Assembly: GCF_004168035.1 (NCBI RefSeq)
Contig: NZ_SDPU01000008.1
Coordinates: 1 to 59,501, forward strand
Source: Nocardioides iriomotensis
GTDB lineage: Bacteria; Actinomycetota; Actinomycetes; Propionibacteriales; Nocardioidaceae
Reading direction: 5' to 3'
DNA length: 59,501 bases
The notes beneath the pieces are model-generated. The model ran no database searches. It worked only from the letters and a program-made list of their open reading frames with translations, and was not told where the DNA came from. Shown piece after piece: positions 1 to 59,501 of the stretch (position 1 is its first letter; every line of letters begins with the position of its first letter). The translations under genes and the position numbers were made by a program.

Positions 1-1
1 T

Positions 2-28
2 CCGGGCGGCGCGCAGCAGGCCAACTGA
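2..28 (+). CDS. 3' end of an upstream gene (partial, unidentified)
   Basis: Only eight codons and a TGA stop are visible (reading P-G-G-A-Q-Q-A-N-stop). A second frame ends at TGA 31-33, so the frame is not certain. A strong terminator hairpin begins 21 bases after the stop, which supports a gene ending here. The product cannot be identified from so little sequence. Confidence 0.3.
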   Translation, partial: PGGAQQAN

Positions 29-49
29 ATTGAGAGACACGCCCTCGGG

Positions 50-76
50 GGCCCCGACCCATCGGTCGGGGCCTTT
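50..76 (+). terminator. Rho-independent terminator
   Basis: Perfect 10-bp inverted repeat GGCCCCGACC (50-59) and GGTCGGGGCC (64-73) with a 4-base loop, followed by TTT. It lies just after the stop codon of the gene entering from the left edge and insulates the DUF305 gene from it. Confidence 0.75.
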
Positions 77-187
77 GTGCTTTCGAAGGTGGCCAGGGTC
101 TTGTGACCCTCGGGCGGGGTCTCCTTGCTCTACGCCACCGGCTCACCCCGGCCCAGGCTGGAGGAGAGAGCAGAGGCAGGTGCGCTG

Positions 188-868
188 ATGAGGAGACCCT
201 GGGTGACGCTGGCCGCGGCGCTGGCTGCGGTCGTGGTCGTGGCGACCACCGCGGCCGTCGTGACCATGGCGGCCCGCGACGACGCGACCGGCAACCGCGC
301 CCACCCGATGATGCGGGCCGGCACGTGGGACGGCCCGAACCCTGCCAGGACCTGGACCGGGCGGGGTGGCGGGCCGATGATGCCGGGCGTCGCTCGCACC
401 GACTTCTCCTACCTGGCCCACATGGTCGCCCACCACCAGGAGGCCGTCGCCGCGGCCCGGCAGCTGGCTCGCTCCGAGCGGCCGCGGATGCGCGCGTTCG
501 GTCGCGGCATCGTGGCCACGCAGACCGCCCAGATCGACCAGATGAAGGGCTGGCTGGCGGACTGGTACCCGGGCCGGTCGACCGACGTCGTGTACCGGCC
601 GATGATGCGGGACCTCACCGGGCTCTCCGGCGACCGGCTCGACCGGACGTTCCTGCAGGACATGGTGGTCCACCACATGGCGGCGGTCATGATGTCGCAG
701 CAGCTGCTGGCCCGTGGCAGCGCCAGGCCGCAGGTCGCCGAGCTGGCCCGCACGATCCGCGACGACCAGCATGCCGAGATCTTCCAGATGCGACGCTGGC
801 TCCGCGCGTGGTTCGACGCCAGCTGGCATCCGGGCGGGCCGGGCATGGGACCCGGGATGATGTGGTGA
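188..868 (+). CDS. DUF305 family exported/membrane-anchored protein, possible copper-binding
   Basis: The 226-residue protein starts MRRPWVTLAAALAAVVVVAT, a signal or anchor helix behind two arginines, so it is exported. Two DUF305 repeats follow. Each carries the His/Met signature of the family: MVAHHQEAV around residue 80 and MVVHHMAAVMM around residue 160. The C-terminus is Met/Gly-rich (GPGMGPGMMW). DUF305 proteins are ferritin-like four-helix proteins, and some (CopM type) bind copper in the periplasm. The ATG at 188 was preferred over the in-frame start at 125 because it begins the signal peptide and follows a purine-rich GGAGGAGAG stretch. Metal identity is inference. Confidence 0.8.
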   Translation: MRRPWVTLAAALAAVVVVATTAAVVTMAARDDATGNRAHPMMRAGTWDGPNPARTWTGRGGGPMMPGVARTDFSYLAHMVAHHQEAVAAARQLARSERPRMRAFGRGIVATQTAQIDQMKGWLADWYPGRSTDVVYRPMMRDLTGLSGDRLDRTFLQDMVVHHMAAVMMSQQLLARGSARPQVAELARTIRDDQHAEIFQMRRWLRAWFDASWHPGGPGMGPGMMW

Positions 869-899
869 CCCGACGCCGAACGGGGCGACACTGGGCGCC

Positions 900-1382
900 A
901 TGAGCGCGCGCACGCTGGTCCTGCTCCGCCACGCCAAGTCGGACTGGTCCACGGGCGGGGCCGACAGGTCCCGTCCCCTTGCGAAGCGCGGCCGCCGCCA
1001 GGCGCCGGAGGCCGGGCAGTGGCTGGCCGCGAACGTCGACCGGATCGACCTCGCCGTCGTCTCCCCCGCCACCCGCGCCCGCAGCACCTGGGAGCTGGTC
1101 GCCGCCGAGCTGGACGACCCGCCGCGGGTGCTCGTCGACGACCGTGTCTACGCCGCGTCGGACGACGAGCTGCTCGACGTCGTACGCGACCTTCCCCACG
1201 ACGCGGAGACCGTCGTGCTGGTCGGGCACAACCCTGGCCTCGAGGACCTCGTCTCCGTGCTCACCGACGAGATGCCGGGGATGCCCACGTCCGCGATCGC
1301 CGTGCTGCGCCTGCCCGGCGCCTGGTCGGCGGCCGGACCCGGTACGGCGACCCTCGAGGCGGCGGGGAGGCCGCCGGAGTGA
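900..1382 (+). CDS. sixA: SixA-like histidine phosphatase
   Basis: 160 residues of the histidine-phosphatase (phosphoglycerate mutase-like) superfamily, short SixA subgroup. The catalytic loop is LLRHAKSDW, with His11 as the phospho-accepting residue. The second conserved histidine lies in LVGHNPGLEDL near residue 105. SixA proteins dephosphorylate phosphohistidine in phosphorelay or PTS proteins, but the actinobacterial target is unknown. It is cytosolic with no signal peptide and lies 31 bases after the DUF305 gene. It converges with the following MDR gene only 13 bases away. Confidence 0.85.
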   Translation: MSARTLVLLRHAKSDWSTGGADRSRPLAKRGRRQAPEAGQWLAANVDRIDLAVVSPATRARSTWELVAAELDDPPRVLVDDRVYAASDDELLDVVRDLPHDAETVVLVGHNPGLEDLVSVLTDEMPGMPTSAIAVLRLPGAWSAAGPGTATLEAAGRPPE

Positions 1383-1395
1383 GGCGCCGCTGACG

Positions 1396-2409
1396 TCAGG
1401 CCGTCGTGACGACCACCTTCCCGGTGGTGTGCCGCGTCTCCATGTGGCGGACGGCGTCGGCGACGCGTTCGAGGGGGTACGTCGCCTCGATCACCGGGTG
1501 CAGCCGGTCGTCTGCGAGCATCCGTCCGAGCCGCTCGAGCGCGGCGGTGTCCGGCACACCCAGCGGCGCGCGCAGCCGTCGCCGGGTGACGCGGGCCCAG
1601 AGCTGGGCGCGGACGAGCAGCCCCAGGGGTCCGACGGTGCGGCCGGTGCCGGGGACACCGCCGCCGGAGAGGACGACCGTCCCGTCCGGCGCGACGGCGC
1701 GGCCGAGGTCGCGCAGCCGGCGGTTGCCGACGAGGTCGATGACGGCGTCGTACCGGCGCCCGCGGCGGGTGAAGTCGTCGACCGTGTAGTCGACGGTCTC
1801 GTCCGCTCCGAGCCGGCGCGCCTGCTCCAGGTTGCGGGTGCTGCACACCGCGGTGACGCGCAGGCCACGCGCCTTGGCGAGCTGGAGAGCGAAGGTGCCG
1901 ACCCCGCCGGACGCGCCGTTGACCAGGAGGCTCTGGCCGGGAGCGAGACCGGCGGCGTCCAGGCAGGCGAGGGCGGTGACGCCGGCCAGCGGTGTGGCGG
2001 CGGCCCGCTCGAAGGAGACGCCGGCGGGGATGCGGGCGACCTGCCGCGTGCTCACGGTGACGTGCTCGGCGAAGGCGCCGACCGTCTCCCCGAACACCCG
2101 CTCGCCGACGCGCCAGCCCGTGACACCCGGTCCGACGGCCTCGACGACCCCGGCGACGTCGGTGCCACGGACCGGGACGCGCGGGCGCCGGGGCGTGAAG
2201 GTGCCCGCGTCGAGGAACCGCGCGACCCGCGGTTCGCCGCGCATGATGTGCCAGTCGCGAGCGTTCACGGAGGACGCCCGTACCGCGACGAGGAGCTCGC
2301 CCTCGCCGGGCGACGGGACGGGCCGGTCGACGACGGCGAGGACGTCCGGGGCTCCGTAGCGGTGCTGGACGACCGCGCGGGACGTGGTGACTGCTTCGAC
2401 GGTGAACAC
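1396..2409 (-). CDS. Zinc-independent MDR oxidoreductase (NAD(P)H-quinone/alcohol dehydrogenase type)
   Basis: 337 residues with a GTG start and a GGGAG ribosome site. It has the medium-chain dehydrogenase layout: an N-terminal GroES-like domain (YGAPDVLAV near residue 18; VGERVFG near 100) and a Rossmann domain with GASGGVGTFALQLAK near residue 165 binding NAD(P)H. Catalytic-zinc cysteines are not evident, so it belongs to the quinone-oxidoreductase-like branch. It lies 31 bases downstream of the DUF4386 gene and on the same strand, the apparent last gene of a LuxR-headed group. The substrate is not predictable. Confidence 0.85.
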   Translation of the reverse strand: MFTVEAVTTSRAVVQHRYGAPDVLAVVDRPVPSPGEGELLVAVRASSVNARDWHIMRGEPRVARFLDAGTFTPRRPRVPVRGTDVAGVVEAVGPGVTGWRVGERVFGETVGAFAEHVTVSTRQVARIPAGVSFERAAATPLAGVTALACLDAAGLAPGQSLLVNGASGGVGTFALQLAKARGLRVTAVCSTRNLEQARRLGADETVDYTVDDFTRRGRRYDAVIDLVGNRRLRDLGRAVAPDGTVVLSGGGVPGTGRTVGPLGLLVRAQLWARVTRRRLRAPLGVPDTAALERLGRMLADDRLHPVIEATYPLERVADAVRHMETRHTTGKVVVTTA

Positions 2410-2440
2410 GGGGACTCCCGGTGGTCGTGAGGGGGATCGT

Positions 2441-3178
2441 TCAGTCGACCGTGGTGAGGCCGGCGGTGACCGGGGACGGCTTGAAGCCCTTGAAGGTCAG
2501 GTAGAACCCGACGCCGAGCTCCCAGAACGCGATCGGCAGCGTGGCGATCATCGTGAGGGTGGAGGTCTGCTCGTTGTAGCCGAAGTAGGTGGCCAGGTTC
2601 GCGGCGAGCAGCAGCGGAGCGCCGATGAGACCGACCGCGGGGATGACGCGGGGAACAAGACCGGACTTGTACATGAGGGTGCCGAGCATCAGTGCGTTGA
2701 ACGTCGCCATGAAGCCGGGACCGAACAGGAACGACCAGTCCCGGACCGCGACCAGGCCTTGGCCGACCGCCGTGACGGCGGCGGGGTCGCTGCCGGGGGT
2801 GCCGACGACGTCCTGCTGCAAGGTGACGACGGCCAGGAGGGCACAGACGCCCACCATGATGACGGCGGCCTCGACGAGTCGGGTGGTGACGTACCCGATG
2901 GCGGAGGCCTGGCTCTGCCGCTTGACGACCGGGTAGAGGGCGACGGCGGCGCCGACACCGGTCATCGCGGTGACCCAGTCTCCGATGCCCGCCCACAGCA
3001 GCTGCGTCTCGTGTCCGGGGATGAAGCTCAGGTCGTCGTTGACCGACGTACGGATGAGCACCCAGGCGGGAATGGAGGCAGCGAACGTCAGGATGTAGAA
3101 GAGGCCGCCGGCCAGGGAGTACCGCCGGGTGGGGTCCTTCGCGGTGGGCGGGGTGGTGGGGCGCAGCGTGGTGGTCAT
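2441..3178 (-). CDS. DUF4386 family integral membrane protein
   Basis: 245 residues beginning MTTTLRPTT at an ATG preceded by AGGAG. About six hydrophobic helices are visible (for example GLFYILTFAASIPAWVLI, LVEAAVIMVGVCALLAVV and FGPGFMATFNALMLGTLMY), with the FG-FMATFNALMLG motif typical of DUF4386. Function is unknown for the family. Its start overlaps the stop of the small upstream gene by 4 bases, so the two are translationally coupled. The longer open frame to 3499 is a shadow of that upstream gene. Confidence 0.85.
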   Translation of the reverse strand: MTTTLRPTTPPTAKDPTRRYSLAGGLFYILTFAASIPAWVLIRTSVNDDLSFIPGHETQLLWAGIGDWVTAMTGVGAAVALYPVVKRQSQASAIGYVTTRLVEAAVIMVGVCALLAVVTLQQDVVGTPGSDPAAVTAVGQGLVAVRDWSFLFGPGFMATFNALMLGTLMYKSGLVPRVIPAVGLIGAPLLLAANLATYFGYNEQTSTLTMIATLPIAFWELGVGFYLTFKGFKPSPVTAGLTTVD

Positions 3179-3459
3179 GTCGGTTCTCCTGGGTCGGGTC
3201 GGGTGGTGTGGTCGGGGTCGGGGTCGGGCGGCACCTGGGCGACCGAGATGAGGGGTACGCCGAGGTCGCCGAGGCGTTGCAGCACCCCGTGCAGGGCCGC
3301 CTGGTCGACGACGCGTCCGCGCAAGGTGGTCGTGCCGTCGTCGTCGGCGGTGAGCGTGAGCCCGTCGAACCAGGCGACCCACCGCTGCGCGAGCCGCCCC
3401 TGGAGGCGGATCTCGTACCAGTCCCCGCGGGGCTGCTGGTCGGCGTTCGGCGTGCTCAT
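3175..3459 (-). CDS. Conserved small protein coupled to the DUF4386 gene
   Basis: 94 residues from ATG 3459 (MSTPNADQQ). The core reads WYEIRLQGRLAQRWVAWFDG followed by a threonine-rich strand and a C-terminal VPLISVAQV, suggesting a small mixed alpha/beta protein. I recognise it as a conserved companion of DUF4386 genes near LuxR regulators in actinobacteria, without known function. No signal or membrane segment is present. An alternative GTG start lies three codons upstream at 3468. Confidence 0.75.
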   Translation of the reverse strand: MSTPNADQQPRGDWYEIRLQGRLAQRWVAWFDGLTLTADDDGTTTLRGRVVDQAALHGVLQRLGDLGVPLISVAQVPPDPDPDHTTRPDPGEPT

Positions 3460-3539
3460 GCCCCGCACCGTAGGAACCGACGTGGTGAGCCGGCTTCACA
3501 TCATGTGGTGAATCCGGTGGTGAACCTCGGCGTCGCCGG

Positions 3540-6278
3540 TCAGGTGGTGCGTGACGGGTGGAGCAGGTCGAGCTCTTGGGCCCGGCGGACGGCAGCGCGC
3601 CGGTTGGTCACGCCGAGCTTGGCGTAGATGTTCTTGGTGTGCGTGCGCACCGTGTTGAGCGACAACACCAGCTCGCGCGCGATGTCGGGTCCGTTGAGCT
3701 CGGTGGTGAGCAGCCGCAGGACGTCGCGCTCACGCGGGCTCAGCTCGTCGACGACCAGGCCCTCGTCGACGCGGGGCTGCGGCGGTTCCTGCGGGTGGCA
3801 TGACCGGGCCAGCAGGTCCCGGACGTACGGCGTACGGAGGCCCGCCCGCTGTGCCGCCGACAGGAGGTCGAGGACCCGGGAGCCCTCGTCGAGGAAGGTC
3901 CGGACGTAACCCTCGGGCTCGGCCAGCTGCAACGCGCGTTCGAGCGCCTCCAGCGACCCGGCCGAGGCCCTGCCCGCGCCGTCCAGGGCAACGGCCTGCT
4001 GGACCAGGACGTCGATGACGGTGCCGTCGCGTCCGCCTGCCTCGGCGGCCGTGAGCAGGCGCCCCAGGAGCCCCAGGGTCTCGTGGCGGACGGCACGGTC
4101 GAGGGCCGGATCGGCCAGGTGGGCCCGGACGAGGGTGAGGTGCTCGTACTCACGCAGGTAGGTGACCTCGTCGTCCAGCGCCAGGCCACGAGCCCGGGCC
4201 CACGCGAACACCTCGTCGAGTCGCCGCTGCGCGACCCGGAGACGAGCCTGGGTGGCCGCGACCGGCCGGGCATCGGGGTGGAAGTCGTCGACGTACGACT
4301 CTCGGGCCACGTCGAGCAAGGGGTCGGCGCCCGCGAGGTCACCTTCGGCCTGGAGGACCTGGGCCATCACGACGTGCCACCGGTACCGCGCCTGCGGCAG
4401 GCCCGCGTGCTCACCGGCGGCTTCGGCGGCCAGAAGCAGCCGGGTCGCCTCGGCGAGGTCGTTGCGCTCGCGGTGGACGTCGGCCATCCCGACGTAGGTG
4501 TCGACGACGCCGCGGAGGGTCTGCTGCTCGAGCGGGTCGACGAGGGCTCCGGGCGCCGCCGATCGGCCGGCAGTGAAGTCGAGGGCGGAGACGTGGGTGT
4601 CGAGCGCGTCCTGCAGCCGGCCCTGCGAGGTGCGGAGGTTGGCGAGGACGACCGCGCACCCGAGCACGTCGGTCAGGAAGCCGGCCTCCTTGAAGATGGC
4701 CTGCGACGCCGAGTAGGCGGCGTGGGCGGCGTCGAGGTCGCCGGCGCCCCAGGAGGCGAGGCCCAGCAGGGCGGACGCCGCGGCCCGGCCGACGGCGTCG
4801 TCGCGCGGCAGGGTGTCGAGTGCGCCTCGGGCATGGGTGAGGGTGCCGGCGGCGTCGTGGTGCGCCTGCGCGAGCCCGGCCCGGTAGACCTGGATCCAGC
4901 CGCGGAGCCCTGTGGAGCCGTCGTGCGCGGAGAGCGCGCGCTCCGCGTCGTCGAGAGCGCGGGCCACACCGTCCGTCGTCCCGGTGGACAGCAGGGCGCC
5001 GGCCAGCGCGACTCCGAGCGCCGGTCGCTCCGCGACGACCTCGGCCGGCAGCCGGGCGAGCCAGCCGCGCATCGTGCGTTCGGTGCGCTCGCGCCGCGAC
5101 TGCTCGACGGTCCGCTCGACGAGGTTCGCGGCGTAGCCCGGGTCCCGGCTCTGGAGCGCGTGGCCGATGGCGTCCTCGCGCCGGCCCTGCGACTCGAACC
5201 AGTCGCCGGCGCGGCGGTGCAGGCGTGCGACCTGGTCGGGCTGCTCGTCGAGGAGCCGGGCGCGGAGGACGTCGGCGAAGAGGTGGTGGTAGCGGTACCA
5301 CTGGCGGCGGTCGTCGAGCGGGACGAGGAACAGGTTGGCTCGTTCGAGCGACTCGAGGGTGCGCCGCCCGTCGTCGCGACCGGTCAGGGCGTCGCACAGC
5401 GGCCCGCTGAGACGGGTGAGCACGGAGGTGCGCAGCAGGAACTGCCGCGTCGGGCCGGGCTGTCGTTGGAGCACCTCCTCCACGAGGTAGTCGACGACGT
5501 AGCGGTCGTCCCCCGCGAAGGTCCCGATGAAGCCCGCGACGTCGTCACGCCCCTGGAGCGAGAGGGCGGCGAGCTGGAGGGCCGCGACCCAGCCCTCGGT
5601 CCGCTCGTCCAGGGCTTTCACCTGGGGCTCGGTGAGGCCGAGCTGCATGACGTCGTTGAAGTAGGTGTCCGCCTCGACGGGCGTGAAGCGCAGGTCTGCG
5701 GCGCGCACCTCGGTCAGGTCGCCGCGGGCGCGCAACCTGGCCACCGGCAGGGGTGGGTCGACGCGGGTCGCGATCGCGACGTGCAGCTGCGGCGGCGCGT
5801 GCTCGAGCACGAACGTGACGGCCTCGTGCACCTCGGGAGCCTCGATGACGTGGTAGTCGTCGAGCACCACGGCGAGGTCGTTCGCGAGGTCGGCCACGTC
5901 GTTGAGGAGGCTCGCCAGCAGCGCCGTGACGCCGTCCGCCGACGCGGTGGCATCGGTGCTCAGCAGGTCCAGCTCCCGCGCCCCGATGTCGGGGGCGGCG
6001 CCGTGCACCGCGGCGACGAGGTAGCGGCAGAAGGTGCGGACGTCGTTGTCGCCGGCGTCGAGCGAGACCCAGGCGACGGCCGGCGGCTCCGCGCTGCCGG
6101 CGGACCCCTCGACCCACTGCGCCAGCGCCGTGGTCTTCCCGAAACCCGCGGGAGCGGACACCAGCAGGAGCCTGCCGGCCAGGCCCTGGGCCAGCCGGTC
6201 GGCCAGCCGGGGGCGCGGCACGGAGCGGCGTCGTACACGCGCCGCGTAGAGCTTGGTCTCCAGCAACGGGCTGGACAT
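3540..6278 (-). CDS. MalT-like (LAL-type) LuxR family transcriptional regulator
   Basis: 912 residues, the usual size of large ATP-binding LuxR regulators. The N-terminus carries a P-loop NTPase (SAPAGFGKTTALAQW, residues 41-55) with the Walker B-like LAVVLDDYH near residue 130. The middle is alanine-rich helical repeat, TPR-like. The C-terminal helix-turn-helix (LSPRERDVLRLLT to LNTVRTHTKNIYAKLGV, about residues 845-900) binds DNA. The start is MSSPLLETKL with a GGAGGGG site upstream. The gene is 80 bases upstream of the small protein/DUF4386/MDR group on the same strand, so that group is its likely target. The inducer is unknown. Confidence 0.88.
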   Translation of the reverse strand: MSSPLLETKLYAARVRRRSVPRPRLADRLAQGLAGRLLLVSAPAGFGKTTALAQWVEGSAGSAEPPAVAWVSLDAGDNDVRTFCRYLVAAVHGAAPDIGARELDLLSTDATASADGVTALLASLLNDVADLANDLAVVLDDYHVIEAPEVHEAVTFVLEHAPPQLHVAIATRVDPPLPVARLRARGDLTEVRAADLRFTPVEADTYFNDVMQLGLTEPQVKALDERTEGWVAALQLAALSLQGRDDVAGFIGTFAGDDRYVVDYLVEEVLQRQPGPTRQFLLRTSVLTRLSGPLCDALTGRDDGRRTLESLERANLFLVPLDDRRQWYRYHHLFADVLRARLLDEQPDQVARLHRRAGDWFESQGRREDAIGHALQSRDPGYAANLVERTVEQSRRERTERTMRGWLARLPAEVVAERPALGVALAGALLSTGTTDGVARALDDAERALSAHDGSTGLRGWIQVYRAGLAQAHHDAAGTLTHARGALDTLPRDDAVGRAAASALLGLASWGAGDLDAAHAAYSASQAIFKEAGFLTDVLGCAVVLANLRTSQGRLQDALDTHVSALDFTAGRSAAPGALVDPLEQQTLRGVVDTYVGMADVHRERNDLAEATRLLLAAEAAGEHAGLPQARYRWHVVMAQVLQAEGDLAGADPLLDVARESYVDDFHPDARPVAATQARLRVAQRRLDEVFAWARARGLALDDEVTYLREYEHLTLVRAHLADPALDRAVRHETLGLLGRLLTAAEAGGRDGTVIDVLVQQAVALDGAGRASAGSLEALERALQLAEPEGYVRTFLDEGSRVLDLLSAAQRAGLRTPYVRDLLARSCHPQEPPQPRVDEGLVVDELSPRERDVLRLLTTELNGPDIARELVLSLNTVRTHTKNIYAKLGVTNRRAAVRRAQELDLLHPSRTT

Positions 6279-6480
6279 CGCCGACTCGTCCCCTCCGGTT
6301 CGGACATCAGCGTGCCACACCCGCGCGGTGCAGCTCTGTGGTTCGCACGGGGGGTGGCTGCAACCACCCGGACCCGTCATTGCGCCGGCCGTGGACACGG
6401 CCAGACGCTCGATCCATGGCGTCCTGCCCGACGGTGAGCCCGCTGCCCGCCGGTGCGGTGGCAGGACCGAGGGGGTCGCG

Positions 6481-7749
6481 GTGACGACGGAACGGACCGC
6501 ACCCGCAGCTCCCGGGCTCCCGGCCGAGCCGGCGAGAGTCGGTCCGGGCTTCGTGACGGCGTACGCGCTGGCGTTCATGGCCAGCTGCCTGATGCTGATC
6601 GCACCGCTCCTGGTGACCCTGGCGTTGAAGGTCGGCGACCTGGTCGGCCCCGAGGACGCACCGGGCAGGCTGGCGCTCGTGCTGGCGGTCGGATCGTTCC
6701 TGGCACTGTTCGCGAACCCGCTGTTCGGCAAGCTCAGCGACCGGACGACTTCGCGGCTCGGGATGCGCCGGCCGTGGATGCTCCTCGGCCTGATCGGAGG
6801 CTCGATCGGCATCGCGACGATCGCCTTCGCTCCGACGTTCACCTGGGTGCTGGTCGGATGGTGCGTCGCGCAGGTGTTCTTCAACGCCCTGCTCGCCGTC
6901 CAGGTGGCGGTACTGCCCGACCAGGTGCCGGCGGCGCAACACGGGCTGGTGTCCGGCGTGCTCGGCATCTGTGTCCCGGTGGCGTCGGTGTCGGGCACCT
7001 ACCTGGTCAACCTGTTCGCCGGCCACCCGGCCGCGATGTTCCTGGCGCCGGTCGGCGTCGGCGCCGTCTTCATCGTGGCCTTCGCACTGACCCTCGACGA
7101 CCGGCGGCTGCGGCCCGAGGACCGACCACCGTGGTCGTGGCGGGAGCTCGCCGGCACGTTCTACGTCTCGCCGCGCCGCCACCGGGACTTCGCGTGGGTC
7201 TTCCTCAGCCGGTTCCTGTTCGTGATGGCCTTCGCGTTCCTGACCGGCTACCAGGTGTACTACCTGCTGACCGACCTCGGCAGCAGCGGGGACCTGGTCC
7301 CGCACCAGGTGTTCGTCGCGACGCTCGTCTCCTCCGTCGGCGTGGTGGCGGCGTCGCTCATCGGTGGTCGGCTCTCGGACCGCTGGGGTCGCCGCAAGAC
7401 CTTCGTGCTCGTGGCCGCGCTGGTCTACGCCCTCGCGATGTTCGTGGTCGCGCTGGCCGGCGACTTCGGCGGCTTCCTCGTCGGTGTCGCGATCAGCGGG
7501 GTCGGGTTCGGCGTGTACGTCGCCGTCGACCTGGCGCTGGTCACCGAGGTCCTGCCGAGCGCGTCGGACAACGCCAAGGACATGGGGGTCTTCAACGTCG
7601 CCAACGCGCTGCCGTACTCGGTGGCGCCCGCTGTTGCTCCGCTCGTCCTCGCCGTGAGCGGTGGCCGGTACCCGGCCCTGTTCCTGGTCGCCGGCAGCTG
7701 CGCGGTGGCCTCGGCGGTCGCCGTCAGCCGCGTCAGGTCGGTCCGGTGA
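6481..7749 (+). CDS. MFS transporter
   Basis: 422 residues from GTG 6481, chosen because the protein then begins with a short polar N-terminus directly before the first membrane helix. Twelve hydrophobic segments are visible, and the loop between helices 2 and 3 has the MFS motif GKLSDRTTSRLGMRRPW. A repeat of it occurs near residue 295 (GGRLSDRWGRRKTF). The pattern FLALFANPLFGKLSDRT resembles exporters and sugar/drug permeases, but the substrate is unknown. It is divergent from the LuxR gene, sharing a roughly 200-base promoter region (6279-6480). Confidence 0.85.
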   Translation: MTTERTAPAAPGLPAEPARVGPGFVTAYALAFMASCLMLIAPLLVTLALKVGDLVGPEDAPGRLALVLAVGSFLALFANPLFGKLSDRTTSRLGMRRPWMLLGLIGGSIGIATIAFAPTFTWVLVGWCVAQVFFNALLAVQVAVLPDQVPAAQHGLVSGVLGICVPVASVSGTYLVNLFAGHPAAMFLAPVGVGAVFIVAFALTLDDRRLRPEDRPPWSWRELAGTFYVSPRRHRDFAWVFLSRFLFVMAFAFLTGYQVYYLLTDLGSSGDLVPHQVFVATLVSSVGVVAASLIGGRLSDRWGRRKTFVLVAALVYALAMFVVALAGDFGGFLVGVAISGVGFGVYVAVDLALVTEVLPSASDNAKDMGVFNVANALPYSVAPAVAPLVLAVSGGRYPALFLVAGSCAVASAVAVSRVRSVR

Positions 7750-7783
7750 CCGAGGTACGCCGCAGCGGTCGTCCGACGTGCGG

Positions 7784-9220
7784 CTACGGCTGCGGGGTCA
7801 GGTACGAGTACTGCACCGTGACGTCGGCGACGTCGAAGGAGTCCACACCCCGGGTCGCGATCGTCCAGTACACCGAGGGCGCGTTGGTCGGCCGGGAGTA
7901 GTAGCTCGGCTGCCACGCCGTCACTCTGTCGGTCGAGGTGACCGTCTCGTGCGCGACCGCGGGCGACGCGGTGCCGCGCGAGGTGGGCGCACCGGACAGG
8001 TCGAAGCCGAGGCCACCGCCGTACAGGACCGCGGTGTCGGTCTCGCCGGCCACCGTCGGCCTGCCGCGCATCGACACCTGCCCGGAGTAGAGGCCGCGAG
8101 GCGCGACCTCGAAGGTCAGGTTGTCCAGCGCCAGGTAGCCGGAGGTCCAGGCCATCCGCGGGGTCAGGTAGTCCTCGGGGCAGGTGTCGGCGGACCGGTA
8201 GCTCATGGCGCCCGCGTTGGCGTACACCTCGGAGGGCACGACCTTGCCGCACGGAGCGGGCTGCGGGTCGTCGCCACCGGTCGTGGACGAGCGGTCGTCC
8301 GCGCGCTTGGCGGCCGACGCCGTGCCGGCCGGGAGCCCGGACGCCTTCCAGTTGCCGGCCGGCGGGACGACCAGCGTGCCCGTCCTCTCGACCAGCGCCT
8401 TGTCGGAGACGGTCACCGGGACGCGCTCGGACCGGCCCGTGTTTCCGGCCTTGTCCCAGACCTTGAACCCGATGAAGTACTGCCCGCCCGGGAGGGGCGT
8501 GCCGGCCGCGTCGCGGCCGTCGAACAGGGACTGGAGCTTCGGCCAGTAGTCGTAGGCGCCGCTGCTCAGGCGGACGACGCGGCCCTGCGCGTCGGTCACC
8601 TTCATCACGGCGCGGCCGACGCTGGCGAGGTGTCCCTTGCCGGGCAGGGTGACGACGAGGGCGTCGCGGATCAGGGTGGTTCGCGGGTAGAGCGTGTCGA
8701 TGCTCAGCGCGGGCGCCTTGACCGCGTCGAACCTCGTGTCGACGTACAGCTCGGTCGCGCGGGTCCGCTTCTTGCCGTCCCGGCCGACCTGGTCGGCGAC
8801 GAAGATCGCGGTGTAGTGGCCGTCGCGGACCACCCGGCGGTCGGCGTTCCTGCCCTTCCAGGTCCACTCGTGACGGACGCCGGCGTCGAGCCTGCCGAGC
8901 TCCTCCTGGAGCACGAGGGTTCGGGCCTTGTCGTCGCGCCGGACCTTGACGGTCACCCTCGCCGGCTTGTCGAGGTCGAAGGTCAGGCGTGCCTTCTCCT
9001 GGGTCCCGTCGCCGTTCGGGGACAGCCAGGCCCGGCCCTGGTGGAGCTCGATGACCGGGCCGGTCCAGCCGTCGGCCTGTGCCGAGGAGGCGGTGGCCAC
9101 CGTGGTGACGGTGGCGAGCGGAGCCGCGACGGCGGCGGTCGCGAGCAGCGCGACGGTGGCGGTGCGAAGGGTGCGCGTGGTCGTGGTGATGTACCGCGCG
9201 CCCGTACGTACGACAGGCAC
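7784..9220 (-). CDS. Secreted protein with FlgD/CHU_C-type Ig-like domains
   Basis: 478 residues from a GTG at 9220 with GGGGGAT upstream. A long signal peptide (ATVALLATAAVAAPLATV... ending near SSAQA) indicates secretion. The mature protein begins with SPNGDGTQEKARLTFDL, the hallmark of gliding/FlgD-like Ig domains. A repeat unit follows near residue 225 (LFDGRDAAGTPLPGGQYFIG, then DKAGNTG). The C-terminal half (CGKVVPSEVYANAGAMSYRS onwards) is beta-rich with two cysteines. It is probably a cell-surface or extracellular adhesion/structural protein; no catalytic motif was seen. It converges with the MFS gene, the stops being 34 bases apart. Confidence 0.7.
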   Translation of the reverse strand: MPVVRTGARYITTTTRTLRTATVALLATAAVAAPLATVTTVATASSAQADGWTGPVIELHQGRAWLSPNGDGTQEKARLTFDLDKPARVTVKVRRDDKARTLVLQEELGRLDAGVRHEWTWKGRNADRRVVRDGHYTAIFVADQVGRDGKKRTRATELYVDTRFDAVKAPALSIDTLYPRTTLIRDALVVTLPGKGHLASVGRAVMKVTDAQGRVVRLSSGAYDYWPKLQSLFDGRDAAGTPLPGGQYFIGFKVWDKAGNTGRSERVPVTVSDKALVERTGTLVVPPAGNWKASGLPAGTASAAKRADDRSSTTGGDDPQPAPCGKVVPSEVYANAGAMSYRSADTCPEDYLTPRMAWTSGYLALDNLTFEVAPRGLYSGQVSMRGRPTVAGETDTAVLYGGGLGFDLSGAPTSRGTASPAVAHETVTSTDRVTAWQPSYYSRPTNAPSVYWTIATRGVDSFDVADVTVQYSYLTPQP

Positions 9221-9330
9221 AGGATCCCCCGAGTGGTCGTGAGTGGTGTCGCGACATGGTACGGGCGGACGGACCGCGCGCGCAGGGGATCCGGCGGAGC
9301 CCCTGCCGGGCGCGGCCCGTCCGACCCGGC

Positions 9331-10740
9331 CTAGCCCTCCCGGGCAGGGGTGATGTTGTGGTTGCCGTTGAAGAGGTTCTCCGGGTCCCACTGCGCCTTC
9401 AGCGCCGCCAGTCGTTCGTACTTGCCGGCGGTGAAGCCCGCGCGGACGTTCTCCTCGCTGGTCTCCGGCTCGAAGTTCAGGTAGACGCGCCCGGTGCGCA
9501 CCGACGAGACGGCATCGGTGAAGTCGCGGACCCAGGCGATCTCCCGGTCGGTGTCGGCGGCGTCCTCCCACGCCGCGATCGGGTGGGCCATGTACGGCGC
9601 GTTCCGGTCGCTGACGGCGGTGTCGTTCTCGCCGACCTGCGCGATGGCACCGCCGTGGTGGAAGATCACGCCAGCCGTCAGCGGCGAGCCGATCTCCCGG
9701 CCGTTGGCGAGGTAGCGGTCGATGACGTCGTCGGGGAGCGACGTGAGGTGCATGCCGCGGTGGTAGTTGAGCATGCCGGGCGGGTTGTTCGGGTCGAGCA
9801 GCGCCTGGAGCGCGGTGTAGGGCATCGGTTGGACGAGGTCGATGCCGCCGGCGGTGAGCTGCCGCAGCGGGCGGATCGCCTCCTCGGCGGCGGAAGGGTC
9901 GCCCAGCCACGCGACGACGAGGAGCAGCACCGGCTTGCCGACGAGCTCCGGCGGGACGAAGTCCTCCGGTGGCGCGAGCGCCGTGATCAGGGCCGCCGCG
10001 AGGTCCTCCGACGGTCGCTGCTCGATGTAGTCGCGGAAGCCGCGGGCGACGTCGCGCGCCCCGTCGCCGTCGTTGGGCACCGCGAGCAGACCGGCCAGCA
10101 TTAGGGGCCGGACCGGGTGCAGCCGGAACTCGTACGAGGTCACCACCCCGAAGTTCGCGCCGGCTCCGCGCAGTCCCCACATCAGCTCGGGGTTGGTCTC
10201 GTCGGTGACGTGCAGCATCTCCCCGCTCGCCGTGAGCAGGTCGGCGCCCACGAGGTTGTCGCAGGTCAGGCCGTGGCGGGTCGACAGCCAGCCGTACCCG
10301 CCGCCCAGGCAGAACCCGCCGACGCCGGTCGTCGTCACGCGGCCGCCGGGGGTCGCGAGGCCGAACATCTCCGCCTCCCGGTCGTACTCGCCCCACAGCA
10401 CGCCCGCGTTGCAGATGGCGGTGCCGCGCTCGGGGTCGATCTGCACGCCCTTGAGGCTGGACAGGTCGATCTGTACGCCGCCCTCCACCATGCTCACGCC
10501 GGCGACGCTGTGCCCGCCGCAGCGCACCGCCAGCGGGAGCCGCTGCTGCCGGGCGAACGCCACCGCATCGCGGATGTCCGCGGCGCCGGTGGGGCGCACG
10601 ATCAGCGCCGGCCGCCGGTCGACCATCCGGTTGTAGACCGCGCGCGCGGCGTCGTACTCCGCGTCACCGGGCCGTAGCGCCTGCCCCTTGTAGCCGTCCG
10701 GCAGACCGATCTCGGCGGCGACACTGGTTCCAATGCTCAT
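9331..10740 (-). CDS. BBE-type FAD-linked oxidoreductase
   Basis: 469 residues from ATG 10740 with GAGGAG upstream. The N-terminal FAD-binding (PCMH) domain shows AVRCGGHSVAG, in which His77 is the expected covalent flavin-attachment residue. It is followed by GGRVTTTGVGGFCLGGGYGWLS and later LRGAGANFGVVTSYEF. The C-terminus has the berberine-bridge-enzyme signature RVYLNFEPE...YERLAALKAQWDPENLFNGNHNI. Such enzymes oxidise sugars, alcohols or alkaloids with O2; the substrate is not predictable. There is no signal peptide. It is divergent from the next gene across a 175-base region. Confidence 0.85.
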   Translation of the reverse strand: MSIGTSVAAEIGLPDGYKGQALRPGDAEYDAARAVYNRMVDRRPALIVRPTGAADIRDAVAFARQQRLPLAVRCGGHSVAGVSMVEGGVQIDLSSLKGVQIDPERGTAICNAGVLWGEYDREAEMFGLATPGGRVTTTGVGGFCLGGGYGWLSTRHGLTCDNLVGADLLTASGEMLHVTDETNPELMWGLRGAGANFGVVTSYEFRLHPVRPLMLAGLLAVPNDGDGARDVARGFRDYIEQRPSEDLAAALITALAPPEDFVPPELVGKPVLLLVVAWLGDPSAAEEAIRPLRQLTAGGIDLVQPMPYTALQALLDPNNPPGMLNYHRGMHLTSLPDDVIDRYLANGREIGSPLTAGVIFHHGGAIAQVGENDTAVSDRNAPYMAHPIAAWEDAADTDREIAWVRDFTDAVSSVRTGRVYLNFEPETSEENVRAGFTAGKYERLAALKAQWDPENLFNGNHNITPAREG

Positions 10741-10915
10741 GCGGGACTCCTCGTGGGTCGATTCCCTTGCGGACTGTCCCGTGGGTGCTGGGGTCCCCGT
10801 GCAACCCGTCAAGTCAACGCCGCGGCCGCGTGGGAGGCAATGGGCCATCGACGCCATCGTGCGCGGCATCGTCGAGCCATGCGTCGCTCACGCCGTTCGG
10901 TGCCATCCTGGGCGC

Positions 10916-11584
10916 ATGACCGTGCGACCCGCCGGGGTGCGCACCGACCCTCGTGCCCGGAGCGTCGGTGTGACCGGGCTCGTCGGCACCGTCGTGCTCT
11001 TCGCGGGACTGATCGCCGGGTCACCGGGTGAGCCACCGACCGACGCCACCACGGCTGCAGCAGCCGGCTTCCTCCGCGGGCTGGACACCCCGTGGGTGCG
11101 GTCGGCCGAGGCCGCGGCCGACATCGGCATGTTCGTCCTGCTCTGGGCCATGGTGGGCATCGCCCTGCTCCTGCGCCGCGTCGAGGGCGACCTCCCGGTC
11201 CGCTCGACGATGGCCGTGCTGTCCGCGCTGCTGGTGGCCGGGTTCGTCATCCTCGACTCCAGCGAGGAGGCCGCCACCCACCGGGCGGCCGACCTCGACC
11301 AGGGGCAGCTCGCGTACGCCTACGACGTCACCACCGTCGGCTTCACCAACATCTGGCTGCCGCTCGGCGGCTTCGCGTTCGCCTGTGGCTGGCTGATGGT
11401 GGCGTCGGGCGTGCTGCCCCGGTGGCTGGGCTGGTGGGGCATCGTGGCCGGGATCGGCCTCGCGCTGGTGCAGCTCGTCTGGACGGTCCCGGTCTGGTTG
11501 GTCCCGTACGCCGCCTTCTGGGTCTGGCTGCTGACCACCTGCGTGCTGCTCGTGCGGCGGCCGCCAGGGGAGGTGGCGGAGTGA
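10916..11584 (+). CDS. Integral membrane protein of unknown function
   Basis: 222 residues from ATG 10916. About six hydrophobic helices are visible, including GVTGLVGTVVLFAGLIAG, AAADIGMFVLLWAMVGIALLL, VGFTNIWLPLGGFAFACGWLMV and WLGWWGIVAGIGLALVQLVW. The layout resembles DUF4386-like four- to six-helix proteins, but no signature is strong enough to name it. Its stop overlaps the GTG start of the dehydrogenase by 4 bases (GTGA), so the two are co-translated. Confidence 0.75.
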   Translation: MTVRPAGVRTDPRARSVGVTGLVGTVVLFAGLIAGSPGEPPTDATTAAAAGFLRGLDTPWVRSAEAAADIGMFVLLWAMVGIALLLRRVEGDLPVRSTMAVLSALLVAGFVILDSSEEAATHRAADLDQGQLAYAYDVTTVGFTNIWLPLGGFAFACGWLMVASGVLPRWLGWWGIVAGIGLALVQLVWTVPVWLVPYAAFWVWLLTTCVLLVRRPPGEVAE

Positions 11585-12729
11585 CCGATCTCGGGGTCGG
11601 GCTGGTCGGCGCCGGCCGGTTCGCGACGTTCATCGCCGAGGCCGCCGCGGACTTGCCCGGACTGGCCTGGCGGGGCGTCGCCGACCCCGACGCAGCCGCC
11701 GCGGAGGTCCTGGCGACCCGGCTCGCCGTACCGACGGTGGCGGAGTGGCGGGACCTCCTCGACGACCCGGCGGTCGACGCGGTCGTCATCGCCAGCCCGC
11801 CGGCCACCCACGCCGAGATCGTCCGTGCGGCGATCGAGTCCGGACGGCACGTCTTCTGCGAGAAGCCGCTGGCCACCGGCGCGGCCGAGGCGCTGGAGCT
11901 GGCGAGGCTGGCCGACCGGGAGCAGCGCGCGCTGGTGGTCGACCACGTGCTGCGCTACAACCCGCTGCTGCGTGCGCTCCTCCCGCTGCGCGGGTCGCTG
12001 CTCGGCCCGGTCCAGCGCTTCTGCTTCGAGAACGACGCCAGCGACGAGGACCTTCATGCCGGGCACTGGTTCTGGGACGCGTCGCGCAGCGGCGGCATCT
12101 TCGTCGAGCACGGGGTGCACTTCTTCGACGCGGCGGCGATGCTCGTCGACCGCCCGGCCACGTCGGTCCAGGCGAGTGCCGCCCGGCGTAAGGCGGACGC
12201 GCCGCCCGACCTGGTCAGCGCGACGGTGACGCACGCCCCCGACGTGCTGGCCACGCACACCCACGGCTTCAGCCACGCGCACCGGTGCGAACGCCAGCTG
12301 ATGCGGATCGACTTCGGCAACGCCGAGGTGCGGGTCGAGGGCTGGATCCCCGTCGAGGGCGTCATCGACGCGTGGACGGACGACGCCGGCGTCGCGGCCG
12401 CCGAGGCGCTGCCCGACCAGGCACCGGAGGGCCTCGTCGCGACTCCCGTGGTCACGCGCGACGCCGGCACCCCGTCGGCCCGCGGCCGGGGCCGGTCGCT
12501 GGAGGTCCCGCACCACGTCCGGGTCCAGCTCAGCCTCGGCGGCCACGCCGCCAAGATGAACGTGTACGCCGCCAGTGTGCGCGCCGCCGTCGCCGACCTC
12601 GTGCACTGCGCACGATCCGGCGACGTGCCCGTCAGCAACGGCTGGACCGCGGCGGCGGCCGTCGTCGTCGCCGAGGCGGCCACCACGGCCGCGGCCACCG
12701 GAGGGACGGTCGCCCTCTCCCCCGGTTGA
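11581..12729 (+). CDS. Gfo/Idh/MocA family NAD(P)-dependent oxidoreductase
   Basis: 382 residues from a GTG that overlaps the preceding stop. The N-terminal Rossmann fold is VGLVGAGRFATF (residues 5-16), and EKPLATG near residue 97 is the signature of the family containing the catalytic lysine. The C-terminal alpha/beta domain includes SGGIFVEHGVHFFDAAAML. Family members act on sugars, inositols or related polyols. The substrate is unknown, and the adjacent flavoprotein and membrane protein do not settle it. Confidence 0.85.
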   Translation: MTDLGVGLVGAGRFATFIAEAAADLPGLAWRGVADPDAAAAEVLATRLAVPTVAEWRDLLDDPAVDAVVIASPPATHAEIVRAAIESGRHVFCEKPLATGAAEALELARLADREQRALVVDHVLRYNPLLRALLPLRGSLLGPVQRFCFENDASDEDLHAGHWFWDASRSGGIFVEHGVHFFDAAAMLVDRPATSVQASAARRKADAPPDLVSATVTHAPDVLATHTHGFSHAHRCERQLMRIDFGNAEVRVEGWIPVEGVIDAWTDDAGVAAAEALPDQAPEGLVATPVVTRDAGTPSARGRGRSLEVPHHVRVQLSLGGHAAKMNVYAASVRAAVADLVHCARSGDVPVSNGWTAAAAVVVAEAATTAAATGGTVALSPG

Positions 12730-12768
12730 CCGATTGACCCGTCTCGTCGGCGCGCTGACGATGGAGAC

Positions 12769-14148
12769 GTGGTCGAGTTGGTGGAGGCCGACTACCTGGT
12801 GGTCGGAGCGGGGGCGGCGGGGATGGCGTTCGTGGACGCCCTGATCGACCATGCCGACGTCACCGTCGCGATGGTCGACCGCCGGCACGGCGTCGGCGGC
12901 CACTGGCTGGACGCGTACCCCTTCGTCCGGCTCCACCAGGCCTCCGCGTTCTACGGCGTGGCGTCGACGCTCCTGGGTGGCGGGCGCGTGCAGCAGGACG
13001 GTCCCGAGGCCGGCCTGCACGAGCGGGCAACGGCACCGGAGATCTGCGTCTACTACGAGCGGGTGCTGCGCGAGCGCATGCTCTCGTCAGGAAAGGTGTC
13101 GTTCCATCCGGGCTGCGACTACCTCGGCGACAACCGGTTCGCGTCGCGGCTGTCGGGCCGGAGCTACGAGGTGCGCGGCACTCCGCGCGTCGTCGACGCC
13201 CACTACCTCGCACCGGAGATCCCGGCCGAGACGCCGGCGCCGTTCGGCGTGGTCGACGGGGTGCAGGTGCTGCCCGTCAACGACCTCGTTCATCTCGATG
13301 CGGCGCCGTCCCAGTACGTGATCGTCGGCTCCGGCAAGACGGCGACCGACGCCTGCGTGTGGCTGCTCGGCCACGGCGTCGACCCCGACGCGATCTGCTG
13401 GGTGCGGTCCCGCGAGCCCTGGATGCTCAACCGTGCCGTCGTCCAGCCCGATCCCGCCGTGTTCCTCGGGATGGCCGCGGACATGATGGAGGCGGCCGCC
13501 GAGGCGGCGTCCCCGGACGACCTGTTCCTCCGCCTCGAGGACGCGGGAGTGATGCTGCGCATCGACCGCTCGGTGACCCCGACGATGGCGAAGACCCCGA
13601 CCCTCGCCCAGTGGGAGCTGGACCGGCTGCGGACCATCGAGAACGTCGTCCGGCTCGGACACGTCCGGCACGTGGAGCCCGGCAGGGTGGTCCTCGAGCA
13701 GGGCACCGTGGCCACGGCTCCGGACGCCGTGGTCGTGCACTGCGCCGCGTCCGGGCTGCAGTACCCACCGCTGGTGCCGGTCTGGGGACGCGAGGCCATC
13801 ACGCTGCAGCCGATCCGGTCCGGCTTCCCCTGCTTCGGCGCGGCTCTCGTCGGTTACGCGGAGGCCACCGTCGACGACGACGCGGAGAAGAACCGTCTCT
13901 GCCCGCCGTCGCCGTTGCCCGACACACCTCGGGACTGGGCCCGGATGCAGGTCCTGGGCGCACGGGCGGCGATGTCGTTCACGTCCGATCCCGGCATCAA
14001 GGCCTGGGCCGACGGTGTCCCGCTGAACCCGGCCCGCATCCCGCCGGACCTCGAGGTCTCCGACGAGCTGACCTCCGCGATGCAGCGCTTGGGCAAGCAC
14101 GCCGGTCCGGGCGTGGCCCGGATGGCCGAGCTCGCCGGGATGTCCTGA
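12769..14148 (+). CDS. FAD-dependent NAD(P)-binding oxidoreductase (flavin monooxygenase-like)
   Basis: 459 residues from GTG 12769 with GGAG five bases upstream; GTG 12781 is an alternative. The FAD-binding motif YLVVGAGAAGMAFVDALID is at the very N-terminus, followed by DRRHGVGGHWLDAYPFVRLHQ, the FMO/BVMO-like pattern contacting the flavin. A second Rossmann motif, YVIVGSGKTATDACVWL near residue 185, would bind NAD(P)H. The GHWLDAYPFVRLHQ region resembles proteins often annotated only as NAD(P)-binding. The substrate is unknown. It is 39 bases after the Gfo/Idh gene and likely co-transcribed. Confidence 0.75.
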   Translation: MVELVEADYLVVGAGAAGMAFVDALIDHADVTVAMVDRRHGVGGHWLDAYPFVRLHQASAFYGVASTLLGGGRVQQDGPEAGLHERATAPEICVYYERVLRERMLSSGKVSFHPGCDYLGDNRFASRLSGRSYEVRGTPRVVDAHYLAPEIPAETPAPFGVVDGVQVLPVNDLVHLDAAPSQYVIVGSGKTATDACVWLLGHGVDPDAICWVRSREPWMLNRAVVQPDPAVFLGMAADMMEAAAEAASPDDLFLRLEDAGVMLRIDRSVTPTMAKTPTLAQWELDRLRTIENVVRLGHVRHVEPGRVVLEQGTVATAPDAVVVHCAASGLQYPPLVPVWGREAITLQPIRSGFPCFGAALVGYAEATVDDDAEKNRLCPPSPLPDTPRDWARMQVLGARAAMSFTSDPGIKAWADGVPLNPARIPPDLEVSDELTSAMQRLGKHAGPGVARMAELAGMS

Positions 14149-14172
14149 CCCCTGGCCGTCTCGCCCGACGGG

Positions 14173-14364
14173 TCAGACGGACGCGATCATCGCCGCGACG
14201 GTACGGCGGCTCCGCATCGGCAGACGCAGCACCAGGGAGGCGTGCCCGCGGCAGAACCTCCGCAGGTCGCGGTCGTCCGGCGTGCGGTGGAACATCCGGA
14301 CGAACTGCTGCCGCAGCTCGTCGACGTCCTGGTCTTCCAAGTGCCTGATCCTGTCGGTGTCCAT
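14173..14364 (-). CDS. Small uncharacterised basic protein
   Basis: 63 residues from ATG 14364, with GGGAGGGTGGCAGGA directly upstream. The sequence is charged and helical (MDTDRIRHLEDQDVDELRQQ..., DDRDLRRFCRGHASL), with no membrane segment. The good ribosome site and the absence of a better frame support a real gene. Function unknown. It converges with the flavoprotein gene. Confidence 0.5.
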   Translation of the reverse strand: MDTDRIRHLEDQDVDELRQQFVRMFHRTPDDRDLRRFCRGHASLVLRLPMRSRRTVAAMIASV

Positions 14365-14510
14365 TCCTGCCACCCTCCCGAGCGTGGAACTGCGACGCCC
14401 AGGTCGGGCGCCGCAAGTCACCGACGCTAGGAGTGACCGCCGAGTAGGTGAAGCCTCGGACGCCATCTCCACCCGGGCTAGGCAGGCGCCGTGGCCCGAT
14501 GGGGCCAGGG

Positions 14511-14564
14511 GACCACCACGCGCATGGTCACCTTTGCGTAGCCGGCCCTACGCACGCGGTGGTC
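14511..14564. terminator. Long inverted repeat, probable terminator of the carnitine operon
   Basis: An inner perfect repeat TGCGTAG (14535-14541) / CTACGCA (14548-14554) sits inside outer arms GACCACCACGCG (14511-14522) and CGCGGTGGTC (14555-14564). It begins exactly at the stop codon of the SnoaL-like gene read on the minus strand. There is no clear U-tract, so it could instead be another structured element. The remaining bases of the 198-base gap 14365-14562 show nothing else. Confidence 0.45.
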
Positions 14565-14961
14565 AGACCGGCGGAGCGCTCCCGTGCCGGTGGGCGACCT
14601 TCCACTCGCCGTCCTCGCGCCGGTAGACCTGCGTCGCCCGGAGCGTGTAGGACCTCGGCACGCCGTCGACGGACGCCGAGGTGTGCTCGAGCGCGACGGT
14701 GTAGGCGACGTCACCGAGCGCCTCGGCCTCGAGCAGCTCGAGCTGGTACGACGTGCAGCTGGAGAAGCTCGCCGCGAGATGGGCGAAGAGCTCGTCGAGC
14801 TCCGCCTGGCCGGAGGCGTTCCGCCACGCCCCAAGGACCGTGACGGGGTCGTGACGTGACCAGAGGGCACGCCGCGGCGCCGCGTCGCCGTTGTGGAGCG
14901 CCGTCTCCGCCGGCGTGAGCACGGTGCGCACCCAGTTGATGAGCTCCTCGCGCTCGTCCAT
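14563..14961 (-). CDS. SnoaL/DUF4440-like nuclear transport factor 2 fold protein
   Basis: 132 residues from ATG 14961 (MDEREELINWVR). Features of the NTF2-like fold are an N-terminal helix, an ALWSRHDPVTVLGAW segment and a C-terminal strand pair YTLRATQVYRREDGEWKVAHRH, the classic SnoaL/DUF4440 ending. Such proteins are small-molecule enzymes or binding proteins with no fixed reaction. It lies 50 bases downstream of the sulfatase on the same strand and may be the last gene of the carnitine operon. A longer start at 15015 would overlap the sulfatase. Confidence 0.75.
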   Translation of the reverse strand: MDEREELINWVRTVLTPAETALHNGDAAPRRALWSRHDPVTVLGAWRNASGQAELDELFAHLAASFSSCTSYQLELLEAEALGDVAYTVALEHTSASVDGVPRSYTLRATQVYRREDGEWKVAHRHGSAPPV

Positions 14962-15011
14962 CCCCTCATGGTGCTCGGCGGGGGAACGCCGTACCTCGTC
15001 CGAACGGCCGG

Positions 15012-17315
15012 TCACTGGTGGACCCGCACCGCCTGGTCGCGCTCCTCGACGGTCCCCGGGTCCGCCACGTCGTCGAGGTCGAACCGCACCCGGTGGATGA
15101 GGCCCTCGAACCGGTTGCGCACCGGCAGGTAGTCGTCGACGACGGGCGTGCCGCGGTCCACCCCGATGTTGAACGTCTCGTCGAAGGAGAAGTAGTACGC
15201 CGTCGTCACGGGGATCCGTCCGGAGCCGACCGTTCGTCCGTCCACCTCCAGGACCACGTCAGCGCCGCTGCCCGGCGGCCCGCCGTCGTAGGAGAACCGG
15301 ACGACCAGGTCGTGCCGGCCGGGCACGAGCGGGTCGGCGCCGCGCACGACGGTCAGGTCGCGCCCCACGAAGTTGTAGGCGTAGTGGGGGACGCCGTCCA
15401 CGGTGTAGAGCGACCAGCCGCCGAAACGCCCGCCCTGCGCCGCGACCACACCGCTGGTGCCGGTGACCACCTCGAGGTCGGCCGTGATGACGTGCGAGCG
15501 GTTCTTGACGTTGGGGGCGGCCTCCTCGCTGAGCCGGCCGACGTTGGGCCCGAAGGACAGCGTCGAGCGACCCTGGTGCAGGTCGAGCCGCCCCGCCACG
15601 TCCGGGTTCTCGCGCTCGGTGACCCGGTCGTCGAGCGGGAGCACGTGGTGCTGCTCGGCCTCGCGCTCGAAGACCTCCTGCAGCTCACGCAGCCGGTCGG
15701 GCTGATGCGCGGCGAGGTCGCGCGCCTGGCTCCAATCGTCGCTGTGGTCGTAGAGCTCCCAGACGTCCTCGTCGAACGGACGCTTGGGCGTGTCCACCAT
15801 CTCCCAGGGGACGCCGTGCCGGGTCACGGCCGACCAGCCCTCGTGGTAGATCCCGCGGTTGCCGATCATCTCGAAGTACTGCGTGGTGTGCCGGTCCGGC
15901 GCCTCGGGCGCGTCGAAGCTGTAGTGCAGGCTGGTCCCCTCGATGCGCTGCTGCGGGACCCCGCCGTACGTCTCGGGCGCGGGCAACCCGGCGGCCTCGA
16001 GGATCGTCGGCAGCACGTCGATGACGTGGTGCCACTGGTGGCGGATCTCGCCGCGGGCCGCGATCCCGTTGCCCCAGCGCACGATCATCCCGTCGCGGGT
16101 GCCGCCGAGGTGGGTGACCTGCTTGGTCCACGGGTACGGCGTGTTCATCGCGAGCGCCCAGCCGACGGGGTAGATCGCGTACGTCGTCGGGTCGCCGAGC
16201 GTGTCGAGCCGGGCCGCCATGTCGGCGGTGTCGTCCTGGATCCCGTGCCCGACGAGGTGCTCCCGGAACGTCCCGCGCGGGCCGCCTTCCCCCGACGCAC
16301 CGTTGTCGCCGAGCAGGTAGAAGAACAGGGTGTCGTCGAGGACGCCCATCTCCTCGAGCGCCTCGACGAACCGTCCGACCTGGACGTCGGCGTGCTCGGC
16401 GAAGCCGGCGTAGGTCTCCATGAACCGGGCCGCGACCCGCCGCTCGGTCTCGTCGAGCTCGTCCCAGTGCGGGACGCCCTCGGCCCACGGGGCCAGCTCG
16501 GTCGACTCGGGCACGATGCCGAGCTCCTTCTGCCGGGCCAGCGTCTGCTCGCGCTGCGCGTCCCAGCCGGCGTCGAAGCGGCCGGCGTACTTGTCCCGCC
16601 ACTCCGGGGCGACGTGGAAGGGCGCGTGCGTCGCACCGAGCGCGAGGTAGGTGAAGAACGGGCGGTCGGGCGTGATCGCCTGCTGGTTCTCGACCCAGGA
16701 GATCGCGTGGTCGACCAGGTCCGCGGAGAGGTGGTAGCCGTCCTCCGGCAGCCGGTCCGGCTCCACCGCGTAACGCCCCTGGTAGAGCTGCGGGTACCAG
16801 TGGTTCATCTCCGCGCCCATGAACCCGTAGAAGTAGTCGAAGCCCTCGCCCATCGGCCAGCGCGGGAACGGTCCGGAGGGGCTCACCTCCACCGGCGGCG
16901 TCTGGTGCCACTTGCCGACCGCCGCCGTGCAGTAGCCGTTGCCGCTGAGGATCTGCGCGATGGTGGCAGCGCTGGCCGGCCGGAAGCCGTGGTAGCCGGG
17001 CAGCGGCGTCGACATCTCGCTGGTGACGCCCATCCCCACCGAGTGGTGGTTGCGGCCGGTCATCAGCGCCTGCCGCGTCGGGGAGCAGAGAGGCGTCACG
17101 TGGAACCTGCTGTAGCGCAGCCCCTCGTCGGCCAGCCGCCGCGCGGTGGGCATCTCGCACGGCCCGCCGTACGCCGAGGACGCGCCGAACCCCATGTCGT
17201 CGACGAGCACGACGACGACGTTCGGGGCGCCGTCCCCGGCGTGGACCGGACGGATCGGGCGGGTCGTGGTGTCGACGTCCAGCGGCAGCCGGGTGCGGTC
17301 GGCCTCGTCTGTCAC
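15012..17315 (-). CDS. Arylsulfatase (AtsA-like, type I formylglycine sulfatase)
   Basis: 767 residues from GTG 17315 with a GGAGGAG site. The alkaline-phosphatase fold opens with NVVVVLVDDMGFG (Asp39-Asp40 for Ca). The activation motif LCSPTRQALMTGRN follows, where Cys77 is the formylglycine precursor. GDNGASGEGGPRGTF near residue 335 supplies further metal ligands. The 200-residue C-terminal beta domain is typical of mycobacterial AtsA-type enzymes. No signal peptide is seen, so it appears cytosolic. Its start overlaps the thioesterase stop by 4 bases, tying it firmly to the carnitine-degradation genes. The physiological sulfate ester is unknown. Confidence 0.88.
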   Translation of the reverse strand: MTDEADRTRLPLDVDTTTRPIRPVHAGDGAPNVVVVLVDDMGFGASSAYGGPCEMPTARRLADEGLRYSRFHVTPLCSPTRQALMTGRNHHSVGMGVTSEMSTPLPGYHGFRPASAATIAQILSGNGYCTAAVGKWHQTPPVEVSPSGPFPRWPMGEGFDYFYGFMGAEMNHWYPQLYQGRYAVEPDRLPEDGYHLSADLVDHAISWVENQQAITPDRPFFTYLALGATHAPFHVAPEWRDKYAGRFDAGWDAQREQTLARQKELGIVPESTELAPWAEGVPHWDELDETERRVAARFMETYAGFAEHADVQVGRFVEALEEMGVLDDTLFFYLLGDNGASGEGGPRGTFREHLVGHGIQDDTADMAARLDTLGDPTTYAIYPVGWALAMNTPYPWTKQVTHLGGTRDGMIVRWGNGIAARGEIRHQWHHVIDVLPTILEAAGLPAPETYGGVPQQRIEGTSLHYSFDAPEAPDRHTTQYFEMIGNRGIYHEGWSAVTRHGVPWEMVDTPKRPFDEDVWELYDHSDDWSQARDLAAHQPDRLRELQEVFEREAEQHHVLPLDDRVTERENPDVAGRLDLHQGRSTLSFGPNVGRLSEEAAPNVKNRSHVITADLEVVTGTSGVVAAQGGRFGGWSLYTVDGVPHYAYNFVGRDLTVVRGADPLVPGRHDLVVRFSYDGGPPGSGADVVLEVDGRTVGSGRIPVTTAYYFSFDETFNIGVDRGTPVVDDYLPVRNRFEGLIHRVRFDLDDVADPGTVEERDQAVRVHQ

Positions 17316-17788
17316 GGTCGGGCTCCTCCTTCGGGGACGGGCTTCGGGGCGAGCTGGATCCGGCCGCCGGCGTGCGGGGGCGGGGCCACGCAGGCGTCCC
17401 GCGCCCGGGCCGCGACATCGGCGGGGAACGGCGCAGAAGCACCGCCGCGCACGTGCACGCCGAGCACCTCCTCGGTGGCGCGGAGCCGGCCGTCCACCCA
17501 GAGCTCGTGCCAGATCCACAGCAGCTTGGCCGTGGCGCCGATGACCGACGAGCGGACCTCGAGATCGCTGCCCGCGGGGACCTCCTCGAGGTAGCGGACG
17601 TGCGCCTCGACGGTGTACAGCGAGGCGTCGTTGGCCGACCGGTAGTCCGGTCCCAGGCCGACGGCGTCCATCACCGCGTCGGTCGCGTGCCCGAGCGCGA
17701 GCACGTAGTAGGCCTCCGACAGGTGGCCGTTGTAGTCGATCCAGGCGTCCTGGACGGGCTCGCGCCAGACGACCGGGGCGGCGGTCAC
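17312..17788 (-). CDS. cdhB: Betainyl-CoA thioesterase-like hot-dog protein (CdhB-like)
   Basis: 158 residues from GTG 17788. The 4HBT hot-dog signature is QDAWIDYNGHLSEAYYVLAL (residues 12-31), followed by TVEAHVRYLEEVPAGSDLEV. This arrangement matches CdhB, which hydrolyses betainyl-CoA to glycine betaine and CoA in carnitine degradation. The assignment rests on family pattern plus context: it overlaps the CdhA gene upstream and the sulfatase gene downstream by 4 bases each. A generic acyl-CoA thioesterase remains possible, but the neighbourhood makes CdhB the best reading. Confidence 0.75.
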   Translation of the reverse strand: MTAAPVVWREPVQDAWIDYNGHLSEAYYVLALGHATDAVMDAVGLGPDYRSANDASLYTVEAHVRYLEEVPAGSDLEVRSSVIGATAKLLWIWHELWVDGRLRATEEVLGVHVRGGASAPFPADVAARARDACVAPPPHAGGRIQLAPKPVPEGGARP

Positions 17789-18726
17789 GCGCGGCCCAGC
17801 GCGCGCAGCACCGCGATCACGCCGCGGTCCCGCTCCGCGACGAGGTCGTCGATGGTCCGCGACCCGGCCTCGCGCTCGCAGCCCTCGACCACGGCGTCGC
17901 GGAGCTCGGGGGTCAGCTCGGCGGCCACGAGGCGGGTCCACGGGGACTGCAGCGACGGGCCGAAGTGGTCGAGCATGTGCGCCATCCCGCCCTGCCCGCC
18001 GGCCAGGTGGAAGGTGAGCATCGGACCCTGGACCGGCCAGCGCAGCCCGGGACCGTCGGTGATGGAGAGGTCGATCTGCTCGACCGTGGCCTCACCGGCC
18101 GCCACCATGTGCAGGGCCTCGCGCCAGAGCGCCTCCTGCAGCCGGTTGGCGATGAACCCGGGCACCTCGTGGTCCATGGTGATGACCGACTTGCCGGCGT
18201 GCCGGTAGAAGTCCGAGGCCCACGCGACCGCGTCGGGCGAGGTGGCCCTCCCACCGACCACCTCCACGAGGGGGATCAGGTACGGCGGGTTGAACGGGTG
18301 GCCGACGACGGTGCGTTCCGGGTGGGCGCACCTGTCCTGCATCTCGCTCATGGCGAAGCCCGACGTCGAGGACGAGATCACGACGTCGGCCGGGGTGGCG
18401 GCGTCGATCTCGGCCAGGAGGGTGCGCTTGAGGTCGATGACCTCGGGAGCGCTCTCCTGGACGAAGTCGGCCTGCGCGCAGGCCGCGGCCAGGCCGGGCT
18501 CGACCTCGAGGTTGTCGATGCTCGCGCCCTCGGCCAGACCCAGGTCCGTCAGCGCGGGCCAGGCCTGCTGCACGAGGTGCCGCAGCCGCGGCGCCCCGTC
18601 GGCGGCCGGGTCCCAGGCGACGACCCGGTAGCCCCGCGCCAGGAAGTAGGCGGCCCAGCCACCGCCGATGGTCCCGGCACCGATGCAGGCGACGGTGCGG
18701 ACGTCCGCGGGCGCGGGGCGGCTCAT
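17785..18726 (-). CDS. cdhA: L-carnitine 3-dehydrogenase-like (3-hydroxyacyl-CoA dehydrogenase family, CdhA-like)
   Basis: 313 residues from ATG 18726 (MSRPAPADV). The Rossmann motif [20 protein letters not shown] begins at residue 14. [13 protein letters not shown] and [20 protein letters not shown] carry the catalytic Ser/His/Asn region of 3-hydroxyacyl-CoA dehydrogenases, and the C-terminal all-helical domain completes the fold. Short enzymes of this type next to a BKACE and a hot-dog thioesterase are L-carnitine dehydrogenases, which oxidise carnitine to 3-dehydrocarnitine with NAD+. It overlaps both neighbours by 4 bases. Confidence 0.8.
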
Positions 18727-19607
18727 CGTGGCCTCAGCGCGAGGATCTCGCGTCCCTCGTCGGGGGTGGCGACGTGCGCGCCCATGCTCTCGACGATGGT
18801 GCGCGCCCGCTCGACCAGCTGCGCGTTGGTCGCCTTGACCCCTCGGCTCAGGTAGAGGTTGTCCTCGAGCCCGACCCGGACGTGGCCGCCGAGCAGGACC
18901 GACTGGGCGACCCAGGGCATCTGCATCGCGCCGAGCGCGAACGACGCCCACACGGCGCCGTCGGGGAGCTGGTTGACCATCGTGGCCAGCAGGGCCGGCT
19001 CGGACGGCGCGCCGTACGGGATGCCCATGCAGAGCTGGTACATGGCCGGGGCGTCCACGAGCCCTTCCTCGACGAGCGCGTTGGCGAACCAGAGGTGGCC
19101 GGTGTCGAAGATCTCCATCTCGACGCGCACGCCGAGCTGCTGGATCTTCTTCGCGCCCTCGCGCAGCATGTCGGGCGTGCTGACGTAGACCAGGCTGCCC
19201 TCGCCGAAGTTGAGGCTGCCGCAGTCCAGCGTGCAGATGTCCGGGAGCAGCTCCTCGACGTGCGGGAGCCGGTCGACGCCGCTGACCAGGTCGGTGCCCT
19301 CGAGGAAGGTCGTCGGATCGTGGGGGTCGAGCACCAGGTCACCGCCCATCCCGGCGGTGGTGTTGATGATGACGTCGACGTCGGCGGCGCGGATCCGCTC
19401 GACCACCTCGCGGTAGAGCGCGACGTCGCGCGAGCCGGCACCGGTCTCCGGGTCGCGCACGTGGACGTGCACGATCGTGGCCCCCGCCCGCGCCGCGGCG
19501 ATGCCCGACTCGGCGATCTGCTCGGGGGTCACGGGCACGTGCTCGGAGCGACCCACGGTGTCGCCGGCGCCGGTCAGCGCGCACGTGATCATGACGTTGC
19601 GGTTCAC
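18723..19607 (-). CDS. cdhC: Dehydrocarnitine cleavage enzyme, beta-keto acid cleavage enzyme family (CdhC-like)
   Basis: 294 residues from a GTG with AGGAGTCCTCC upstream. The BKACE (DUF849) TIM barrel is recognisable from [14 protein letters not shown], the zinc-binding [10 protein letters not shown] (near residue 47) and [11 protein letters not shown] (near residue 80). The family condenses a 3-keto acid with acetyl-CoA. The carnitine subgroup converts 3-dehydrocarnitine and acetyl-CoA into betainyl-CoA and acetoacetate. Subgroup assignment rests on overall similarity and on CdhA and CdhB lying directly downstream. It is 58 bases after the ABC ATPase gene. Confidence 0.82.
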
Positions 19608-19665
19608 GGGGAGGACTCCTTCTGTGTCGGCGGATCCGTGCGGCCGGGGAGGGCCGCGGGCGACG

Positions 19666-21480
19666 TCAGTCGATCCTCGGGCTGTTGGACAGCAGGGTGC
19701 GCGTGTAGTCCTCGCGCGGGGTGTCCATCACCGTCACCACCGAGCCGGACTCGACGACGTGCCCGGCCTGCAGGATCTCCACGCGCGCGGCGATCGAGCG
19801 GACCAGCGCGAGGTTGTGCGTCACGAAGAGCATGCTGATGCCGCGCTGCTGCCGCAGGCCCTCGAGCAGGGCGACGATCGAGCCCTGCACCGACACGTCG
19901 AGCGCCGAGGTGATCTCGTCGCAGATCATCACGTCGGGCTCGGCGGCCAGGGCCCGGGCGATCGCGACGCGCTGCCGCTCACCTCCGGAGAGCCGGCTGG
20001 CCTGGTAGTGCAGCATCCCGGAGCCGAGGGCCACGTGCTCCATCAGCTCGACCACCCGGTCGGTGGCCTGCTTGCCCTTGGCGATGCCGAAGAGCTCCAT
20101 CGGACGCTTGATGATCTGCTCGATCGTCAGGCGCGGGTTCAGCGACAGGTAGGGGTTCTGGAAGATGTACTGGATCCGCCGGCGGTCCTCGACGCTCCGG
20201 CTTCGGGCGCTCTTCGCCAGCTCGCGGCCCTCGAACCTGATCGTGCCGGTCCACTCCTTGTGCAGGCCCCCGACCGACCGGGAGATGGTGGTCTTGCCGC
20301 TGCCGGACTCGCCGACCAGCGCGACCACCTCACCCTTGGCGAGGTCGAAGCTCACGCCGTGCACGACCCGCTTGCGGCCGTAGAAGACGTCGAGCCCCTC
20401 GACGGACATGATCACGTCGCGTGCCTTGTCGGGGTCGGCGTCCGGGACCGTCCCGCGGTTGATGTCCCACGTGCCGATCTCCTCGACGCGGATGCACCGC
20501 ACCTCGTGGTCGGGTGCGACGGTGCGCAGCGCCGGGACCTCCTGCCGGCACCGGTCCACGACGAACGCGCACCGGTCGTTGAAGCGGCAGCCGTCCGGGC
20601 GGGCACCCGGAGCCGGCGTACGGCCAGGGATGCCCGACAGCGCGCGCGCCTGGCTCAGGTGCGGGATCGAGTCGAGCAGAGCGCGCGTGTAGGGGTGCGC
20701 GGGGTTGGCGAAGATCGTGTCCTTGGGCCCGAGCTCGGCGATCTGCCCGGCGTACATGACGGCCACGCGGTCGGCGATGTTGGCCACCACGGCGAGGTCG
20801 TGGGTGACGTAGAGGGCGCTCACCCGGTAGGTGCGGCACAGCTCCGCCATCGTGTCGAGCACCATCTTCTGGGTGGTGACGTCGAGGCCGGTGGTCGGCT
20901 CGTCGAGGACGAGCACCTTGGGCTTGGGCAGGAACGCCATGGCGAGCGCGACGCGCTGCACCTGGCCGCCGGAGAGCTGGTGGGCGTAGCGCTTGAGGAA
21001 CTCGTCGTCGTTGGGCAGGCCTACCTCGGCCAGTCCTGCGCGCGCCCCTTCCAGCCGGGACTCGGCGGTGCCGATGCCGCGCAGCTCCTGGAGCTCGACG
21101 AGCTGCTTGCCGATCCGGATGCTCGGGTTGAGGGCCGACGCGGGGTCCTGCGGCACGTAGGCGATCTCCTCACCGCGGAGCTTGCGGACCTCCTTCCACG
21201 GGAGCGTGAGCACGTCGCGGTCCTCGAGCAGGACCCTGCCGGAGGAGATCAGCGCGCCAGCCCGGGAGTAGCCGAGCAGCGAGGTCCCGACGGTGGTCTT
21301 GCCGGAGCCGGACTCGCCGACCAGGCCGACGACCTCGCCGGGGCGCAGCACCAGGTCGATGTCGTCGACGACGTCGACGGGCCGTCCGGTCAGGGTGACA
21401 CCGAGGTCCTCGATGACGAGCCCACCGGACCCGGTCGCCATGGGGGTGCCATTAGGTGCATCGGGTGAGGTGGTCGTCAT
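19666..21480 (-). CDS. Peptide/nickel-type ABC importer, fused two-domain ATP-binding protein (DppD-DppF type)
   Basis: 604 residues carrying two complete ABC ATPase domains. The first has [16 protein letters not shown] (near residue 55), [12 protein letters not shown] and [12 protein letters not shown], followed by the oligopeptide-transporter C-terminal motif with cysteines ([20 protein letters not shown]). The second has [16 protein letters not shown] (near residue 390), [19 protein letters not shown] and DEITSALD. It powers uptake through the two permeases encoded just upstream. The start ATG 21480 lies 13 bases after the second permease gene. Confidence 0.9.
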
Positions 21481-21493
21481 CGTCGTCCCCTCG

Positions 21494-22336
21494 TCACTCG
21501 CCGCGCTGCGCGAGCTGCGCGAGGCCGTCGGCCATCAGGTTGGTGGCGATGGTGAAGATCGCGATCATGATCACCGGCGCCAGCACCGCCCAGGGCTGCG
21601 TGGCCAGGCCGAGCCGGTTCTCGTTGATCATCTGGCCCCAGTTGGCCGCGCCCGGGTCGGCCGCGAAGCCCAGGAAGCCGAGAGCCGCGACGATGCCGAT
21701 CGAGTAGGTGAGCCGCAGGCCGGCCTCCGCCAGGAGCGGTCCGGTCATGTTGGGCAGCACCTCGGCGAGGATCACCCGGGAGCGCTTCTCGCCCAGCGCC
21801 TCGGCGGCGACGACGAAGTCGCGGGACACGATGCCCAGGGCGACACCGCGCGCGACGCGTGCCACGCGGGGCGCGTGCGAGGTGCCGACGAGCACGATGA
21901 TCACCCACGGTGCGGGGTTCTGCAGCGCGGTCAGCACGACCAGGGCCAGCAGGATCTGCGGGAAGGCGAGGAGGACGTCGTTGAGGCGCATGATCACCTC
22001 GTCCCACCAGCCGCCGCCGTAGGCCGCGACCACGCCGATGGCGATCCCGAGCACCATGCCGACGATGGTCGCCAGCACGGAGATGACCAGGACCCCCCAG
22101 CCGCCGTACATGACCCGGCTGAGCACGTCCTGGCCGAGGTAGTCGGTGCCCAGGACGCCGATCGGCGAGTACGGCGGCCCGGTCGTCTCGTTCTCGCCGT
22201 ACGGCGCGAAGAACGGCGCGAAGATCGCGAACAGCACGACCAGCAGCGTCACGCCCCCGCCCACCGAGAACCGCTTCTGCTTCAGCGCGCGCCGGAGGAA
22301 GGACGGCGCTGCGGGGCTGCTCGTCGTGGCACTCAT
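21494..22336 (-). CDS. Peptide-type ABC transporter permease (DppC-like)
   Basis: 280 residues from ATG 22336. The N-terminal helix and the periplasmic segment GVLGTDYLGQDVLSRVMYGG are characteristic of DppC/OppC. About six helices are visible, with the ATPase-contacting EAA-type loop EALGEKRSRVILAEVLPNM. The start overlaps the stop of the DppB-like gene by 4 bases. Within this operon the imported solute may be carnitine, an acyl- or sulfo-ester of it, or a peptide; the permease sequence does not decide. Confidence 0.88.
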   Translation of the reverse strand: MSATTSSPAAPSFLRRALKQKRFSVGGGVTLLVVLFAIFAPFFAPYGENETTGPPYSPIGVLGTDYLGQDVLSRVMYGGWGVLVISVLATIVGMVLGIAIGVVAAYGGGWWDEVIMRLNDVLLAFPQILLALVVLTALQNPAPWVIIVLVGTSHAPRVARVARGVALGIVSRDFVVAAEALGEKRSRVILAEVLPNMTGPLLAEAGLRLTYSIGIVAALGFLGFAADPGAANWGQMINENRLGLATQPWAVLAPVIMIAIFTIATNLMADGLAQLAQRGE

Positions 22337-23367
22337 TGGGAGATCGCCGTCCTCGCTCGGGGGGTCAGCAGGATGGAGAGGATGTCCGCGACCAGGTTCA
22401 CCGCGATGTAGACCGCGGCGATGATCATGCTGAGCGCCTGGACCATCGGCACGTCGTGGTTGCGGACCGAGTCGACCAGCTGGCGGCCGATGCCGGGGTA
22501 GGCGAACAGCGTCTCGACCAGGACCACGCCGCCGGCGAGCCAGGCCAGCTGGAGCGCGATCACCTGGATGCCCGGCACGATCGCGTTGAGCAGCGCGTGC
22601 TTGCGCATCACCACCGGCTCGGGGATGCCCTTGAGCCGGGCCAGCTCGACGTAGTCGCTGTCCAGCACCTCGAGCAGGGTCGCGCGCACGATCCGCGAGA
22701 CGTAGGGCGTCACGGCCAGCACCAGGGTCGCGACCGGCAGCACCATGCCTGCCGGCTGGTCCCACGGGTGGCCGGTCGGCGAGACGAGCGTGACCGCCGG
22801 GAGGACGTGGAAGACCGTGGTCGAGAACAGCGCGACGAGCAGGATGCCGATCACGAACTCCGGCACGCCCGCGAGCCCCAGGAGGATCGTCTGGATGACC
22901 GTGTCCGGTCGGCGCCGGCGGTAGTGCGCGGAGATCATGGCGATGCCGAAGGCGAGCGGGATCATCACGGCGGCGGCGAGCAGCACCAGCACCAGGGTGT
23001 TCAGGACGTTCGCGGAGATCTGGCCCCACACCGGCTGCTGGTTGGCCAGCGAGGTGCCCGGGTCTCCGGTGAGGAGCCCGCCCAGCCAGTCGAAGTAGCG
23101 CGCGACGAGACCCTGGTCGGCGTTCAGCTGGGCCTCGAGCTGGGCCACCCGGCCGGGGTTGGAGTTGTAGTCGCGGCCGAGGATCGCGCGCACCGGGTCG
23201 CCGAGCGCGACGGTGGCCACGTAGACCAGGACCGAGACGAGCCAGAGGGTCAGGAGCGCCAGCCCGATCCGGCGCAGCAGCCACACCGCCCACGCCGCCC
23301 CGCCGTGCCGGCCCCGCGGAGGTGCGACCTCCTCGAGCGGATCAGGGAGAGTCGCGACCTGGCTCAT
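22333..23367 (-). CDS. Peptide-type ABC transporter permease (DppB-like)
   Basis: 344 residues from ATG 23367, one base after the substrate-binding-protein stop. Helix 1 (RRIGLALLTLWLVSVLVYVA) is followed by the usual long periplasmic loop, including ARYFDWLGGLLTGDPGTSL. The EAA loop is VELARLKGIPEPVVMRKHALLNAIVP near residue 245, and LVETLFAYPGIGRQLVDS is typical of DppB/OppB. It forms the channel with the DppC-like protein. Confidence 0.9.
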   Translation of the reverse strand: MSQVATLPDPLEEVAPPRGRHGGAAWAVWLLRRIGLALLTLWLVSVLVYVATVALGDPVRAILGRDYNSNPGRVAQLEAQLNADQGLVARYFDWLGGLLTGDPGTSLANQQPVWGQISANVLNTLVLVLLAAAVMIPLAFGIAMISAHYRRRRPDTVIQTILLGLAGVPEFVIGILLVALFSTTVFHVLPAVTLVSPTGHPWDQPAGMVLPVATLVLAVTPYVSRIVRATLLEVLDSDYVELARLKGIPEPVVMRKHALLNAIVPGIQVIALQLAWLAGGVVLVETLFAYPGIGRQLVDSVRNHDVPMVQALSMIIAAVYIAVNLVADILSILLTPRARTAISQ

Positions 23368-23368
23368 G

Positions 23369-24976
23369 TCAGACCGACACCTTCTGGAACTTGTAGGAAC
23401 CCAGCGGGAGGTACTTGCTCGGCTCCAGTCCCTGGACGTTGGCGGCGTACCCGTCGACCTGCTGCCGGAAGCCCCAGATGATCAGGCCGCCCTCGTTGTA
23501 CTCGATCTCCTGCGCCTGGTGGAGCAGGTCGTTGCGCTTCGCCTCGTCGAGCGTCTGCGCCGCGGTGTTGACCAGGTCGCGGTGCTCCGCGTTGTCCCAG
23601 TGCGTCTCGTTGTACGTGCCGCCCTGGGCGGGCGGGAACGTGCCGACCGCGGCCTGCGGGATGTAGTTGCGGGTGTTCCAGAAGTCCTGGGCGAACGGGT
23701 AGGAGAGGTAGTCGTCGTCGTAGAAGGGCGTCTTCTTGGTGACCTTCACGTCGACGCCGGCGAGCTTGGCCTGCTCGACGAACAGGTTGGCCGCGGCCGG
23801 GGCGACCGAGCTGATGTCGTCGCCGGTGAAGAGCTCGACCTGCAGCCCCTCGTGGCCGGCCTCCTTGAGCAGCGACTTGGCCTGGTCGATGTCCTGCTCG
23901 CGCTGGGGCAGGTCGTTCGCGTACGCCGCGTCGAACGGCGCGTAGAGGTCGTTGCCCAGCGAGCCGTAGCCGCTGAGGGTCTGGTCGATCATGGCCTGCC
24001 GGTCGACGATGAGCCGCATCGCCTGACGGACCTTCACGTCGGAGAACGGCGCCACGTCGACGCGCATCGTGAACGGCACCCAGGCCCCGGTCTCGGAGAT
24101 CAGCACGCCACCGCCGGCACCCTTGATGGTCTCGATGAGGTTGTAGGGCAGGTTGTCGACGGTCTGGATCTGCCCGGCCTGCAGCGCGTTGACCTTCGCG
24201 TTGTCGTCGGTGAAGTCCTGGATGTGCAGCTCGTCCACGAAGGCGGCGTCGCCCCAGTAGTCGGCGTACTTGGTGAAGACGCTGGTCTTGCCGGGCTCGA
24301 AGGACTTGTACTGGAAGGCGCCGGTGCCGACCGGGTTCGCGAGGTCGAAGTCGGTCGGGATGATGCCCAGGGTGTACTCCGCCAGCAGCGAGTCGAGGAT
24401 CGCGTACGGCGCCTTGAGCGCGAGCTCCAGCGTGGTGTCGTCGACCACCTTCGTCGACTGGAAGTCGATGATCTGGGAGAGCTGGCCACCGGCCGACAGC
24501 GGCTTCTTCGGGTCGGCGACGCGCTGGATGCTGAACCAGGCGTCCTCGGCCGTGACCGGCTTGCCGTTGTGGAAGGTGACGCCCGAGCGCATCTTGATGG
24601 TCCACTTCGAGCCGTCCGAGGAGGACTCGACGGACTCGGCCAGAGCGGGCTCGAGCTCGTAGTTGCTGTTCCAGAACAGGAGCGGCTCGAACAGGTTGCT
24701 GACCCGCGCGATGTCCGGGTTGGTGACCGGCTGGTGCGGGTCGAGCGTGTCCTTGCTGCCGCCACCGGTGGCGCCGTGGATGAGGATGCCGCCGTTGTTC
24801 TGCGGGCCGCCGCCGCCGTTCCCGCCACCACCGTCGTCACCGCCCCCGCAGGCGGAAAGCAGGCCACCACCCGCGACCGCCGCGACACCGAGGCCGGAGT
24901 ACTTGAGCAGCTGGCGCCGGGAGATACCCGGCACGTTGTTCCGGATCTGGTTCACTTCGTGACTCCTCGGTTGCAT
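23369..24976 (-). CDS. Extracellular solute-binding protein, family 5, Tat lipoprotein
   Basis: 535 residues. A twin-arginine lipoprotein signal is clear: SRRQLLKYSGLG (Arg20-Arg21) and lipobox LLSAC with Cys43, followed by a glycine/aspartate linker. The mature domain has the family 5 features DTLDPHQPVT, LFEPLLFW, SKWTIKMRSGVTFHNGKPVTAEDA and VGTGAFQYKSFEPG. It captures the substrate outside the membrane for the DppBC-like channel. It is the first gene of the minus-strand operon, 76 bases from the divergent IclR gene, so it is likely the most directly regulated. Confidence 0.92.
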   Translation of the reverse strand: MQPRSHEVNQIRNNVPGISRRQLLKYSGLGVAAVAGGGLLSACGGGDDGGGGNGGGGPQNNGGILIHGATGGGSKDTLDPHQPVTNPDIARVSNLFEPLLFWNSNYELEPALAESVESSSDGSKWTIKMRSGVTFHNGKPVTAEDAWFSIQRVADPKKPLSAGGQLSQIIDFQSTKVVDDTTLELALKAPYAILDSLLAEYTLGIIPTDFDLANPVGTGAFQYKSFEPGKTSVFTKYADYWGDAAFVDELHIQDFTDDNAKVNALQAGQIQTVDNLPYNLIETIKGAGGGVLISETGAWVPFTMRVDVAPFSDVKVRQAMRLIVDRQAMIDQTLSGYGSLGNDLYAPFDAAYANDLPQREQDIDQAKSLLKEAGHEGLQVELFTGDDISSVAPAAANLFVEQAKLAGVDVKVTKKTPFYDDDYLSYPFAQDFWNTRNYIPQAAVGTFPPAQGGTYNETHWDNAEHRDLVNTAAQTLDEAKRNDLLHQAQEIEYNEGGLIIWGFRQQVDGYAANVQGLEPSKYLPLGSYKFQKVSV

Positions 24977-24981
24977 GATGC

Positions 24982-25014
24982 GAACTCCGGGTGTGTTCTA
25001 CGGAACATAAGTTC
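24982..25014. promoter_or_regulatory. Array of GAAC/GTTC half-sites, putative IclR-family operator
   Basis: Four alternating half-sites lie in 33 bases: GAAC 24982, GTTC 24995, GAAC 25003, GTTC 25011. The best palindrome is TGTTC-TACG-GAACA (24994-25007), overlapping GAAC-ATAA-GTTC (25003-25014). The array sits in the only gap between the transporter operon and the divergent IclR gene, where both promoters must lie. IclR-family proteins bind such short palindromes; the assignment to this regulator is inference. Confidence 0.55.
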
Positions 25015-25052
25015 GCTCGGAGCGGGGGTCAATGGTCAGAGGAGTGGGTTCT

Positions 25053-25892
25053 GTGTCTACGCGCGATACGCAACACGCCCCTTCAAGCGCAACGGACGGA
25101 AGGCCCACGTCCGGGCGCGTGCAGTCCGTCGAGCGGGCGGCGGCCATCCTCCGCGCGGTCGCGGCCTCCGACGGTCCGTCCGCGTCGGCGCCTGCCCTCG
25201 CCGAGACGGTCGGGCTGAACCGCACGACCACGTGGCGGATCCTGGCGACCCTCGAGCAGCAGCGGCTGGTGAGCCTCGACCGCGAGACCGGCTGGTACTC
25301 CCTCGGCTTCGGGCTGCTCGACCTCGCGGGGCAGGCGGGCCGCGAGTCGCTGGCCAGGTCGGCGCGGGCGGTGCTGCAGCGGATCGCCTCCGAGACGGGA
25401 GAGACCGCGGCGCTCGCGGTGGTCCGGGACGGAGCGCTCACCTACGTCACCGAGGCGACGCCCGGGACCGTGGTGTCGGCCGGCTGGCAGGGCCGGCACG
25501 TCCCCCTCCACGCGACCTCGACAGGCAAGGCCCTGCTGGCCTTCTCCGACCCCGCCGACCTCCGCAGGCTCCTCGAGCTGTCCCGCGGCGGACGCCTGCT
25601 CCGGCACACCCCCACGACGATCACCTCGCTCACCGCCCTCACGAAGGAGCTCATGATCACGCGCGAGCGTGCGTTCGCGGTGTGCCGGGGCGAGTTCGAG
25701 AGCGCGGCGTGGGGAGTGTCGGCGCCGGTGCTCGACGCCACCGGGAGGCCGGTCGCGGTCGTCAGCGTGTGGGGTCCGAGCGAACGCCTCACAGAGCAGC
25801 GGTTCGAGGAGCTCGGCGCGATCGTCGTCGCCGGCGCCGAGGAGATCGCGGGACGGCAGACCCCCGCCACGGCGGACCGGGACCCTGGCTGA
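25053..25892 (+). CDS. IclR family transcriptional regulator of the carnitine/ABC operon
   Basis: 279 residues from GTG 25053, preferred because AGAGGAG ends 8 bases upstream; ATG 25032 is the alternative. The N-terminal winged helix-turn-helix (SVERAAAILRAV, ALAETVGLNRTTTWRILATLEQQ, residues 25-80) binds DNA. The C-terminal effector domain contains WQGRHVPLHATSTGKALLAF and WGVSAPVLDATGRPVAVVSVWGP, which are typical of IclR. It is divergent from the importer and cdh genes and probably controls them in response to a pathway intermediate. Confidence 0.88.
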   Translation: MSTRDTQHAPSSATDGRPTSGRVQSVERAAAILRAVAASDGPSASAPALAETVGLNRTTTWRILATLEQQRLVSLDRETGWYSLGFGLLDLAGQAGRESLARSARAVLQRIASETGETAALAVVRDGALTYVTEATPGTVVSAGWQGRHVPLHATSTGKALLAFSDPADLRRLLELSRGGRLLRHTPTTITSLTALTKELMITRERAFAVCRGEFESAAWGVSAPVLDATGRPVAVVSVWGPSERLTEQRFEELGAIVVAGAEEIAGRQTPATADRDPG

Positions 25893-25901
25893 CCGGACGC
25901 G

Positions 25902-26444
25902 TCAGGTGGCGCCAGGCCCGAGCTGCTCGGCGAAGTGCTCGGCGAACCGCTGGACGGCGTCCCACTCGGTGTAGACGTAGTCGCGGGAGGTGTCGAGGCC
26001 GAGCTCGCCGGGCTTGTCCTTGGCGATCCGCTTCATCAGGTGCCGCTTGACGAAGCCGTACTGGGTGTAGAGCAGGGCACCGCTGAACAGCGCGACCTGG
26101 TCGGGGCGCCAGCCCGTCTCCTCCTCGAAGCGGTCGACGTACCCCTCGGCCTCCTGGGTGTCGCCGTGCGCCGCGAGGCTGACCGAGAAGAACGCCGACG
26201 GCAGCCGGTCGAGGAGGTCGCGGTTCTTGTGCACCATCTGGACGACCCTCTTGTCGTGCTTGCCCATGTGGATGGACGCCCCGATGACCACGCCGTCCCG
26301 GTCGCTCGGGATCGAGTCGCCGAGACTGTCGACGGCGACGGACTCGGCGTCGTGCCCGTCGCCCCGCAGCGCGTCGGCGATGACGTCGGCGATCTTGGCG
26401 GTCTGGCCTTCGGTCGTCCCGTAGACGACGAGGATCCTGGCCAC
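25902..26444 (-). CDS. Flavodoxin-domain protein (HemG/protoporphyrinogen oxidase-like)
   Basis: 180 residues from GTG 26444 with AGGGAGGTG upstream. The FMN phosphate loop is VVYGTTEGQTAKIADVIADAL (residues 6-26). GASIHMGKHDKRVVQMV and FFSVSLAAHGDT follow the HemG-type flavodoxin pattern. The C-terminal GALLYTQYGFVKRHLMKRIA also matches HemG-like proteins. HemG oxidises protoporphyrinogen with quinones in enterobacteria, whereas in actinobacteria these homologues are often stand-alone flavodoxins of unknown role. It converges with the IclR gene, the stops being 9 bases apart. Confidence 0.8.
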   Translation of the reverse strand: MARILVVYGTTEGQTAKIADVIADALRGDGHDAESVAVDSLGDSIPSDRDGVVIGASIHMGKHDKRVVQMVHKNRDLLDRLPSAFFSVSLAAHGDTQEAEGYVDRFEEETGWRPDQVALFSGALLYTQYGFVKRHLMKRIAKDKPGELGLDTSRDYVYTEWDAVQRFAEHFAEQLGPGAT

Positions 26445-26660
26445 GGCGGCACCTCCCTGGTCACTCCCGACCAGCGTGCGGCCTGTCCCCGGCGGCGCTG
26501 CAGGGGCGAAGGTCCTGTCGCGGCGGGCCCCAGGCAGGCCACCCGCGGCATGCGTCCGATGACACGCCTGGATGTCCGGAATGATCCCGGCGGACGATGG
26601 TGTCCGGTCGCGCGATTCCGTTGTACTGGCTGGCAACCGGGGGCGGGAGGGGGCCGTGTG

Positions 26661-27683
26661 ATGCGACGGAGACGCGTCGTCGTCACGGGGGGTGCGGGGT
26701 TCGTCGGGTCCCACCTCTGCGAGCGGATGCTGGACCTCGGCTTCGAGGTGCTGTGCATCGACAGCTTCCTCACCGGCCGGCGGAGGAACATCCGGCACCT
26801 GACGGGGCGGCCGGGGTTCCGCGTCACCGTCCAGGACGTCGCCGACCCCGTCGAGGTGGACGGCCCGGTCCACGCGGTGCTGCACCTCGCGTCGCCCGCC
26901 TCTCCCGTGGACTACCTCCGCTACCCGGTCGAGACCCTGAAGGCCGGCGCCCTGGGCACCTTGAACCTGCTCGAGCTCGCCGAGGCGAAGGGCGCCCGGT
27001 TCCTGCTCGCGTCCACGTCCGAGACGTACGGCGACCCGCTGGTCCATCCGCAGCCCGAGAGCTACTGGGGCAACGTCAACCCCGTCGGTCCGCGGTCGGT
27101 CTACGACGAGGCCAAGCGGTTCGCCGAGGCGGCGACGTCCGCCTTCCACGCGAACCGCGGCGTGGACACCCGGATCATCCGGATCTTCAACACCTTCGGC
27201 CCGAGGATGCGCGCCAACGACGGACGCGTCATCCCCACGTTCATCCACCAGGCGCTGGCCGGCCGGCCCCTGACGGTTGCCGGGGACGGTTCGCAGACAC
27301 GGTCGGTGTGCTACGTCGACGACCTCGTGGACGGCATCGTCGCCATGCTGCACGCCGACCATCCGGGTCCGGTCAACCTCGGCAACCCGCGGGAGCTCAC
27401 GGTGCTCGAGATCGCCGCGTTGATCCGCGAGCTCACCGGGTCCGGGTCGAGCGTGACCTTCGTCGACCGTCCCGTCGACGACCCCAGCCACCGCCGACCC
27501 GACATCTCGCTGGCCAAGGACCTGCTCGGCTGGGAGCCCCAGGTGGGCCTCGAGGACGGCCTGCTCCGCACGATCGCGTGGTTCCGCCGTCGGGCCGGGT
27601 CGACCGCAGCGGTCGTCATCCCGGAGCAGCCGGTGGCCGCAGGGCTGACGCTGCCTCCGCCGCCGGACCGAGCGACCGCGTGA
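26661..27683 (+). CDS. UDP-glucuronate decarboxylase (UXS), short-chain dehydrogenase fold
   Basis: 340 residues from ATG 26661, with a GTG immediately before it. The NAD-binding loop is TGGAGFVGSH (residues 9-18). The catalytic Thr/Ser region is ASTSETYGDPLVHPQPE, and Tyr148/Lys152 form the YxxxK pair. LASPASPVDYLRYPVETLKAG is a UXS hallmark. UXS converts UDP-glucuronate to UDP-xylose. It faces the glycan operon convergently, and its last 68 bases overlap the 3' end of the kinase gene. It likely supplies the donor sugar for that locus. The 216-base gap to the flavodoxin gene must hold its promoter; no clear boxes were seen. Confidence 0.85.
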   Translation: MRRRRVVVTGGAGFVGSHLCERMLDLGFEVLCIDSFLTGRRRNIRHLTGRPGFRVTVQDVADPVEVDGPVHAVLHLASPASPVDYLRYPVETLKAGALGTLNLLELAEAKGARFLLASTSETYGDPLVHPQPESYWGNVNPVGPRSVYDEAKRFAEAATSAFHANRGVDTRIIRIFNTFGPRMRANDGRVIPTFIHQALAGRPLTVAGDGSQTRSVCYVDDLVDGIVAMLHADHPGPVNLGNPRELTVLEIAALIRELTGSGSSVTFVDRPVDDPSHRRPDISLAKDLLGWEPQVGLEDGLLRTIAWFRRRAGSTAAVVIPEQPVAAGLTLPPPPDRATA

Positions 27684-28632
27684 GCTGGCCGAGCTCGTCC
27701 TTGTAGACCCGCAGCTGGGCCACGGACTTCTGCGGCCAGGGGTGGACCAGGCCGTGGCTCGCCCAGTCCACGGCCGCGAGCCGCCGGAACAGGCCACCGA
27801 CCGTCACGAGCCGGCAGAGCGTCGCCGTGTCGACACCGGGCCAGTACTCCTGCGCGCGTGCCGCGTACACCTCCAGGTCGACCTGCGACTGCAGCGCGAG
27901 ACCACGGGACGGGGCCAGGTCCGCGGCCGGGACGCCCCAGCCGGCGGTCTCCCAGTCGATGGGGAGCAGGGCCGACCCGCGCCCGGTCGCACGCACCCGG
28001 ACGTTCTTGGGCCGCAGGTCTCCGTGCACCAACGTGGGCGGGACGTCGGCGCAGATCCGCTCGACCTCGTCCCACACCGACTCCAGCAGGTCGCACTGCC
28101 GACGGACCCCGAGCAGCACCTCCCGGTCGTCGGCGCTCAGGGTCGGGTCGTGCAGGTGGTCGACGATCATCCGGCGGCCGGTGCGCAGGTGGCGCAGGTA
28201 GTGGCCCGGCCCCCGGTCGGGGAGCCGTGTGGTGGCCGCCAGGGGTGCGGCCGTGGCATGCAGCCGTCCCAGCCACTGCGCCGCGAGCGTGCGGTGCGCC
28301 GGGGACTCCGGCGAGAAGCGCTCGGTGCCGACGTCCTCCACGAACAGCCAGTCCTGCCCGTCTCCCTCCGCCACCAGACCGTAGAAGCGGGGTGCGCTCA
28401 CGGGAACGCGGGCGAGGACCTCCTGGTACACCGCGCGCTCGATCGTCGCGGTGGAGGACGGGCTGAGCTTGGCGATCACCGGGGCGCCGTCACGGCCGAC
28501 GCCGGTGAGCCGGTAGATCGTGGAGTGCGGACGCCGGGCCAGCAGCTCGACGCCCTCAGGGACTCCCGGCCGCGGGCGCAGGCTCCGCCAGGCGTCGACG
28601 GCGCGGTGTGCCGCGACAGCGGGGCCGCTCAT
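27616..28632 (-). CDS. APH-fold phosphotransferase (small-molecule kinase) no. 2 of the glycan operon
   Basis: 338 residues from ATG 28632. The kinase fold of the aminoglycoside phosphotransferase type is seen in TLVHGDLRPKNVRV (catalytic HGDxxxxN, near residue 205) and LLPIDWETAGWGVPAADLA (metal-binding IDWE). The N-lobe has PVIAKLSPSS with the ATP lysine, and LFVEDVGTE forms the hinge. The start overlaps the glycosyltransferase stop by 4 bases. Tight coupling to glycan genes suggests a sugar, aminosugar or lipid-linked substrate rather than an antibiotic. Its 3' end overlaps UXS on the other strand. Confidence 0.8.
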   Translation of the reverse strand: MSGPAVAAHRAVDAWRSLRPRPGVPEGVELLARRPHSTIYRLTGVGRDGAPVIAKLSPSSTATIERAVYQEVLARVPVSAPRFYGLVAEGDGQDWLFVEDVGTERFSPESPAHRTLAAQWLGRLHATAAPLAATTRLPDRGPGHYLRHLRTGRRMIVDHLHDPTLSADDREVLLGVRRQCDLLESVWDEVERICADVPPTLVHGDLRPKNVRVRATGRGSALLPIDWETAGWGVPAADLAPSRGLALQSQVDLEVYAARAQEYWPGVDTATLCRLVTVGGLFRRLAAVDWASHGLVHPWPQKSVAQLRVYKDELGQLTRSLGPAAEAASALRPPAAPG

Positions 28633-29771
28633 CCGGCCACCGCGCAGTCGAGCATCCGCGTCACGACGTCGGTCGCCGACAGGTACGTCTCGGCGATCTC
28701 GCGCGCCGCCCGGCAGTGCTTCTCGTAGTGAGCATCCACGTCCGCGACGGCGGCGACGGCCTCGTCGGGCGAGGAGAACCGGAGCAGCCCGAGGCCCGAC
28801 GGGAGGTAGCGGCTCGGTCCGGTGTCCTGCACGACCGCCGGCTTGCCGGACGCGAGGTAGCACGCCGTGCGGTCGCTGAACCAGGCGTTGCGCAGGACGA
28901 CGTAGGCCGGCTTGGCGCAGCTGAACTCGCCGCGCGACCCCTGGATGTAGCTGCGGTACGCCTGCGGCGTACCGGCGACCACACGGGGGTCCCGCACCGA
29001 CCAGCCACCGGTCTCCAGCAGGCGACGATGGGCCAGCTCGCTGGCGCCGAAGATCGTCGCGATCTCCAGCTGCCGGCCGGTCCTGCGCGGGACGTCGTGG
29101 TGGTCGAGGTAGCTGCGCCGCTTGTTCGTGTCGAACAGGGCGCCGTCCATCGTCACGTAGGTGTGGCTGTCCCACGAGGTGACGGTCGTGAAGCGGGACG
29201 CGGCCGGGTCGAACGCGTAGGGCCACAGCGGCAGCGAGACCGCCGGGGCCGTGTGGACCCAGCGCGCGCCCTCGTGCGCCGGCACGTCCGGGAGGTTCTC
29301 ACCGATGCTGAAGTAGGTGTCGTGCCGGCTGACGTCGAGCTGCTCGTTCGTCCACCAGAGCTGGAGCAGTCCCGGGTCGATGTCGACGAGCGCGGTCCGG
29401 GTGAAGCGGGCGAGCATCGTCGCCGGGAGTGCGTAGTGGAAGTTCAGCAGCAGGTCGGTGCCGCGGAACACCTGCTCCGCGCGGTCGGCGTCGACGTCCA
29501 GGTACGACGGGTGGGCTCGCGACCCGTCGCCGTCGCTCGCCCAGCGGTACAGGATGAGCCGGTCGCCGAGGCCGAGGTGGGCCAGCCGCTCCCGGAGCAC
29601 GCGGGCCGCGGCGTCGGCCGCGTGACCGTCCTTCGACGACGACATCTCCTCCAGCCACCACACGTCACACCCGAGGCGGCGGAGCGCGTCGGCGTACTGC
29701 GCGTACACCCAGAAGTGCCCACCGGCCTCGAGGTGCTCGGTGACCCAGTAGGTCGACAGGACGACTCGCAT
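28629..29771 (-). CDS. Glycosyltransferase, GT-B-like
   Basis: 380 residues from ATG 29771, whose A is shared with the upstream TGA (TGATG). The N-terminal half begins VVLSTYWVTEHLEAGGHFWVY with a Rossmann-like alternation (VWWLEEM, LLLNFHYALPA). The C-terminal half has the nucleotide-sugar-binding type segment FSCAKPAYVVLRNAWFSDRTACYLASGKPAVVQDTG. Here AKPAYV...FSDRTACYLASG resembles the E/D-x7-E-like acceptor region of GT-B enzymes. A family number cannot be given. It sits between two kinase genes, consistent with a modification or assembly step in the same glycan. Confidence 0.7.
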   Translation of the reverse strand: MRVVLSTYWVTEHLEAGGHFWVYAQYADALRRLGCDVWWLEEMSSSKDGHAADAAARVLRERLAHLGLGDRLILYRWASDGDGSRAHPSYLDVDADRAEQVFRGTDLLLNFHYALPATMLARFTRTALVDIDPGLLQLWWTNEQLDVSRHDTYFSIGENLPDVPAHEGARWVHTAPAVSLPLWPYAFDPAASRFTTVTSWDSHTYVTMDGALFDTNKRRSYLDHHDVPRRTGRQLEIATIFGASELAHRRLLETGGWSVRDPRVVAGTPQAYRSYIQGSRGEFSCAKPAYVVLRNAWFSDRTACYLASGKPAVVQDTGPSRYLPSGLGLLRFSSPDEAVAAVADVDAHYEKHCRAAREIAETYLSATDVVTRMLDCAVAG

Positions 29772-30820
29772 CACGCCTTCCCGGAGCTCAGGCGCCGGAT
29801 CGGTCGTCCCTCCACGGCCGCGGCGAGCTCGTCGCGCCAGATCGTCAGGTCGTCGACGGTCCAGCCGTTGTCCTCGCGGATGCCCATCGCGACCCAGATC
29901 ACCTGGTTGGCGAGCCGGCCCGCCTCGAACGTGGCGACCAGGCGTGCCCAGTCGAGGTCGGCGGGGAACCGGTGACCCCGCTCCGCCATCGCCGTCGCGT
30001 AGGCGTCGAGCACCTGCTGCCGCCGCGGCTCCGGGTAGTAGGCCAGCTGGGTGGAGATGTCGAACGCGGCCGGCGCGACGCCGCAGTGGTCCCAGTCGAT
30101 CAGGCAGGTCCGGTGGTGGCCCTCGTGGTCGAGGACGAAGACGTTCGCTCGCGTGAGGTCCCCGTGCACCAACGTCTCCGGGCCGGCCTGCTCGCGGAGC
30201 ATCCGGACGCGGTTCGGCTCGTCGTCGAGCAGCTTCCCCAGCAGCTCCAGCACGCGGTCCCTGACCGCCGCCTCCCCGGGGGACAGCGCGACGTCTGGTG
30301 GCCGGAGCCGGTCGACCGCGTCGAACGCGTCACGCACGCTGTTGACGTAGAAGTACACGCCCATGTCGCCCGCGGCGTACCGGGCCTCGGGCAGCAGCGG
30401 GCTGCGGCTGAAGGCGACGTGCAGCTCGGCCACCTGCTCCATCGCCGCCCGGATCGACGGAAGGTCGGCGTCGGGCCGGTCGAGGCCCGCGGGGCCGAGG
30501 TCCTCGTAGACGTGCCAGGCGTGCCGACCGTCGGGTGCCCCCGCCGTCGCGAGCCGCGGCGGGCCGAGCCCCTCCAGGCCGACGGCCGGGAGCCAGCGTC
30601 CGGTCACCAGGCGCTCCAGCTCCGACCGGCGGCCGGCCAGGCGCTTGGCCACGACGCTGGTCTGTCGCGCGCCGTCGAGGGTGAGGCGGTGCACGTGGCG
30701 CCGGATGGCCGTCGCGTCCCTGACCGTCGTACCCACGCAGCCGTACGGGGACGTGCGCAGCGCCTCCTCGAGGAGCCCGACCTCGGTCGCGGTCAGCCGG
30801 TGGTCGGTCAGCGTGTCCAT
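29771..30820 (-). CDS. APH-fold phosphotransferase no. 1 of the glycan operon
   Basis: 349 residues from ATG 30820. The kinase signature ETLVHGDLTRANVFVLD (near residue 220) and the metal-binding TCLIDWDHCGVAPAAFDIS are intact. The N-lobe contains QTSVVAKRLAGRRSEL with the likely ATP lysine, and YEDLGPAGL forms the hinge. Family members phosphorylate aminoglycosides, choline, homoserine, sugars and fructosamines. It overlaps the ABC exporter gene upstream by 13 bases and abuts the glycosyltransferase downstream, so its substrate is probably a glycan precursor. Confidence 0.82.
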   Translation of the reverse strand: MDTLTDHRLTATEVGLLEEALRTSPYGCVGTTVRDATAIRRHVHRLTLDGARQTSVVAKRLAGRRSELERLVTGRWLPAVGLEGLGPPRLATAGAPDGRHAWHVYEDLGPAGLDRPDADLPSIRAAMEQVAELHVAFSRSPLLPEARYAAGDMGVYFYVNSVRDAFDAVDRLRPPDVALSPGEAAVRDRVLELLGKLLDDEPNRVRMLREQAGPETLVHGDLTRANVFVLDHEGHHRTCLIDWDHCGVAPAAFDISTQLAYYPEPRRQQVLDAYATAMAERGHRFPADLDWARLVATFEAGRLANQVIWVAMGIREDNGWTVDDLTIWRDELAAAVEGRPIRRLSSGKA

Positions 30821-32610
30821 GCGGGATCCCCCAGGTTCGGTTCGCGGAGCACGGTCGGGTCGTCGGCCACCGCGAGCCGGCCGCCGCGCAGCTCGACCAT
30901 CAGGTCACAGCCCTCGAGCGTCGAGGACCGGTGGGCGATGAGGAACGTCGTGCGGCCGGCCGCCAGCCGCCGCATGGCTGCCAGGATCCGCGCCTCCGTG
31001 GCCACGTCCACCGCACTGGTCGGCTCGTCCAGGACCAGCACCGGGGCGTCCTTGAGGAACGCGCGCGCGAGCGAGATGCGTTGGCGCTCCCCGCCGGAGA
31101 GCCGCATCCCCCGCTCACCGACCAGCGTCTCGTAACCCTCCGGCAGCCGCTCGATGAAGTGGTGCGCGTCCGCCTGCGTCGCGGCGGCGACGACCTCCTC
31201 CTGCGTTGCCTCCGGGCGGGCGTAGCGGATGTTCTCCGCGACGCTCGAGGAGAACAGGACCGGCTCCTGCAGCACGAAGGCCACCTGCCGGCGCAGGTCG
31301 GACAACCGGTACTGGCGCAGGTCCACGCCGTCGAGCAGGATCGCCCCGGCGGTCGGGTCGTAGAAGCGCCCGAGCAGGCTGACCAGGCTCGTCTTGCCGG
31401 CTCCGGTGGCGCCGCAGATCCCCACGGTGGCGCCCGGCTCGGCGCGGAACGTCAGGTCGTGCAGCACCTCGGGCCCCCCGCCGTACCGCAGGGAGACGCC
31501 CTGGAACTCGACGCCGCCCGTCGCTCGCGGCAGGGGTACGGCGTCCGGCGCCTCGCCGACGTCGTCGGGCTCGTCGAGGAACTCGAACACCCGCTCCGCG
31601 CTGGCGAGCGAGGACTGCAGCGAGGCCGCCTTCTTGCTGATCGTGCGCAGCGGCGCGTACAGCTGCGACAGGTACGCGATCACCATCAGCAGCTCGCCGA
31701 GGGTCAGCACGTCCGCCTGGACGTGGAGGACGCCGATGAAGAGCACGGCCGCCGTCCCGGCCGCGGTCACCAGGTTGACCATCAACCCGAAGGTTCCCTC
31801 CGCCACTGCGAGGCGGATGCGTGCGTCCACGCCGGTGACGGCACGGCGCCGGAAGCGCGCGTTCTCGCCGTCCTCCTGGCCGAACGCCTTGACCACCCGG
31901 ATCGCGCCGAGCGCCTCGTGCACCACCTGCATCGCCTCGGTCTCGATGCCCTTGACGTGCCGGTAGCGCGGCCGCACCCGGGCCCGGTAGCGCCGCATGA
32001 GCAGCACCAGCAGGGGTGACACGACGAGCGCCACCACGGCCAGCACCCAGTCCAGCCGGACGATCACGACGAGCGTGGTCACCAGGGTGACGGTCGCGGC
32101 GGCGGCGGTCACCAGGCCGTCGACCGTGACCTTCTGGAGCTCGGCGGCGTCGTACTGGATCCGGTAGACCGAGTCGGTCGAGCCGCGGGTGTCGTGCCGC
32201 ATCAGCGACAGCCGCTGGGCGTGACCGAACATGCGCTCCCGCACGCTCTGGGTCATCCGCTCCCCCGTCCGGACCCGCAGCACGTAGCTGCCCATCTGCT
32301 GCAGCTGGGCGAGCACGACGACGAGCACCTGCAGGACGGCGGTGGCGGCCAGCAGGCCGATCTCGGAGCCGGTCACCTGGTCCGGGAGCACGGCGTCCAG
32401 GTACGGCGGCAGCGGCTCCCCGCCGAGCACGTTGTCGACCGCGATCTTCAGCGGCACCGGCGCCAGCAGCACCAGCGGCGTGGCCATCAGGTCGACGACG
32501 AACAGGAGCAGCACGGCCGGCCAGAACGCGCGGGTCTCCGCCATCAGGCGTGGGCCGATGCGCGGCGCCCGCCCGGCCGCGCGGGGACGGATCGCCCGGT
32601 GCGTCCTCAC
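30808..32610 (-). CDS. ABC exporter, fused membrane and ATPase half-transporter (MsbA-like)
   Basis: 600 residues from GTG 32610, chosen because GTGA overlaps the stop of the GH-GT2 gene. Six helices occupy roughly residues 20-310 (for example AVLLLFVVDLMATPLVLLAPVPL). The C-terminal ATPase has Walker A GICGATGAGKTSLVSLLG, the Q-loop, signature [16 protein letters not shown], and [12 protein letters not shown]. This is an exporter fold. Embedded among glycosyltransferases and kinases, it is a good candidate to flip a lipid-linked or phosphorylated glycan out of the cell. It probably works as a homodimer, since no second half-transporter is present. Confidence 0.88.
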   Translation of the reverse strand: MRTHRAIRPRAAGRAPRIGPRLMAETRAFWPAVLLLFVVDLMATPLVLLAPVPLKIAVDNVLGGEPLPPYLDAVLPDQVTGSEIGLLAATAVLQVLVVVLAQLQQMGSYVLRVRTGERMTQSVRERMFGHAQRLSLMRHDTRGSTDSVYRIQYDAAELQKVTVDGLVTAAAATVTLVTTLVVIVRLDWVLAVVALVVSPLLVLLMRRYRARVRPRYRHVKGIETEAMQVVHEALGAIRVVKAFGQEDGENARFRRRAVTGVDARIRLAVAEGTFGLMVNLVTAAGTAAVLFIGVLHVQADVLTLGELLMVIAYLSQLYAPLRTISKKAASLQSSLASAERVFEFLDEPDDVGEAPDAVPLPRATGGVEFQGVSLRYGGGPEVLHDLTFRAEPGATVGICGATGAGKTSLVSLLGRFYDPTAGAILLDGVDLRQYRLSDLRRQVAFVLQEPVLFSSSVAENIRYARPEATQEEVVAAATQADAHHFIERLPEGYETLVGERGMRLSGGERQRISLARAFLKDAPVLVLDEPTSAVDVATEARILAAMRRLAAGRTTFLIAHRSSTLEGCDLMVELRGGRLAVADDPTVLREPNLGDPAWTR

Positions 32611-34994
32611 GAGAACGCCTCGACCGCGGCTGTGGTGCGCTCCGTCGCGCCACCGCACAACCGGACCAGGACGGCCGCCTCGACGAGCGCGGCCCCGACC
32701 ACGATGCAGGCCAGCATCGCGCCCGCCATCGGGACGACGACGAGGCCGACCACCGTCACGGCGAGGGCAACCTTCGCGAAGCCCGTCAGCGCCCACGTCC
32801 GGCGCACCACGGGATCCCAGTCCCACCGGACCGCCGTGTGCAGACGGCAGCGGAGCAGCGGTCCGACGGCCACGGCGAGGTCCCAGCGCTGGTCAGGTGC
32901 CCCGACCCGCACCGCGCACCAGCGCGAGGACAGGTCACGACGCAACGCGTGCAGCCACTGCTCGCGGCTGCCCGTCCACGGCCCGGGCTCGATCTCCCGC
33001 GCGGGCAGTGGATGGCCGCGCAGGCGACCCCAGGTCCGCGCCAGCGGCTGCAGCACGTGCAGCGCACCGACGAGCAGCCGGAACCGCCACGGCGACGGCT
33101 CTCGGGCGTCGACGTCGGCCGCCACCGCGACGCACGCGGCGTAGGCCACGAGCAGGAGCAGCAGGACGGCCGGGACGGTGAGCGCCAGAGGGGAGAGGAC
33201 GGCGAGGGGCAGCAGCAGCGCGGCGGCAGCGACGACCATCGGGACGGCCGCTCCCGCCCACGTCACGACCGACGCGGCCCGGTCGCGCTGCTCGGTCTGG
33301 AACGGGGCGACACCCATCGGGCCGTGGTAGACGACCGGCCGCAGGATCCGCGGCAGGATCCGCGGTCCGCCGTACACCACCCCGGCCCAGCGGGCGGCCC
33401 CGAGCCGGTTGAACCGGTGCCGGTGCTGGCCCATCAGCATGCGCTCGGCGCGGCCGTAGCCGCGCTGCTGGCGCAGGTAGCGGCGGACGGTGTCGCGACG
33501 GTGGTGCAGAACCTGCGCGGCGGCGGAGAACGCGATCCGGCCGCCGCCGTCCATCAACCGCCAGCAGACGTCGACGTCGTCGCCGGCCGCGGTGTAGGCG
33601 GTGTCGAACCCGCCGATGTCCTCGAGATCGGTACGTCGTACCGCCATGTTGCAGCCGGGCACGTGCTCGGCCCGGTCGTCCCCGACGAGCACCTCGACGG
33701 GGTTGCCCGGCGACAGCGCGACGGCGCGCTCGACCCACCCGCTGTCCGGGAAGGGCAGGTTGGGTCCGCCCGCGACGACGACGGCGGGATCCTCGAAGGC
33801 CAGCGCGAGGTGGTAGGGCCACTCCGGATGGCAGGCGGCGTCGGCGTCGAGGTAGGCGACGATGTCGCCGGTGGCCGCGGCGAGCCCGGCGTTGCGTGCC
33901 GCGCTCAGACCGCCGTGCGGCAGGGCCAGCACCTCGAAGGGACTGCGCTCGGCGATCTCCAACGTGCGGTCGGTCGACCCGTCGTCGCAGACCAGGACCT
34001 GCAGGTGCGGGTAGTCGAGCCGGGCCAGCGACTCCAGGCACTCACCGAGGCGCCGCTCCTCGTTGTAGGCGCACACCACCACGCTGAGGGAGGGCCAGGA
34101 CGTGCGCAGGCGGCGCAGCGTGCGACCGGCCCACTCGGTGGCCACGTCCAGGGCCGGGCGCGGGCTGCGGTCCTCCCGCGTCAGCCCGAAGCCCCAGCCC
34201 TCGATCCGTCCCGCGCTCGTCGCCCACTCGTCGGTCCAGGAGAAGATCGTGGCGCCGGCACACCCCGACTCGTCGACCAGCCGCAGCTGCATGTCCAGCG
34301 ACGCCGCCTGCACCTCGTCGTCGTGCAGCGCCGACGCGAGGCCCACCTCGGTGAGCACCAGCGGCAAGCCCTCGGTGACGCGCTGGAGGTGCTTGAGGTA
34401 CGCCGCCAGCGGACCGGGCCGCTCGAGGAACACGTTGAAGGTGGCCAGGTCCTGCCCGTCCACGCGGAGGTACTCGGCGGTGGGGAAGCCGGTGTAGGTC
34501 GCGAGCATGTCCTTGTCGCCCGCGTGCACGAGGGCGACGAGCTCGGACAGGGTGTCCTCGACCGCTGCGCGCCCGTACATCCTTGCGATGTCCGACGGGA
34601 CCTCGTTGCCGACCGAGATCGCGAGCACCTCCGGTCGTCCCGCCAGCACCTCGAGCGCGTGCGCCGCCGCGGCGCGCGCGTCCGTGCCGACCTGGCGGTG
34701 GCTGCGCCGGGTCGCGAGGGGCTGCCACCGCCAGTCGGGGTAGGCGAGCCCCACGAGCAGGCGCAGGCCGAGCGCGCGGGCACCGTCGAGGAGGTCCAGG
34801 GGCGGGACGTCGTACGTGCGCACGGTGTTGAAGCCGCACGCGGCCATCGCGACCAGGTCCTGCTCGAGCCGGGACGGCTCCGGGAACCGGGCGCCGTCGC
34901 CCCGCGGCAGGAACGTGCCGTACGTGACGCCCTTGACCCGGAACGGCGCGCTGCCCGCCCGCAGATGCTTGCCGTCGCTGACCACGCGCTCCAC
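32607..34994 (-). CDS. Bifunctional glycoside hydrolase (clan A-like) - GT2 glycosyltransferase membrane protein
   Basis: 795 residues from GTG 34994 with GAGGAGGGGG upstream. Residues 1-290 form a TIM-barrel glycosidase domain: FNTVRTYDVPP, then AISVGNEVPSD with the acid/base Glu131, and PLVLTEVGLAS with candidate nucleophile Glu216. From residue 302 a GT2 domain begins: SLSVVVCAYNEE, VCDDGSTDRT (337-346), YLDADAACHPEW, and a later QQRGYGRAERM, which is QxxRW-like. Two to three helices follow (VPAVLLLLLVAYAACVAVA; ALAVTVVGLVVVPMAGAML). The protein probably elongates and trims, or transglycosylates, one polymer at the membrane. Confidence 0.82.
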   Translation of the reverse strand: MERVVSDGKHLRAGSAPFRVKGVTYGTFLPRGDGARFPEPSRLEQDLVAMAACGFNTVRTYDVPPLDLLDGARALGLRLLVGLAYPDWRWQPLATRRSHRQVGTDARAAAAHALEVLAGRPEVLAISVGNEVPSDIARMYGRAAVEDTLSELVALVHAGDKDMLATYTGFPTAEYLRVDGQDLATFNVFLERPGPLAAYLKHLQRVTEGLPLVLTEVGLASALHDDEVQAASLDMQLRLVDESGCAGATIFSWTDEWATSAGRIEGWGFGLTREDRSPRPALDVATEWAGRTLRRLRTSWPSLSVVVCAYNEERRLGECLESLARLDYPHLQVLVCDDGSTDRTLEIAERSPFEVLALPHGGLSAARNAGLAAATGDIVAYLDADAACHPEWPYHLALAFEDPAVVVAGGPNLPFPDSGWVERAVALSPGNPVEVLVGDDRAEHVPGCNMAVRRTDLEDIGGFDTAYTAAGDDVDVCWRLMDGGGRIAFSAAAQVLHHRRDTVRRYLRQQRGYGRAERMLMGQHRHRFNRLGAARWAGVVYGGPRILPRILRPVVYHGPMGVAPFQTEQRDRAASVVTWAGAAVPMVVAAAALLLPLAVLSPLALTVPAVLLLLLVAYAACVAVAADVDAREPSPWRFRLLVGALHVLQPLARTWGRLRGHPLPAREIEPGPWTGSREQWLHALRRDLSSRWCAVRVGAPDQRWDLAVAVGPLLRCRLHTAVRWDWDPVVRRTWALTGFAKVALAVTVVGLVVVPMAGAMLACIVVGAALVEAAVLVRLCGGATERTTAAVEAFS

Positions 34995-35051
34995 GGACGC
35001 ACCCCCTCCTCAACGCCATCGAGGTGACGCCCGAGCAGGTCTCCCGCGTTG

Positions 35052-35107
35052 CGTGGTCGCGCGTGCCGCGCGACCGCGTGTTCCTACGCCCCCGCTCCCT
35101 ATTGCAA
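35052..35107 (-). promoter_or_regulatory. Candidate promoter with overlapping inverted repeat upstream of the glycan operon
   Basis: Read on the minus strand, TTGCAA (35107-35102) and TAGGAA (35086-35081) could serve as -35 and -10 boxes, though the 15-base spacing is short. A 9-bp perfect palindrome GGTCGCGCG-TGC-CGCGCGACC (35055-35075), extendable to 12 pairs, lies at the expected start point. It may be an operator or a leader hairpin, or it may terminate galE transcription. Confidence 0.35.
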
Positions 35108-35152
35108 GGTGTGCGCGGCCCGTCCGGTATGGCACGGAGGGGCGATTCGGGG

Positions 35153-36157
35153 TCACCCGGGTGGTGTGGTCCCGGACACCTCGTCGAGTGGTGTCGGAGT
35201 GGTCCCCGACGCTGTGCGGCAGGACCAGGCGCTGCGGACCATGTCGGCGAGGCCGTGGCGCACCTGCCAGTCGAGGTCGCGGACGGCCCGTTCGTTGGAG
35301 GCGACCACCCGGGCAGGGTCACCCGGACGTCGGGCGACGGTCACCGGCTCGATGTCCACGCCGGTCACGCGCCGGAACTCGGCGACGATCTCCTTGACCG
35401 AGACACCCGTGCCGCTGCCGAGGTTGTAGACCGGGTCGAGCCCACGACCGGCAGCGAGCGCCACGGCGGCGGCGACGTGCGCGGCGGCGATGTCGGCCAC
35501 GTGGACGTAGTCACGGACGCAGGTGCCGTCCGGTGTCGGGTAGTCGTCGCCGAAGATCAGCGGCGGGCGACCTTGCTCCAGTGCGTCCATCACGAGGGGG
35601 AACAGGTTGTGCGGGCTGGTGTCGGGCACGACCTGCGAACCGACCACGTTGAAGAAGCGCAGGGACGTGTGCCGCAGCCCGGTCGCGCGCGCCTGGTCCC
35701 GCAGCAGCCACTCGCCGACCACCTTGGAGCGCCCGTACGGCGACTCCGGGCGCACGGGCGTGTCCTCGCCGACCAGCTCCTCGTCCGGCGTGCCGTACAC
35801 CGCACAGCTCGACGAGAACACCAGTGCATCGACGCCCTCCTGCGTCATGGCCGCGAGCAACGCCGCGGTTCCGACGACGTTCTGCTCGTAGGTGTGCAGG
35901 GGGTGTTCCACCGAGGCGCCGGCGTACTTGAAAGCGGCGAGGTGGATCACCCCGTCCACCCGGTGCCGGCGGATCACCCGCCGGAGCAGGTCCACGTCCC
36001 GGATGTCGCCGACCTCGAGCGCCACGTCTCCGGGCACGAACTCCACGCGCCCGCTGCTCAGGTCGTCCACGACGACCAGACCGATCCCCGTCCTGGCGAG
36101 GGCGTGCACGACGTGCGCCCCGATGTAACCGGCTCCCCCGGTGACCAACCAACCCAC
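35153..36157 (-). CDS. galE: UDP-glucose 4-epimerase
   Basis: 334 residues from GTG 36157, which gives the canonical N-terminus VGWLVTGGAGYIGAHVV. Further SDR features are IHLAAFKYAGASVEHPL, VFSSSCAVYGTP and SPYGRSKVVGEW (YxxxK). Later motifs LRFFNVVGS, GTCVRDYVHVADIAAAH and YNLGSGTGVSVKEIV are classic GalE. It interconverts UDP-glucose and UDP-galactose. It lies 158 bases upstream of the GH-GT2 gene on the same strand and likely supplies UDP-sugar to that locus. It is divergent from the oxidoreductase genes across 191 bases without obvious promoter boxes. Confidence 0.9.
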   Translation of the reverse strand: MGWLVTGGAGYIGAHVVHALARTGIGLVVVDDLSSGRVEFVPGDVALEVGDIRDVDLLRRVIRRHRVDGVIHLAAFKYAGASVEHPLHTYEQNVVGTAALLAAMTQEGVDALVFSSSCAVYGTPDEELVGEDTPVRPESPYGRSKVVGEWLLRDQARATGLRHTSLRFFNVVGSQVVPDTSPHNLFPLVMDALEQGRPPLIFGDDYPTPDGTCVRDYVHVADIAAAHVAAAVALAAGRGLDPVYNLGSGTGVSVKEIVAEFRRVTGVDIEPVTVARRPGDPARVVASNERAVRDLDWQVRHGLADMVRSAWSCRTASGTTPTPLDEVSGTTPPG

Positions 36158-36348
36158 GGACCCACCCCCGCGCGCTCGCAACCCTCGTGCTGAAGGTAGC
36201 CGCACCCCGACGGGCGCGCAGGCGCTTCGGCGATCACGGCCCTGGCAGGCCCCGTGGCACGGTGCACTTGGTCCCGACGTCACGGGCCGAACGACACTGC
36301 TCGGGCTCCTGCTCCACGCCCTACGTTCCAAGCAATGGAGGAGGTGCC

Positions 36349-36930
36349 TTGTTTGCCGTACGGATCCATGGCAGGGGCGGTCAAGGGGCCGTCACCGCCG
36401 CCGAGCTGCTCTCGGTGGCGGCCTTCGACGAGGGCCGGCACGCGCAGGCGTTCCCGACGTTCGGGTCGGAGCGGACGGGAGCGCCGGTCGTGGCGTTCTG
36501 CCGCATCGACGACAAGCCCATCCGGCTGCGGGAGCCCATCACGGATCCGGACGCCCTGATCGTGCAGGACCCCACACTCCTGCACCAGGTCGACCTGTTC
36601 GCCGGCCTCGGGCCGCAGGGCTACCTGGTGCTCAACACCTCCTCGACCCTCGAGGAGCTGGGGCTGACCGAGCTCGGGCAGCGCCTGGACCCCGACCGCG
36701 TCGTGACCGTGCCGGCCACCGAGATCGCTCGGCAGCACGTCGGCCTTCCGGTCCCGAACGTGCCGCTCCTCGGCGCCTTCGCCGCGCTGACCGGCCAGGT
36801 CTCGCTCGACGCGGTCCGTGACGCCGTGCGCGACCGGTTCCCGGGCGCGCTGGGCGACGGCAACGTCCGCGCCGCCGAGGTCGCGCACGAGCACGTCCGC
36901 ACGACGATGAGGAGGTCCGCCGATGCTTAG
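36349..36930 (+). CDS. 2-oxoacid:acceptor oxidoreductase, gamma subunit
   Basis: 193 residues. I place the start at TTG 36349 because GGAGGAGG ends a few bases upstream and the family N-terminus (FAVRIHGRGGQGAVTAAELL) follows at once. HGRGGQG and FPTFGSERTGAPV are the gamma-domain signatures of pyruvate- and other 2-oxoacid:ferredoxin oxidoreductases. TEIARQHVGLPVPNVPLLGAF near residue 130 also fits. The stop overlaps the alpha-subunit start by 8 bases. It takes part in CoA-dependent oxidative decarboxylation of a 2-oxoacid. Confidence 0.85.
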   Translation: MFAVRIHGRGGQGAVTAAELLSVAAFDEGRHAQAFPTFGSERTGAPVVAFCRIDDKPIRLREPITDPDALIVQDPTLLHQVDLFAGLGPQGYLVLNTSSTLEELGLTELGQRLDPDRVVTVPATEIARQHVGLPVPNVPLLGAFAALTGQVSLDAVRDAVRDRFPGALGDGNVRAAEVAHEHVRTTMRRSADA

Positions 36931-38185
36931 GCAGGTCGAGGGCTCGCAGGCGGTGGCCCGCGCCGTGACGCTGTGCCGGCCGCAGGTCATCGCGGCGTAC
37001 CCCATCTCCCCGCAGACGCACATCGTGGAGTCCCTGTCGGACCGCGTCCGCACCGGGGAGCTCACGTCGTGCGAGTACCTGATGGTGGAGTCCGAGTTCG
37101 GCGCCATGTCCGCCTGCATCGGCGCCTCGGGCGCCGGAGCCCGCACCTACACCGCGACGTCGAGCCAGGGCCTGCTGTTCATGGCGGAGGCGCTGTTCAA
37201 CGCCTCGGGGCTGGGGCTGCCCATCGTGATGACGGTGGCCAACCGCGCCATCGGTGCACCGATCAACATCTGGAACGACCACTCCGACGCGATGTCGATG
37301 CGTGACTCGGGCTGGATCCAGCTCTTCGCCGAGTCCAACCAGGAGGCGGTGGACCTGCACGTCCAGGCCTACCGGCTGGCCGAGTCCCTGTCGGTGCCGG
37401 TGATGGTGTGCATGGACGGCTTCGTGCTGACGCACGCCTTCGAGGAGGTGGACCTCCCCAGCCAGGAGCAGGTGGACGCCTTCGTGCCGCCCCTTGTCCC
37501 GCAGCAGCTGCTCGACCCCGCGGACCCCGTGACGATCGGCGCCATGGTCGGCCCCGAGGCGTTCGCGGAGGTGAAGTACCTGATGCACGTCAAGCAGATG
37601 GCGGCGCTCGACGAGATCCCTGTCATCGCCGAGGACTTCCTCAGGGCTTTCGGCCGGGCCTCGGGCGGTCTGCTCAAGCCCTACCGCGTGGAGGACGCCG
37701 AGACCGTGGTCGTCGCCCTCGGGTCGGTGCTCGGCACGGTCGAGGAGGTCGTCGACGCGATGCGAGACGACGGGTTGTCCGTCGGCGCCCTCGGCATCAC
37801 CTGCTTCCGGCCGTGGCCGGTCGCGGAGGTGCGCGAGGCGCTGGGGCGGGCCAAGCGGGTCGTCGTCGTGGAGAAGGCGTTCGCGGTGGGGGCTGGCGGG
37901 ATCGTCGGCCAGAACGTGCGCGACGCCACCCGCAACCTGCCGGTCGACGTGTACGACGTGGTGGCGGGTCTGGGCGGTCGGCCGATCACCCGCGCCTCCC
38001 TGCGCCGGCTCCTCGACGACGTCGTCGCGGCTCGCGTCGACGCGAGCCGCCTCCACTTCCTCGACCTGGACGTCGAGCTCGTGCAGCGCGAGCTCGAGCG
38101 GGCCCGGCACGGGGCGCGACCCGGACCGCACGCGGAGAACATGCTGCGCGACATCGGCACCGTCGCGTCCGGGGCCTACGAGTAG
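36923..38185 (+). CDS. 2-oxoacid:acceptor oxidoreductase, alpha subunit (PorA/PadG-like)
   Basis: 420 residues. The N-terminal pyrimidine-binding domain shows VIAAYPISPQTHIVESL, the conserved YPITP-like segment, and the catalytic-loop region YLMVESEFGAMSACIGASGAGARTYTATSSQGL. The C-terminal domain contains LGSVLGTVEEVVDAMRDDG and RPITRASL. This is the alpha chain of a TPP-dependent, CoA-acylating oxidoreductase. The 2-oxoacid is not fixed by the sequence; pyruvate, phenylglyoxylate and branched-chain acids are all possible. Confidence 0.88.
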   Translation: MLRQVEGSQAVARAVTLCRPQVIAAYPISPQTHIVESLSDRVRTGELTSCEYLMVESEFGAMSACIGASGAGARTYTATSSQGLLFMAEALFNASGLGLPIVMTVANRAIGAPINIWNDHSDAMSMRDSGWIQLFAESNQEAVDLHVQAYRLAESLSVPVMVCMDGFVLTHAFEEVDLPSQEQVDAFVPPLVPQQLLDPADPVTIGAMVGPEAFAEVKYLMHVKQMAALDEIPVIAEDFLRAFGRASGGLLKPYRVEDAETVVVALGSVLGTVEEVVDAMRDDGLSVGALGITCFRPWPVAEVREALGRAKRVVVVEKAFAVGAGGIVGQNVRDATRNLPVDVYDVVAGLGGRPITRASLRRLLDDVVAARVDASRLHFLDLDVELVQRELERARHGARPGPHAENMLRDIGTVASGAYE

Positions 38186-38200
38186 GAGGAGTCAGCTGTC

Positions 38201-39202
38201 ATGGCGTTCCAGCAGATCAAGCTCTACCAGACGGGCACCTTCGTCGCCGGCAACCGGCTGCTCGATCCCGAGCAGCGCTCCGTCCAGGCACGGACCGGCC
38301 GCTCCAACTCGCTGACCTCGGGCCACCGGGCCTGCCGCGGCTGCGGCGAGGCGCTGGGGGCGCGCTACGTGCTGGACGCCGCGATGCGCGCCACCGACGG
38401 CAACCTCGTCGCCGTGAACTCGACCGGCTGCCTCGAGGTCTTCTCGACGCCGTACCCCGAGTCCTCGTGGCAGCTGCCGTGGCTGCACTCCCTGTTCGGC
38501 AACGGGCCTGCCGTCGCGGCCGGTGTCGCGGCCGCGCTGCGCGCCCAGGGGCGCGAGGACATCCGGGTCGTCGGCCAGGCGGGCGACGGCGGGACGGTGG
38601 ACATCGGCTTCGGGACGCTCTCCGGGATGTTCGAGCGCAACGACGACGTGCTGTTCGTCTGCTACGACAACGAGGGCTACATGAACACCGGCGTCCAGAG
38701 GTCGGGAGCCACGCCGCCGGCGGCGACCACAGCGAACACCAAGGCCCTGGGCGGGACGCCCGGCAACGTGTTCGGCCAGGGCAAGAGCGTGCCGCTCATC
38801 GCGATGGCGCACGAGATCCCGTACGTCGCCACCGCCACGGTCGCCGAGCTGCGGGATCTGGAGTACAAGGTGGAGAAGGCGATGACCTTCCGCGGCGCCC
38901 GCTACCTGCACGTGTTCGTGCCGTGCCCGCTGGGCTGGGGCGCGGCGTCCGCCGACACGGTGAAGCTGGCGCGGCTGGCCAAGGAGACCGGGCTCTTCCC
39001 CGTGTTCGAGGCCGAGGCCGGCACGGTCACCGAGGTGTCCAAGATCCGGCGGCAGGTTCCGGTCGAGGACTACCTCCGCCCGCAGAAGCGCTTCGCGCAC
39101 CTCTTCGGCGACCAGCCGCGCCCCGACGTGGTGGCGCGCCTGCAGGCCCGGGCCGACCGCAACATCGCGCGCTTCGGACTGCTCCCGGAAGGGGACGAGT
39201 GA
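38201..39202 (+). CDS. 2-oxoacid:acceptor oxidoreductase, TPP-binding beta subunit (PorB/PadI-like)
   Basis: 333 residues with AGGAGG upstream of ATG 38201. The Cys pattern SGHRACRGCGEALG binds the proximal [4Fe-4S] cluster together with NSTGCLEVF and a later FVPCPLGW. The TPP motif is VVGQAGDGGTVDIGFGTLSG through CYDNEGYMNTGVQRSG, which gives the GDG...N Mg/TPP site. Length and layout are those of the beta subunit of four-subunit enzymes. It lies 15 bases after the alpha gene and overlaps the next start by one base. Confidence 0.88.
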   Translation: MAFQQIKLYQTGTFVAGNRLLDPEQRSVQARTGRSNSLTSGHRACRGCGEALGARYVLDAAMRATDGNLVAVNSTGCLEVFSTPYPESSWQLPWLHSLFGNGPAVAAGVAAALRAQGREDIRVVGQAGDGGTVDIGFGTLSGMFERNDDVLFVCYDNEGYMNTGVQRSGATPPAATTANTKALGGTPGNVFGQGKSVPLIAMAHEIPYVATATVAELRDLEYKVEKAMTFRGARYLHVFVPCPLGWGAASADTVKLARLAKETGLFPVFEAEAGTVTEVSKIRRQVPVEDYLRPQKRFAHLFGDQPRPDVVARLQARADRNIARFGLLPEGDE

Positions 39203-40830
39203 TGGACAAGCCGTTCGCGATCACGCTCGACGTCGGGACCAGCCGCGCCAACAAGACCGGCTCGTGGCGCACGGAGCGCGCCGTCTACACGAACCGGATG
39301 CCGCCCTGCAACGACGCCTGCCCGGCCGGCGAGAACGTCCAGGCCTGGCTCTACGAGGCGGAGGAGGGCGGCGCCGGCTACGAGCGCGCCTGGCGCAAGA
39401 TCATGGCGGACAACCCGTTCCCGGCGATCATGGGCCGGGTCTGCTACCACCCGTGCGAGACCGCCTGCAACCGCGCGCAGCTCGATGAGGCCGTCGGGAT
39501 CAACTCGGTCGAGCGGTTCGTCGGCGACGAGGCGATCCGCCAGGGGTGGACCGTCTCCGTCGAGGTGCCGCCCACGGGCAAGCGGGTCCTCGTGATCGGC
39601 GCCGGCCCCTCGGGCCTGTCGGCGGCGTACCACCTCGCGTTGCGCGGGCACACCGTGACGATCAAGGAGGCCGGGCCGATGGCCGGCGGCATGATGCGCT
39701 TCGGCATCCCCCGCTACCGCCTGTCCCGCGACGTCCTCGACGCCGAGGTGCAGCGGATCCTCGACCTCGGCGTGACCCTCGAGCTCGACACGAAGGTCGG
39801 CGACCTCGAGGCGGTCCGGCAGGACTACGACGCCGTCTTCCTCGCCGTTGGTGCCCAGCTCGGGCGGCGCGCCTACATCCCGGCCGGGGAGGCGGCCCAC
39901 GTGCTCGACGCCGTGAGCATGCTGCGCGACCTCGAGTCCGGGGAGAAGCCGCTGCTCGGCCGGAGGGTCGCCGTGTACGGCGGCGGCAACACCGCCATGG
40001 ACGCCGCCCGCACCGCCAAGCGGCTCGGCGCCTCCGAGGCGATCGTGGTCTACCGCCGTACCAAGGACCGGATGCCGGCGCACGAGTCCGAGCTCCGCGA
40101 GGCCGAGGACGAGGGCGTGCTGTTCAAGTGGCTCAGCACGATCAAGCAGGTGGACGGCGGCCGGCTCACCGTGGAGCGGATGGAGCTGGACGACACCGGG
40201 TTCCCCCGAGCCACGGGCGAGGTGGAGGAGCTCGACGCCGACTCGCTCGTCCTCGCGCTGGGCCAGGACACCGACCTGTCGCTGCTCGACGGGGTCCCCG
40301 GCCTGGTGGTCGAGGACGGCGTCGTCGCGGTCGGCAGCGACATGATGACCGGCTGCCCGGGCGTCTTCGCGGGCGGCGACATGGTGCCGCACGAGCGGTC
40401 CGTCACCGTGGCGGTCGGGCACGGCAAGCGCGCAGCCCGACACATCGACGCCTGGCTCTCCGGCGCGGCCCCCGAGCCGGTCGCCCGCCCGGCGCTGGCG
40501 ACGTTCGACACGCTCAACACCTGGTACTACTCCGACGCTCCCCGCGCGCACCGGCCCGTGCTCGACAGGGCCCGCCGCGAGTCGACCTTCGACGAGGTGG
40601 TGCTCGGGCACGACGAGAGCACCGCGCTCATGGAGGCACGACGCTGCATGTCCTGCGGCAACTGCTTCGGGTGCGACAACTGCTACGGCGTGTGCCCGGA
40701 CAACGCCGTCATCAAGCTGGACGACCCGGGCGGGAAGTACCTCATCGACCTCGACTACTGCAAGGGCTGCGGCCTCTGCGTCGCCGAGTGCCCGTCCGGG
40801 GCGATCCAGATGTTCCCCGAGCGGATCTGA
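39202..40830 (+). CDS. GltD-like FAD/NAD(P) electron-transfer subunit fused to a 2x[4Fe-4S] ferredoxin
   Basis: 542 residues. The N-terminal Fer4_20-type domain has CNDACPAGENV and GRVCYHPCETACNRAQLDE. The FAD fold is LVIGAGPSGLSAAYHLALRG, and the NAD(P) site is VYGGGNTAMDAARTAKRLG near residue 260. The C-terminal ferredoxin has CMSCGNCFGCDNCYGVCP and CKGCGLCVAECPSG, two cubane sites. It would pass electrons from the 2-oxoacid enzyme to NAD(P)+. The arrangement resembles PadH plus PadF of phenylglyoxylate:NAD+ oxidoreductase, fused into one chain. The start shares its A with the beta-subunit stop. Confidence 0.85.
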   Translation: MDKPFAITLDVGTSRANKTGSWRTERAVYTNRMPPCNDACPAGENVQAWLYEAEEGGAGYERAWRKIMADNPFPAIMGRVCYHPCETACNRAQLDEAVGINSVERFVGDEAIRQGWTVSVEVPPTGKRVLVIGAGPSGLSAAYHLALRGHTVTIKEAGPMAGGMMRFGIPRYRLSRDVLDAEVQRILDLGVTLELDTKVGDLEAVRQDYDAVFLAVGAQLGRRAYIPAGEAAHVLDAVSMLRDLESGEKPLLGRRVAVYGGGNTAMDAARTAKRLGASEAIVVYRRTKDRMPAHESELREAEDEGVLFKWLSTIKQVDGGRLTVERMELDDTGFPRATGEVEELDADSLVLALGQDTDLSLLDGVPGLVVEDGVVAVGSDMMTGCPGVFAGGDMVPHERSVTVAVGHGKRAARHIDAWLSGAAPEPVARPALATFDTLNTWYYSDAPRAHRPVLDRARRESTFDEVVLGHDESTALMEARRCMSCGNCFGCDNCYGVCPDNAVIKLDDPGGKYLIDLDYCKGCGLCVAECPSGAIQMFPERI

Positions 40831-41045
40831 TCGGTGCGACGGCCTCGGCGACGGCCTCGCCCCGTGCGGCCACGGCCTGCAGATCGTGCACGCGCTGGCG
40901 AGCAGGCCTCAGAGCACGCCGGTCGCCCGAGCGCACGCTCGCCGGCGGTTCCCGGCCGGCCGCCTGGCGCGGTCCTGGACGACGACGGGCAGACGTCGGC
41001 ACCGGCGAGGACGCCCTCGTGTGCCGCCCGACTACGCTTCTGTTC

Positions 41046-41384
41046 GTGATCGGTGCGACCGCTCCCGAGGGGCCAGGCGGCCCGGCCCTCGAGCGCCGGG
41101 TGGAGGTTGCGCTCGAGGACGCGTGCTGCGAGTGGGAGGAGTCAGGGGGCGGCTACCTGCATTGCCTGTGCACGCGACCCGCGCCGGCGACCCTCGACCT
41201 GCTCACCGGGCTGGAGCTGGCCCGACGGTGGAAGCGCTCCCCGGACGCAGGCTCGCTCCTGGGGACGCTGACCGAGCACCTCGAACGTCATACGCCGATC
41301 CCGTCGGGGACGCCCCGGCGCCGGCCGGACTCGACGTTGCCGTCCCCGCGACGTGCGCAGCCGGGTGTCGAGGAGTCCTTCTAG
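41046..41384 (+). CDS. Uncharacterised protein
   Basis: 112 residues from GTG 41046. The sequence is acidic and cysteine-containing (LERRVEVALEDACCEWEESG, GGYLHCLCTRPAPATLDLL) with a basic C-terminal tail. No family is recognised. The TAG stop is followed at once by a hairpin, which supports a real transcription unit. There is no clear ribosome site. The 215 bases before it (40831-41045) show nothing identifiable. Confidence 0.4.
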   Translation: MIGATAPEGPGGPALERRVEVALEDACCEWEESGGGYLHCLCTRPAPATLDLLTGLELARRWKRSPDAGSLLGTLTEHLERHTPIPSGTPRRRPDSTLPSPRRAQPGVEESF

Positions 41385-41410
41385 CAGCCCCGCGCGCTTC
41401 GTCGGGCTGC
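41384..41410. terminator. Candidate bidirectional terminator
   Basis: GCAGCCC (41384-41390) and GGGCTGC (41404-41410) form a perfect 7-bp stem with a 13-base loop, between two convergent genes. There is no U-tract on either side, as is common in high-GC actinobacteria. Confidence 0.4.
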
Positions 41411-41434
41411 GACGACCGGTGGAGCGAAGCTCGA

Positions 41435-42103
41435 CTACCGCCCGAGCAACATGCTGAGAGGTCGGGTGCCCACGAGCAGGCCGTAACGGTCGTAGTAGTC
41501 GAACATCGCCTCGAGCCAGGGATGCCCCTCCGGGGCCTCGACCTTCCGGGCCCGGCGACCAGCCTCAGCGGCCAGCTCGGCGGGGGTCGCCACGCGCGAG
41601 GCCAGCTCGTACGTCGCTCCGAGGTGTCCGTGCTCGGTGAGCACCACCGCAGCGGCTTCGGCGACCTCGGTCAAGTCCGCGAAGCCGAAGCGGGCCTCCA
41701 CGTCGTACGGCACCTCCAGGTCCGCGGTCAGGTCGAAGTTCTGCAGGTATGCGCCCGGCTGGAGAATGGTCCAGTCAAGGCCCGACCGCCGCACCAGGTC
41801 CTCGGACCGCGCCTTCCCGATGTGATGCGGCATCTGCGGGGCGAACGGCGACGCAACGGAGTGGTAGACGACCCGCGTGACCCCCGCCGTCGTCATCGCG
41901 GCAAGGGCATCGGCGACGTAGCGAGGTTCGTCGGGATGCATGTTCGGCGCGATCAGGTACGCCGCATCCGCATCGGCCGAGGCGGCGGCGAGGTTCGGCC
42001 ACTCGGCCCGACCGATGCTCACCGACCTCACGCCCCGAGTCGCCAGGGCATGACGGACGGCGCGGCCGGTCTTTCCGCTGCCGCCCACAACCGCGACGCG
42101 CAT
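41435..42103 (-). CDS. NmrA-like NAD(P)-binding protein (atypical SDR)
   Basis: 222 residues from ATG 42103. The Rossmann motif VAVVGGSGKTGRAVRHALATRG starts at residue 3. YLIAPNMHPDE and YHSVASPFAPQMPHHIGKARSEDLVRRSGLDWTILQPGAYLQN follow the NmrA/azoreductase-like pattern, where the Tyr/Lys catalytic pair is lost. Members sense NAD(P) redox state or reduce quinones. A longer in-frame start at 42157 lacks the family N-terminus. It sits on the chromosomal side of the tRNA-Tyr scar. Confidence 0.8.
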   Translation of the reverse strand: MRVAVVGGSGKTGRAVRHALATRGVRSVSIGRAEWPNLAAASADADAAYLIAPNMHPDEPRYVADALAAMTTAGVTRVVYHSVASPFAPQMPHHIGKARSEDLVRRSGLDWTILQPGAYLQNFDLTADLEVPYDVEARFGFADLTEVAEAAAVVLTEHGHLGATYELASRVATPAELAAEAGRRARKVEAPEGHPWLEAMFDYYDRYGLLVGTRPLSMLLGR

Positions 42104-42211
42104 CAGGCGATGCCCCACTGCGTCTTCATGGTCCCCCGCGGACGACGTCCACCACACGTACCGTCGGCGCCGACGGCGCCGACGGCGACTGAGGCACCAA
42201 GGGAAGCCCGA

Positions 42212-42397
42212 TCAGCTGCCGACCTGTCGGCGGACGACGTCCCCTGCCATCGCGTCGTGCCGGGCCAGGAAGCGTTCGACGTCCTCACGCTGCCGCCGAC
42301 GTTGCGCGCACGCGAACGCGGCTTGTTGGGCGTTGCGCCGGGCGGTCTCCTGGGAGAACGCGCCGGCAAGACCGGTCCAGGTGGGGAAGGGACTCAT
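42212..42397 (-). CDS. Small conserved actinobacterial protein
   Basis: 61 residues from ATG 42397 (MSPFPTWTGLAGAFSQET). It is highly charged and helical (ARRNAQQAAFACAQRRRQREDVERFL). I recognise the pattern P-T-W...FSQE-ARRNA...RRREREDVE-FL as a recurrent short hypothetical protein of actinobacteria with no known function. Longer upstream frames to 42610 look non-coding. Confidence 0.6.
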   Translation of the reverse strand: MSPFPTWTGLAGAFSQETARRNAQQAAFACAQRRRQREDVERFLARHDAMAGDVVRRQVGS

Positions 42398-42640
42398 GCG
42401 GCACGAGGCTAGGTAACGGGGCCGGCGTGCCGCCATGACCTCATCGGGCGCGTGCACCGATGGCCTCATCGGGTCAGTCCGCACCGCGCCAACGCGGCGG
42501 TACGTCGCACCCTCTGAAGCGCGACCAGCGGCAGATCCGGTTGTCGACAACCACGAGATCGGTTGGACGACAAACTTCGTCACGCATGCTTCGCGGACAC
42601 CCCCAGCCACCCGGGTCAGGCGCCTCAGCCGGACAGACGA

Positions 42641-42683
42641 GAAGGACCCCCGATCTGGGAAAATCCCAGGTCAGGGGCCCTTC
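42641..42683. terminator. Strong hairpin terminator belonging to the tRNA-Tyr gene
   Basis: Nineteen base pairs with few mismatches: GAAGGaCCCC..TCTGGGA (42641-42660), loop AAA, TCCCAG..GGGGcCCTTC (42664-42683). It lies 9 bases beyond the 3' end of the tRNA-Tyr fragment. The position and sequence type are those of a native tRNA terminator left on the chromosomal side of an integration site. Confidence 0.75.
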
Positions 42684-42691
42684 TCTGTGTG

Positions 42692-42742
42692 TGGCAGGTG
42701 CAGGATTCGAACCTGCGTAGGCGTAAGCCGACGGATTTACAG
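42692..42742 (-). tRNA. 3' fragment of a tRNA-Tyr gene (integration scar / att site)
   Basis: Read on the minus strand, the sequence begins in the anticodon loop (CTGTAAA, anticodon GTA). It continues through a long variable arm (CGTCGGCTTACGCC), the T-arm GCAGG-TTCGAAT-CCTGC and the acceptor strand ACCTGCC plus discriminator A. Beyond 42742 the expected anticodon-stem, D-arm and 5' acceptor sequences are absent. This is a half gene, as left when an integrative element recombines inside a tRNA. The fragment's broken side faces higher coordinates, where the element should lie. It is not expected to be a functional tRNA. Confidence 0.85.
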
Positions 42743-42889
42743 TTCGACGGCTGCGCGCCTGTGGCCTGCACGTGGGCTGCGTCTGCCTGAACTTGCTCCC
42801 GTATTCCGCACAGCCACTGGCGTCTGGCCGTTGCCAGCCGACGTCGCTCGGACAGGTGTCACGCATTGGGTCGGGGTGCTGCTGTTCCC

Positions 42890-45856
42890 ATGATGACCCT
42901 GCACAAGCTGCACGCGGGCGACGGCTACACCTATCTCACCCGCCAGGTCGCCGCCGGGGACGAGAGCCGCTCTCACGGCCAACAGCTCGCCGACTACTAC
43001 ACCGCATCCGGGAACCCGCCCGGACGGTGGATGGGCTCCGGTGCCGCCGACCTCGCCGTCGAAGGACGGGTCCGGGAGGACCAGATGCGCTCCCTGTTCG
43101 GCGCCGGCCTGCACCCGGACGCCGAGCAGATCATCGCCCTGGAGACCGCCGCCGGCACCGACCCCGCAATCGCGCGGGCGGCGGCGAAGCTGGGCCGGGC
43201 GTTCCCGAAGTACAAGCCGTTCCCGCCGCGATCGGAGCGGGTCGCTGCGAGGCTGCGGGACTTCGAGGACGAGCACGGCCGCGTCCCTTCGCCGCAGGTG
43301 CGGTCGAAGATCGAGGCTCAGGAAGCCCGTCGTGATCGCCGTGCCGTGGCCGGCTACGACCTGGTCTTCACCCCGGTGAAGTCCGCGTCGCTGCTGTGGG
43401 CACTCGGCTCAACCTCGACGCGTGAGGCCGTGGAGGCTGCGCACCATGAGGCGGTCGCCGACACCCTCGCGTGGCTTGAACGCGAGACCGCGTTCGCCCG
43501 AACGGGTGATCGGGGCGAGGCGCAGATCGAGACGCGCGGCTTCCTCGCCACCGCCTTCGACCACCGAGACTCCCGGGCCGGCGACCCCGACCTGCACACC
43601 CATCTGGCGATCTCGAACAAGGTCCGTGCCCGCGAGGACCATGCCGACGGCAGCCCGCGCTGGCTGTCCCTGGACGCCCGGGTCATCCACGCCGCCGCGG
43701 TTGCGGCCTCGGAGCGTTACAACACGCGCTTCGAGGACGGCCTGTCCCGCCGGCTCGGTGTCGCGTTCACCCAGCGGCCGGACAGCGTCCGCGACGACAA
43801 ACGCCCCATCCGCGAGATCACCGGAGTCCCGGTCGGGCTACTCAAGCACTTCTCCAAACGCCGGGCGGCGATCGAGGACCGCTACCGCACCCTGCACCGC
43901 GACTACCGCAGCACCCACGGCCACGAACCGGATGCCAGCGCCCAGCTCAAGCTCGCCCAACAAGCCACCCTCGAGACCCGCGACGGCAAGGCGCCGCCGA
44001 AGGCGCTTGCGGAGAAGCTCGCCGACTGGCGCACAGAAGCCACGACTGTCCTCGCCGACCGGACGGTCCGCGACGTCGAGTCCCAGGCGCTCGGGCGCGA
44101 CATCGCGACTCCACCACCAGACGACCTGCAGGCGGTTGCAGAGGCGGTCGTCGCGACTGTGAGTATGGAAAAGGCGACCTGGACCCGATGGAACATCACC
44201 GCTGAGACCGAACGCCAACTCCGCCCGTTTCGGTTCAGCACACCCGCCGACCGTGAAGCCGCCACTGCCGCCGTCATTAGAGCCTCCCTGCACCCCGACT
44301 CCGCAGTCCAGCTAACGGCTGACGGCACTGAACGCACCCTCGAAGCTGTCGCCCAGACCGATCCGCCGCGACGATCGAACGGTGAGTCCGTCCTGGTCGA
44401 GCACGGCTCCGCCCGCTACACCACCCAAGACCTCCTTGACGCCGAGCAACGCCTTCTCGATCACGCACACACGCCGACCCGGCACGGGATCAACAGTGGG
44501 CGGTTGCTCGAGTTCATCGCCGGATTCGAGGCCCGCTATAACCTCCGCCTCGACCGCGGCCAACGCGCCCTCGTCCTCGGTTTCGCCGCCGACCCCCGCC
44601 GTCTCGTCGTCGGGATCGGTCCCGCCGGGGCCGGGAAGACCACTGCCATGCGCGCCGTCGCCGAGGCCTGGCGCACCACCGGCAGACGCGTCATCCCCCT
44701 TGCACCCTCCGCCACCGCGGCGGAGGTCCTCGGCGACGAGCTCGGCTGCCGCGCTGAGAACCTGCACAAGTTCCACCACACCCACGCCAGTGACCAGTCT
44801 TCAACCGCCAGCCGTGACCCGTGGTTCGCGCTGCAGCCCGGCGACCTGATCCTCGTCGACGAAGCCGGCATGGCAAGCACACGGCACCTCGACTGGCTCA
44901 CCACCTACGCTCGCGAACGCGGTGCCATCGTCCGCCTCCTCGGCGACCCCGCCCAGCTCAACGCCGTCGAGGCCGGCGGCATGCTCCGCCTCCTCGCCCA
45001 CGACACGGACGCCGTCGAGCTCTCCGACCTGCACCGCTTCACCGACCCCGACGAAGCCATCGCCACCCTCGCCATTCGCAACGGCGACCCGACCGCCATC
45101 GACTACTACGCCCGCCACGCACGCCTCACGAGTGGAAGCCCAACCACTCTCCTCGACGCCGCCTACGAAGGCTGGGCCACCGACACCGCCAACGGACACA
45201 CCAGCCTGCTCATCGCCGGCACCAAGGCCGACGTCACCAAACTCAACCGCCGCGCCCGCGCCGAACGAATCCACAGCGGCGATGTCGAGCCCGACGGCGT
45301 CAGGCTCCACGACGGCACAACCGCCGGCAACGGAGATCTCATCATCACCCGCCACAACGACAGAAGCCTCACGAGCCGCGCAGGCACCCGGTTTGTCCGC
45401 AACGGTGACACCTGGCGCGTCACCCACCGCCACCAGAATGGCGACATCACCGCCCGGCACACCACAAACGGAGCAGACGTAAGACTCCCGCACCACTACG
45501 TGAACTCTCACGTCGACCTTGGCTACGCCACCACCACCGCCCAAGCCCAAGGCCGCACCGTTGACACGACCCACGCCATCATCGATACCACCACCGATCG
45601 CGCTCAGCTCTACGTCGCCGCAACCCGGGCCCGCCACCACACCCAGCTCTACGTTCCAACGTGTAGCGAACTCGGACTCGACGCAGATCAGCCACCCGCT
45701 GTCCCGAAGGAGGTCACCGAACAACTCGCCCAGACCATCACCCGCGACGCCAACGAACTCACCGCAACCGAAATCCAACGGCAGACCGGTCATCGGCAGC
45801 GCACTCAAGCCACCCCTCGATCTCGGACTCCTGCGTTCCATGGCCTCCAGGCATAG
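42890..45856 (+). CDS. MobF family (TrwC/TraA-like) conjugative relaxase-helicase
   Basis: 988 residues from ATG 42890, with a second ATG directly after. The N-terminal relaxase domain shows ADYYT (candidate nicking tyrosines), LVFTPVKSASLLWALGS and the histidine triad DPDLHTHLAISNKV near residue 240. The C-terminal RecD-like helicase has Walker A GIGPAGAGKTTAMRAV, Walker B LILVDEAGMAS, GDPAQLNAVEAGGM and motif VI YVAATRARHHTQLYV. It would nick the transfer origin and unwind element DNA. Complete MobF proteins of actinobacterial elements are often longer, so the C-terminus may be shortened. The gene starts 148 bases from the tRNA-Tyr scar. Confidence 0.88.
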   Translation: MMTLHKLHAGDGYTYLTRQVAAGDESRSHGQQLADYYTASGNPPGRWMGSGAADLAVEGRVREDQMRSLFGAGLHPDAEQIIALETAAGTDPAIARAAAKLGRAFPKYKPFPPRSERVAARLRDFEDEHGRVPSPQVRSKIEAQEARRDRRAVAGYDLVFTPVKSASLLWALGSTSTREAVEAAHHEAVADTLAWLERETAFARTGDRGEAQIETRGFLATAFDHRDSRAGDPDLHTHLAISNKVRAREDHADGSPRWLSLDARVIHAAAVAASERYNTRFEDGLSRRLGVAFTQRPDSVRDDKRPIREITGVPVGLLKHFSKRRAAIEDRYRTLHRDYRSTHGHEPDASAQLKLAQQATLETRDGKAPPKALAEKLADWRTEATTVLADRTVRDVESQALGRDIATPPPDDLQAVAEAVVATVSMEKATWTRWNITAETERQLRPFRFSTPADREAATAAVIRASLHPDSAVQLTADGTERTLEAVAQTDPPRRSNGESVLVEHGSARYTTQDLLDAEQRLLDHAHTPTRHGINSGRLLEFIAGFEARYNLRLDRGQRALVLGFAADPRRLVVGIGPAGAGKTTAMRAVAEAWRTTGRRVIPLAPSATAAEVLGDELGCRAENLHKFHHTHASDQSSTASRDPWFALQPGDLILVDEAGMASTRHLDWLTTYARERGAIVRLLGDPAQLNAVEAGGMLRLLAHDTDAVELSDLHRFTDPDEAIATLAIRNGDPTAIDYYARHARLTSGSPTTLLDAAYEGWATDTANGHTSLLIAGTKADVTKLNRRARAERIHSGDVEPDGVRLHDGTTAGNGDLIITRHNDRSLTSRAGTRFVRNGDTWRVTHRHQNGDITARHTTNGADVRLPHHYVNSHVDLGYATTTAQAQGRTVDTTHAIIDTTTDRAQLYVAATRARHHTQLYVPTCSELGLDADQPPAVPKEVTEQLAQTITRDANELTATEIQRQTGHRQRTQATPRSRTPAFHGLQA

Positions 45857-46051
45857 CGGATCGCTCCATGAACGTTCTCACAGGCCAATCCCAGAACGCG
45901 GTGGAAAAATCCGCCAACGGTTCAGCCTTGCAGGTGTGGCTACGGTCCTGCCTCCCAGGTGTCGCTGCTGACCTCGGACTAGGTCCGACCGGTCATACCC
46001 CGTCCAGGATTGCCGACGGCACAAGAGCCGTCCTCCTGCTTGACCCTGCCT

Positions 46052-46984
46052 TCAGGCGTTCGCGATCGACTTCCAGTCCTCTATTCGCTTGGCGATCAGG
46101 GCGGCGCGGGCCTGGTTGTCGCGCCCATCCAGGATCGCAAGGTCGGCCGCTTCGGCGCGCAGGTAGACACCTGATGTCCGGGCGTTGAGGGTGGCATCAG
46201 TGTCCGAGCAGGTGATCCAGTAACCGGAGGCGCGGTCGTGGGTGTCCAGCCTGATCTCGGCGGTGCCATGGATCGCGGGTGCGTTCGGATGGCGCGGGCG
46301 CTCGCCGCTCCAGGCATAGAAGATGCCCGGGGGTTCCTTTGTCCTCCTCGTCGCCTCGCTCCAGTAGCGGGCGGACAGGGTGCCGTCGTCCTGCCAGGCC
46401 CGGCCGTTCACCTCCAGCATCGAGTCGCGATCGCGTGAGATGCGAAGCAGGCTCACCGCGGACGGCTCCACGGTGCTGCGCTCCGTCATCGAGAACTGCC
46501 ACCACAGCCCCTCGATGCGAGAAAGACCGCCCATGTCCTCGATCGCCTTGCGCAGCTTCTGGTTGACGGCCTTCAGCTCGGAGGTCTTGGTGGCGTCGCC
46601 GTACCGGACAGATGTCAGGCCGAGAAGATCGCTGGGCAGCTTCGCCCCGTTGGCGTGCAGGATGAAGGTGCGCTCCATGCCGAGCACTCCGCCGAAGAGC
46701 CCGGCCTCGAAGACGACGTTGTCGCGCGGGGAGGCTTGGCCGGCCACGGCCTCTGCCTCCGACGTGGCCGGCTCGGCGCTGGTCCAATCGTCCTGGGCGA
46801 AGACGAACGCCGCGAAGTCGACCTCGCGCGTCAGCTCGACGAGACGGCCAAGGGTGGTGGTACCTGGATTGAACGTCGTCGTCCACGGCTCCACGTCCGC
46901 GATGTCCTCGAGCCCGCGCGTCAGCGCCTGGAGGAGCTTGGCCTGCTTGCCCGACGAACCCAGGAAGATGCGCGGCTTGGCCAT
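46052..46984 (-). CDS. TIR-like nucleotide-binding protein (Cap12/PycTIR-type TIR) with unassigned C-terminal domain
   Basis: 310 residues from ATG 46984 with GGGAGG upstream; ATG 46996 is the alternative. Residues 1-145 match the bacterial immunity TIR domain: KPRIFLGSSGKQAKLLQAL, NPGTTTLGRL, VDFAAFVFAQDD, PRDNVVFEAGLFGGVLG with the likely catalytic Glu93 of NADases, and LPSDLLGLTSVRYGD. Residues about 150-310 are tryptophan- and beta-rich (GLWWQFS, VNGRAW, GIFYAWSG, SGYWITC, TSGVYLRAEAADLAILDGRDN) and may be a sensor barrel. No cyclase or partner gene is nearby. A role in phage defence is inference. Confidence 0.8.
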   Translation of the reverse strand: MAKPRIFLGSSGKQAKLLQALTRGLEDIADVEPWTTTFNPGTTTLGRLVELTREVDFAAFVFAQDDWTSAEPATSEAEAVAGQASPRDNVVFEAGLFGGVLGMERTFILHANGAKLPSDLLGLTSVRYGDATKTSELKAVNQKLRKAIEDMGGLSRIEGLWWQFSMTERSTVEPSAVSLLRISRDRDSMLEVNGRAWQDDGTLSARYWSEATRRTKEPPGIFYAWSGERPRHPNAPAIHGTAEIRLDTHDRASGYWITCSDTDATLNARTSGVYLRAEAADLAILDGRDNQARAALIAKRIEDWKSIANA

Positions 46985-47128
46985 CGGGCCTCCCATGGTT
47001 CTGCGGTGACCTGACGATCGCAGCGTAGGCCCTGACAGCGACGCGCGACATGGTTCAGGTGGGTCTTGCGACCGCTACCAGAGGCTCCAACGATGGCGGT
47101 ATCACGTGAGGGGGCATAGGAGGAGCCG

Positions 47129-47965
47129 ATGACCGAGCAGACGACCAAATCTCCGCCGATCGTGCTGATCCATGGCTTGTGGATGACGCCTCGCAGCTGG
47201 GACCGCTGGGCGGAGTACTACCGAGCGAAGGGCTACCAGGTCGTCGTGCCGGCGTACCCGGGCTTCGAGGTCGAGGTGGAGGCACTCCGCGAGAAGCCCG
47301 AGATCGTCGCCGAGGCGACCGTTCCCGCGACGCTCGAGCACCTCGTCCACATCGTGGAGAGCCTGGACGCACCCCCCATCATCATGGGCCACTCGTTCGG
47401 CGGCACTTTCACACAGCTGCTGGTGAACCGCGGCCTCGGCGCAGCTGCTGTGACGATCGACTCGGCACCACCCGAGGGCGTGCGGGTCAACCCGCCGTCC
47501 CAGATCAAGTCCCTGTTCCCGATCCTCGCGAACCCGGCCAACCGACACCGCGCAGTCGGCTTCACCAAGGAGCAGTTCCACTACGCCTTTGCCAACACGG
47601 TCAGCCGCGAGGAGTCCGACGCCGCCTACGACCGACTGCACATCCCGGCGCCGGGCAGCTGGGTGTGGGCCTACGGCCTGATCGCGAACTGGAAGCCGGG
47701 CCACCAGGACACCTGGGTCGACTACGACCTGGACGACCGCGCACCGCTGCTGTTCATCATCGGCGGCAAGGACCACCTGATGCCCCCATCGGTGATCCGC
47801 TCGAACGCCAAGAAGTACCGCAACTCCGAGGCCCTGACCGAGACCTACGAGTTCCCGGAGCGCTCGCACTTCACCGGTGTCGAGCCCGGCTGGGAACAGG
47901 TGGCCGACTACGCCCTCGAATGGGCGACACTCCATGCCGGCGATCGGCAAACCCGCCCACGGTGA
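47129..47965 (+). CDS. Alpha/beta hydrolase
   Basis: 278 residues with GGAGGAG upstream of ATG 47129. The oxyanion region is VLIHGLWMTPRSW, the nucleophile elbow is IIMGHSFGGTF (Ser near residue 90), and acid and base candidates lie in FIIGGKDHLMPP and FPERSHFTGVE. It is a stand-alone cytosolic hydrolase of the non-heme-peroxidase/lysophospholipase-like type, substrate unknown. It is divergent from the TIR gene with a 144-base gap. Confidence 0.85.
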   Translation: MTEQTTKSPPIVLIHGLWMTPRSWDRWAEYYRAKGYQVVVPAYPGFEVEVEALREKPEIVAEATVPATLEHLVHIVESLDAPPIIMGHSFGGTFTQLLVNRGLGAAAVTIDSAPPEGVRVNPPSQIKSLFPILANPANRHRAVGFTKEQFHYAFANTVSREESDAAYDRLHIPAPGSWVWAYGLIANWKPGHQDTWVDYDLDDRAPLLFIIGGKDHLMPPSVIRSNAKKYRNSEALTETYEFPERSHFTGVEPGWEQVADYALEWATLHAGDRQTRPR

Positions 47966-48027
47966 TGTGAACCCAGACCTGATCAGTTGGGCCGCGCCGC
48001 CGGTGTGTCCAAGAGTGTGACTCCGCC

Positions 48028-48150
48028 TTGAGCGACACAGAGGTCCATCTGCAGGGCGCGGTCCTCCACGTGAGCAGTCTGGATCGGGCGATCGACTTCT
48101 ACACGAGGCTGCTTGATCTCGAGGTGCCCGCGAGCGATGACAGTCGAAAC
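48028..48150 (+). pseudogene. Truncated VOC/glyoxalase-family gene
   Basis: From TTG 48028 the frame encodes the start of a vicinal-oxygen-chelate domain (GAVLHVSSLDRAIDFYTRLLD followed by LEVPASDD). The similarity stops abruptly and low-complexity, cysteine-rich sequence follows. No continuation was found in other frames. Only about 35-40 residues of the usual 110-130 survive, so it is a remnant. Confidence 0.6.
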
Positions 48151-48252
48151 TGGCCGTGTCCTCCATGCCGCCTTGCCCGCGGACTACCGACGAGGAGGCC
48201 GCTGGCTGATGTGCCTGGCCCGAATCAGAGAGCTCTTCCCAACCTCGATCGG

Positions 48253-48375
48253 TCAGAGCCTCGGTCGATCCAGCCAGCTGTGGTCATCCCGCCAAACGAT
48301 GACAAGCGGCACGAAAGCAGCAATCGAGATGAGAACACACACGCCGATCGTCACCGCTGCATTCACTGTGCTCAC
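48253..48375 (-). CDS. Possible 40-residue single-pass membrane protein
   Basis: From GTG 48375 the frame reads VSTVNAAVTIGVCVLISIAA followed by FVPLVIVWRDDHSWLDRPRL and TGA. It consists of one clean transmembrane helix with a charged C-terminal tail. The ribosome site is weak (GAAGAG). It lies in the otherwise empty 48151-48487 stretch, which is noticeably less GC-rich than its surroundings. Confidence 0.35.
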   Translation of the reverse strand: MSTVNAAVTIGVCVLISIAAFVPLVIVWRDDHSWLDRPRL

Positions 48376-48487
48376 ACTCTTCAGTCTGCATCCGCGCGCA
48401 TGTGCGGTTTAGACACCTCAGGCCATTGGAGCGTTCATCACGGTCGTTGTCCGCGGGCAGTTCACCCCGCTGTGCTCCACTTGCCGG

Positions 48488-48826
48488 GTGTCCGTCATCT
48501 CTGCATCGGGTCGCGGGGCCCGAATTGACGTCACGATCGACGGCGTGACCTTCACCCGGTCCAAGTTCGACGCAGACCAGCGCCGTACCCGACGCCTGAT
48601 TCACGTGGCCTGGGACGACGTGACAGGCGCGGAATTGCAGAAAACTGGGAAAGGACGCACCGTCGTCCGGGTTGGCGTTGCCGGGGCAACGGTGGCCACA
48701 GGGCATCGACATGATCCGTACGCCGTGAAAGTCAGGCGAAAGCAGTCAGAGGCGGCGAGCCGGCTCGTGGAGCACGTCAACGAGGAGGCCGCCGCCCACC
48801 GACGTTGGCGCGAGGGCGGCCGATAA
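48488..48826 (+). CDS. Uncharacterised small protein, possibly PH-domain-like
   Basis: 112 residues from GTG 48488. Beta-strand-rich N-terminus (RIDVTIDGVTFTRSKF), then IHVAWDDVTGAEL and RTVVRVGVAG, ending in a helix (EAASRLVEHVNEEAAAH). Strands capped by a C-terminal helix resemble bacterial PH-like domains, but the match is only by eye. No signal or membrane segment. It converges with the NUDIX gene, 93 bases between. Confidence 0.5.
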   Translation: MSVISASGRGARIDVTIDGVTFTRSKFDADQRRTRRLIHVAWDDVTGAELQKTGKGRTVVRVGVAGATVATGHRHDPYAVKVRRKQSEAASRLVEHVNEEAAAHRRWREGGR

Positions 48827-48919
48827 CGAACCGCCAGCCCAGCGTTGCCGGGGGGCGGCGCTCAAGCAGGTCGCCGACAGCGCCTGAAGCATTGACCAAC
48901 AGACCGAACCCACTCTGGT

Positions 48920-49819
48920 TCATGCCCCGGTGCGGATCCACTCGGTGGTCGAAATCTGGCCGCCCAGGCGGCCGGGGCCTCGGTCGAAGTGCAGCACTAA
49001 CAGACTGCCGTTCTGGAGCCTGGAGATCCGACGCCGCAAGTCCGTCTTCCCCGCTCCGAGCTCGTCGGTCAGCCGGGCCAGCAGACTCGCCTCGGCACAT
49101 ACCACCGCCGGCACGCCTTCTTGCGCCACCTCTAGCAACTGATCGACCGCGACTCGGGCCCGTGGGCCGGTGTCTCGGACAACCAGCACGGACTCGTGCT
49201 TGACGTCGATGACCTGCTCGAAGGGGCGCAGAGTCTCAGTACATCGAAGCGCCTCGGCGACGAGCGCCCGTTGAACCCCGAACGCCTGGATCAGCTCCCC
49301 CAACGCCTTCGCCTGCTCTCGACCGCCCAGCGAGCGGCGGTGGTTCTTAGCCGACCCATCCTCGCTGCTGACGCCCACGGGCGGCACGAGCAGGAGCGGC
49401 CGCGTCTGAAAAGCGTTCACACGACGGAATCGCGCAATGACGGGAAGGTCGCGTCGGCGCGTCAGTCGAGCAGCGTCCCGGAGCGACACCCAGGTCAGAT
49501 CATCAATCTCGGCACTCGGGGTGAACCGACCATCGACCGCGCTCATGGACCAGTAGCGAACCCGCTTCGGTTGGCCGCCCTTGAGGTAGCTGGTCGTCCC
49601 GAGAGCCGGACCGAGCGAGGCGCGAAAGCCGGTTTCCTCGCGGACCTCGCGTAGGGCCGCGATGACGGGATGCTCGCCAGCGTGCAGTTTCCCCTTCGGG
49701 AGTGACCAACCCTCCTTGTTGGGCCGGTGGACGAGCACAACTTCGACGCCCCTTCGCGAGTCCGTCATGCGCCAAAGCACACCGCCCGCGGCCTCGATCC
49801 GGGCGACGTCACCTGCCAT
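48920..49819 (-). CDS. MutT1-like NUDIX hydrolase with degenerate histidine-phosphatase domain
   Basis: 299 residues from ATG 49819; GTG 49834 is an alternative. The NUDIX box is complete: GKLHAGEHPVIAALREVREE followed by TGF. The second half aligns with the phosphoglycerate-mutase-type domain of mycobacterial MutT1, but the RHG motif expected after the linker reads LLLVPPVG, so the catalytic histidine is missing. The NUDIX half should hydrolyse a nucleoside diphosphate-linked substrate such as 8-oxo-dGTP. The second half is probably non-catalytic or has a new role. Confidence 0.78.
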   Translation of the reverse strand: MAGDVARIEAAGGVLWRMTDSRRGVEVVLVHRPNKEGWSLPKGKLHAGEHPVIAALREVREETGFRASLGPALGTTSYLKGGQPKRVRYWSMSAVDGRFTPSAEIDDLTWVSLRDAARLTRRRDLPVIARFRRVNAFQTRPLLLVPPVGVSSEDGSAKNHRRSLGGREQAKALGELIQAFGVQRALVAEALRCTETLRPFEQVIDVKHESVLVVRDTGPRARVAVDQLLEVAQEGVPAVVCAEASLLARLTDELGAGKTDLRRRISRLQNGSLLVLHFDRGPGRLGGQISTTEWIRTGA

Positions 49820-49955
49820 GTCCAGTATTTGCACCCGTCAAAGTGTCTGCGCCACGTCGACCCTGCGAACGGGGGATGAACGCAACGAACCACGTCGACA
49901 CGGCCCCGGAAAGCATGCCTCCGTCGCGGCATCGCCCTGGTCGTACCCTCACGCA

Positions 49956-50129
49956 ATGGTCAGCAGCTCGCGATTGAGATCGGGGCACGCCGCTGTCCGC
50001 CGGTCGCGTCGTCTTCTCCGGGCCCTCACCAAGCTGGCCGCGGAAAAGCTGAAGGGCAGGACGCTCGCCGAAGAGACCGTCACAGCCATCCGTTCGGGTG
50101 TCTACGAGCAGCCCGAGCAGCCTGTCTGA
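49956..50129 (+). CDS. Possible small basic protein
   Basis: 57 residues from ATG 49956 (MVSSSRLRSGHAAVRRSRRL), rich in arginine and helical, then LTKLAAEKLKGRTLAEETVTAI. No ribosome site of note and no known family. Supported only by a plausible start and clean composition. Confidence 0.3.
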   Translation: MVSSSRLRSGHAAVRRSRRLLRALTKLAAEKLKGRTLAEETVTAIRSGVYEQPEQPV

Positions 50130-50283
50130 CACCTGGGCGGGTGGTCGAGTTCGCCCGGGGCAGCTGATTTTCCGTTCGCCATGAGAAACCGGGAAACCCG
50201 GCTACCGTGATGACGTGGGGCAAAGGGCCAAGGCACGATGCGACAAGGCGACGCACTCGAAACGCGTCGCCGGTGGGACGAGC

Positions 50284-50451
50284 ATGGGCTTCTCAGACAC
50301 GCAGTGCGTCACGGCGCCGACCGCGGTGCACTTCTTCCAGCTCGCCCGGGTTCGGCTCGCCGACGGCCGGTTGCTCACCGTGGACCGCTGCCGGCACTGC
50401 GGTGCTCTGTCCAACGATCCGGGCGTCGCCGTGACGGCGTACCTCGACTGA
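50284..50451 (+). CDS. Possible small zinc-ribbon-like protein
   Basis: 55 residues from ATG 50284 (MGFSDTQCVTAPTAVHFFQL); a longer GTG start lies at 50215. It contains a single CRHCG knuckle in LTVDRCRHCGALSNDP, half of a zinc ribbon, suggesting metal binding, possibly as a dimer. Family unknown. The next 200 bases up to the synthetase gene hold no gene. Confidence 0.35.
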   Translation: MGFSDTQCVTAPTAVHFFQLARVRLADGRLLTVDRCRHCGALSNDPGVAVTAYLD

Positions 50452-50651
50452 GCCTCCCTGGTCTGGACCGAGGTGGTACCGACGTCATCAGTCGTTCACC
50501 TCACGGGACTACGTTCCGCGCCATGAGCACGGAACATGACCCGGCATCGGCTCGCGGTCTCCGTCGGGTGTGACCGTCGGGATGTGGCGCGAGCCCTCGA
50601 CCGGTCGACTCCGGGCTTCCGTCGTGCACCCAGGAAGGCGAGGCTGGGAGC

Positions 50652-53600
50652 GTGCCTGACGCCGACGTCGGCGCGCTCGGCCTCGAGCCGGCCCTGCTGC
50701 GGTCCGAGCGCGCTGCTCCACCTCGAACGCTGGTCGACATCTTTCGCGACGTCGTGCAGGCCCACCCGTCCAGTCGCGCGCTCGACAACGGTGCCGAGGT
50801 GCTCACGTACGCCGAGTTCGAGGAAGCCGCCGATGAGGTGGCCGACAGCCTCCGCACCTTCGGGGTCGGCCGCGGGGACCGCGTCGGCGTCCGCATCAAG
50901 TCCGGCACACTCGACCTGTACGTCGGGATCATGGGGATCCTGCTCGCCGGAGCCGCCTATGTGCCGGTGGACGCGGACGACCCCGACGAACGGGCCCGCT
51001 TGATCTTCGACGAGGCAGACGTTGCCGCGATCCTCGGGAACGGCCTGCGCGTCACGCCGCGACGTCACGATCGGCACGCGTCGACCTCTTCGCCCGTGTC
51101 GCCGTCCGACGACGCCTGGATCATCTTCACCTCGGGCTCGACCGGGACCCCCAAAGGCGTCGCGGTGTCGCACCGATCGGCGGCGGCGTTCGTCGATGCC
51201 GAGTCGAGGATATTCCTGCAGGGCGCGGCGCTCGGTCCAGAAGACCGGGTCATGGCTGGCCTGTCCGTCGCGTTCGACGCGTCGTGCGAGGAGATGTGGC
51301 TGGCCTGGGGGCACGGTGGCTGCCTCGTTCCCGCGCCCAGGTCGCTGGTGCGCAGTGGCGTGGATGTCGGGCCGTGGATCGTCGCGAACGACATCACCGT
51401 GGTCTCCACCGTTCCGACGCTGGTGTCGCTGTGGCCGACCGAGGCGCTCGCCCGGGTGCGGCTGCTCATCATGGGCGGCGAGGCCTGTCCTCCCGAGATC
51501 GGTGCGCGACTTGCGCTTCCCGGCCGTGAGGTGTGGAACACCTACGGCCCCACGGAGGCCACGGTCGTGGCGTGCGGGGCTGAGATCAGCCGTGACGGTC
51601 CCGTGCGGATCGGCCTTCCGCTGGACGGTTGGGACCTCGCGGTCGTCGACGCGGACGGCGTGCCTGTTTCGGCCGGCCAACCTGGCGAGCTGATCATCGG
51701 TGGAGTCGGCCTCGCCCGCTACCTGGACCCTGCCAAGGAAGCCGAGAAGTATGCGCCGATGCCGACGCTCGGCTGGGACCGCGCTTACCGCAGCGGCGAC
51801 ATCGTGCGCTTCGACGGCACCGGGCTGGTGTTCGCCGGACGCGCCGACGACCAGATCAAGCTCGGCGGACGCCGGATCGAGCTGGGTGAGATCGACAGTG
51901 CCCTGCTCGGCCTCCCGGGCGTCGCGGGCGCCGCGGCCGCCGTGCGCACCAGCCAGGCCGGCAACCAGATCCTCATCGGCTACATCAACGTCAGCGAGGA
52001 CTTCGACACGACCGCCGCCACGGAGCAGCTGCGCCGGGACCTTCCCGCCGCCCTCGTTCCCCGGCTCGCACAGGTAGACCAGCTCCCCACGCGGACGAGT
52101 GGGAAGATCGACCGGGAAGCGCTCCCGTGGCCGCTGCCCGGCGCCGGCGACGCGGGCGTGGCCGATGTCGCGGCTGACCTCACCGACACCGAGCGCCACG
52201 TCGCGGATCTCTGGCTCGAGGTGCTGGGCGCGGTTGTCCGGAGCAGCAAGGACGACTTCTTCGACCTGGGCGGCGGAAGTCTCACCGCGGCCCAGCTGGT
52301 GTCGCGGCTCCGGGCATCGCACCCGGACATCACGGTGGCCGACGTCTACGAGCAACCCAGCGTCAAGCGCCTGGCCGACCTCCTCGATACGATGGACACC
52401 CCCGTCGCGGCGACGAACCGCAGGGTCCGTCCGACGCCGTGGAAGACCCAGATGGGTCAGGTGGTGTTCACGGTGCCGCTCCGCCTCCTGTCCGGACTGC
52501 GCTGGGCGACGTGGGTCCTGGCCGGGAGCAACGTCGCCGCAGCCGCGGGCGCGACGTGGGCGCCGACGACTCCGTGGGCCTGGCTTGTCGCGGGCTGGGT
52601 CCTCCTGGTCCTCGCCCCCGGGCGCATGGCACTCAGTGCCCTGGGGGCGCGGATCCTCATGCACGGGATCCGGCCCGGCGACTACCCCCGCGGGGGCCGC
52701 ATCCACCTCCGGGTCTGGCTCGCGGAGCGGCTGGCGGACGAGCTGGGTGCGGCCAACCTCGCCGGTGCCGCGTGGATGCCGTGGTACGCCCGGGCGCTCG
52801 GCGCCAAGGTCGGCCGCGACGTCGACCTGCACTCGCTCCCACCGGTCACGGGGATGCTCACGCTCGGCCGGGGCTGCTCGATCGAGCCAGAGGTCGACCT
52901 GGCCGGTTACTGGGTCGACGGTGACGTGCTGCGGATCGGCCACGTCAAGGTGGGAGCCGGTGCGCGGGTCGGCACGAGGAGCACCCTGGGCCCCGGCGCC
53001 ACCCTCGGCCGGGGGTCGGAGGTCGCACCGGGCTCGGCCGTCCTCGGCAGGGTTCCCAAGCATGCGTTCTGGTCCGGCTCGCCGGCCGAGCCGGTCACGC
53101 GTACGGCGCGTGGCCCGTGGTCAGCGAAGCGGCCCCGCCGCATGCCCCGGTGGACGATCGCCTACGCGCTGCTGGGCCTGGCTGTGTCTCTGCTGCCGGT
53201 CGTGGCCGGCGCCGTCGCGGCTCTGGTGCTGTGGCGCCCGGTGGTCGGTGCATCGTCCTTGCGCGATGCCTGGCTCGCCGGGCTCGCGTGGTCGCCCGTC
53301 GCGGTCGTCGCCGCGTACACCGCGCTGGCCGTGCTCGTGCTGGCCACGGTGCGGTTGCTGTCCCTCGGGCTCGGGCCCGGCCACTTTCCGATCCACAGCC
53401 GTCCCGCGTGGCAGGCCTGGGGCACGATGCGGGTGCTCGACGAGGCGCGGACCTGGCTCTTCCCGATCTACGCCAGCGCGCTCACACCCGGCTGGCTCCG
53501 CGCCCTCGGCGCCCGGATCGGCAAGCACGTCGAGGCGTCGACGGTGCTGCTCATCCCCAGGCTCACCTCGGTCTCCGACCAGTCCTTCCTCGCGGACGAC

Positions 53601-54557
53601 ACCTTGATCGGCAGCTACGAGCTCGGCGGCGGGTGGCTGCGCGTCGAGCGAGTCAAGATCGGCAAGCGCGCCTTCGTCGGGAACTCCGGGATGGCGGCAC
53701 CCGGCCGCAAGGTGCCGAAGCGTGCCCTCGTCGCCGTGCTCTCCGCTGCACCGCGGCGCAAGTCCGCCAAGGCCGGCGCCTCCTGGCTCGGCAGCCCGCC
53801 CGTACCACTGCGCCGCTCCGCCGGAGGCATCGACGCCAGCCGCACCTACCAGCCGGCTCGCCACCTGCAGGTTGCGCGGGCCTGCGTGGAGCTGTGCCGC
53901 GTGGTGCCCATGGTGGTCGGGGCCGCGATCGGCTGGAGTGTGGTCGCCGCGATCCTCGTCATCGCCGACGCCCTCGACTCGGCGGTCGCAGCCGCCCTCT
54001 CCGGCGTCGTGCTGATGGCTGCGGGCGCGGTCGCCGCCGCTGTCACCGTGCTGGCCAAGTGGGTGCTGGTGGGTCGCATCGCGGCGACGGACCACCCGCT
54101 CTGGAGCTCGTTCGTCTGGCGCAACGAGCTCGTCGACAACTTCGTCGAGGTCGTCGCGGCCCCGTGGTTCGCGCGGGCGGCGTCGGGAACCCCGGTCCTC
54201 AACTTCTGGCTGCGTCTCCTCGGCGTCAAGGTCGGTCGCGGCGTGTGGTGTGAGACCTACTGGCTGCCGGAGTCCGACCAGGTGCGGCTGGCGGACGGAG
54301 CCACCGTCAACAGAGGCTGTGTCGTGCAGACGCACCTGTTCCACGACCGTGTGCTCAGCATCGATGCGGTGACCCTGCACGAGGGCGCCACCCTCGGAGC
54401 CAACAGCGTGATCCTCCCGGCCTCGAGCCTCGGTCGTCACGCTACGGTGGGCCCCGTGTCGTTGGTGATGAGAGGCGAGTCCGTGCCGGACAAGACTCGC
54501 TGGATGGGCAACCCCATCGGCCCCTGGGTGGACGAGCCCGGTCGTAGCGACGCATGA
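50652..54557 (+). CDS. Pls/PosA-family non-ribosomal peptide synthetase (epsilon-poly-lysine synthetase-like)
   Basis: 1301 residues from GTG 50652 with GGGAG upstream; characterised Pls proteins are about 1300 residues. Adenylation domain: IIFTSGSTGTPKGVAVSH, YGPTEATV, TSGKIDRE. Hand-aligned to GrsA, the pocket reads D-A-E-S-I-G-T-V-V-K, close to lysine codes. The carrier domain DFFDLGGGSLTAAQL has Ser543 for phosphopantetheine. The C-terminal 700 residues contain three left-handed beta-helix/acyltransferase-like modules separated by three pairs of membrane helices (six in total), the Pls layout for iterative isopeptide bond formation. The stop overlaps the M1 peptidase start by 4 bases. Confidence 0.85.
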   Translation: MPDADVGALGLEPALLRSERAAPPRTLVDIFRDVVQAHPSSRALDNGAEVLTYAEFEEAADEVADSLRTFGVGRGDRVGVRIKSGTLDLYVGIMGILLAGAAYVPVDADDPDERARLIFDEADVAAILGNGLRVTPRRHDRHASTSSPVSPSDDAWIIFTSGSTGTPKGVAVSHRSAAAFVDAESRIFLQGAALGPEDRVMAGLSVAFDASCEEMWLAWGHGGCLVPAPRSLVRSGVDVGPWIVANDITVVSTVPTLVSLWPTEALARVRLLIMGGEACPPEIGARLALPGREVWNTYGPTEATVVACGAEISRDGPVRIGLPLDGWDLAVVDADGVPVSAGQPGELIIGGVGLARYLDPAKEAEKYAPMPTLGWDRAYRSGDIVRFDGTGLVFAGRADDQIKLGGRRIELGEIDSALLGLPGVAGAAAAVRTSQAGNQILIGYINVSEDFDTTAATEQLRRDLPAALVPRLAQVDQLPTRTSGKIDREALPWPLPGAGDAGVADVAADLTDTERHVADLWLEVLGAVVRSSKDDFFDLGGGSLTAAQLVSRLRASHPDITVADVYEQPSVKRLADLLDTMDTPVAATNRRVRPTPWKTQMGQVVFTVPLRLLSGLRWATWVLAGSNVAAAAGATWAPTTPWAWLVAGWVLLVLAPGRMALSALGARILMHGIRPGDYPRGGRIHLRVWLAERLADELGAANLAGAAWMPWYARALGAKVGRDVDLHSLPPVTGMLTLGRGCSIEPEVDLAGYWVDGDVLRIGHVKVGAGARVGTRSTLGPGATLGRGSEVAPGSAVLGRVPKHAFWSGSPAEPVTRTARGPWSAKRPRRMPRWTIAYALLGLAVSLLPVVAGAVAALVLWRPVVGASSLRDAWLAGLAWSPVAVVAAYTALAVLVLATVRLLSLGLGPGHFPIHSRPAWQAWGTMRVLDEARTWLFPIYASALTPGWLRALGARIGKHVEASTVLLIPRLTSVSDQSFLADDTLIGSYELGGGWLRVERVKIGKRAFVGNSGMAAPGRKVPKRALVAVLSAAPRRKSAKAGASWLGSPPVPLRRSAGGIDASRTYQPARHLQVARACVELCRVVPMVVGAAIGWSVVAAILVIADALDSAVAAALSGVVLMAAGAVAAAVTVLAKWVLVGRIAATDHPLWSSFVWRNELVDNFVEVVAAPWFARAASGTPVLNFWLRLLGVKVGRGVWCETYWLPESDQVRLADGATVNRGCVVQTHLFHDRVLSIDAVTLHEGATLGANSVILPASSLGRHATVGPVSLVMRGESVPDKTRWMGNPIGPWVDEPGRSDA

Positions 54558-55867
54558 CGTTCGGCACCTCCGGCGCCGATCCCTACGTCACGGCCCACGG
54601 CGACACTTCCTACGGCGTCGACCACTACGACCTCGCCCTGACGTACGCCGTCCGTGGGAACCGGCTGAACGCCCGCGCGACCCTCACGGTGCGAGCCGTC
54701 GAGACGATCCAGCGCGTCGAGCTGGACCTGCACCACCTGCACGTCGAGAAGGTGCTCGTCGACGACACACCGGCGCGCTACTCCCACAAACGGGGTCGGC
54801 TCTCCGTCCGGCTGCTGGAGGAGCTGGCCGCGGGCGACACCGCGGAGGTGGCGGTGATGTACTCCGGCAGCCCCAAGCCGGTGCGCAAGCGACACCACGG
54901 CACCGCCGGCTGGGAGGAGCTCACGGACGGGGTGATCGTCGCCGGGCAGCCGCACGGCGCGCCGTCATGGTTCCCCTGCAACGACCGGCCGAGCGACAAG
55001 GCCTCGTACTCGCTGGAGATCACGACCGGGAGTGACTACGTCGTCGTGGCCAACGGCGAGCTGACCTCGACGAACCCCCATGGCCGAACGACGACCTGGA
55101 CCTACCAGCAGCCCGAGCCGATGGCGCCGTACCTGGCGACCGTCCAGATCGGCAAGTACGAGGTGCACGACCTCGACGCGGACGTCCCCACCCGGATCGT
55201 GGCGCCCGCTCGGCTCCGCGACCAGCTGGACGACGCCTTCGGTCGGCAGGCCGAGATGATCGAGATGTTCCAGGAGCTGTTCGGCCCGTACCCGTTCGCG
55301 GGGTACGCCGTGGTCGTCACGGAAGACGACCTGGAGATCCCGCTCGAGTCGCAGAGCCTGTCGACGTTCGGCGCCAACCTGGTGCGCGGCGACTGGGAGG
55401 CCGTCCGGCTGGTGGCGCACGAGCTCAGCCACCAGTGGTTCGGAAACAGCCTCACCGCGGAGACGTGGCAGGACATCTGGCTGCACGAGGGATTCGCCTG
55501 CTACAGCGAGTGGCTGTGGTCCGAGGCGTCCGGCGGGCCGACCGCGCAGGAGCGTGCCGAGGAGCACTGGACCCGGCTCTCCGGTCTCGCCCAGGACCTG
55601 CTGCTCGCCGACCCGGGGCCGGACCTGATGTTCGACGACCGGGTCTACAAGCGCGGAGCCCTGTGCCTGCACGCCCTGCGCTGCACGATCGGCGACAACG
55701 CCTTCTTCGACATGCTCCGAGGATGGGCGGCCGAGCAGCGGTACGGCACCGTGACCACCGAGGGCTTCATCGCCTTCGTGGCGACACGGTGCGACGCGGA
55801 CCTCGACCCGCTCTTCCAGGCGTGGCTGCACGAGGAAGCCCTTCCGGACCTGCCGTCACCACGGTGA
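54554..55867 (+). CDS. M1 family zinc metallo-aminopeptidase
   Basis: 437 residues from ATG 54554. The zinc site HELSHQWFGN begins at His289 and the third ligand is in WLHEGFACYSEWLW about 19 residues later. The N-terminal beta domain has WFPCNDRPSDKASYSLEI. The usual GAMEN exopeptidase motif is replaced by LESQSLSTFG, as in some short M1 enzymes. No signal peptide is visible. Its 4-base overlap with the synthetase implies a joint role. M1-type zinc aminopeptidases degrade epsilon-poly-lysine in Streptomyces albulus, so product trimming or self-protection is likely. Confidence 0.88.
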   Translation: MTFGTSGADPYVTAHGDTSYGVDHYDLALTYAVRGNRLNARATLTVRAVETIQRVELDLHHLHVEKVLVDDTPARYSHKRGRLSVRLLEELAAGDTAEVAVMYSGSPKPVRKRHHGTAGWEELTDGVIVAGQPHGAPSWFPCNDRPSDKASYSLEITTGSDYVVVANGELTSTNPHGRTTTWTYQQPEPMAPYLATVQIGKYEVHDLDADVPTRIVAPARLRDQLDDAFGRQAEMIEMFQELFGPYPFAGYAVVVTEDDLEIPLESQSLSTFGANLVRGDWEAVRLVAHELSHQWFGNSLTAETWQDIWLHEGFACYSEWLWSEASGGPTAQERAEEHWTRLSGLAQDLLLADPGPDLMFDDRVYKRGALCLHALRCTIGDNAFFDMLRGWAAEQRYGTVTTEGFIAFVATRCDADLDPLFQAWLHEEALPDLPSPR

Positions 55868-56453
55868 CGCGTGGCCTGGCCGGGGAGGCAACCGCCACGC
55901 AACCGACGAGCCCCGCGGGGACCAGCTCGTCGTCGAGGTCAGCGAGCCTGATCCCGACAGCCGACCGAACCCCGACGAGCACGCGTGGCGGCGCGTCCGC
56001 GCTCGACAGCCGGACATCCCGCGGGTCGGCGTCGAGCCCGGTGCCGACGGCCTTGAGGTAGGCCTCCTTACGCGCCCACACGACTGCGCGGTCACGCTCG
56101 GACTGCGGTGCCGACTCGAGAGCATGCAGGACCACGTCGTCGAACCCGGCGAACCCGGCGCGACGCGGGCTCTCGAGATCGAGGCCAACCCCGGCCGCGT
56201 CGGACACCGCCACGCCGGTGGTGCCGTCGCACCGCGAGATGCTCACCGAGAACCGGTCCTCCTCGCCATCGATCCTCAGGGAGGGACGGCCGTGGTCGTC
56301 GCCGCCGCAGCGAGGACATGTTCGTTTGACGCTCACGCCGGTCACCGGTCGTCCGAGCAGCGTCAGGCACACGGCGGCGAGGAGAGGTATGTCGTCGTGG
56401 CCGTGGCCGAGTGCCACGACGACGTGGGGCGAGCTCCCGGTCAGCGTGCCCAC
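55767..56453 (-). CDS. 4'-phosphopantetheinyl transferase (Sfp-type)
   Basis: 228 residues from GTG 56453. The N-terminal CPRCGGDDHGRPSL, the magnesium-binding GVGLDLES and the catalytic WARKEAYLKAVGTGLD are the Sfp-family signatures. It activates carrier domains by attaching phosphopantetheine, and the adjacent synthetase with Ser543 is the obvious client. The frame stays open into the convergent peptidase gene, giving a 101-base tail overlap (55767-55867). Its start overlaps the CYTH-CHAD stop by 13 bases, so the two are co-transcribed. Confidence 0.82.
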   Translation of the reverse strand: MGTLTGSSPHVVVALGHGHDDIPLLAAVCLTLLGRPVTGVSVKRTCPRCGGDDHGRPSLRIDGEEDRFSVSISRCDGTTGVAVSDAAGVGLDLESPRRAGFAGFDDVVLHALESAPQSERDRAVVWARKEAYLKAVGTGLDADPRDVRLSSADAPPRVLVGVRSAVGIRLADLDDELVPAGLVGCVAVASPARPRVTVVTAGPEGLPRAATPGRAGRGPRRTVSPRRR

Positions 56454-57937
56454 TTCCTGATCCTCGAGACCTCGGCCTGCTTCCACGCGCGTCCGAGTCC
56501 ACGCACGACGGATGCGGCGGCCTGCTCCTCCACCACGTCGACGCGACCCAGCACGAACGCCACTCGCCCGGCCGGGTCCGTTTGGGCGGCGATCACGCGC
56601 AGGGCGGTGCGGGTCATCGCCACGTCCTGGTGCTCCCCGACGTACGACTGGAACGCCTTCATCTCCCGGGCGGATCGACGCGCCGGCTTTCCGTAGACGG
56701 GACGGCACGCCTCCGCCAGGTATCGCACTCGTTTCGCGGCCTTGCGCGCCTCGTGCAGACGCTCGACGTAGTCGGGATCGGCGGGATCGCCGAGCCGGCG
56801 CAGCCGCTTCTCGAGCCGCGCGACGTCCCGGTCGACGATTCCGGGCAGCACCCTCTTGGTCGGCTTGGCTGCGCGCTTCCGGAACGACGGTTCCTCGGCG
56901 TACCCGCGCAAGGCGGCGAGGAGCTCGAGGTAGCGCTGTGACTCCATGGCGACGACGGCGGCGCGGTGTGCCTCGCGGTAGCGGCGTGTCATCTCCCGCT
57001 GGACCGCGCGTGCAGCGGCGGGAGCCCCGGACTCGTCGGACTGATCGGCGAGGAGACCCTTCAGGCGTGCGCTCACGACCTCGGCGTCGCGGGCCGCGCC
57101 GAGGCAGTCGGCGAGCCACTTGAGCTCGCCGCGGAACCACTGCACCTCGCTCGGGTCGAGAAGCGGCTCGAAGGAGGCGAGCAGCTGCCGGATCCGCCGG
57201 ATCGTCACGCGGAGGCGGTGCACGCCATCGGGCAGGTTGCGTCGAACGGAGATGTCGCGGGCGGGGATCGCGTCGACCAGCGTGGCCAGCCTCTCCCGGA
57301 CGAGGTTCGCCGCCGGACTCTTGCGACCGACCTTGTGGACAGGCCGTTCGGGCCTTTCCCTCACCCCTGTCCCCACGACGCGCTCCAGCTTGCTGCCCAC
57401 CTTGGATCGACGCGCGCCCGCGTCACGCAACCGAGCGGCGACCGCGGCGAGTAGTCGTTCGTCGCCCGTGCCGAGCTCGACTTCCCACTCACGCCACGCC
57501 AGGTCCCCGGCGGTCACCTGATCGTCCACCACCTCCGCGAGGACGGAGCCGTCCAGGTCGAGCACGTGGACGCTGCGGCGGACCGTCTCGATGACCGCGA
57601 TCGGCGTCAGCGTCGAACCTTGCGTGTACGCGAGGACCGCGGAGCGCAGTTCTTTCGGTACGGTCCGGATCCCGCGCGACAGGGGGACGCGCACCTCGAG
57701 CCGGCGGTCACGCCCCATCGGCAGCTTCAGGTGCCAGCCCTCGTCACCCCCGCCCTCCCTGCGCCTCAACGAGATACCGGCCGTGCGCAGATCCAGGTCG
57801 TGGGTGTCGAAGTACACCGCCGTCAGCTCGGTGATGCCGGTGTCGTGCACCGTGGCGGCTGCGTCCGGCAGCTCGTCGAGTGCCGGCAGGTCCCCGGTCG
57901 CGTCGTACTTCTGCTCGATCTCGAGGACGTGCGTCAT
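56441..57937 (-). CDS. CYTH-CHAD domain protein
   Basis: 498 residues from ATG 57937. The N-terminal CYTH (triphosphate tunnel) domain starts VLEIEQKYDA, with the ExExK motif, and has YFDTHDLDLRTAGISLRRRE and WHLKLPMG. The C-terminal CHAD domain, from about residue 215, has the conserved histidines and basic helices DGVHRLRVTIRRIRQLLASF and YVERLHEARKAAKRVRYLAEA. CYTH proteins bind or hydrolyse triphosphates, and CHAD domains bind inorganic polyphosphate. It is the first gene of the unit that includes the phosphopantetheinyl transferase. Confidence 0.9.
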   Translation of the reverse strand: MTHVLEIEQKYDATGDLPALDELPDAAATVHDTGITELTAVYFDTHDLDLRTAGISLRRREGGGDEGWHLKLPMGRDRRLEVRVPLSRGIRTVPKELRSAVLAYTQGSTLTPIAVIETVRRSVHVLDLDGSVLAEVVDDQVTAGDLAWREWEVELGTGDERLLAAVAARLRDAGARRSKVGSKLERVVGTGVRERPERPVHKVGRKSPAANLVRERLATLVDAIPARDISVRRNLPDGVHRLRVTIRRIRQLLASFEPLLDPSEVQWFRGELKWLADCLGAARDAEVVSARLKGLLADQSDESGAPAAARAVQREMTRRYREAHRAAVVAMESQRYLELLAALRGYAEEPSFRKRAAKPTKRVLPGIVDRDVARLEKRLRRLGDPADPDYVERLHEARKAAKRVRYLAEACRPVYGKPARRSAREMKAFQSYVGEHQDVAMTRTALRVIAAQTDPAGRVAFVLGRVDVVEEQAAASVVRGLGRAWKQAEVSRIRKWAR

Positions 57938-58089
57938 CCTGACGTCCTACAGGACAAAGATGAACTGGCGTTCGGTGCGGCCCCGCCAGGGTTCTGTAGC
58001 TGACGAGGCCGCATCACAGGCTCGAACGGGCCAACCAGCGAGTCAATAGCGCAGATGTGCTGCACGTCGTGTGCGCTGCCGGGCGCGCA

Positions 58090-58134
58090 GCGACCCCGCC
58101 CGGGCCCAACGGGGGAGGGCCTGGACGGGGTCGC
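58090..58134. terminator. Long GC-rich hairpin, probable terminator of the PhoX-like gene
   Basis: Outer stem GCGACCCCG (58090-58098)/CGGGGTCGC (58126-58134) and inner stem CCGGGCCC (58100-58107)/GGGCCTGG (58117-58124). It lies about 100 bases downstream of the minus-strand PhoX-like stop. There is no U-tract. The rest of the 297-base gap 57938-58234 shows nothing else. Confidence 0.5.
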
Positions 58135-58234
58135 TCGCAATCTATTCACGATATGCCTGGTTTGACCTGGAAAGGGACAAACCTCCCGCCCGCTCTCCGT
58201 GACCGGACTCAGGCGCCGATGACCGGGCGGACTG

Positions 58235-59501
58235 TCACTCCCAGGGACCGGTGATCGCGAACGTGTAGCCATCTCCCTGGATACAGGCGAACAGAACCTT
58301 GCCGTTCTCGGTGAAGGTCGGTCCGGCGAACTCGCTGCCGCTGACGTCGTTGCGGGCCAGCGGGAAGGCCTTGCCTGCCGTGGTGATGCCGACGAGGTGC
58401 TGGATGCCCTCGCCGTCCTCCGCGAGGATCAAACCACCATTGGGGTCGAGACAGATGTTGTCCGGGCCGTCGTAGTCGGCATCCACCTCCGGGTCCGGGT
58501 TCACACCGAAGATGCTCTTGAGCTTGACCGTCTCGGACAGCGGGTCGTAGAACCACACCTGGCCGTCGTGCTCGTTCCTGCTGCCGTCGCTCGTCCGGGC
58601 GAAGCTGGCGACGAAGTACGCCCCACCATCACTCCAGTAGGCACCCTCGAGCTTCCGGCTGCCAGTCACCTCGCCGGTCGCAAACTGCTTGCGCACCGAC
58701 GTCGTCGCCGCCAGCCGGTCCGGCACGTCCACCCAAGTGACCTTGTACGTCGTGCCGACCTGGGTCGCCTCCGACAGGTCCGCGATCGCCCGTCCGCCCT
58801 TGGTGCACAGCATGGCCTGCAGGGTGCCTGCGGTGTCGCCGCCCTCCGAGAGGGCGAGCGTCCGCAGCGCTCCCTTGCCCGGCTTGAAGCCGGCCGGCGG
58901 GGTCCAGCGGTAGTAGAGGCCGTGCGGGCCGTTGGCGTCCTCGGTGAGGTAGATCGTGCCGTCCGGGTCGACGGCGACCGCTTCGTGGGAGTAGCGGCCG
59001 AGGAACTTCAGGGGCACCGGGTGCTGGTTGGCCGGCCGGTCGAAGGCGTCGACCTCGAAGGTCCAGCCGTGGTCCTCGAGGAACTGGCCGCCCTTGCGCT
59101 GCTCGGTCTCCTCGCAGGACAGCCAGGTGCCCCAGGGGGTCTTGCCGCCGGCGCAGTTGTTGTGGGTGCCGGCCAGGCTGACGTACTCCGAGAGGCGGTT
59201 GCCTTTCTTGTCCATGACGATCGTCGTCGTACCACCGCGGGCGCCGGGGTCGAAGGTGAGACCGGGAAGAGCAGGAACGCCGTACGTCTCGTCGCCGCCG
59301 ATCTCGTGGTTCTGCACCAAGGTCCAGCCATCGCGGCGCTCGAACACCGCCGCGCCGTCCGGGTCGCTCGGCGAGGGCTCGCCCGTGTCGAGGAGCGTCT
59401 CCCCGGCCTTGGCCAGGACCCGGTAGGAGAACCCGGGCGGCAGGGACAGGATCCCGGCGGGGTCGGACACCAGCGCGCCGTACCCCGCAGAGCGGCGGGT
59501 G
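58235..59501 (-). CDS. PhoX family alkaline phosphatase-like protein (5' end outside window)
   Basis: At least 421 residues; the frame stays open to the right edge, so the N-terminus, probably a Tat signal as in PhoX, is missing. Family features visible are GYGALVSDPAGILSLPPGFSY, LVQNHEIGGDET, THNNCAGGKTPWGTWLSCEE (the PhoX/DUF839 segment contributing the metal-binding Cys/Glu) and DGPDNICLDPNGGLILAEDG. PhoX enzymes are Fe/Ca phosphomonoesterases at the cell surface. A phosphate role near polyphosphate-linked CYTH-CHAD is suggestive only. Confidence 0.85.
   Translation of the reverse strand, partial: TRRSAGYGALVSDPAGILSLPPGFSYRVLAKAGETLLDTGEPSPSDPDGAAVFERRDGWTLVQNHEIGGDETYGVPALPGLTFDPGARGGTTTIVMDKKGNRLSEYVSLAGTHNNCAGGKTPWGTWLSCEETEQRKGGQFLEDHGWTFEVDAFDRPANQHPVPLKFLGRYSHEAVAVDPDGTIYLTEDANGPHGLYYRWTPPAGFKPGKGALRTLALSEGGDTAGTLQAMLCTKGGRAIADLSEATQVGTTYKVTWVDVPDRLAATTSVRKQFATGEVTGSRKLEGAYWSDGGAYFVASFARTSDGSRNEHDGQVWFYDPLSETVKLKSIFGVNPDPEVDADYDGPDNICLDPNGGLILAEDGEGIQHLVGITTAGKAFPLARNDVSGSEFAGPTFTENGKVLFACIQGDGYTFAITGPWE

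Follow-up and report, generated by a model that had tools for sequence, protein, structure and literature searches.

A predicted epsilon-poly-L-lysine locus in Nocardioides iriomotensis with linked phosphopantetheinyl transferase and CYTH-CHAD genes

This locus raises the question of why genes for a 4'-phosphopantetheinyl transferase (PPTase) and a CYTH-CHAD protein lie beside a gene of the kind that makes the antimicrobial polycation epsilon-poly-lysine, and whether all four genes serve one polymer, as the original prediction proposed. The pairing of the synthetase gene, pls, with a peptidase gene has already been described (PMC8117764; PMC4361855). In the literature searched we found no link between pls and either a PPTase or a CHAD gene. 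In the window, meaning the whole 59,501-nt stretch analyzed, pls and the peptidase gene are on the forward strand and the other two genes are on the reverse strand, facing them, at the positions originally given:

50652..54557, forward: pls, predicted epsilon-poly-L-lysine synthetase of the Pls/PosA family, 1301 aa (TIGR02353; 7wew; 10-residue code)
50742..52124, forward: Pls adenylation domain, aa 31–491 (PF00501, aa 31–356; AMP-binding_C, aa 413–485; DltA-type matches to aa 491)
52200..52385, forward: Pls carrier (thiolation) domain, aa 517–578, with GGGS at aa 540 (PF00550, 42.6 bits; motif)
52458..54518, forward: Pls membrane and tandem C1–C3 region, aa 603–1289 (TIGR02353; hydrophobic segments)
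54554..55867, forward: M1-family metallopeptidase of 437 aa, resembling PldII in position and family (PF01433, 90.5 bits; PF17900, 56.9 bits; HEXXH-x18-E)
55767..56453, reverse: Sfp-type PPTase, 228 aa, GTG start (PF01648, 34.2 bits, cut-off 25)
56441..57937, reverse: CYTH-CHAD protein, 498 aa (PF05235, 181 bits; PF01928, 57.7 bits; ExExK at aa 6)
58235..59470, reverse: short PhoX-family protein upstream of the CYTH-CHAD gene, of uncertain membership in the locus (PF05787, 226.3 bits)

The M1 gene begins with an ATG in a 4-nt overlap with the pls stop, the M1 and PPTase genes converge tail-to-tail with a 101-nt overlap, and 13 nt are common to the end of the CYTH-CHAD gene and the start of the PPTase gene. 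Because of the domain scores and the conservation in other genomes, we exclude chance as the source of the four-gene observation itself. It is quite probable that this is an epsilon-poly-L-lysine locus, the product being predicted from sequence, with the PPTase and CHAD proteins as functional partners.

The C-terminal region of the synthetase matched TIGR02353 with 701.7 bits (cut-off 423.1; aa 603–1289), and there was no Condensation or thioesterase domain among the Pfam matches of the protein. Six hydrophobic 19-residue segments start at aa 604, 645, 841, 882, 1087, and 1116, the first of which is weak (mean 1.14). This is the Pls/PosA architecture of an adenylation and a carrier domain followed by the TIGR02353 terminal region with six membrane segments and without classical C/TE domains, and it agrees with the A domain, T domain, and six membrane helices first read from the sequence (PF00501, PF00550). 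The best solved relative is 7wew, the adenylation domain of an epsilon-poly-L-lysine synthase (613 bits, 61% over the A domain). Comparison with Pls/PosA enzymes had been set beforehand as a test of the Pls-like assignment, and it placed the protein near this solved enzyme rather than far from the family. All ten specificity residues, DAESIGTVVK as read from the alignment, are the same as in 7wew, giving a lysine-type pocket, and because of this identity we predict lysine as the monomer with high confidence. The code is common to 168 of 173 Pls rows; the other five are a fragment without the code residues and four distant synthetases with DFE-type codes. By comparison, PosA, a delta-poly-L-ornithine synthetase of the same family, has the pocket D-M-E-H-N-G-T-V-S-K where the window Pls has D-A-E-S-I-G-T-V-V-K (PMC10522769). 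By analogy with Corynebacterium variabile, the window gene may be silent (PMC8117764).

To place the locus among its relatives we used a non-random sample of pls loci. Loci L032–L061 and L075–L146 were chosen by hand among the pls genomes found, L147–L226 are the closest 80 of 593 confirmed matches, L227–L233 were picked for a CHAD gene close to pls (L233 is the same as L156, leaving six), and L234–L266 are further Nocardioidaceae. PPTase, M1, and CHAD genes in these loci were called at E ≤ 1e-4 with profiles made from the corresponding proteins of the window, and very divergent copies may escape such calls.

Of the 197 canonical loci in this sample, 192 have an M1 gene directly after pls. The window M1 protein carries the zinc site HELSH-x18-E at aa 289. 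Aminopeptidases of the M1 family have a GxMEN-type exopeptidase motif; a simple short-pattern search found none in the window protein, where the stretch reads ...DDLEIPLESQ, and a variant motif is possible. Because the GxMEN-type pattern was not matched, we claim the M1 family and not the aminopeptidase mode. Of the "M1 aminopeptidase" overlapping pls by four bases that was originally proposed, the family (zinc motif, PF01433) and the overlap therefore stand and the mode of cleavage does not. A metallopeptidase gene with PF01433 and PF17900 directly downstream and overlapping by 4 nt, next to a synthetase with the same architecture and the 7wew lysine code, matches the pls-pldII pair of Streptomyces albulus, for which the same overlap is published (PMC4361855). 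The window enzyme is thus a putative PldII-like peptidase by position and family; a role for peptidases that degrade epsilon-poly-L-lysine is described elsewhere (PMC9223678). In Corynebacterium, pls and a peptidase gene also form an operon whose synthetase made epsilon-poly-L-lysine in S. coelicolor, and the Results of that report mention no PPTase or CHAD partner for C. variabile (PMC8117764). Unlike Streptomyces-type pls-pldII, the window pair is faced by a PPTase gene that overlaps a CYTH-CHAD gene; neither gene was detected in the examined flanks of Streptomyces-type (f20) loci.

Sfp-type PPTases, which are distinct from AcpS, have the PPTase fold and GxDxE-like and WxxKEAxxKA motifs. The window PPTase has both motifs (GVGLDLES and WARKEAYLKA), which, with its PF01648 match, bears out the Sfp-type assignment; scores are modest, and that of L231 (20.8 bits) is below the cut-off. 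The window genome has only two PF01648 (PPTase-superfamily) places, the other being an AcpS-sized 169-aa frame. Of the 194 canonical loci that leave room for another gene past M1, 68 have a PPTase gene next (66 convergent, two on the same strand) and 126 have none downstream; without the six loci selected for CHAD the count is 62 of 188. We rejected the view that PPTase and CYTH-CHAD are a unit of their own, unconnected with pls, as no PPTase turned up near the CYTH-CHAD genes of L135, L136, and L137, which are not linked to pls. A MutT1-like gene lies upstream of the window pls; such a gene adjoins the PPTase gene in L124, L145, and L205 and not in most loci.

The fourth protein has the CYTH and CHAD domains and the ExExK motif seen in "phosin" proteins of the E. 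coli YgiF type (PMC6537752). CHAD domains bind polyphosphate, and binding or the hydrolysis of short polyphosphate is known for relatives of the window protein (PMC6537752), so by analogy it is presumably of the polyphosphate-binding type. Whereas CHAD modules have been described as partners of polyphosphate enzymes (PMC6537752), this one adjoins an epsilon-poly-lysine synthetase. The host had been called Nocardioides-like, which was right at the family level, and we surveyed 341 Nocardioidaceae genomes. Of these, 133 carry pls, 70 of the 133 carry any CHAD gene (84 places in total), and ten have a CHAD gene within 6 kb of pls. Apart from one more distant gene, listed last, the linkage takes four arrangements:

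CYTH-CHAD with PPTase, downstream and convergent, 4-nt or 13-nt overlaps: window, G576, G713
CYTH-CHAD on the downstream side with intervening genes: G518, G581
CHAD directly upstream on the same strand as pls: G516 (10 nt), G545 (33–216 nt depending on the start chosen)
CHAD divergent, upstream of pls: G003, G717
CHAD 5.6 kb upstream of pls: G004

In G545 (L228), CYTH-CHAD, pls, M1, and PPTase form a single same-strand run with two 4-nt overlaps in pls-M1-PPTase. Co-occurrence in related genomes was the other test set beforehand, and the peptidase, PPTase, and CHAD counts show it; together with the G545 run they support the original proposal that the four genes are linked.

We propose that the PPTase, probably dedicated to activating Pls, would load phosphopantetheine onto the Pls carrier domain, a step we regard as highly probable. 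Pls would then adenylate and tether L-lysine, and the membrane-embedded tandem domains of its C-terminal part would join lysines singly through the epsilon-amino group as the polymer exits the cell. With similarly good confidence, the M1 enzyme would, like PldII, shorten or degrade the polymer and so protect the producer. The CHAD protein is probably linked functionally to the locus, and its part would be to handle polyphosphate. Polyphosphate is a natural counter-ion of a polycation. Of the possible mechanisms we tentatively rank charge management first: the basic pore of CHAD would bind polyphosphate so that it and the nascent polycation are kept from trapping each other or, in another form, CHAD would place polyphosphate at the synthetase.

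Ranked second, and rather unlikely, is that CHAD holds polyphosphate by the synthetase as a supply, either regenerating ATP or phosphate for lysine activation or tying production to phosphate status. Adding a polyphosphate-kinase ATP-regeneration system increased epsilon-poly-L-lysine in S. albulus (PMC10012588). Of 80 pls genomes tested, four (the window genome G000, G545, G548, and G581) have a short PhoX gene no more than about 7 kb from pls, against about 0.27 expected, and the L228 neighborhood also has GDPD and calcineurin-like phosphoesterase genes. However, the 20 neighbor proteins tested, from seven CHAD-linked loci, included neither a polyphosphate kinase nor an exopolyphosphatase. 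A PHO-box-like pattern was not enriched in the window either (six matches versus 5.06 expected), and a PHO box before pls is not supported.

It is improbable that CHAD lies beside pls through chance or regional clustering, unrelated to the polymer. Consistent with chance, unrelated genes intervene in L139, L227, and L230, and the linked CHAD proteins are of mixed subfamilies and do not group as a separate one (15-row tree; 500/500 shuffles as clustered). The linkage is also a minority feature: no CHAD gene is near pls in 123 of the 133 Nocardioidaceae genomes or in any of 62 pls genomes from outside the family (f18, f20, which is Streptomyces-type, and part of f7 left out), 50 of which carry CHAD elsewhere. 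CHAD is therefore dispensable, a general CHAD-pls link across Actinobacteria is rejected, and the link is confined to one family in this sample. Against chance, ten linked genes were observed where 0.23–0.36 were expected (Poisson P < 1e-11, loci treated as independent), and gene junctions overlap or are spaced by 10 nt. Among 39 same-contig CHAD-pls pairs, compiled by hand from the survey tables, nine are 1.95–3.9 kb apart and the next is at 272 kb, a gap that disfavors a broad regional effect; 45 of the 84 CHAD places are on another contig than pls, one of which (G004) was placed through locus L139/L059. On a quick search tree of Pls the CHAD label takes seven changes over 62 scored rows, with the window, G003, G004, G576, and G717 in one six-row clade, so the loci are not all independent. 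Because rows from other families (L117, L129) in some cases fall inside the Nocardioidaceae, transfer of pls is likely, and the seven changes are thus not seven proven gains.

A different cationic homopolymer (ornithine, beta-lysine, or diaminobutyrate) is very improbable: pocket codes can mislead and the product is predicted, but the code equals that of 7wew with the lysine-associated Ala at position 2 (PMC10522769), and distant synthetases in the same sample carry DFECLSVVSK, DFECLSAVTK, and DFEYLGTVTK instead.

Beyond charge management around epsilon-poly-L-lysine lies a speculative, much less likely view, that some Nocardioidaceae make both epsilon-poly-lysine and polyphosphate and hold them as counter-ions. 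They might, for instance, form a combined store of nitrogen and phosphate or a coacervate that CHAD organizes, from which M1 would release lysine and CYTH/PhoX-type enzymes would release phosphate.

The link of PPTase and CHAD genes to pls appears to be new. For the expression of such synthetases the linked PPTase is of practical use, and loci of the G545 type, where the four genes follow one another on one strand, lend themselves as test cassettes. What epsilon-poly-lysine is for biologically has been described as unclear (PMC9606270), and the role that CHAD proteins play in physiology "remain[s] to be defined" (PMC6537752). Because the CHAD-pls pairing is recurrent and at times operonic, one knock-out could address both the purpose of epsilon-poly-lysine and the role of CHAD.

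All four genes that the original prediction had placed in the window were found there.

Genes of the pls locus in the window
50652-54557, + strand: pls (predicted epsilon-poly-L-lysine synthetase), with AMP-binding, carrier and Pls/PosA terminal regions
54554-55867, + strand: M1 (PldII-like metallopeptidase), starting within the pls stop
55767-56453, - strand: PPTase (Sfp-type 4'-phosphopantetheinyl transferase), with a GTG start preceded by GAGGATCAGGAA
56441-57937, - strand: CYTH-CHAD gene, whose end contains the PPTase start, 13 nt in

In a profile search, the window Pls scored 701.7 bits with TIGR02353 versus a cut-off of 423.1. The closest solved structure was 7wew (613 bits, 61% identity over 492 columns), an S. 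albulus entry named epsilon-poly-L-lysine synthase. The ten pocket residues taken from the alignment are D209 A210 E213 S252 I273 G275 T297 V305 V306 K485, and 7wew has the same letters in its alignment. This code, DAESIGTVVK, is common to 168 of 173 Pls rows; the remaining five are L059, a fragment lacking these columns, and four distant Pls-like synthetases (L052, L098, L102 and L142) with the codes DFEYLGTVTK (two), DFECLSVVSK and DFECLSAVTK. At pocket position 2, Ala goes with lysine, Met with ornithine, and Phe with shorter diamino acids (PMC10522769). Because the window pocket is the same as that of 7wew and has Ala at this position, its substrate is predicted to be lysine. Second-type synthetases, with the adenylation and TIGR02353 parts in separate reading frames, were seen in three loci (L106, L109, L143), and a 603-bit TIGR02353 match with one internal TGA was seen at G538:C53:110608-112662.

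The pairing of pls with a peptidase gene is an already known part of the locus. In S. albulus, pls and pldII overlap by 4 bp in a single operon (PMC4361855), and Corynebacterium has a pls-peptidase operon whose synthetase produced epsilon-PL in S. coelicolor, with none detectable in the native strain (PMC8117764). When pldII was repressed, chain length shifted, and the same study termed the gene important for self-protection (PMC9223678). Our non-random sample comprised 205 distinct loci above 900 bits, and 197 above 1700 bits were taken as canonical. M1 was on the same strand no more than 1 kb downstream of pls in 192 of these 197, the exceptions being L060, L092, L094 (M1 at 2.2 kb), L095 and L115. 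In L094, L179, L182, L185 (Tsukamurella-type), L171 and L186, a distance of 0.6-2.2 kb separates M1 from pls.

For 194 canonical loci, the sequence extended 1.9 kb or more past pls. Among these, a PPTase was tail-to-tail with M1 in 66, downstream of pls on the same strand in 2 (L228 and L263, the latter weak), and not found downstream in 126; in L054 it was upstream of pls instead. Besides Nocardioidaceae, linked PPTases were present in loci from families f2, f6, f21, f31, f34, f36, f41 and f42, and also in named genera, including Aeromicrobium, Kocuria, Arthrobacter, Microbacterium, Agreia and Plantibacter. The Kribbella-type (f3), Streptomyces-type (f20) and f7 loci examined yielded none. 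Our literature searches turned up no description of a PPTase linked to a poly-L-lysine synthetase and aminopeptidase. Carrier domains require a PPTase, and the linked enzyme would serve Pls. The only second place in the window's genome (G000) matching PF01648, the PPTase superfamily, was a 169-aa, AcpS-sized frame. Upstream of pls in the window (48920-49834, - strand) is a MutT1-like protein that matches both NUDIX and histidine-phosphatase; one also lies immediately past the PPTase in L124, L145 and L205. Strong skews were seen at 44001-46000 of the window (GC skew -0.228, AT skew 0.216), where there is a long frame (42866-45856).

CHAD genes also recur beside pls. Genomes were counted as pls-bearing when their TIGR02353 match reached E <= 1e-100; among 341 from Nocardioidaceae, 133 qualified (131 over the TIGR02353 cut-off), and all 133 were searched with PF05235 (CHAD). 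At least one CHAD was found in 70 genomes (84 places in total), and in 10 of the 133 a CHAD was no more than 6 kb from pls.

Placement of CHAD near pls in Nocardioidaceae genomes
Downstream, convergent: G000 (window), G576, G713, G518, G581
Directly upstream, same strand: G516, G545
Upstream, divergent: G003, G717
5.6 kb upstream, same strand: G004 (pls split over two contigs; L139, L059)

A uniform model gives 0.23 to 0.36 expected neighbours versus the 10 observed, with P about 1e-5 even if just five loci are taken as independent. Nine of 39 same-contig pairs were 1.95-3.9 kb apart and the next was at 272 kb, so the pattern is one of adjacency rather than a regional trend. Among 62 pls genomes outside Nocardioidaceae, 50 had a CHAD gene (65 places), none near pls. 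G000 has a single further CHAD gene, on a different contig.

The CYTH-CHAD stop and PPTase start overlap by 4 nt in G576 and G713, compared with 13 nt in the window. The order in G516 is CHAD, 10 nt, pls, 4-nt overlap and M1, then a convergent PPTase. G545 has, all on one strand, CYTH-CHAD, pls, M1 and PPTase, with 4-nt overlaps at both sides of M1 and a gap of 33 to 216 nt before pls depending on its start. Five linked proteins are of the CYTH-CHAD type (window, L228, L229, L230, L231; the L229 CYTH match, 19.6 bits, is below the Pfam cut-off) and five have CHAD without CYTH (L050, L139, L227, L232, L233). The common part is therefore CHAD, not CYTH.

A quick tree of 65 Pls rows needs 7 changes to explain CHAD linkage across the 62 rows that were scored; L051, L082 and L266 were not scored because their flanks are cut. 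One 6-row clade holds the window, G576, G004, G003, G717 and one unlinked row. In a CHAD-domain tree (15 rows), the window and G576 (54% identity) group together, as do G003 and G717, but the linked rows overall show no clustering. Two outside rows (L117, L129) were placed among Nocardioidaceae on the Pls tree, and this suggests transfer of pls.

The sequences themselves establish the protein families, the pocket, the order and overlaps of the genes, and their recurrence; the parts played by the PPTase and the CHAD protein are inferred. CHAD domains are polyphosphate-binding modules, and roughly half of them have a TTM (CYTH) domain, a known short-chain polyphosphatase, at the N-terminus (PMC6537752). 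The main rival for the role of the CHAD protein is that it supports ATP or phosphate supply. A polyphosphate-driven ATP system led to more epsilon-PL in S. albulus (PMC10012588), and of 80 Nocardioidaceae genomes with pls, 4 have a short PhoX no more than about 7 kb from it (window 58235-59470, - strand; L228, 1450-2844; L230, 2797-4179; L254), where about 0.27 would be expected with 79 PhoX places. CYTH-CHAD also adjoins pls in three of these four. Charge management, where the CHAD protein would connect polyphosphate with the polycation, is our first choice, because the binding domain is the partner common to all ten loci and because no polyphosphate kinase was found among the 20 neighbour proteins tested. 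In the open-licence literature, we found neither a link of CHAD to poly-lysine synthetase (polyphosphate, Nocardioides and Streptomyces contexts) nor a poly-L-lysine/polyphosphate coacervate link in bacteria. The window locus belongs, as a variant, to the known pls-pldII type, and in this variant the CHAD protein may manage charge.
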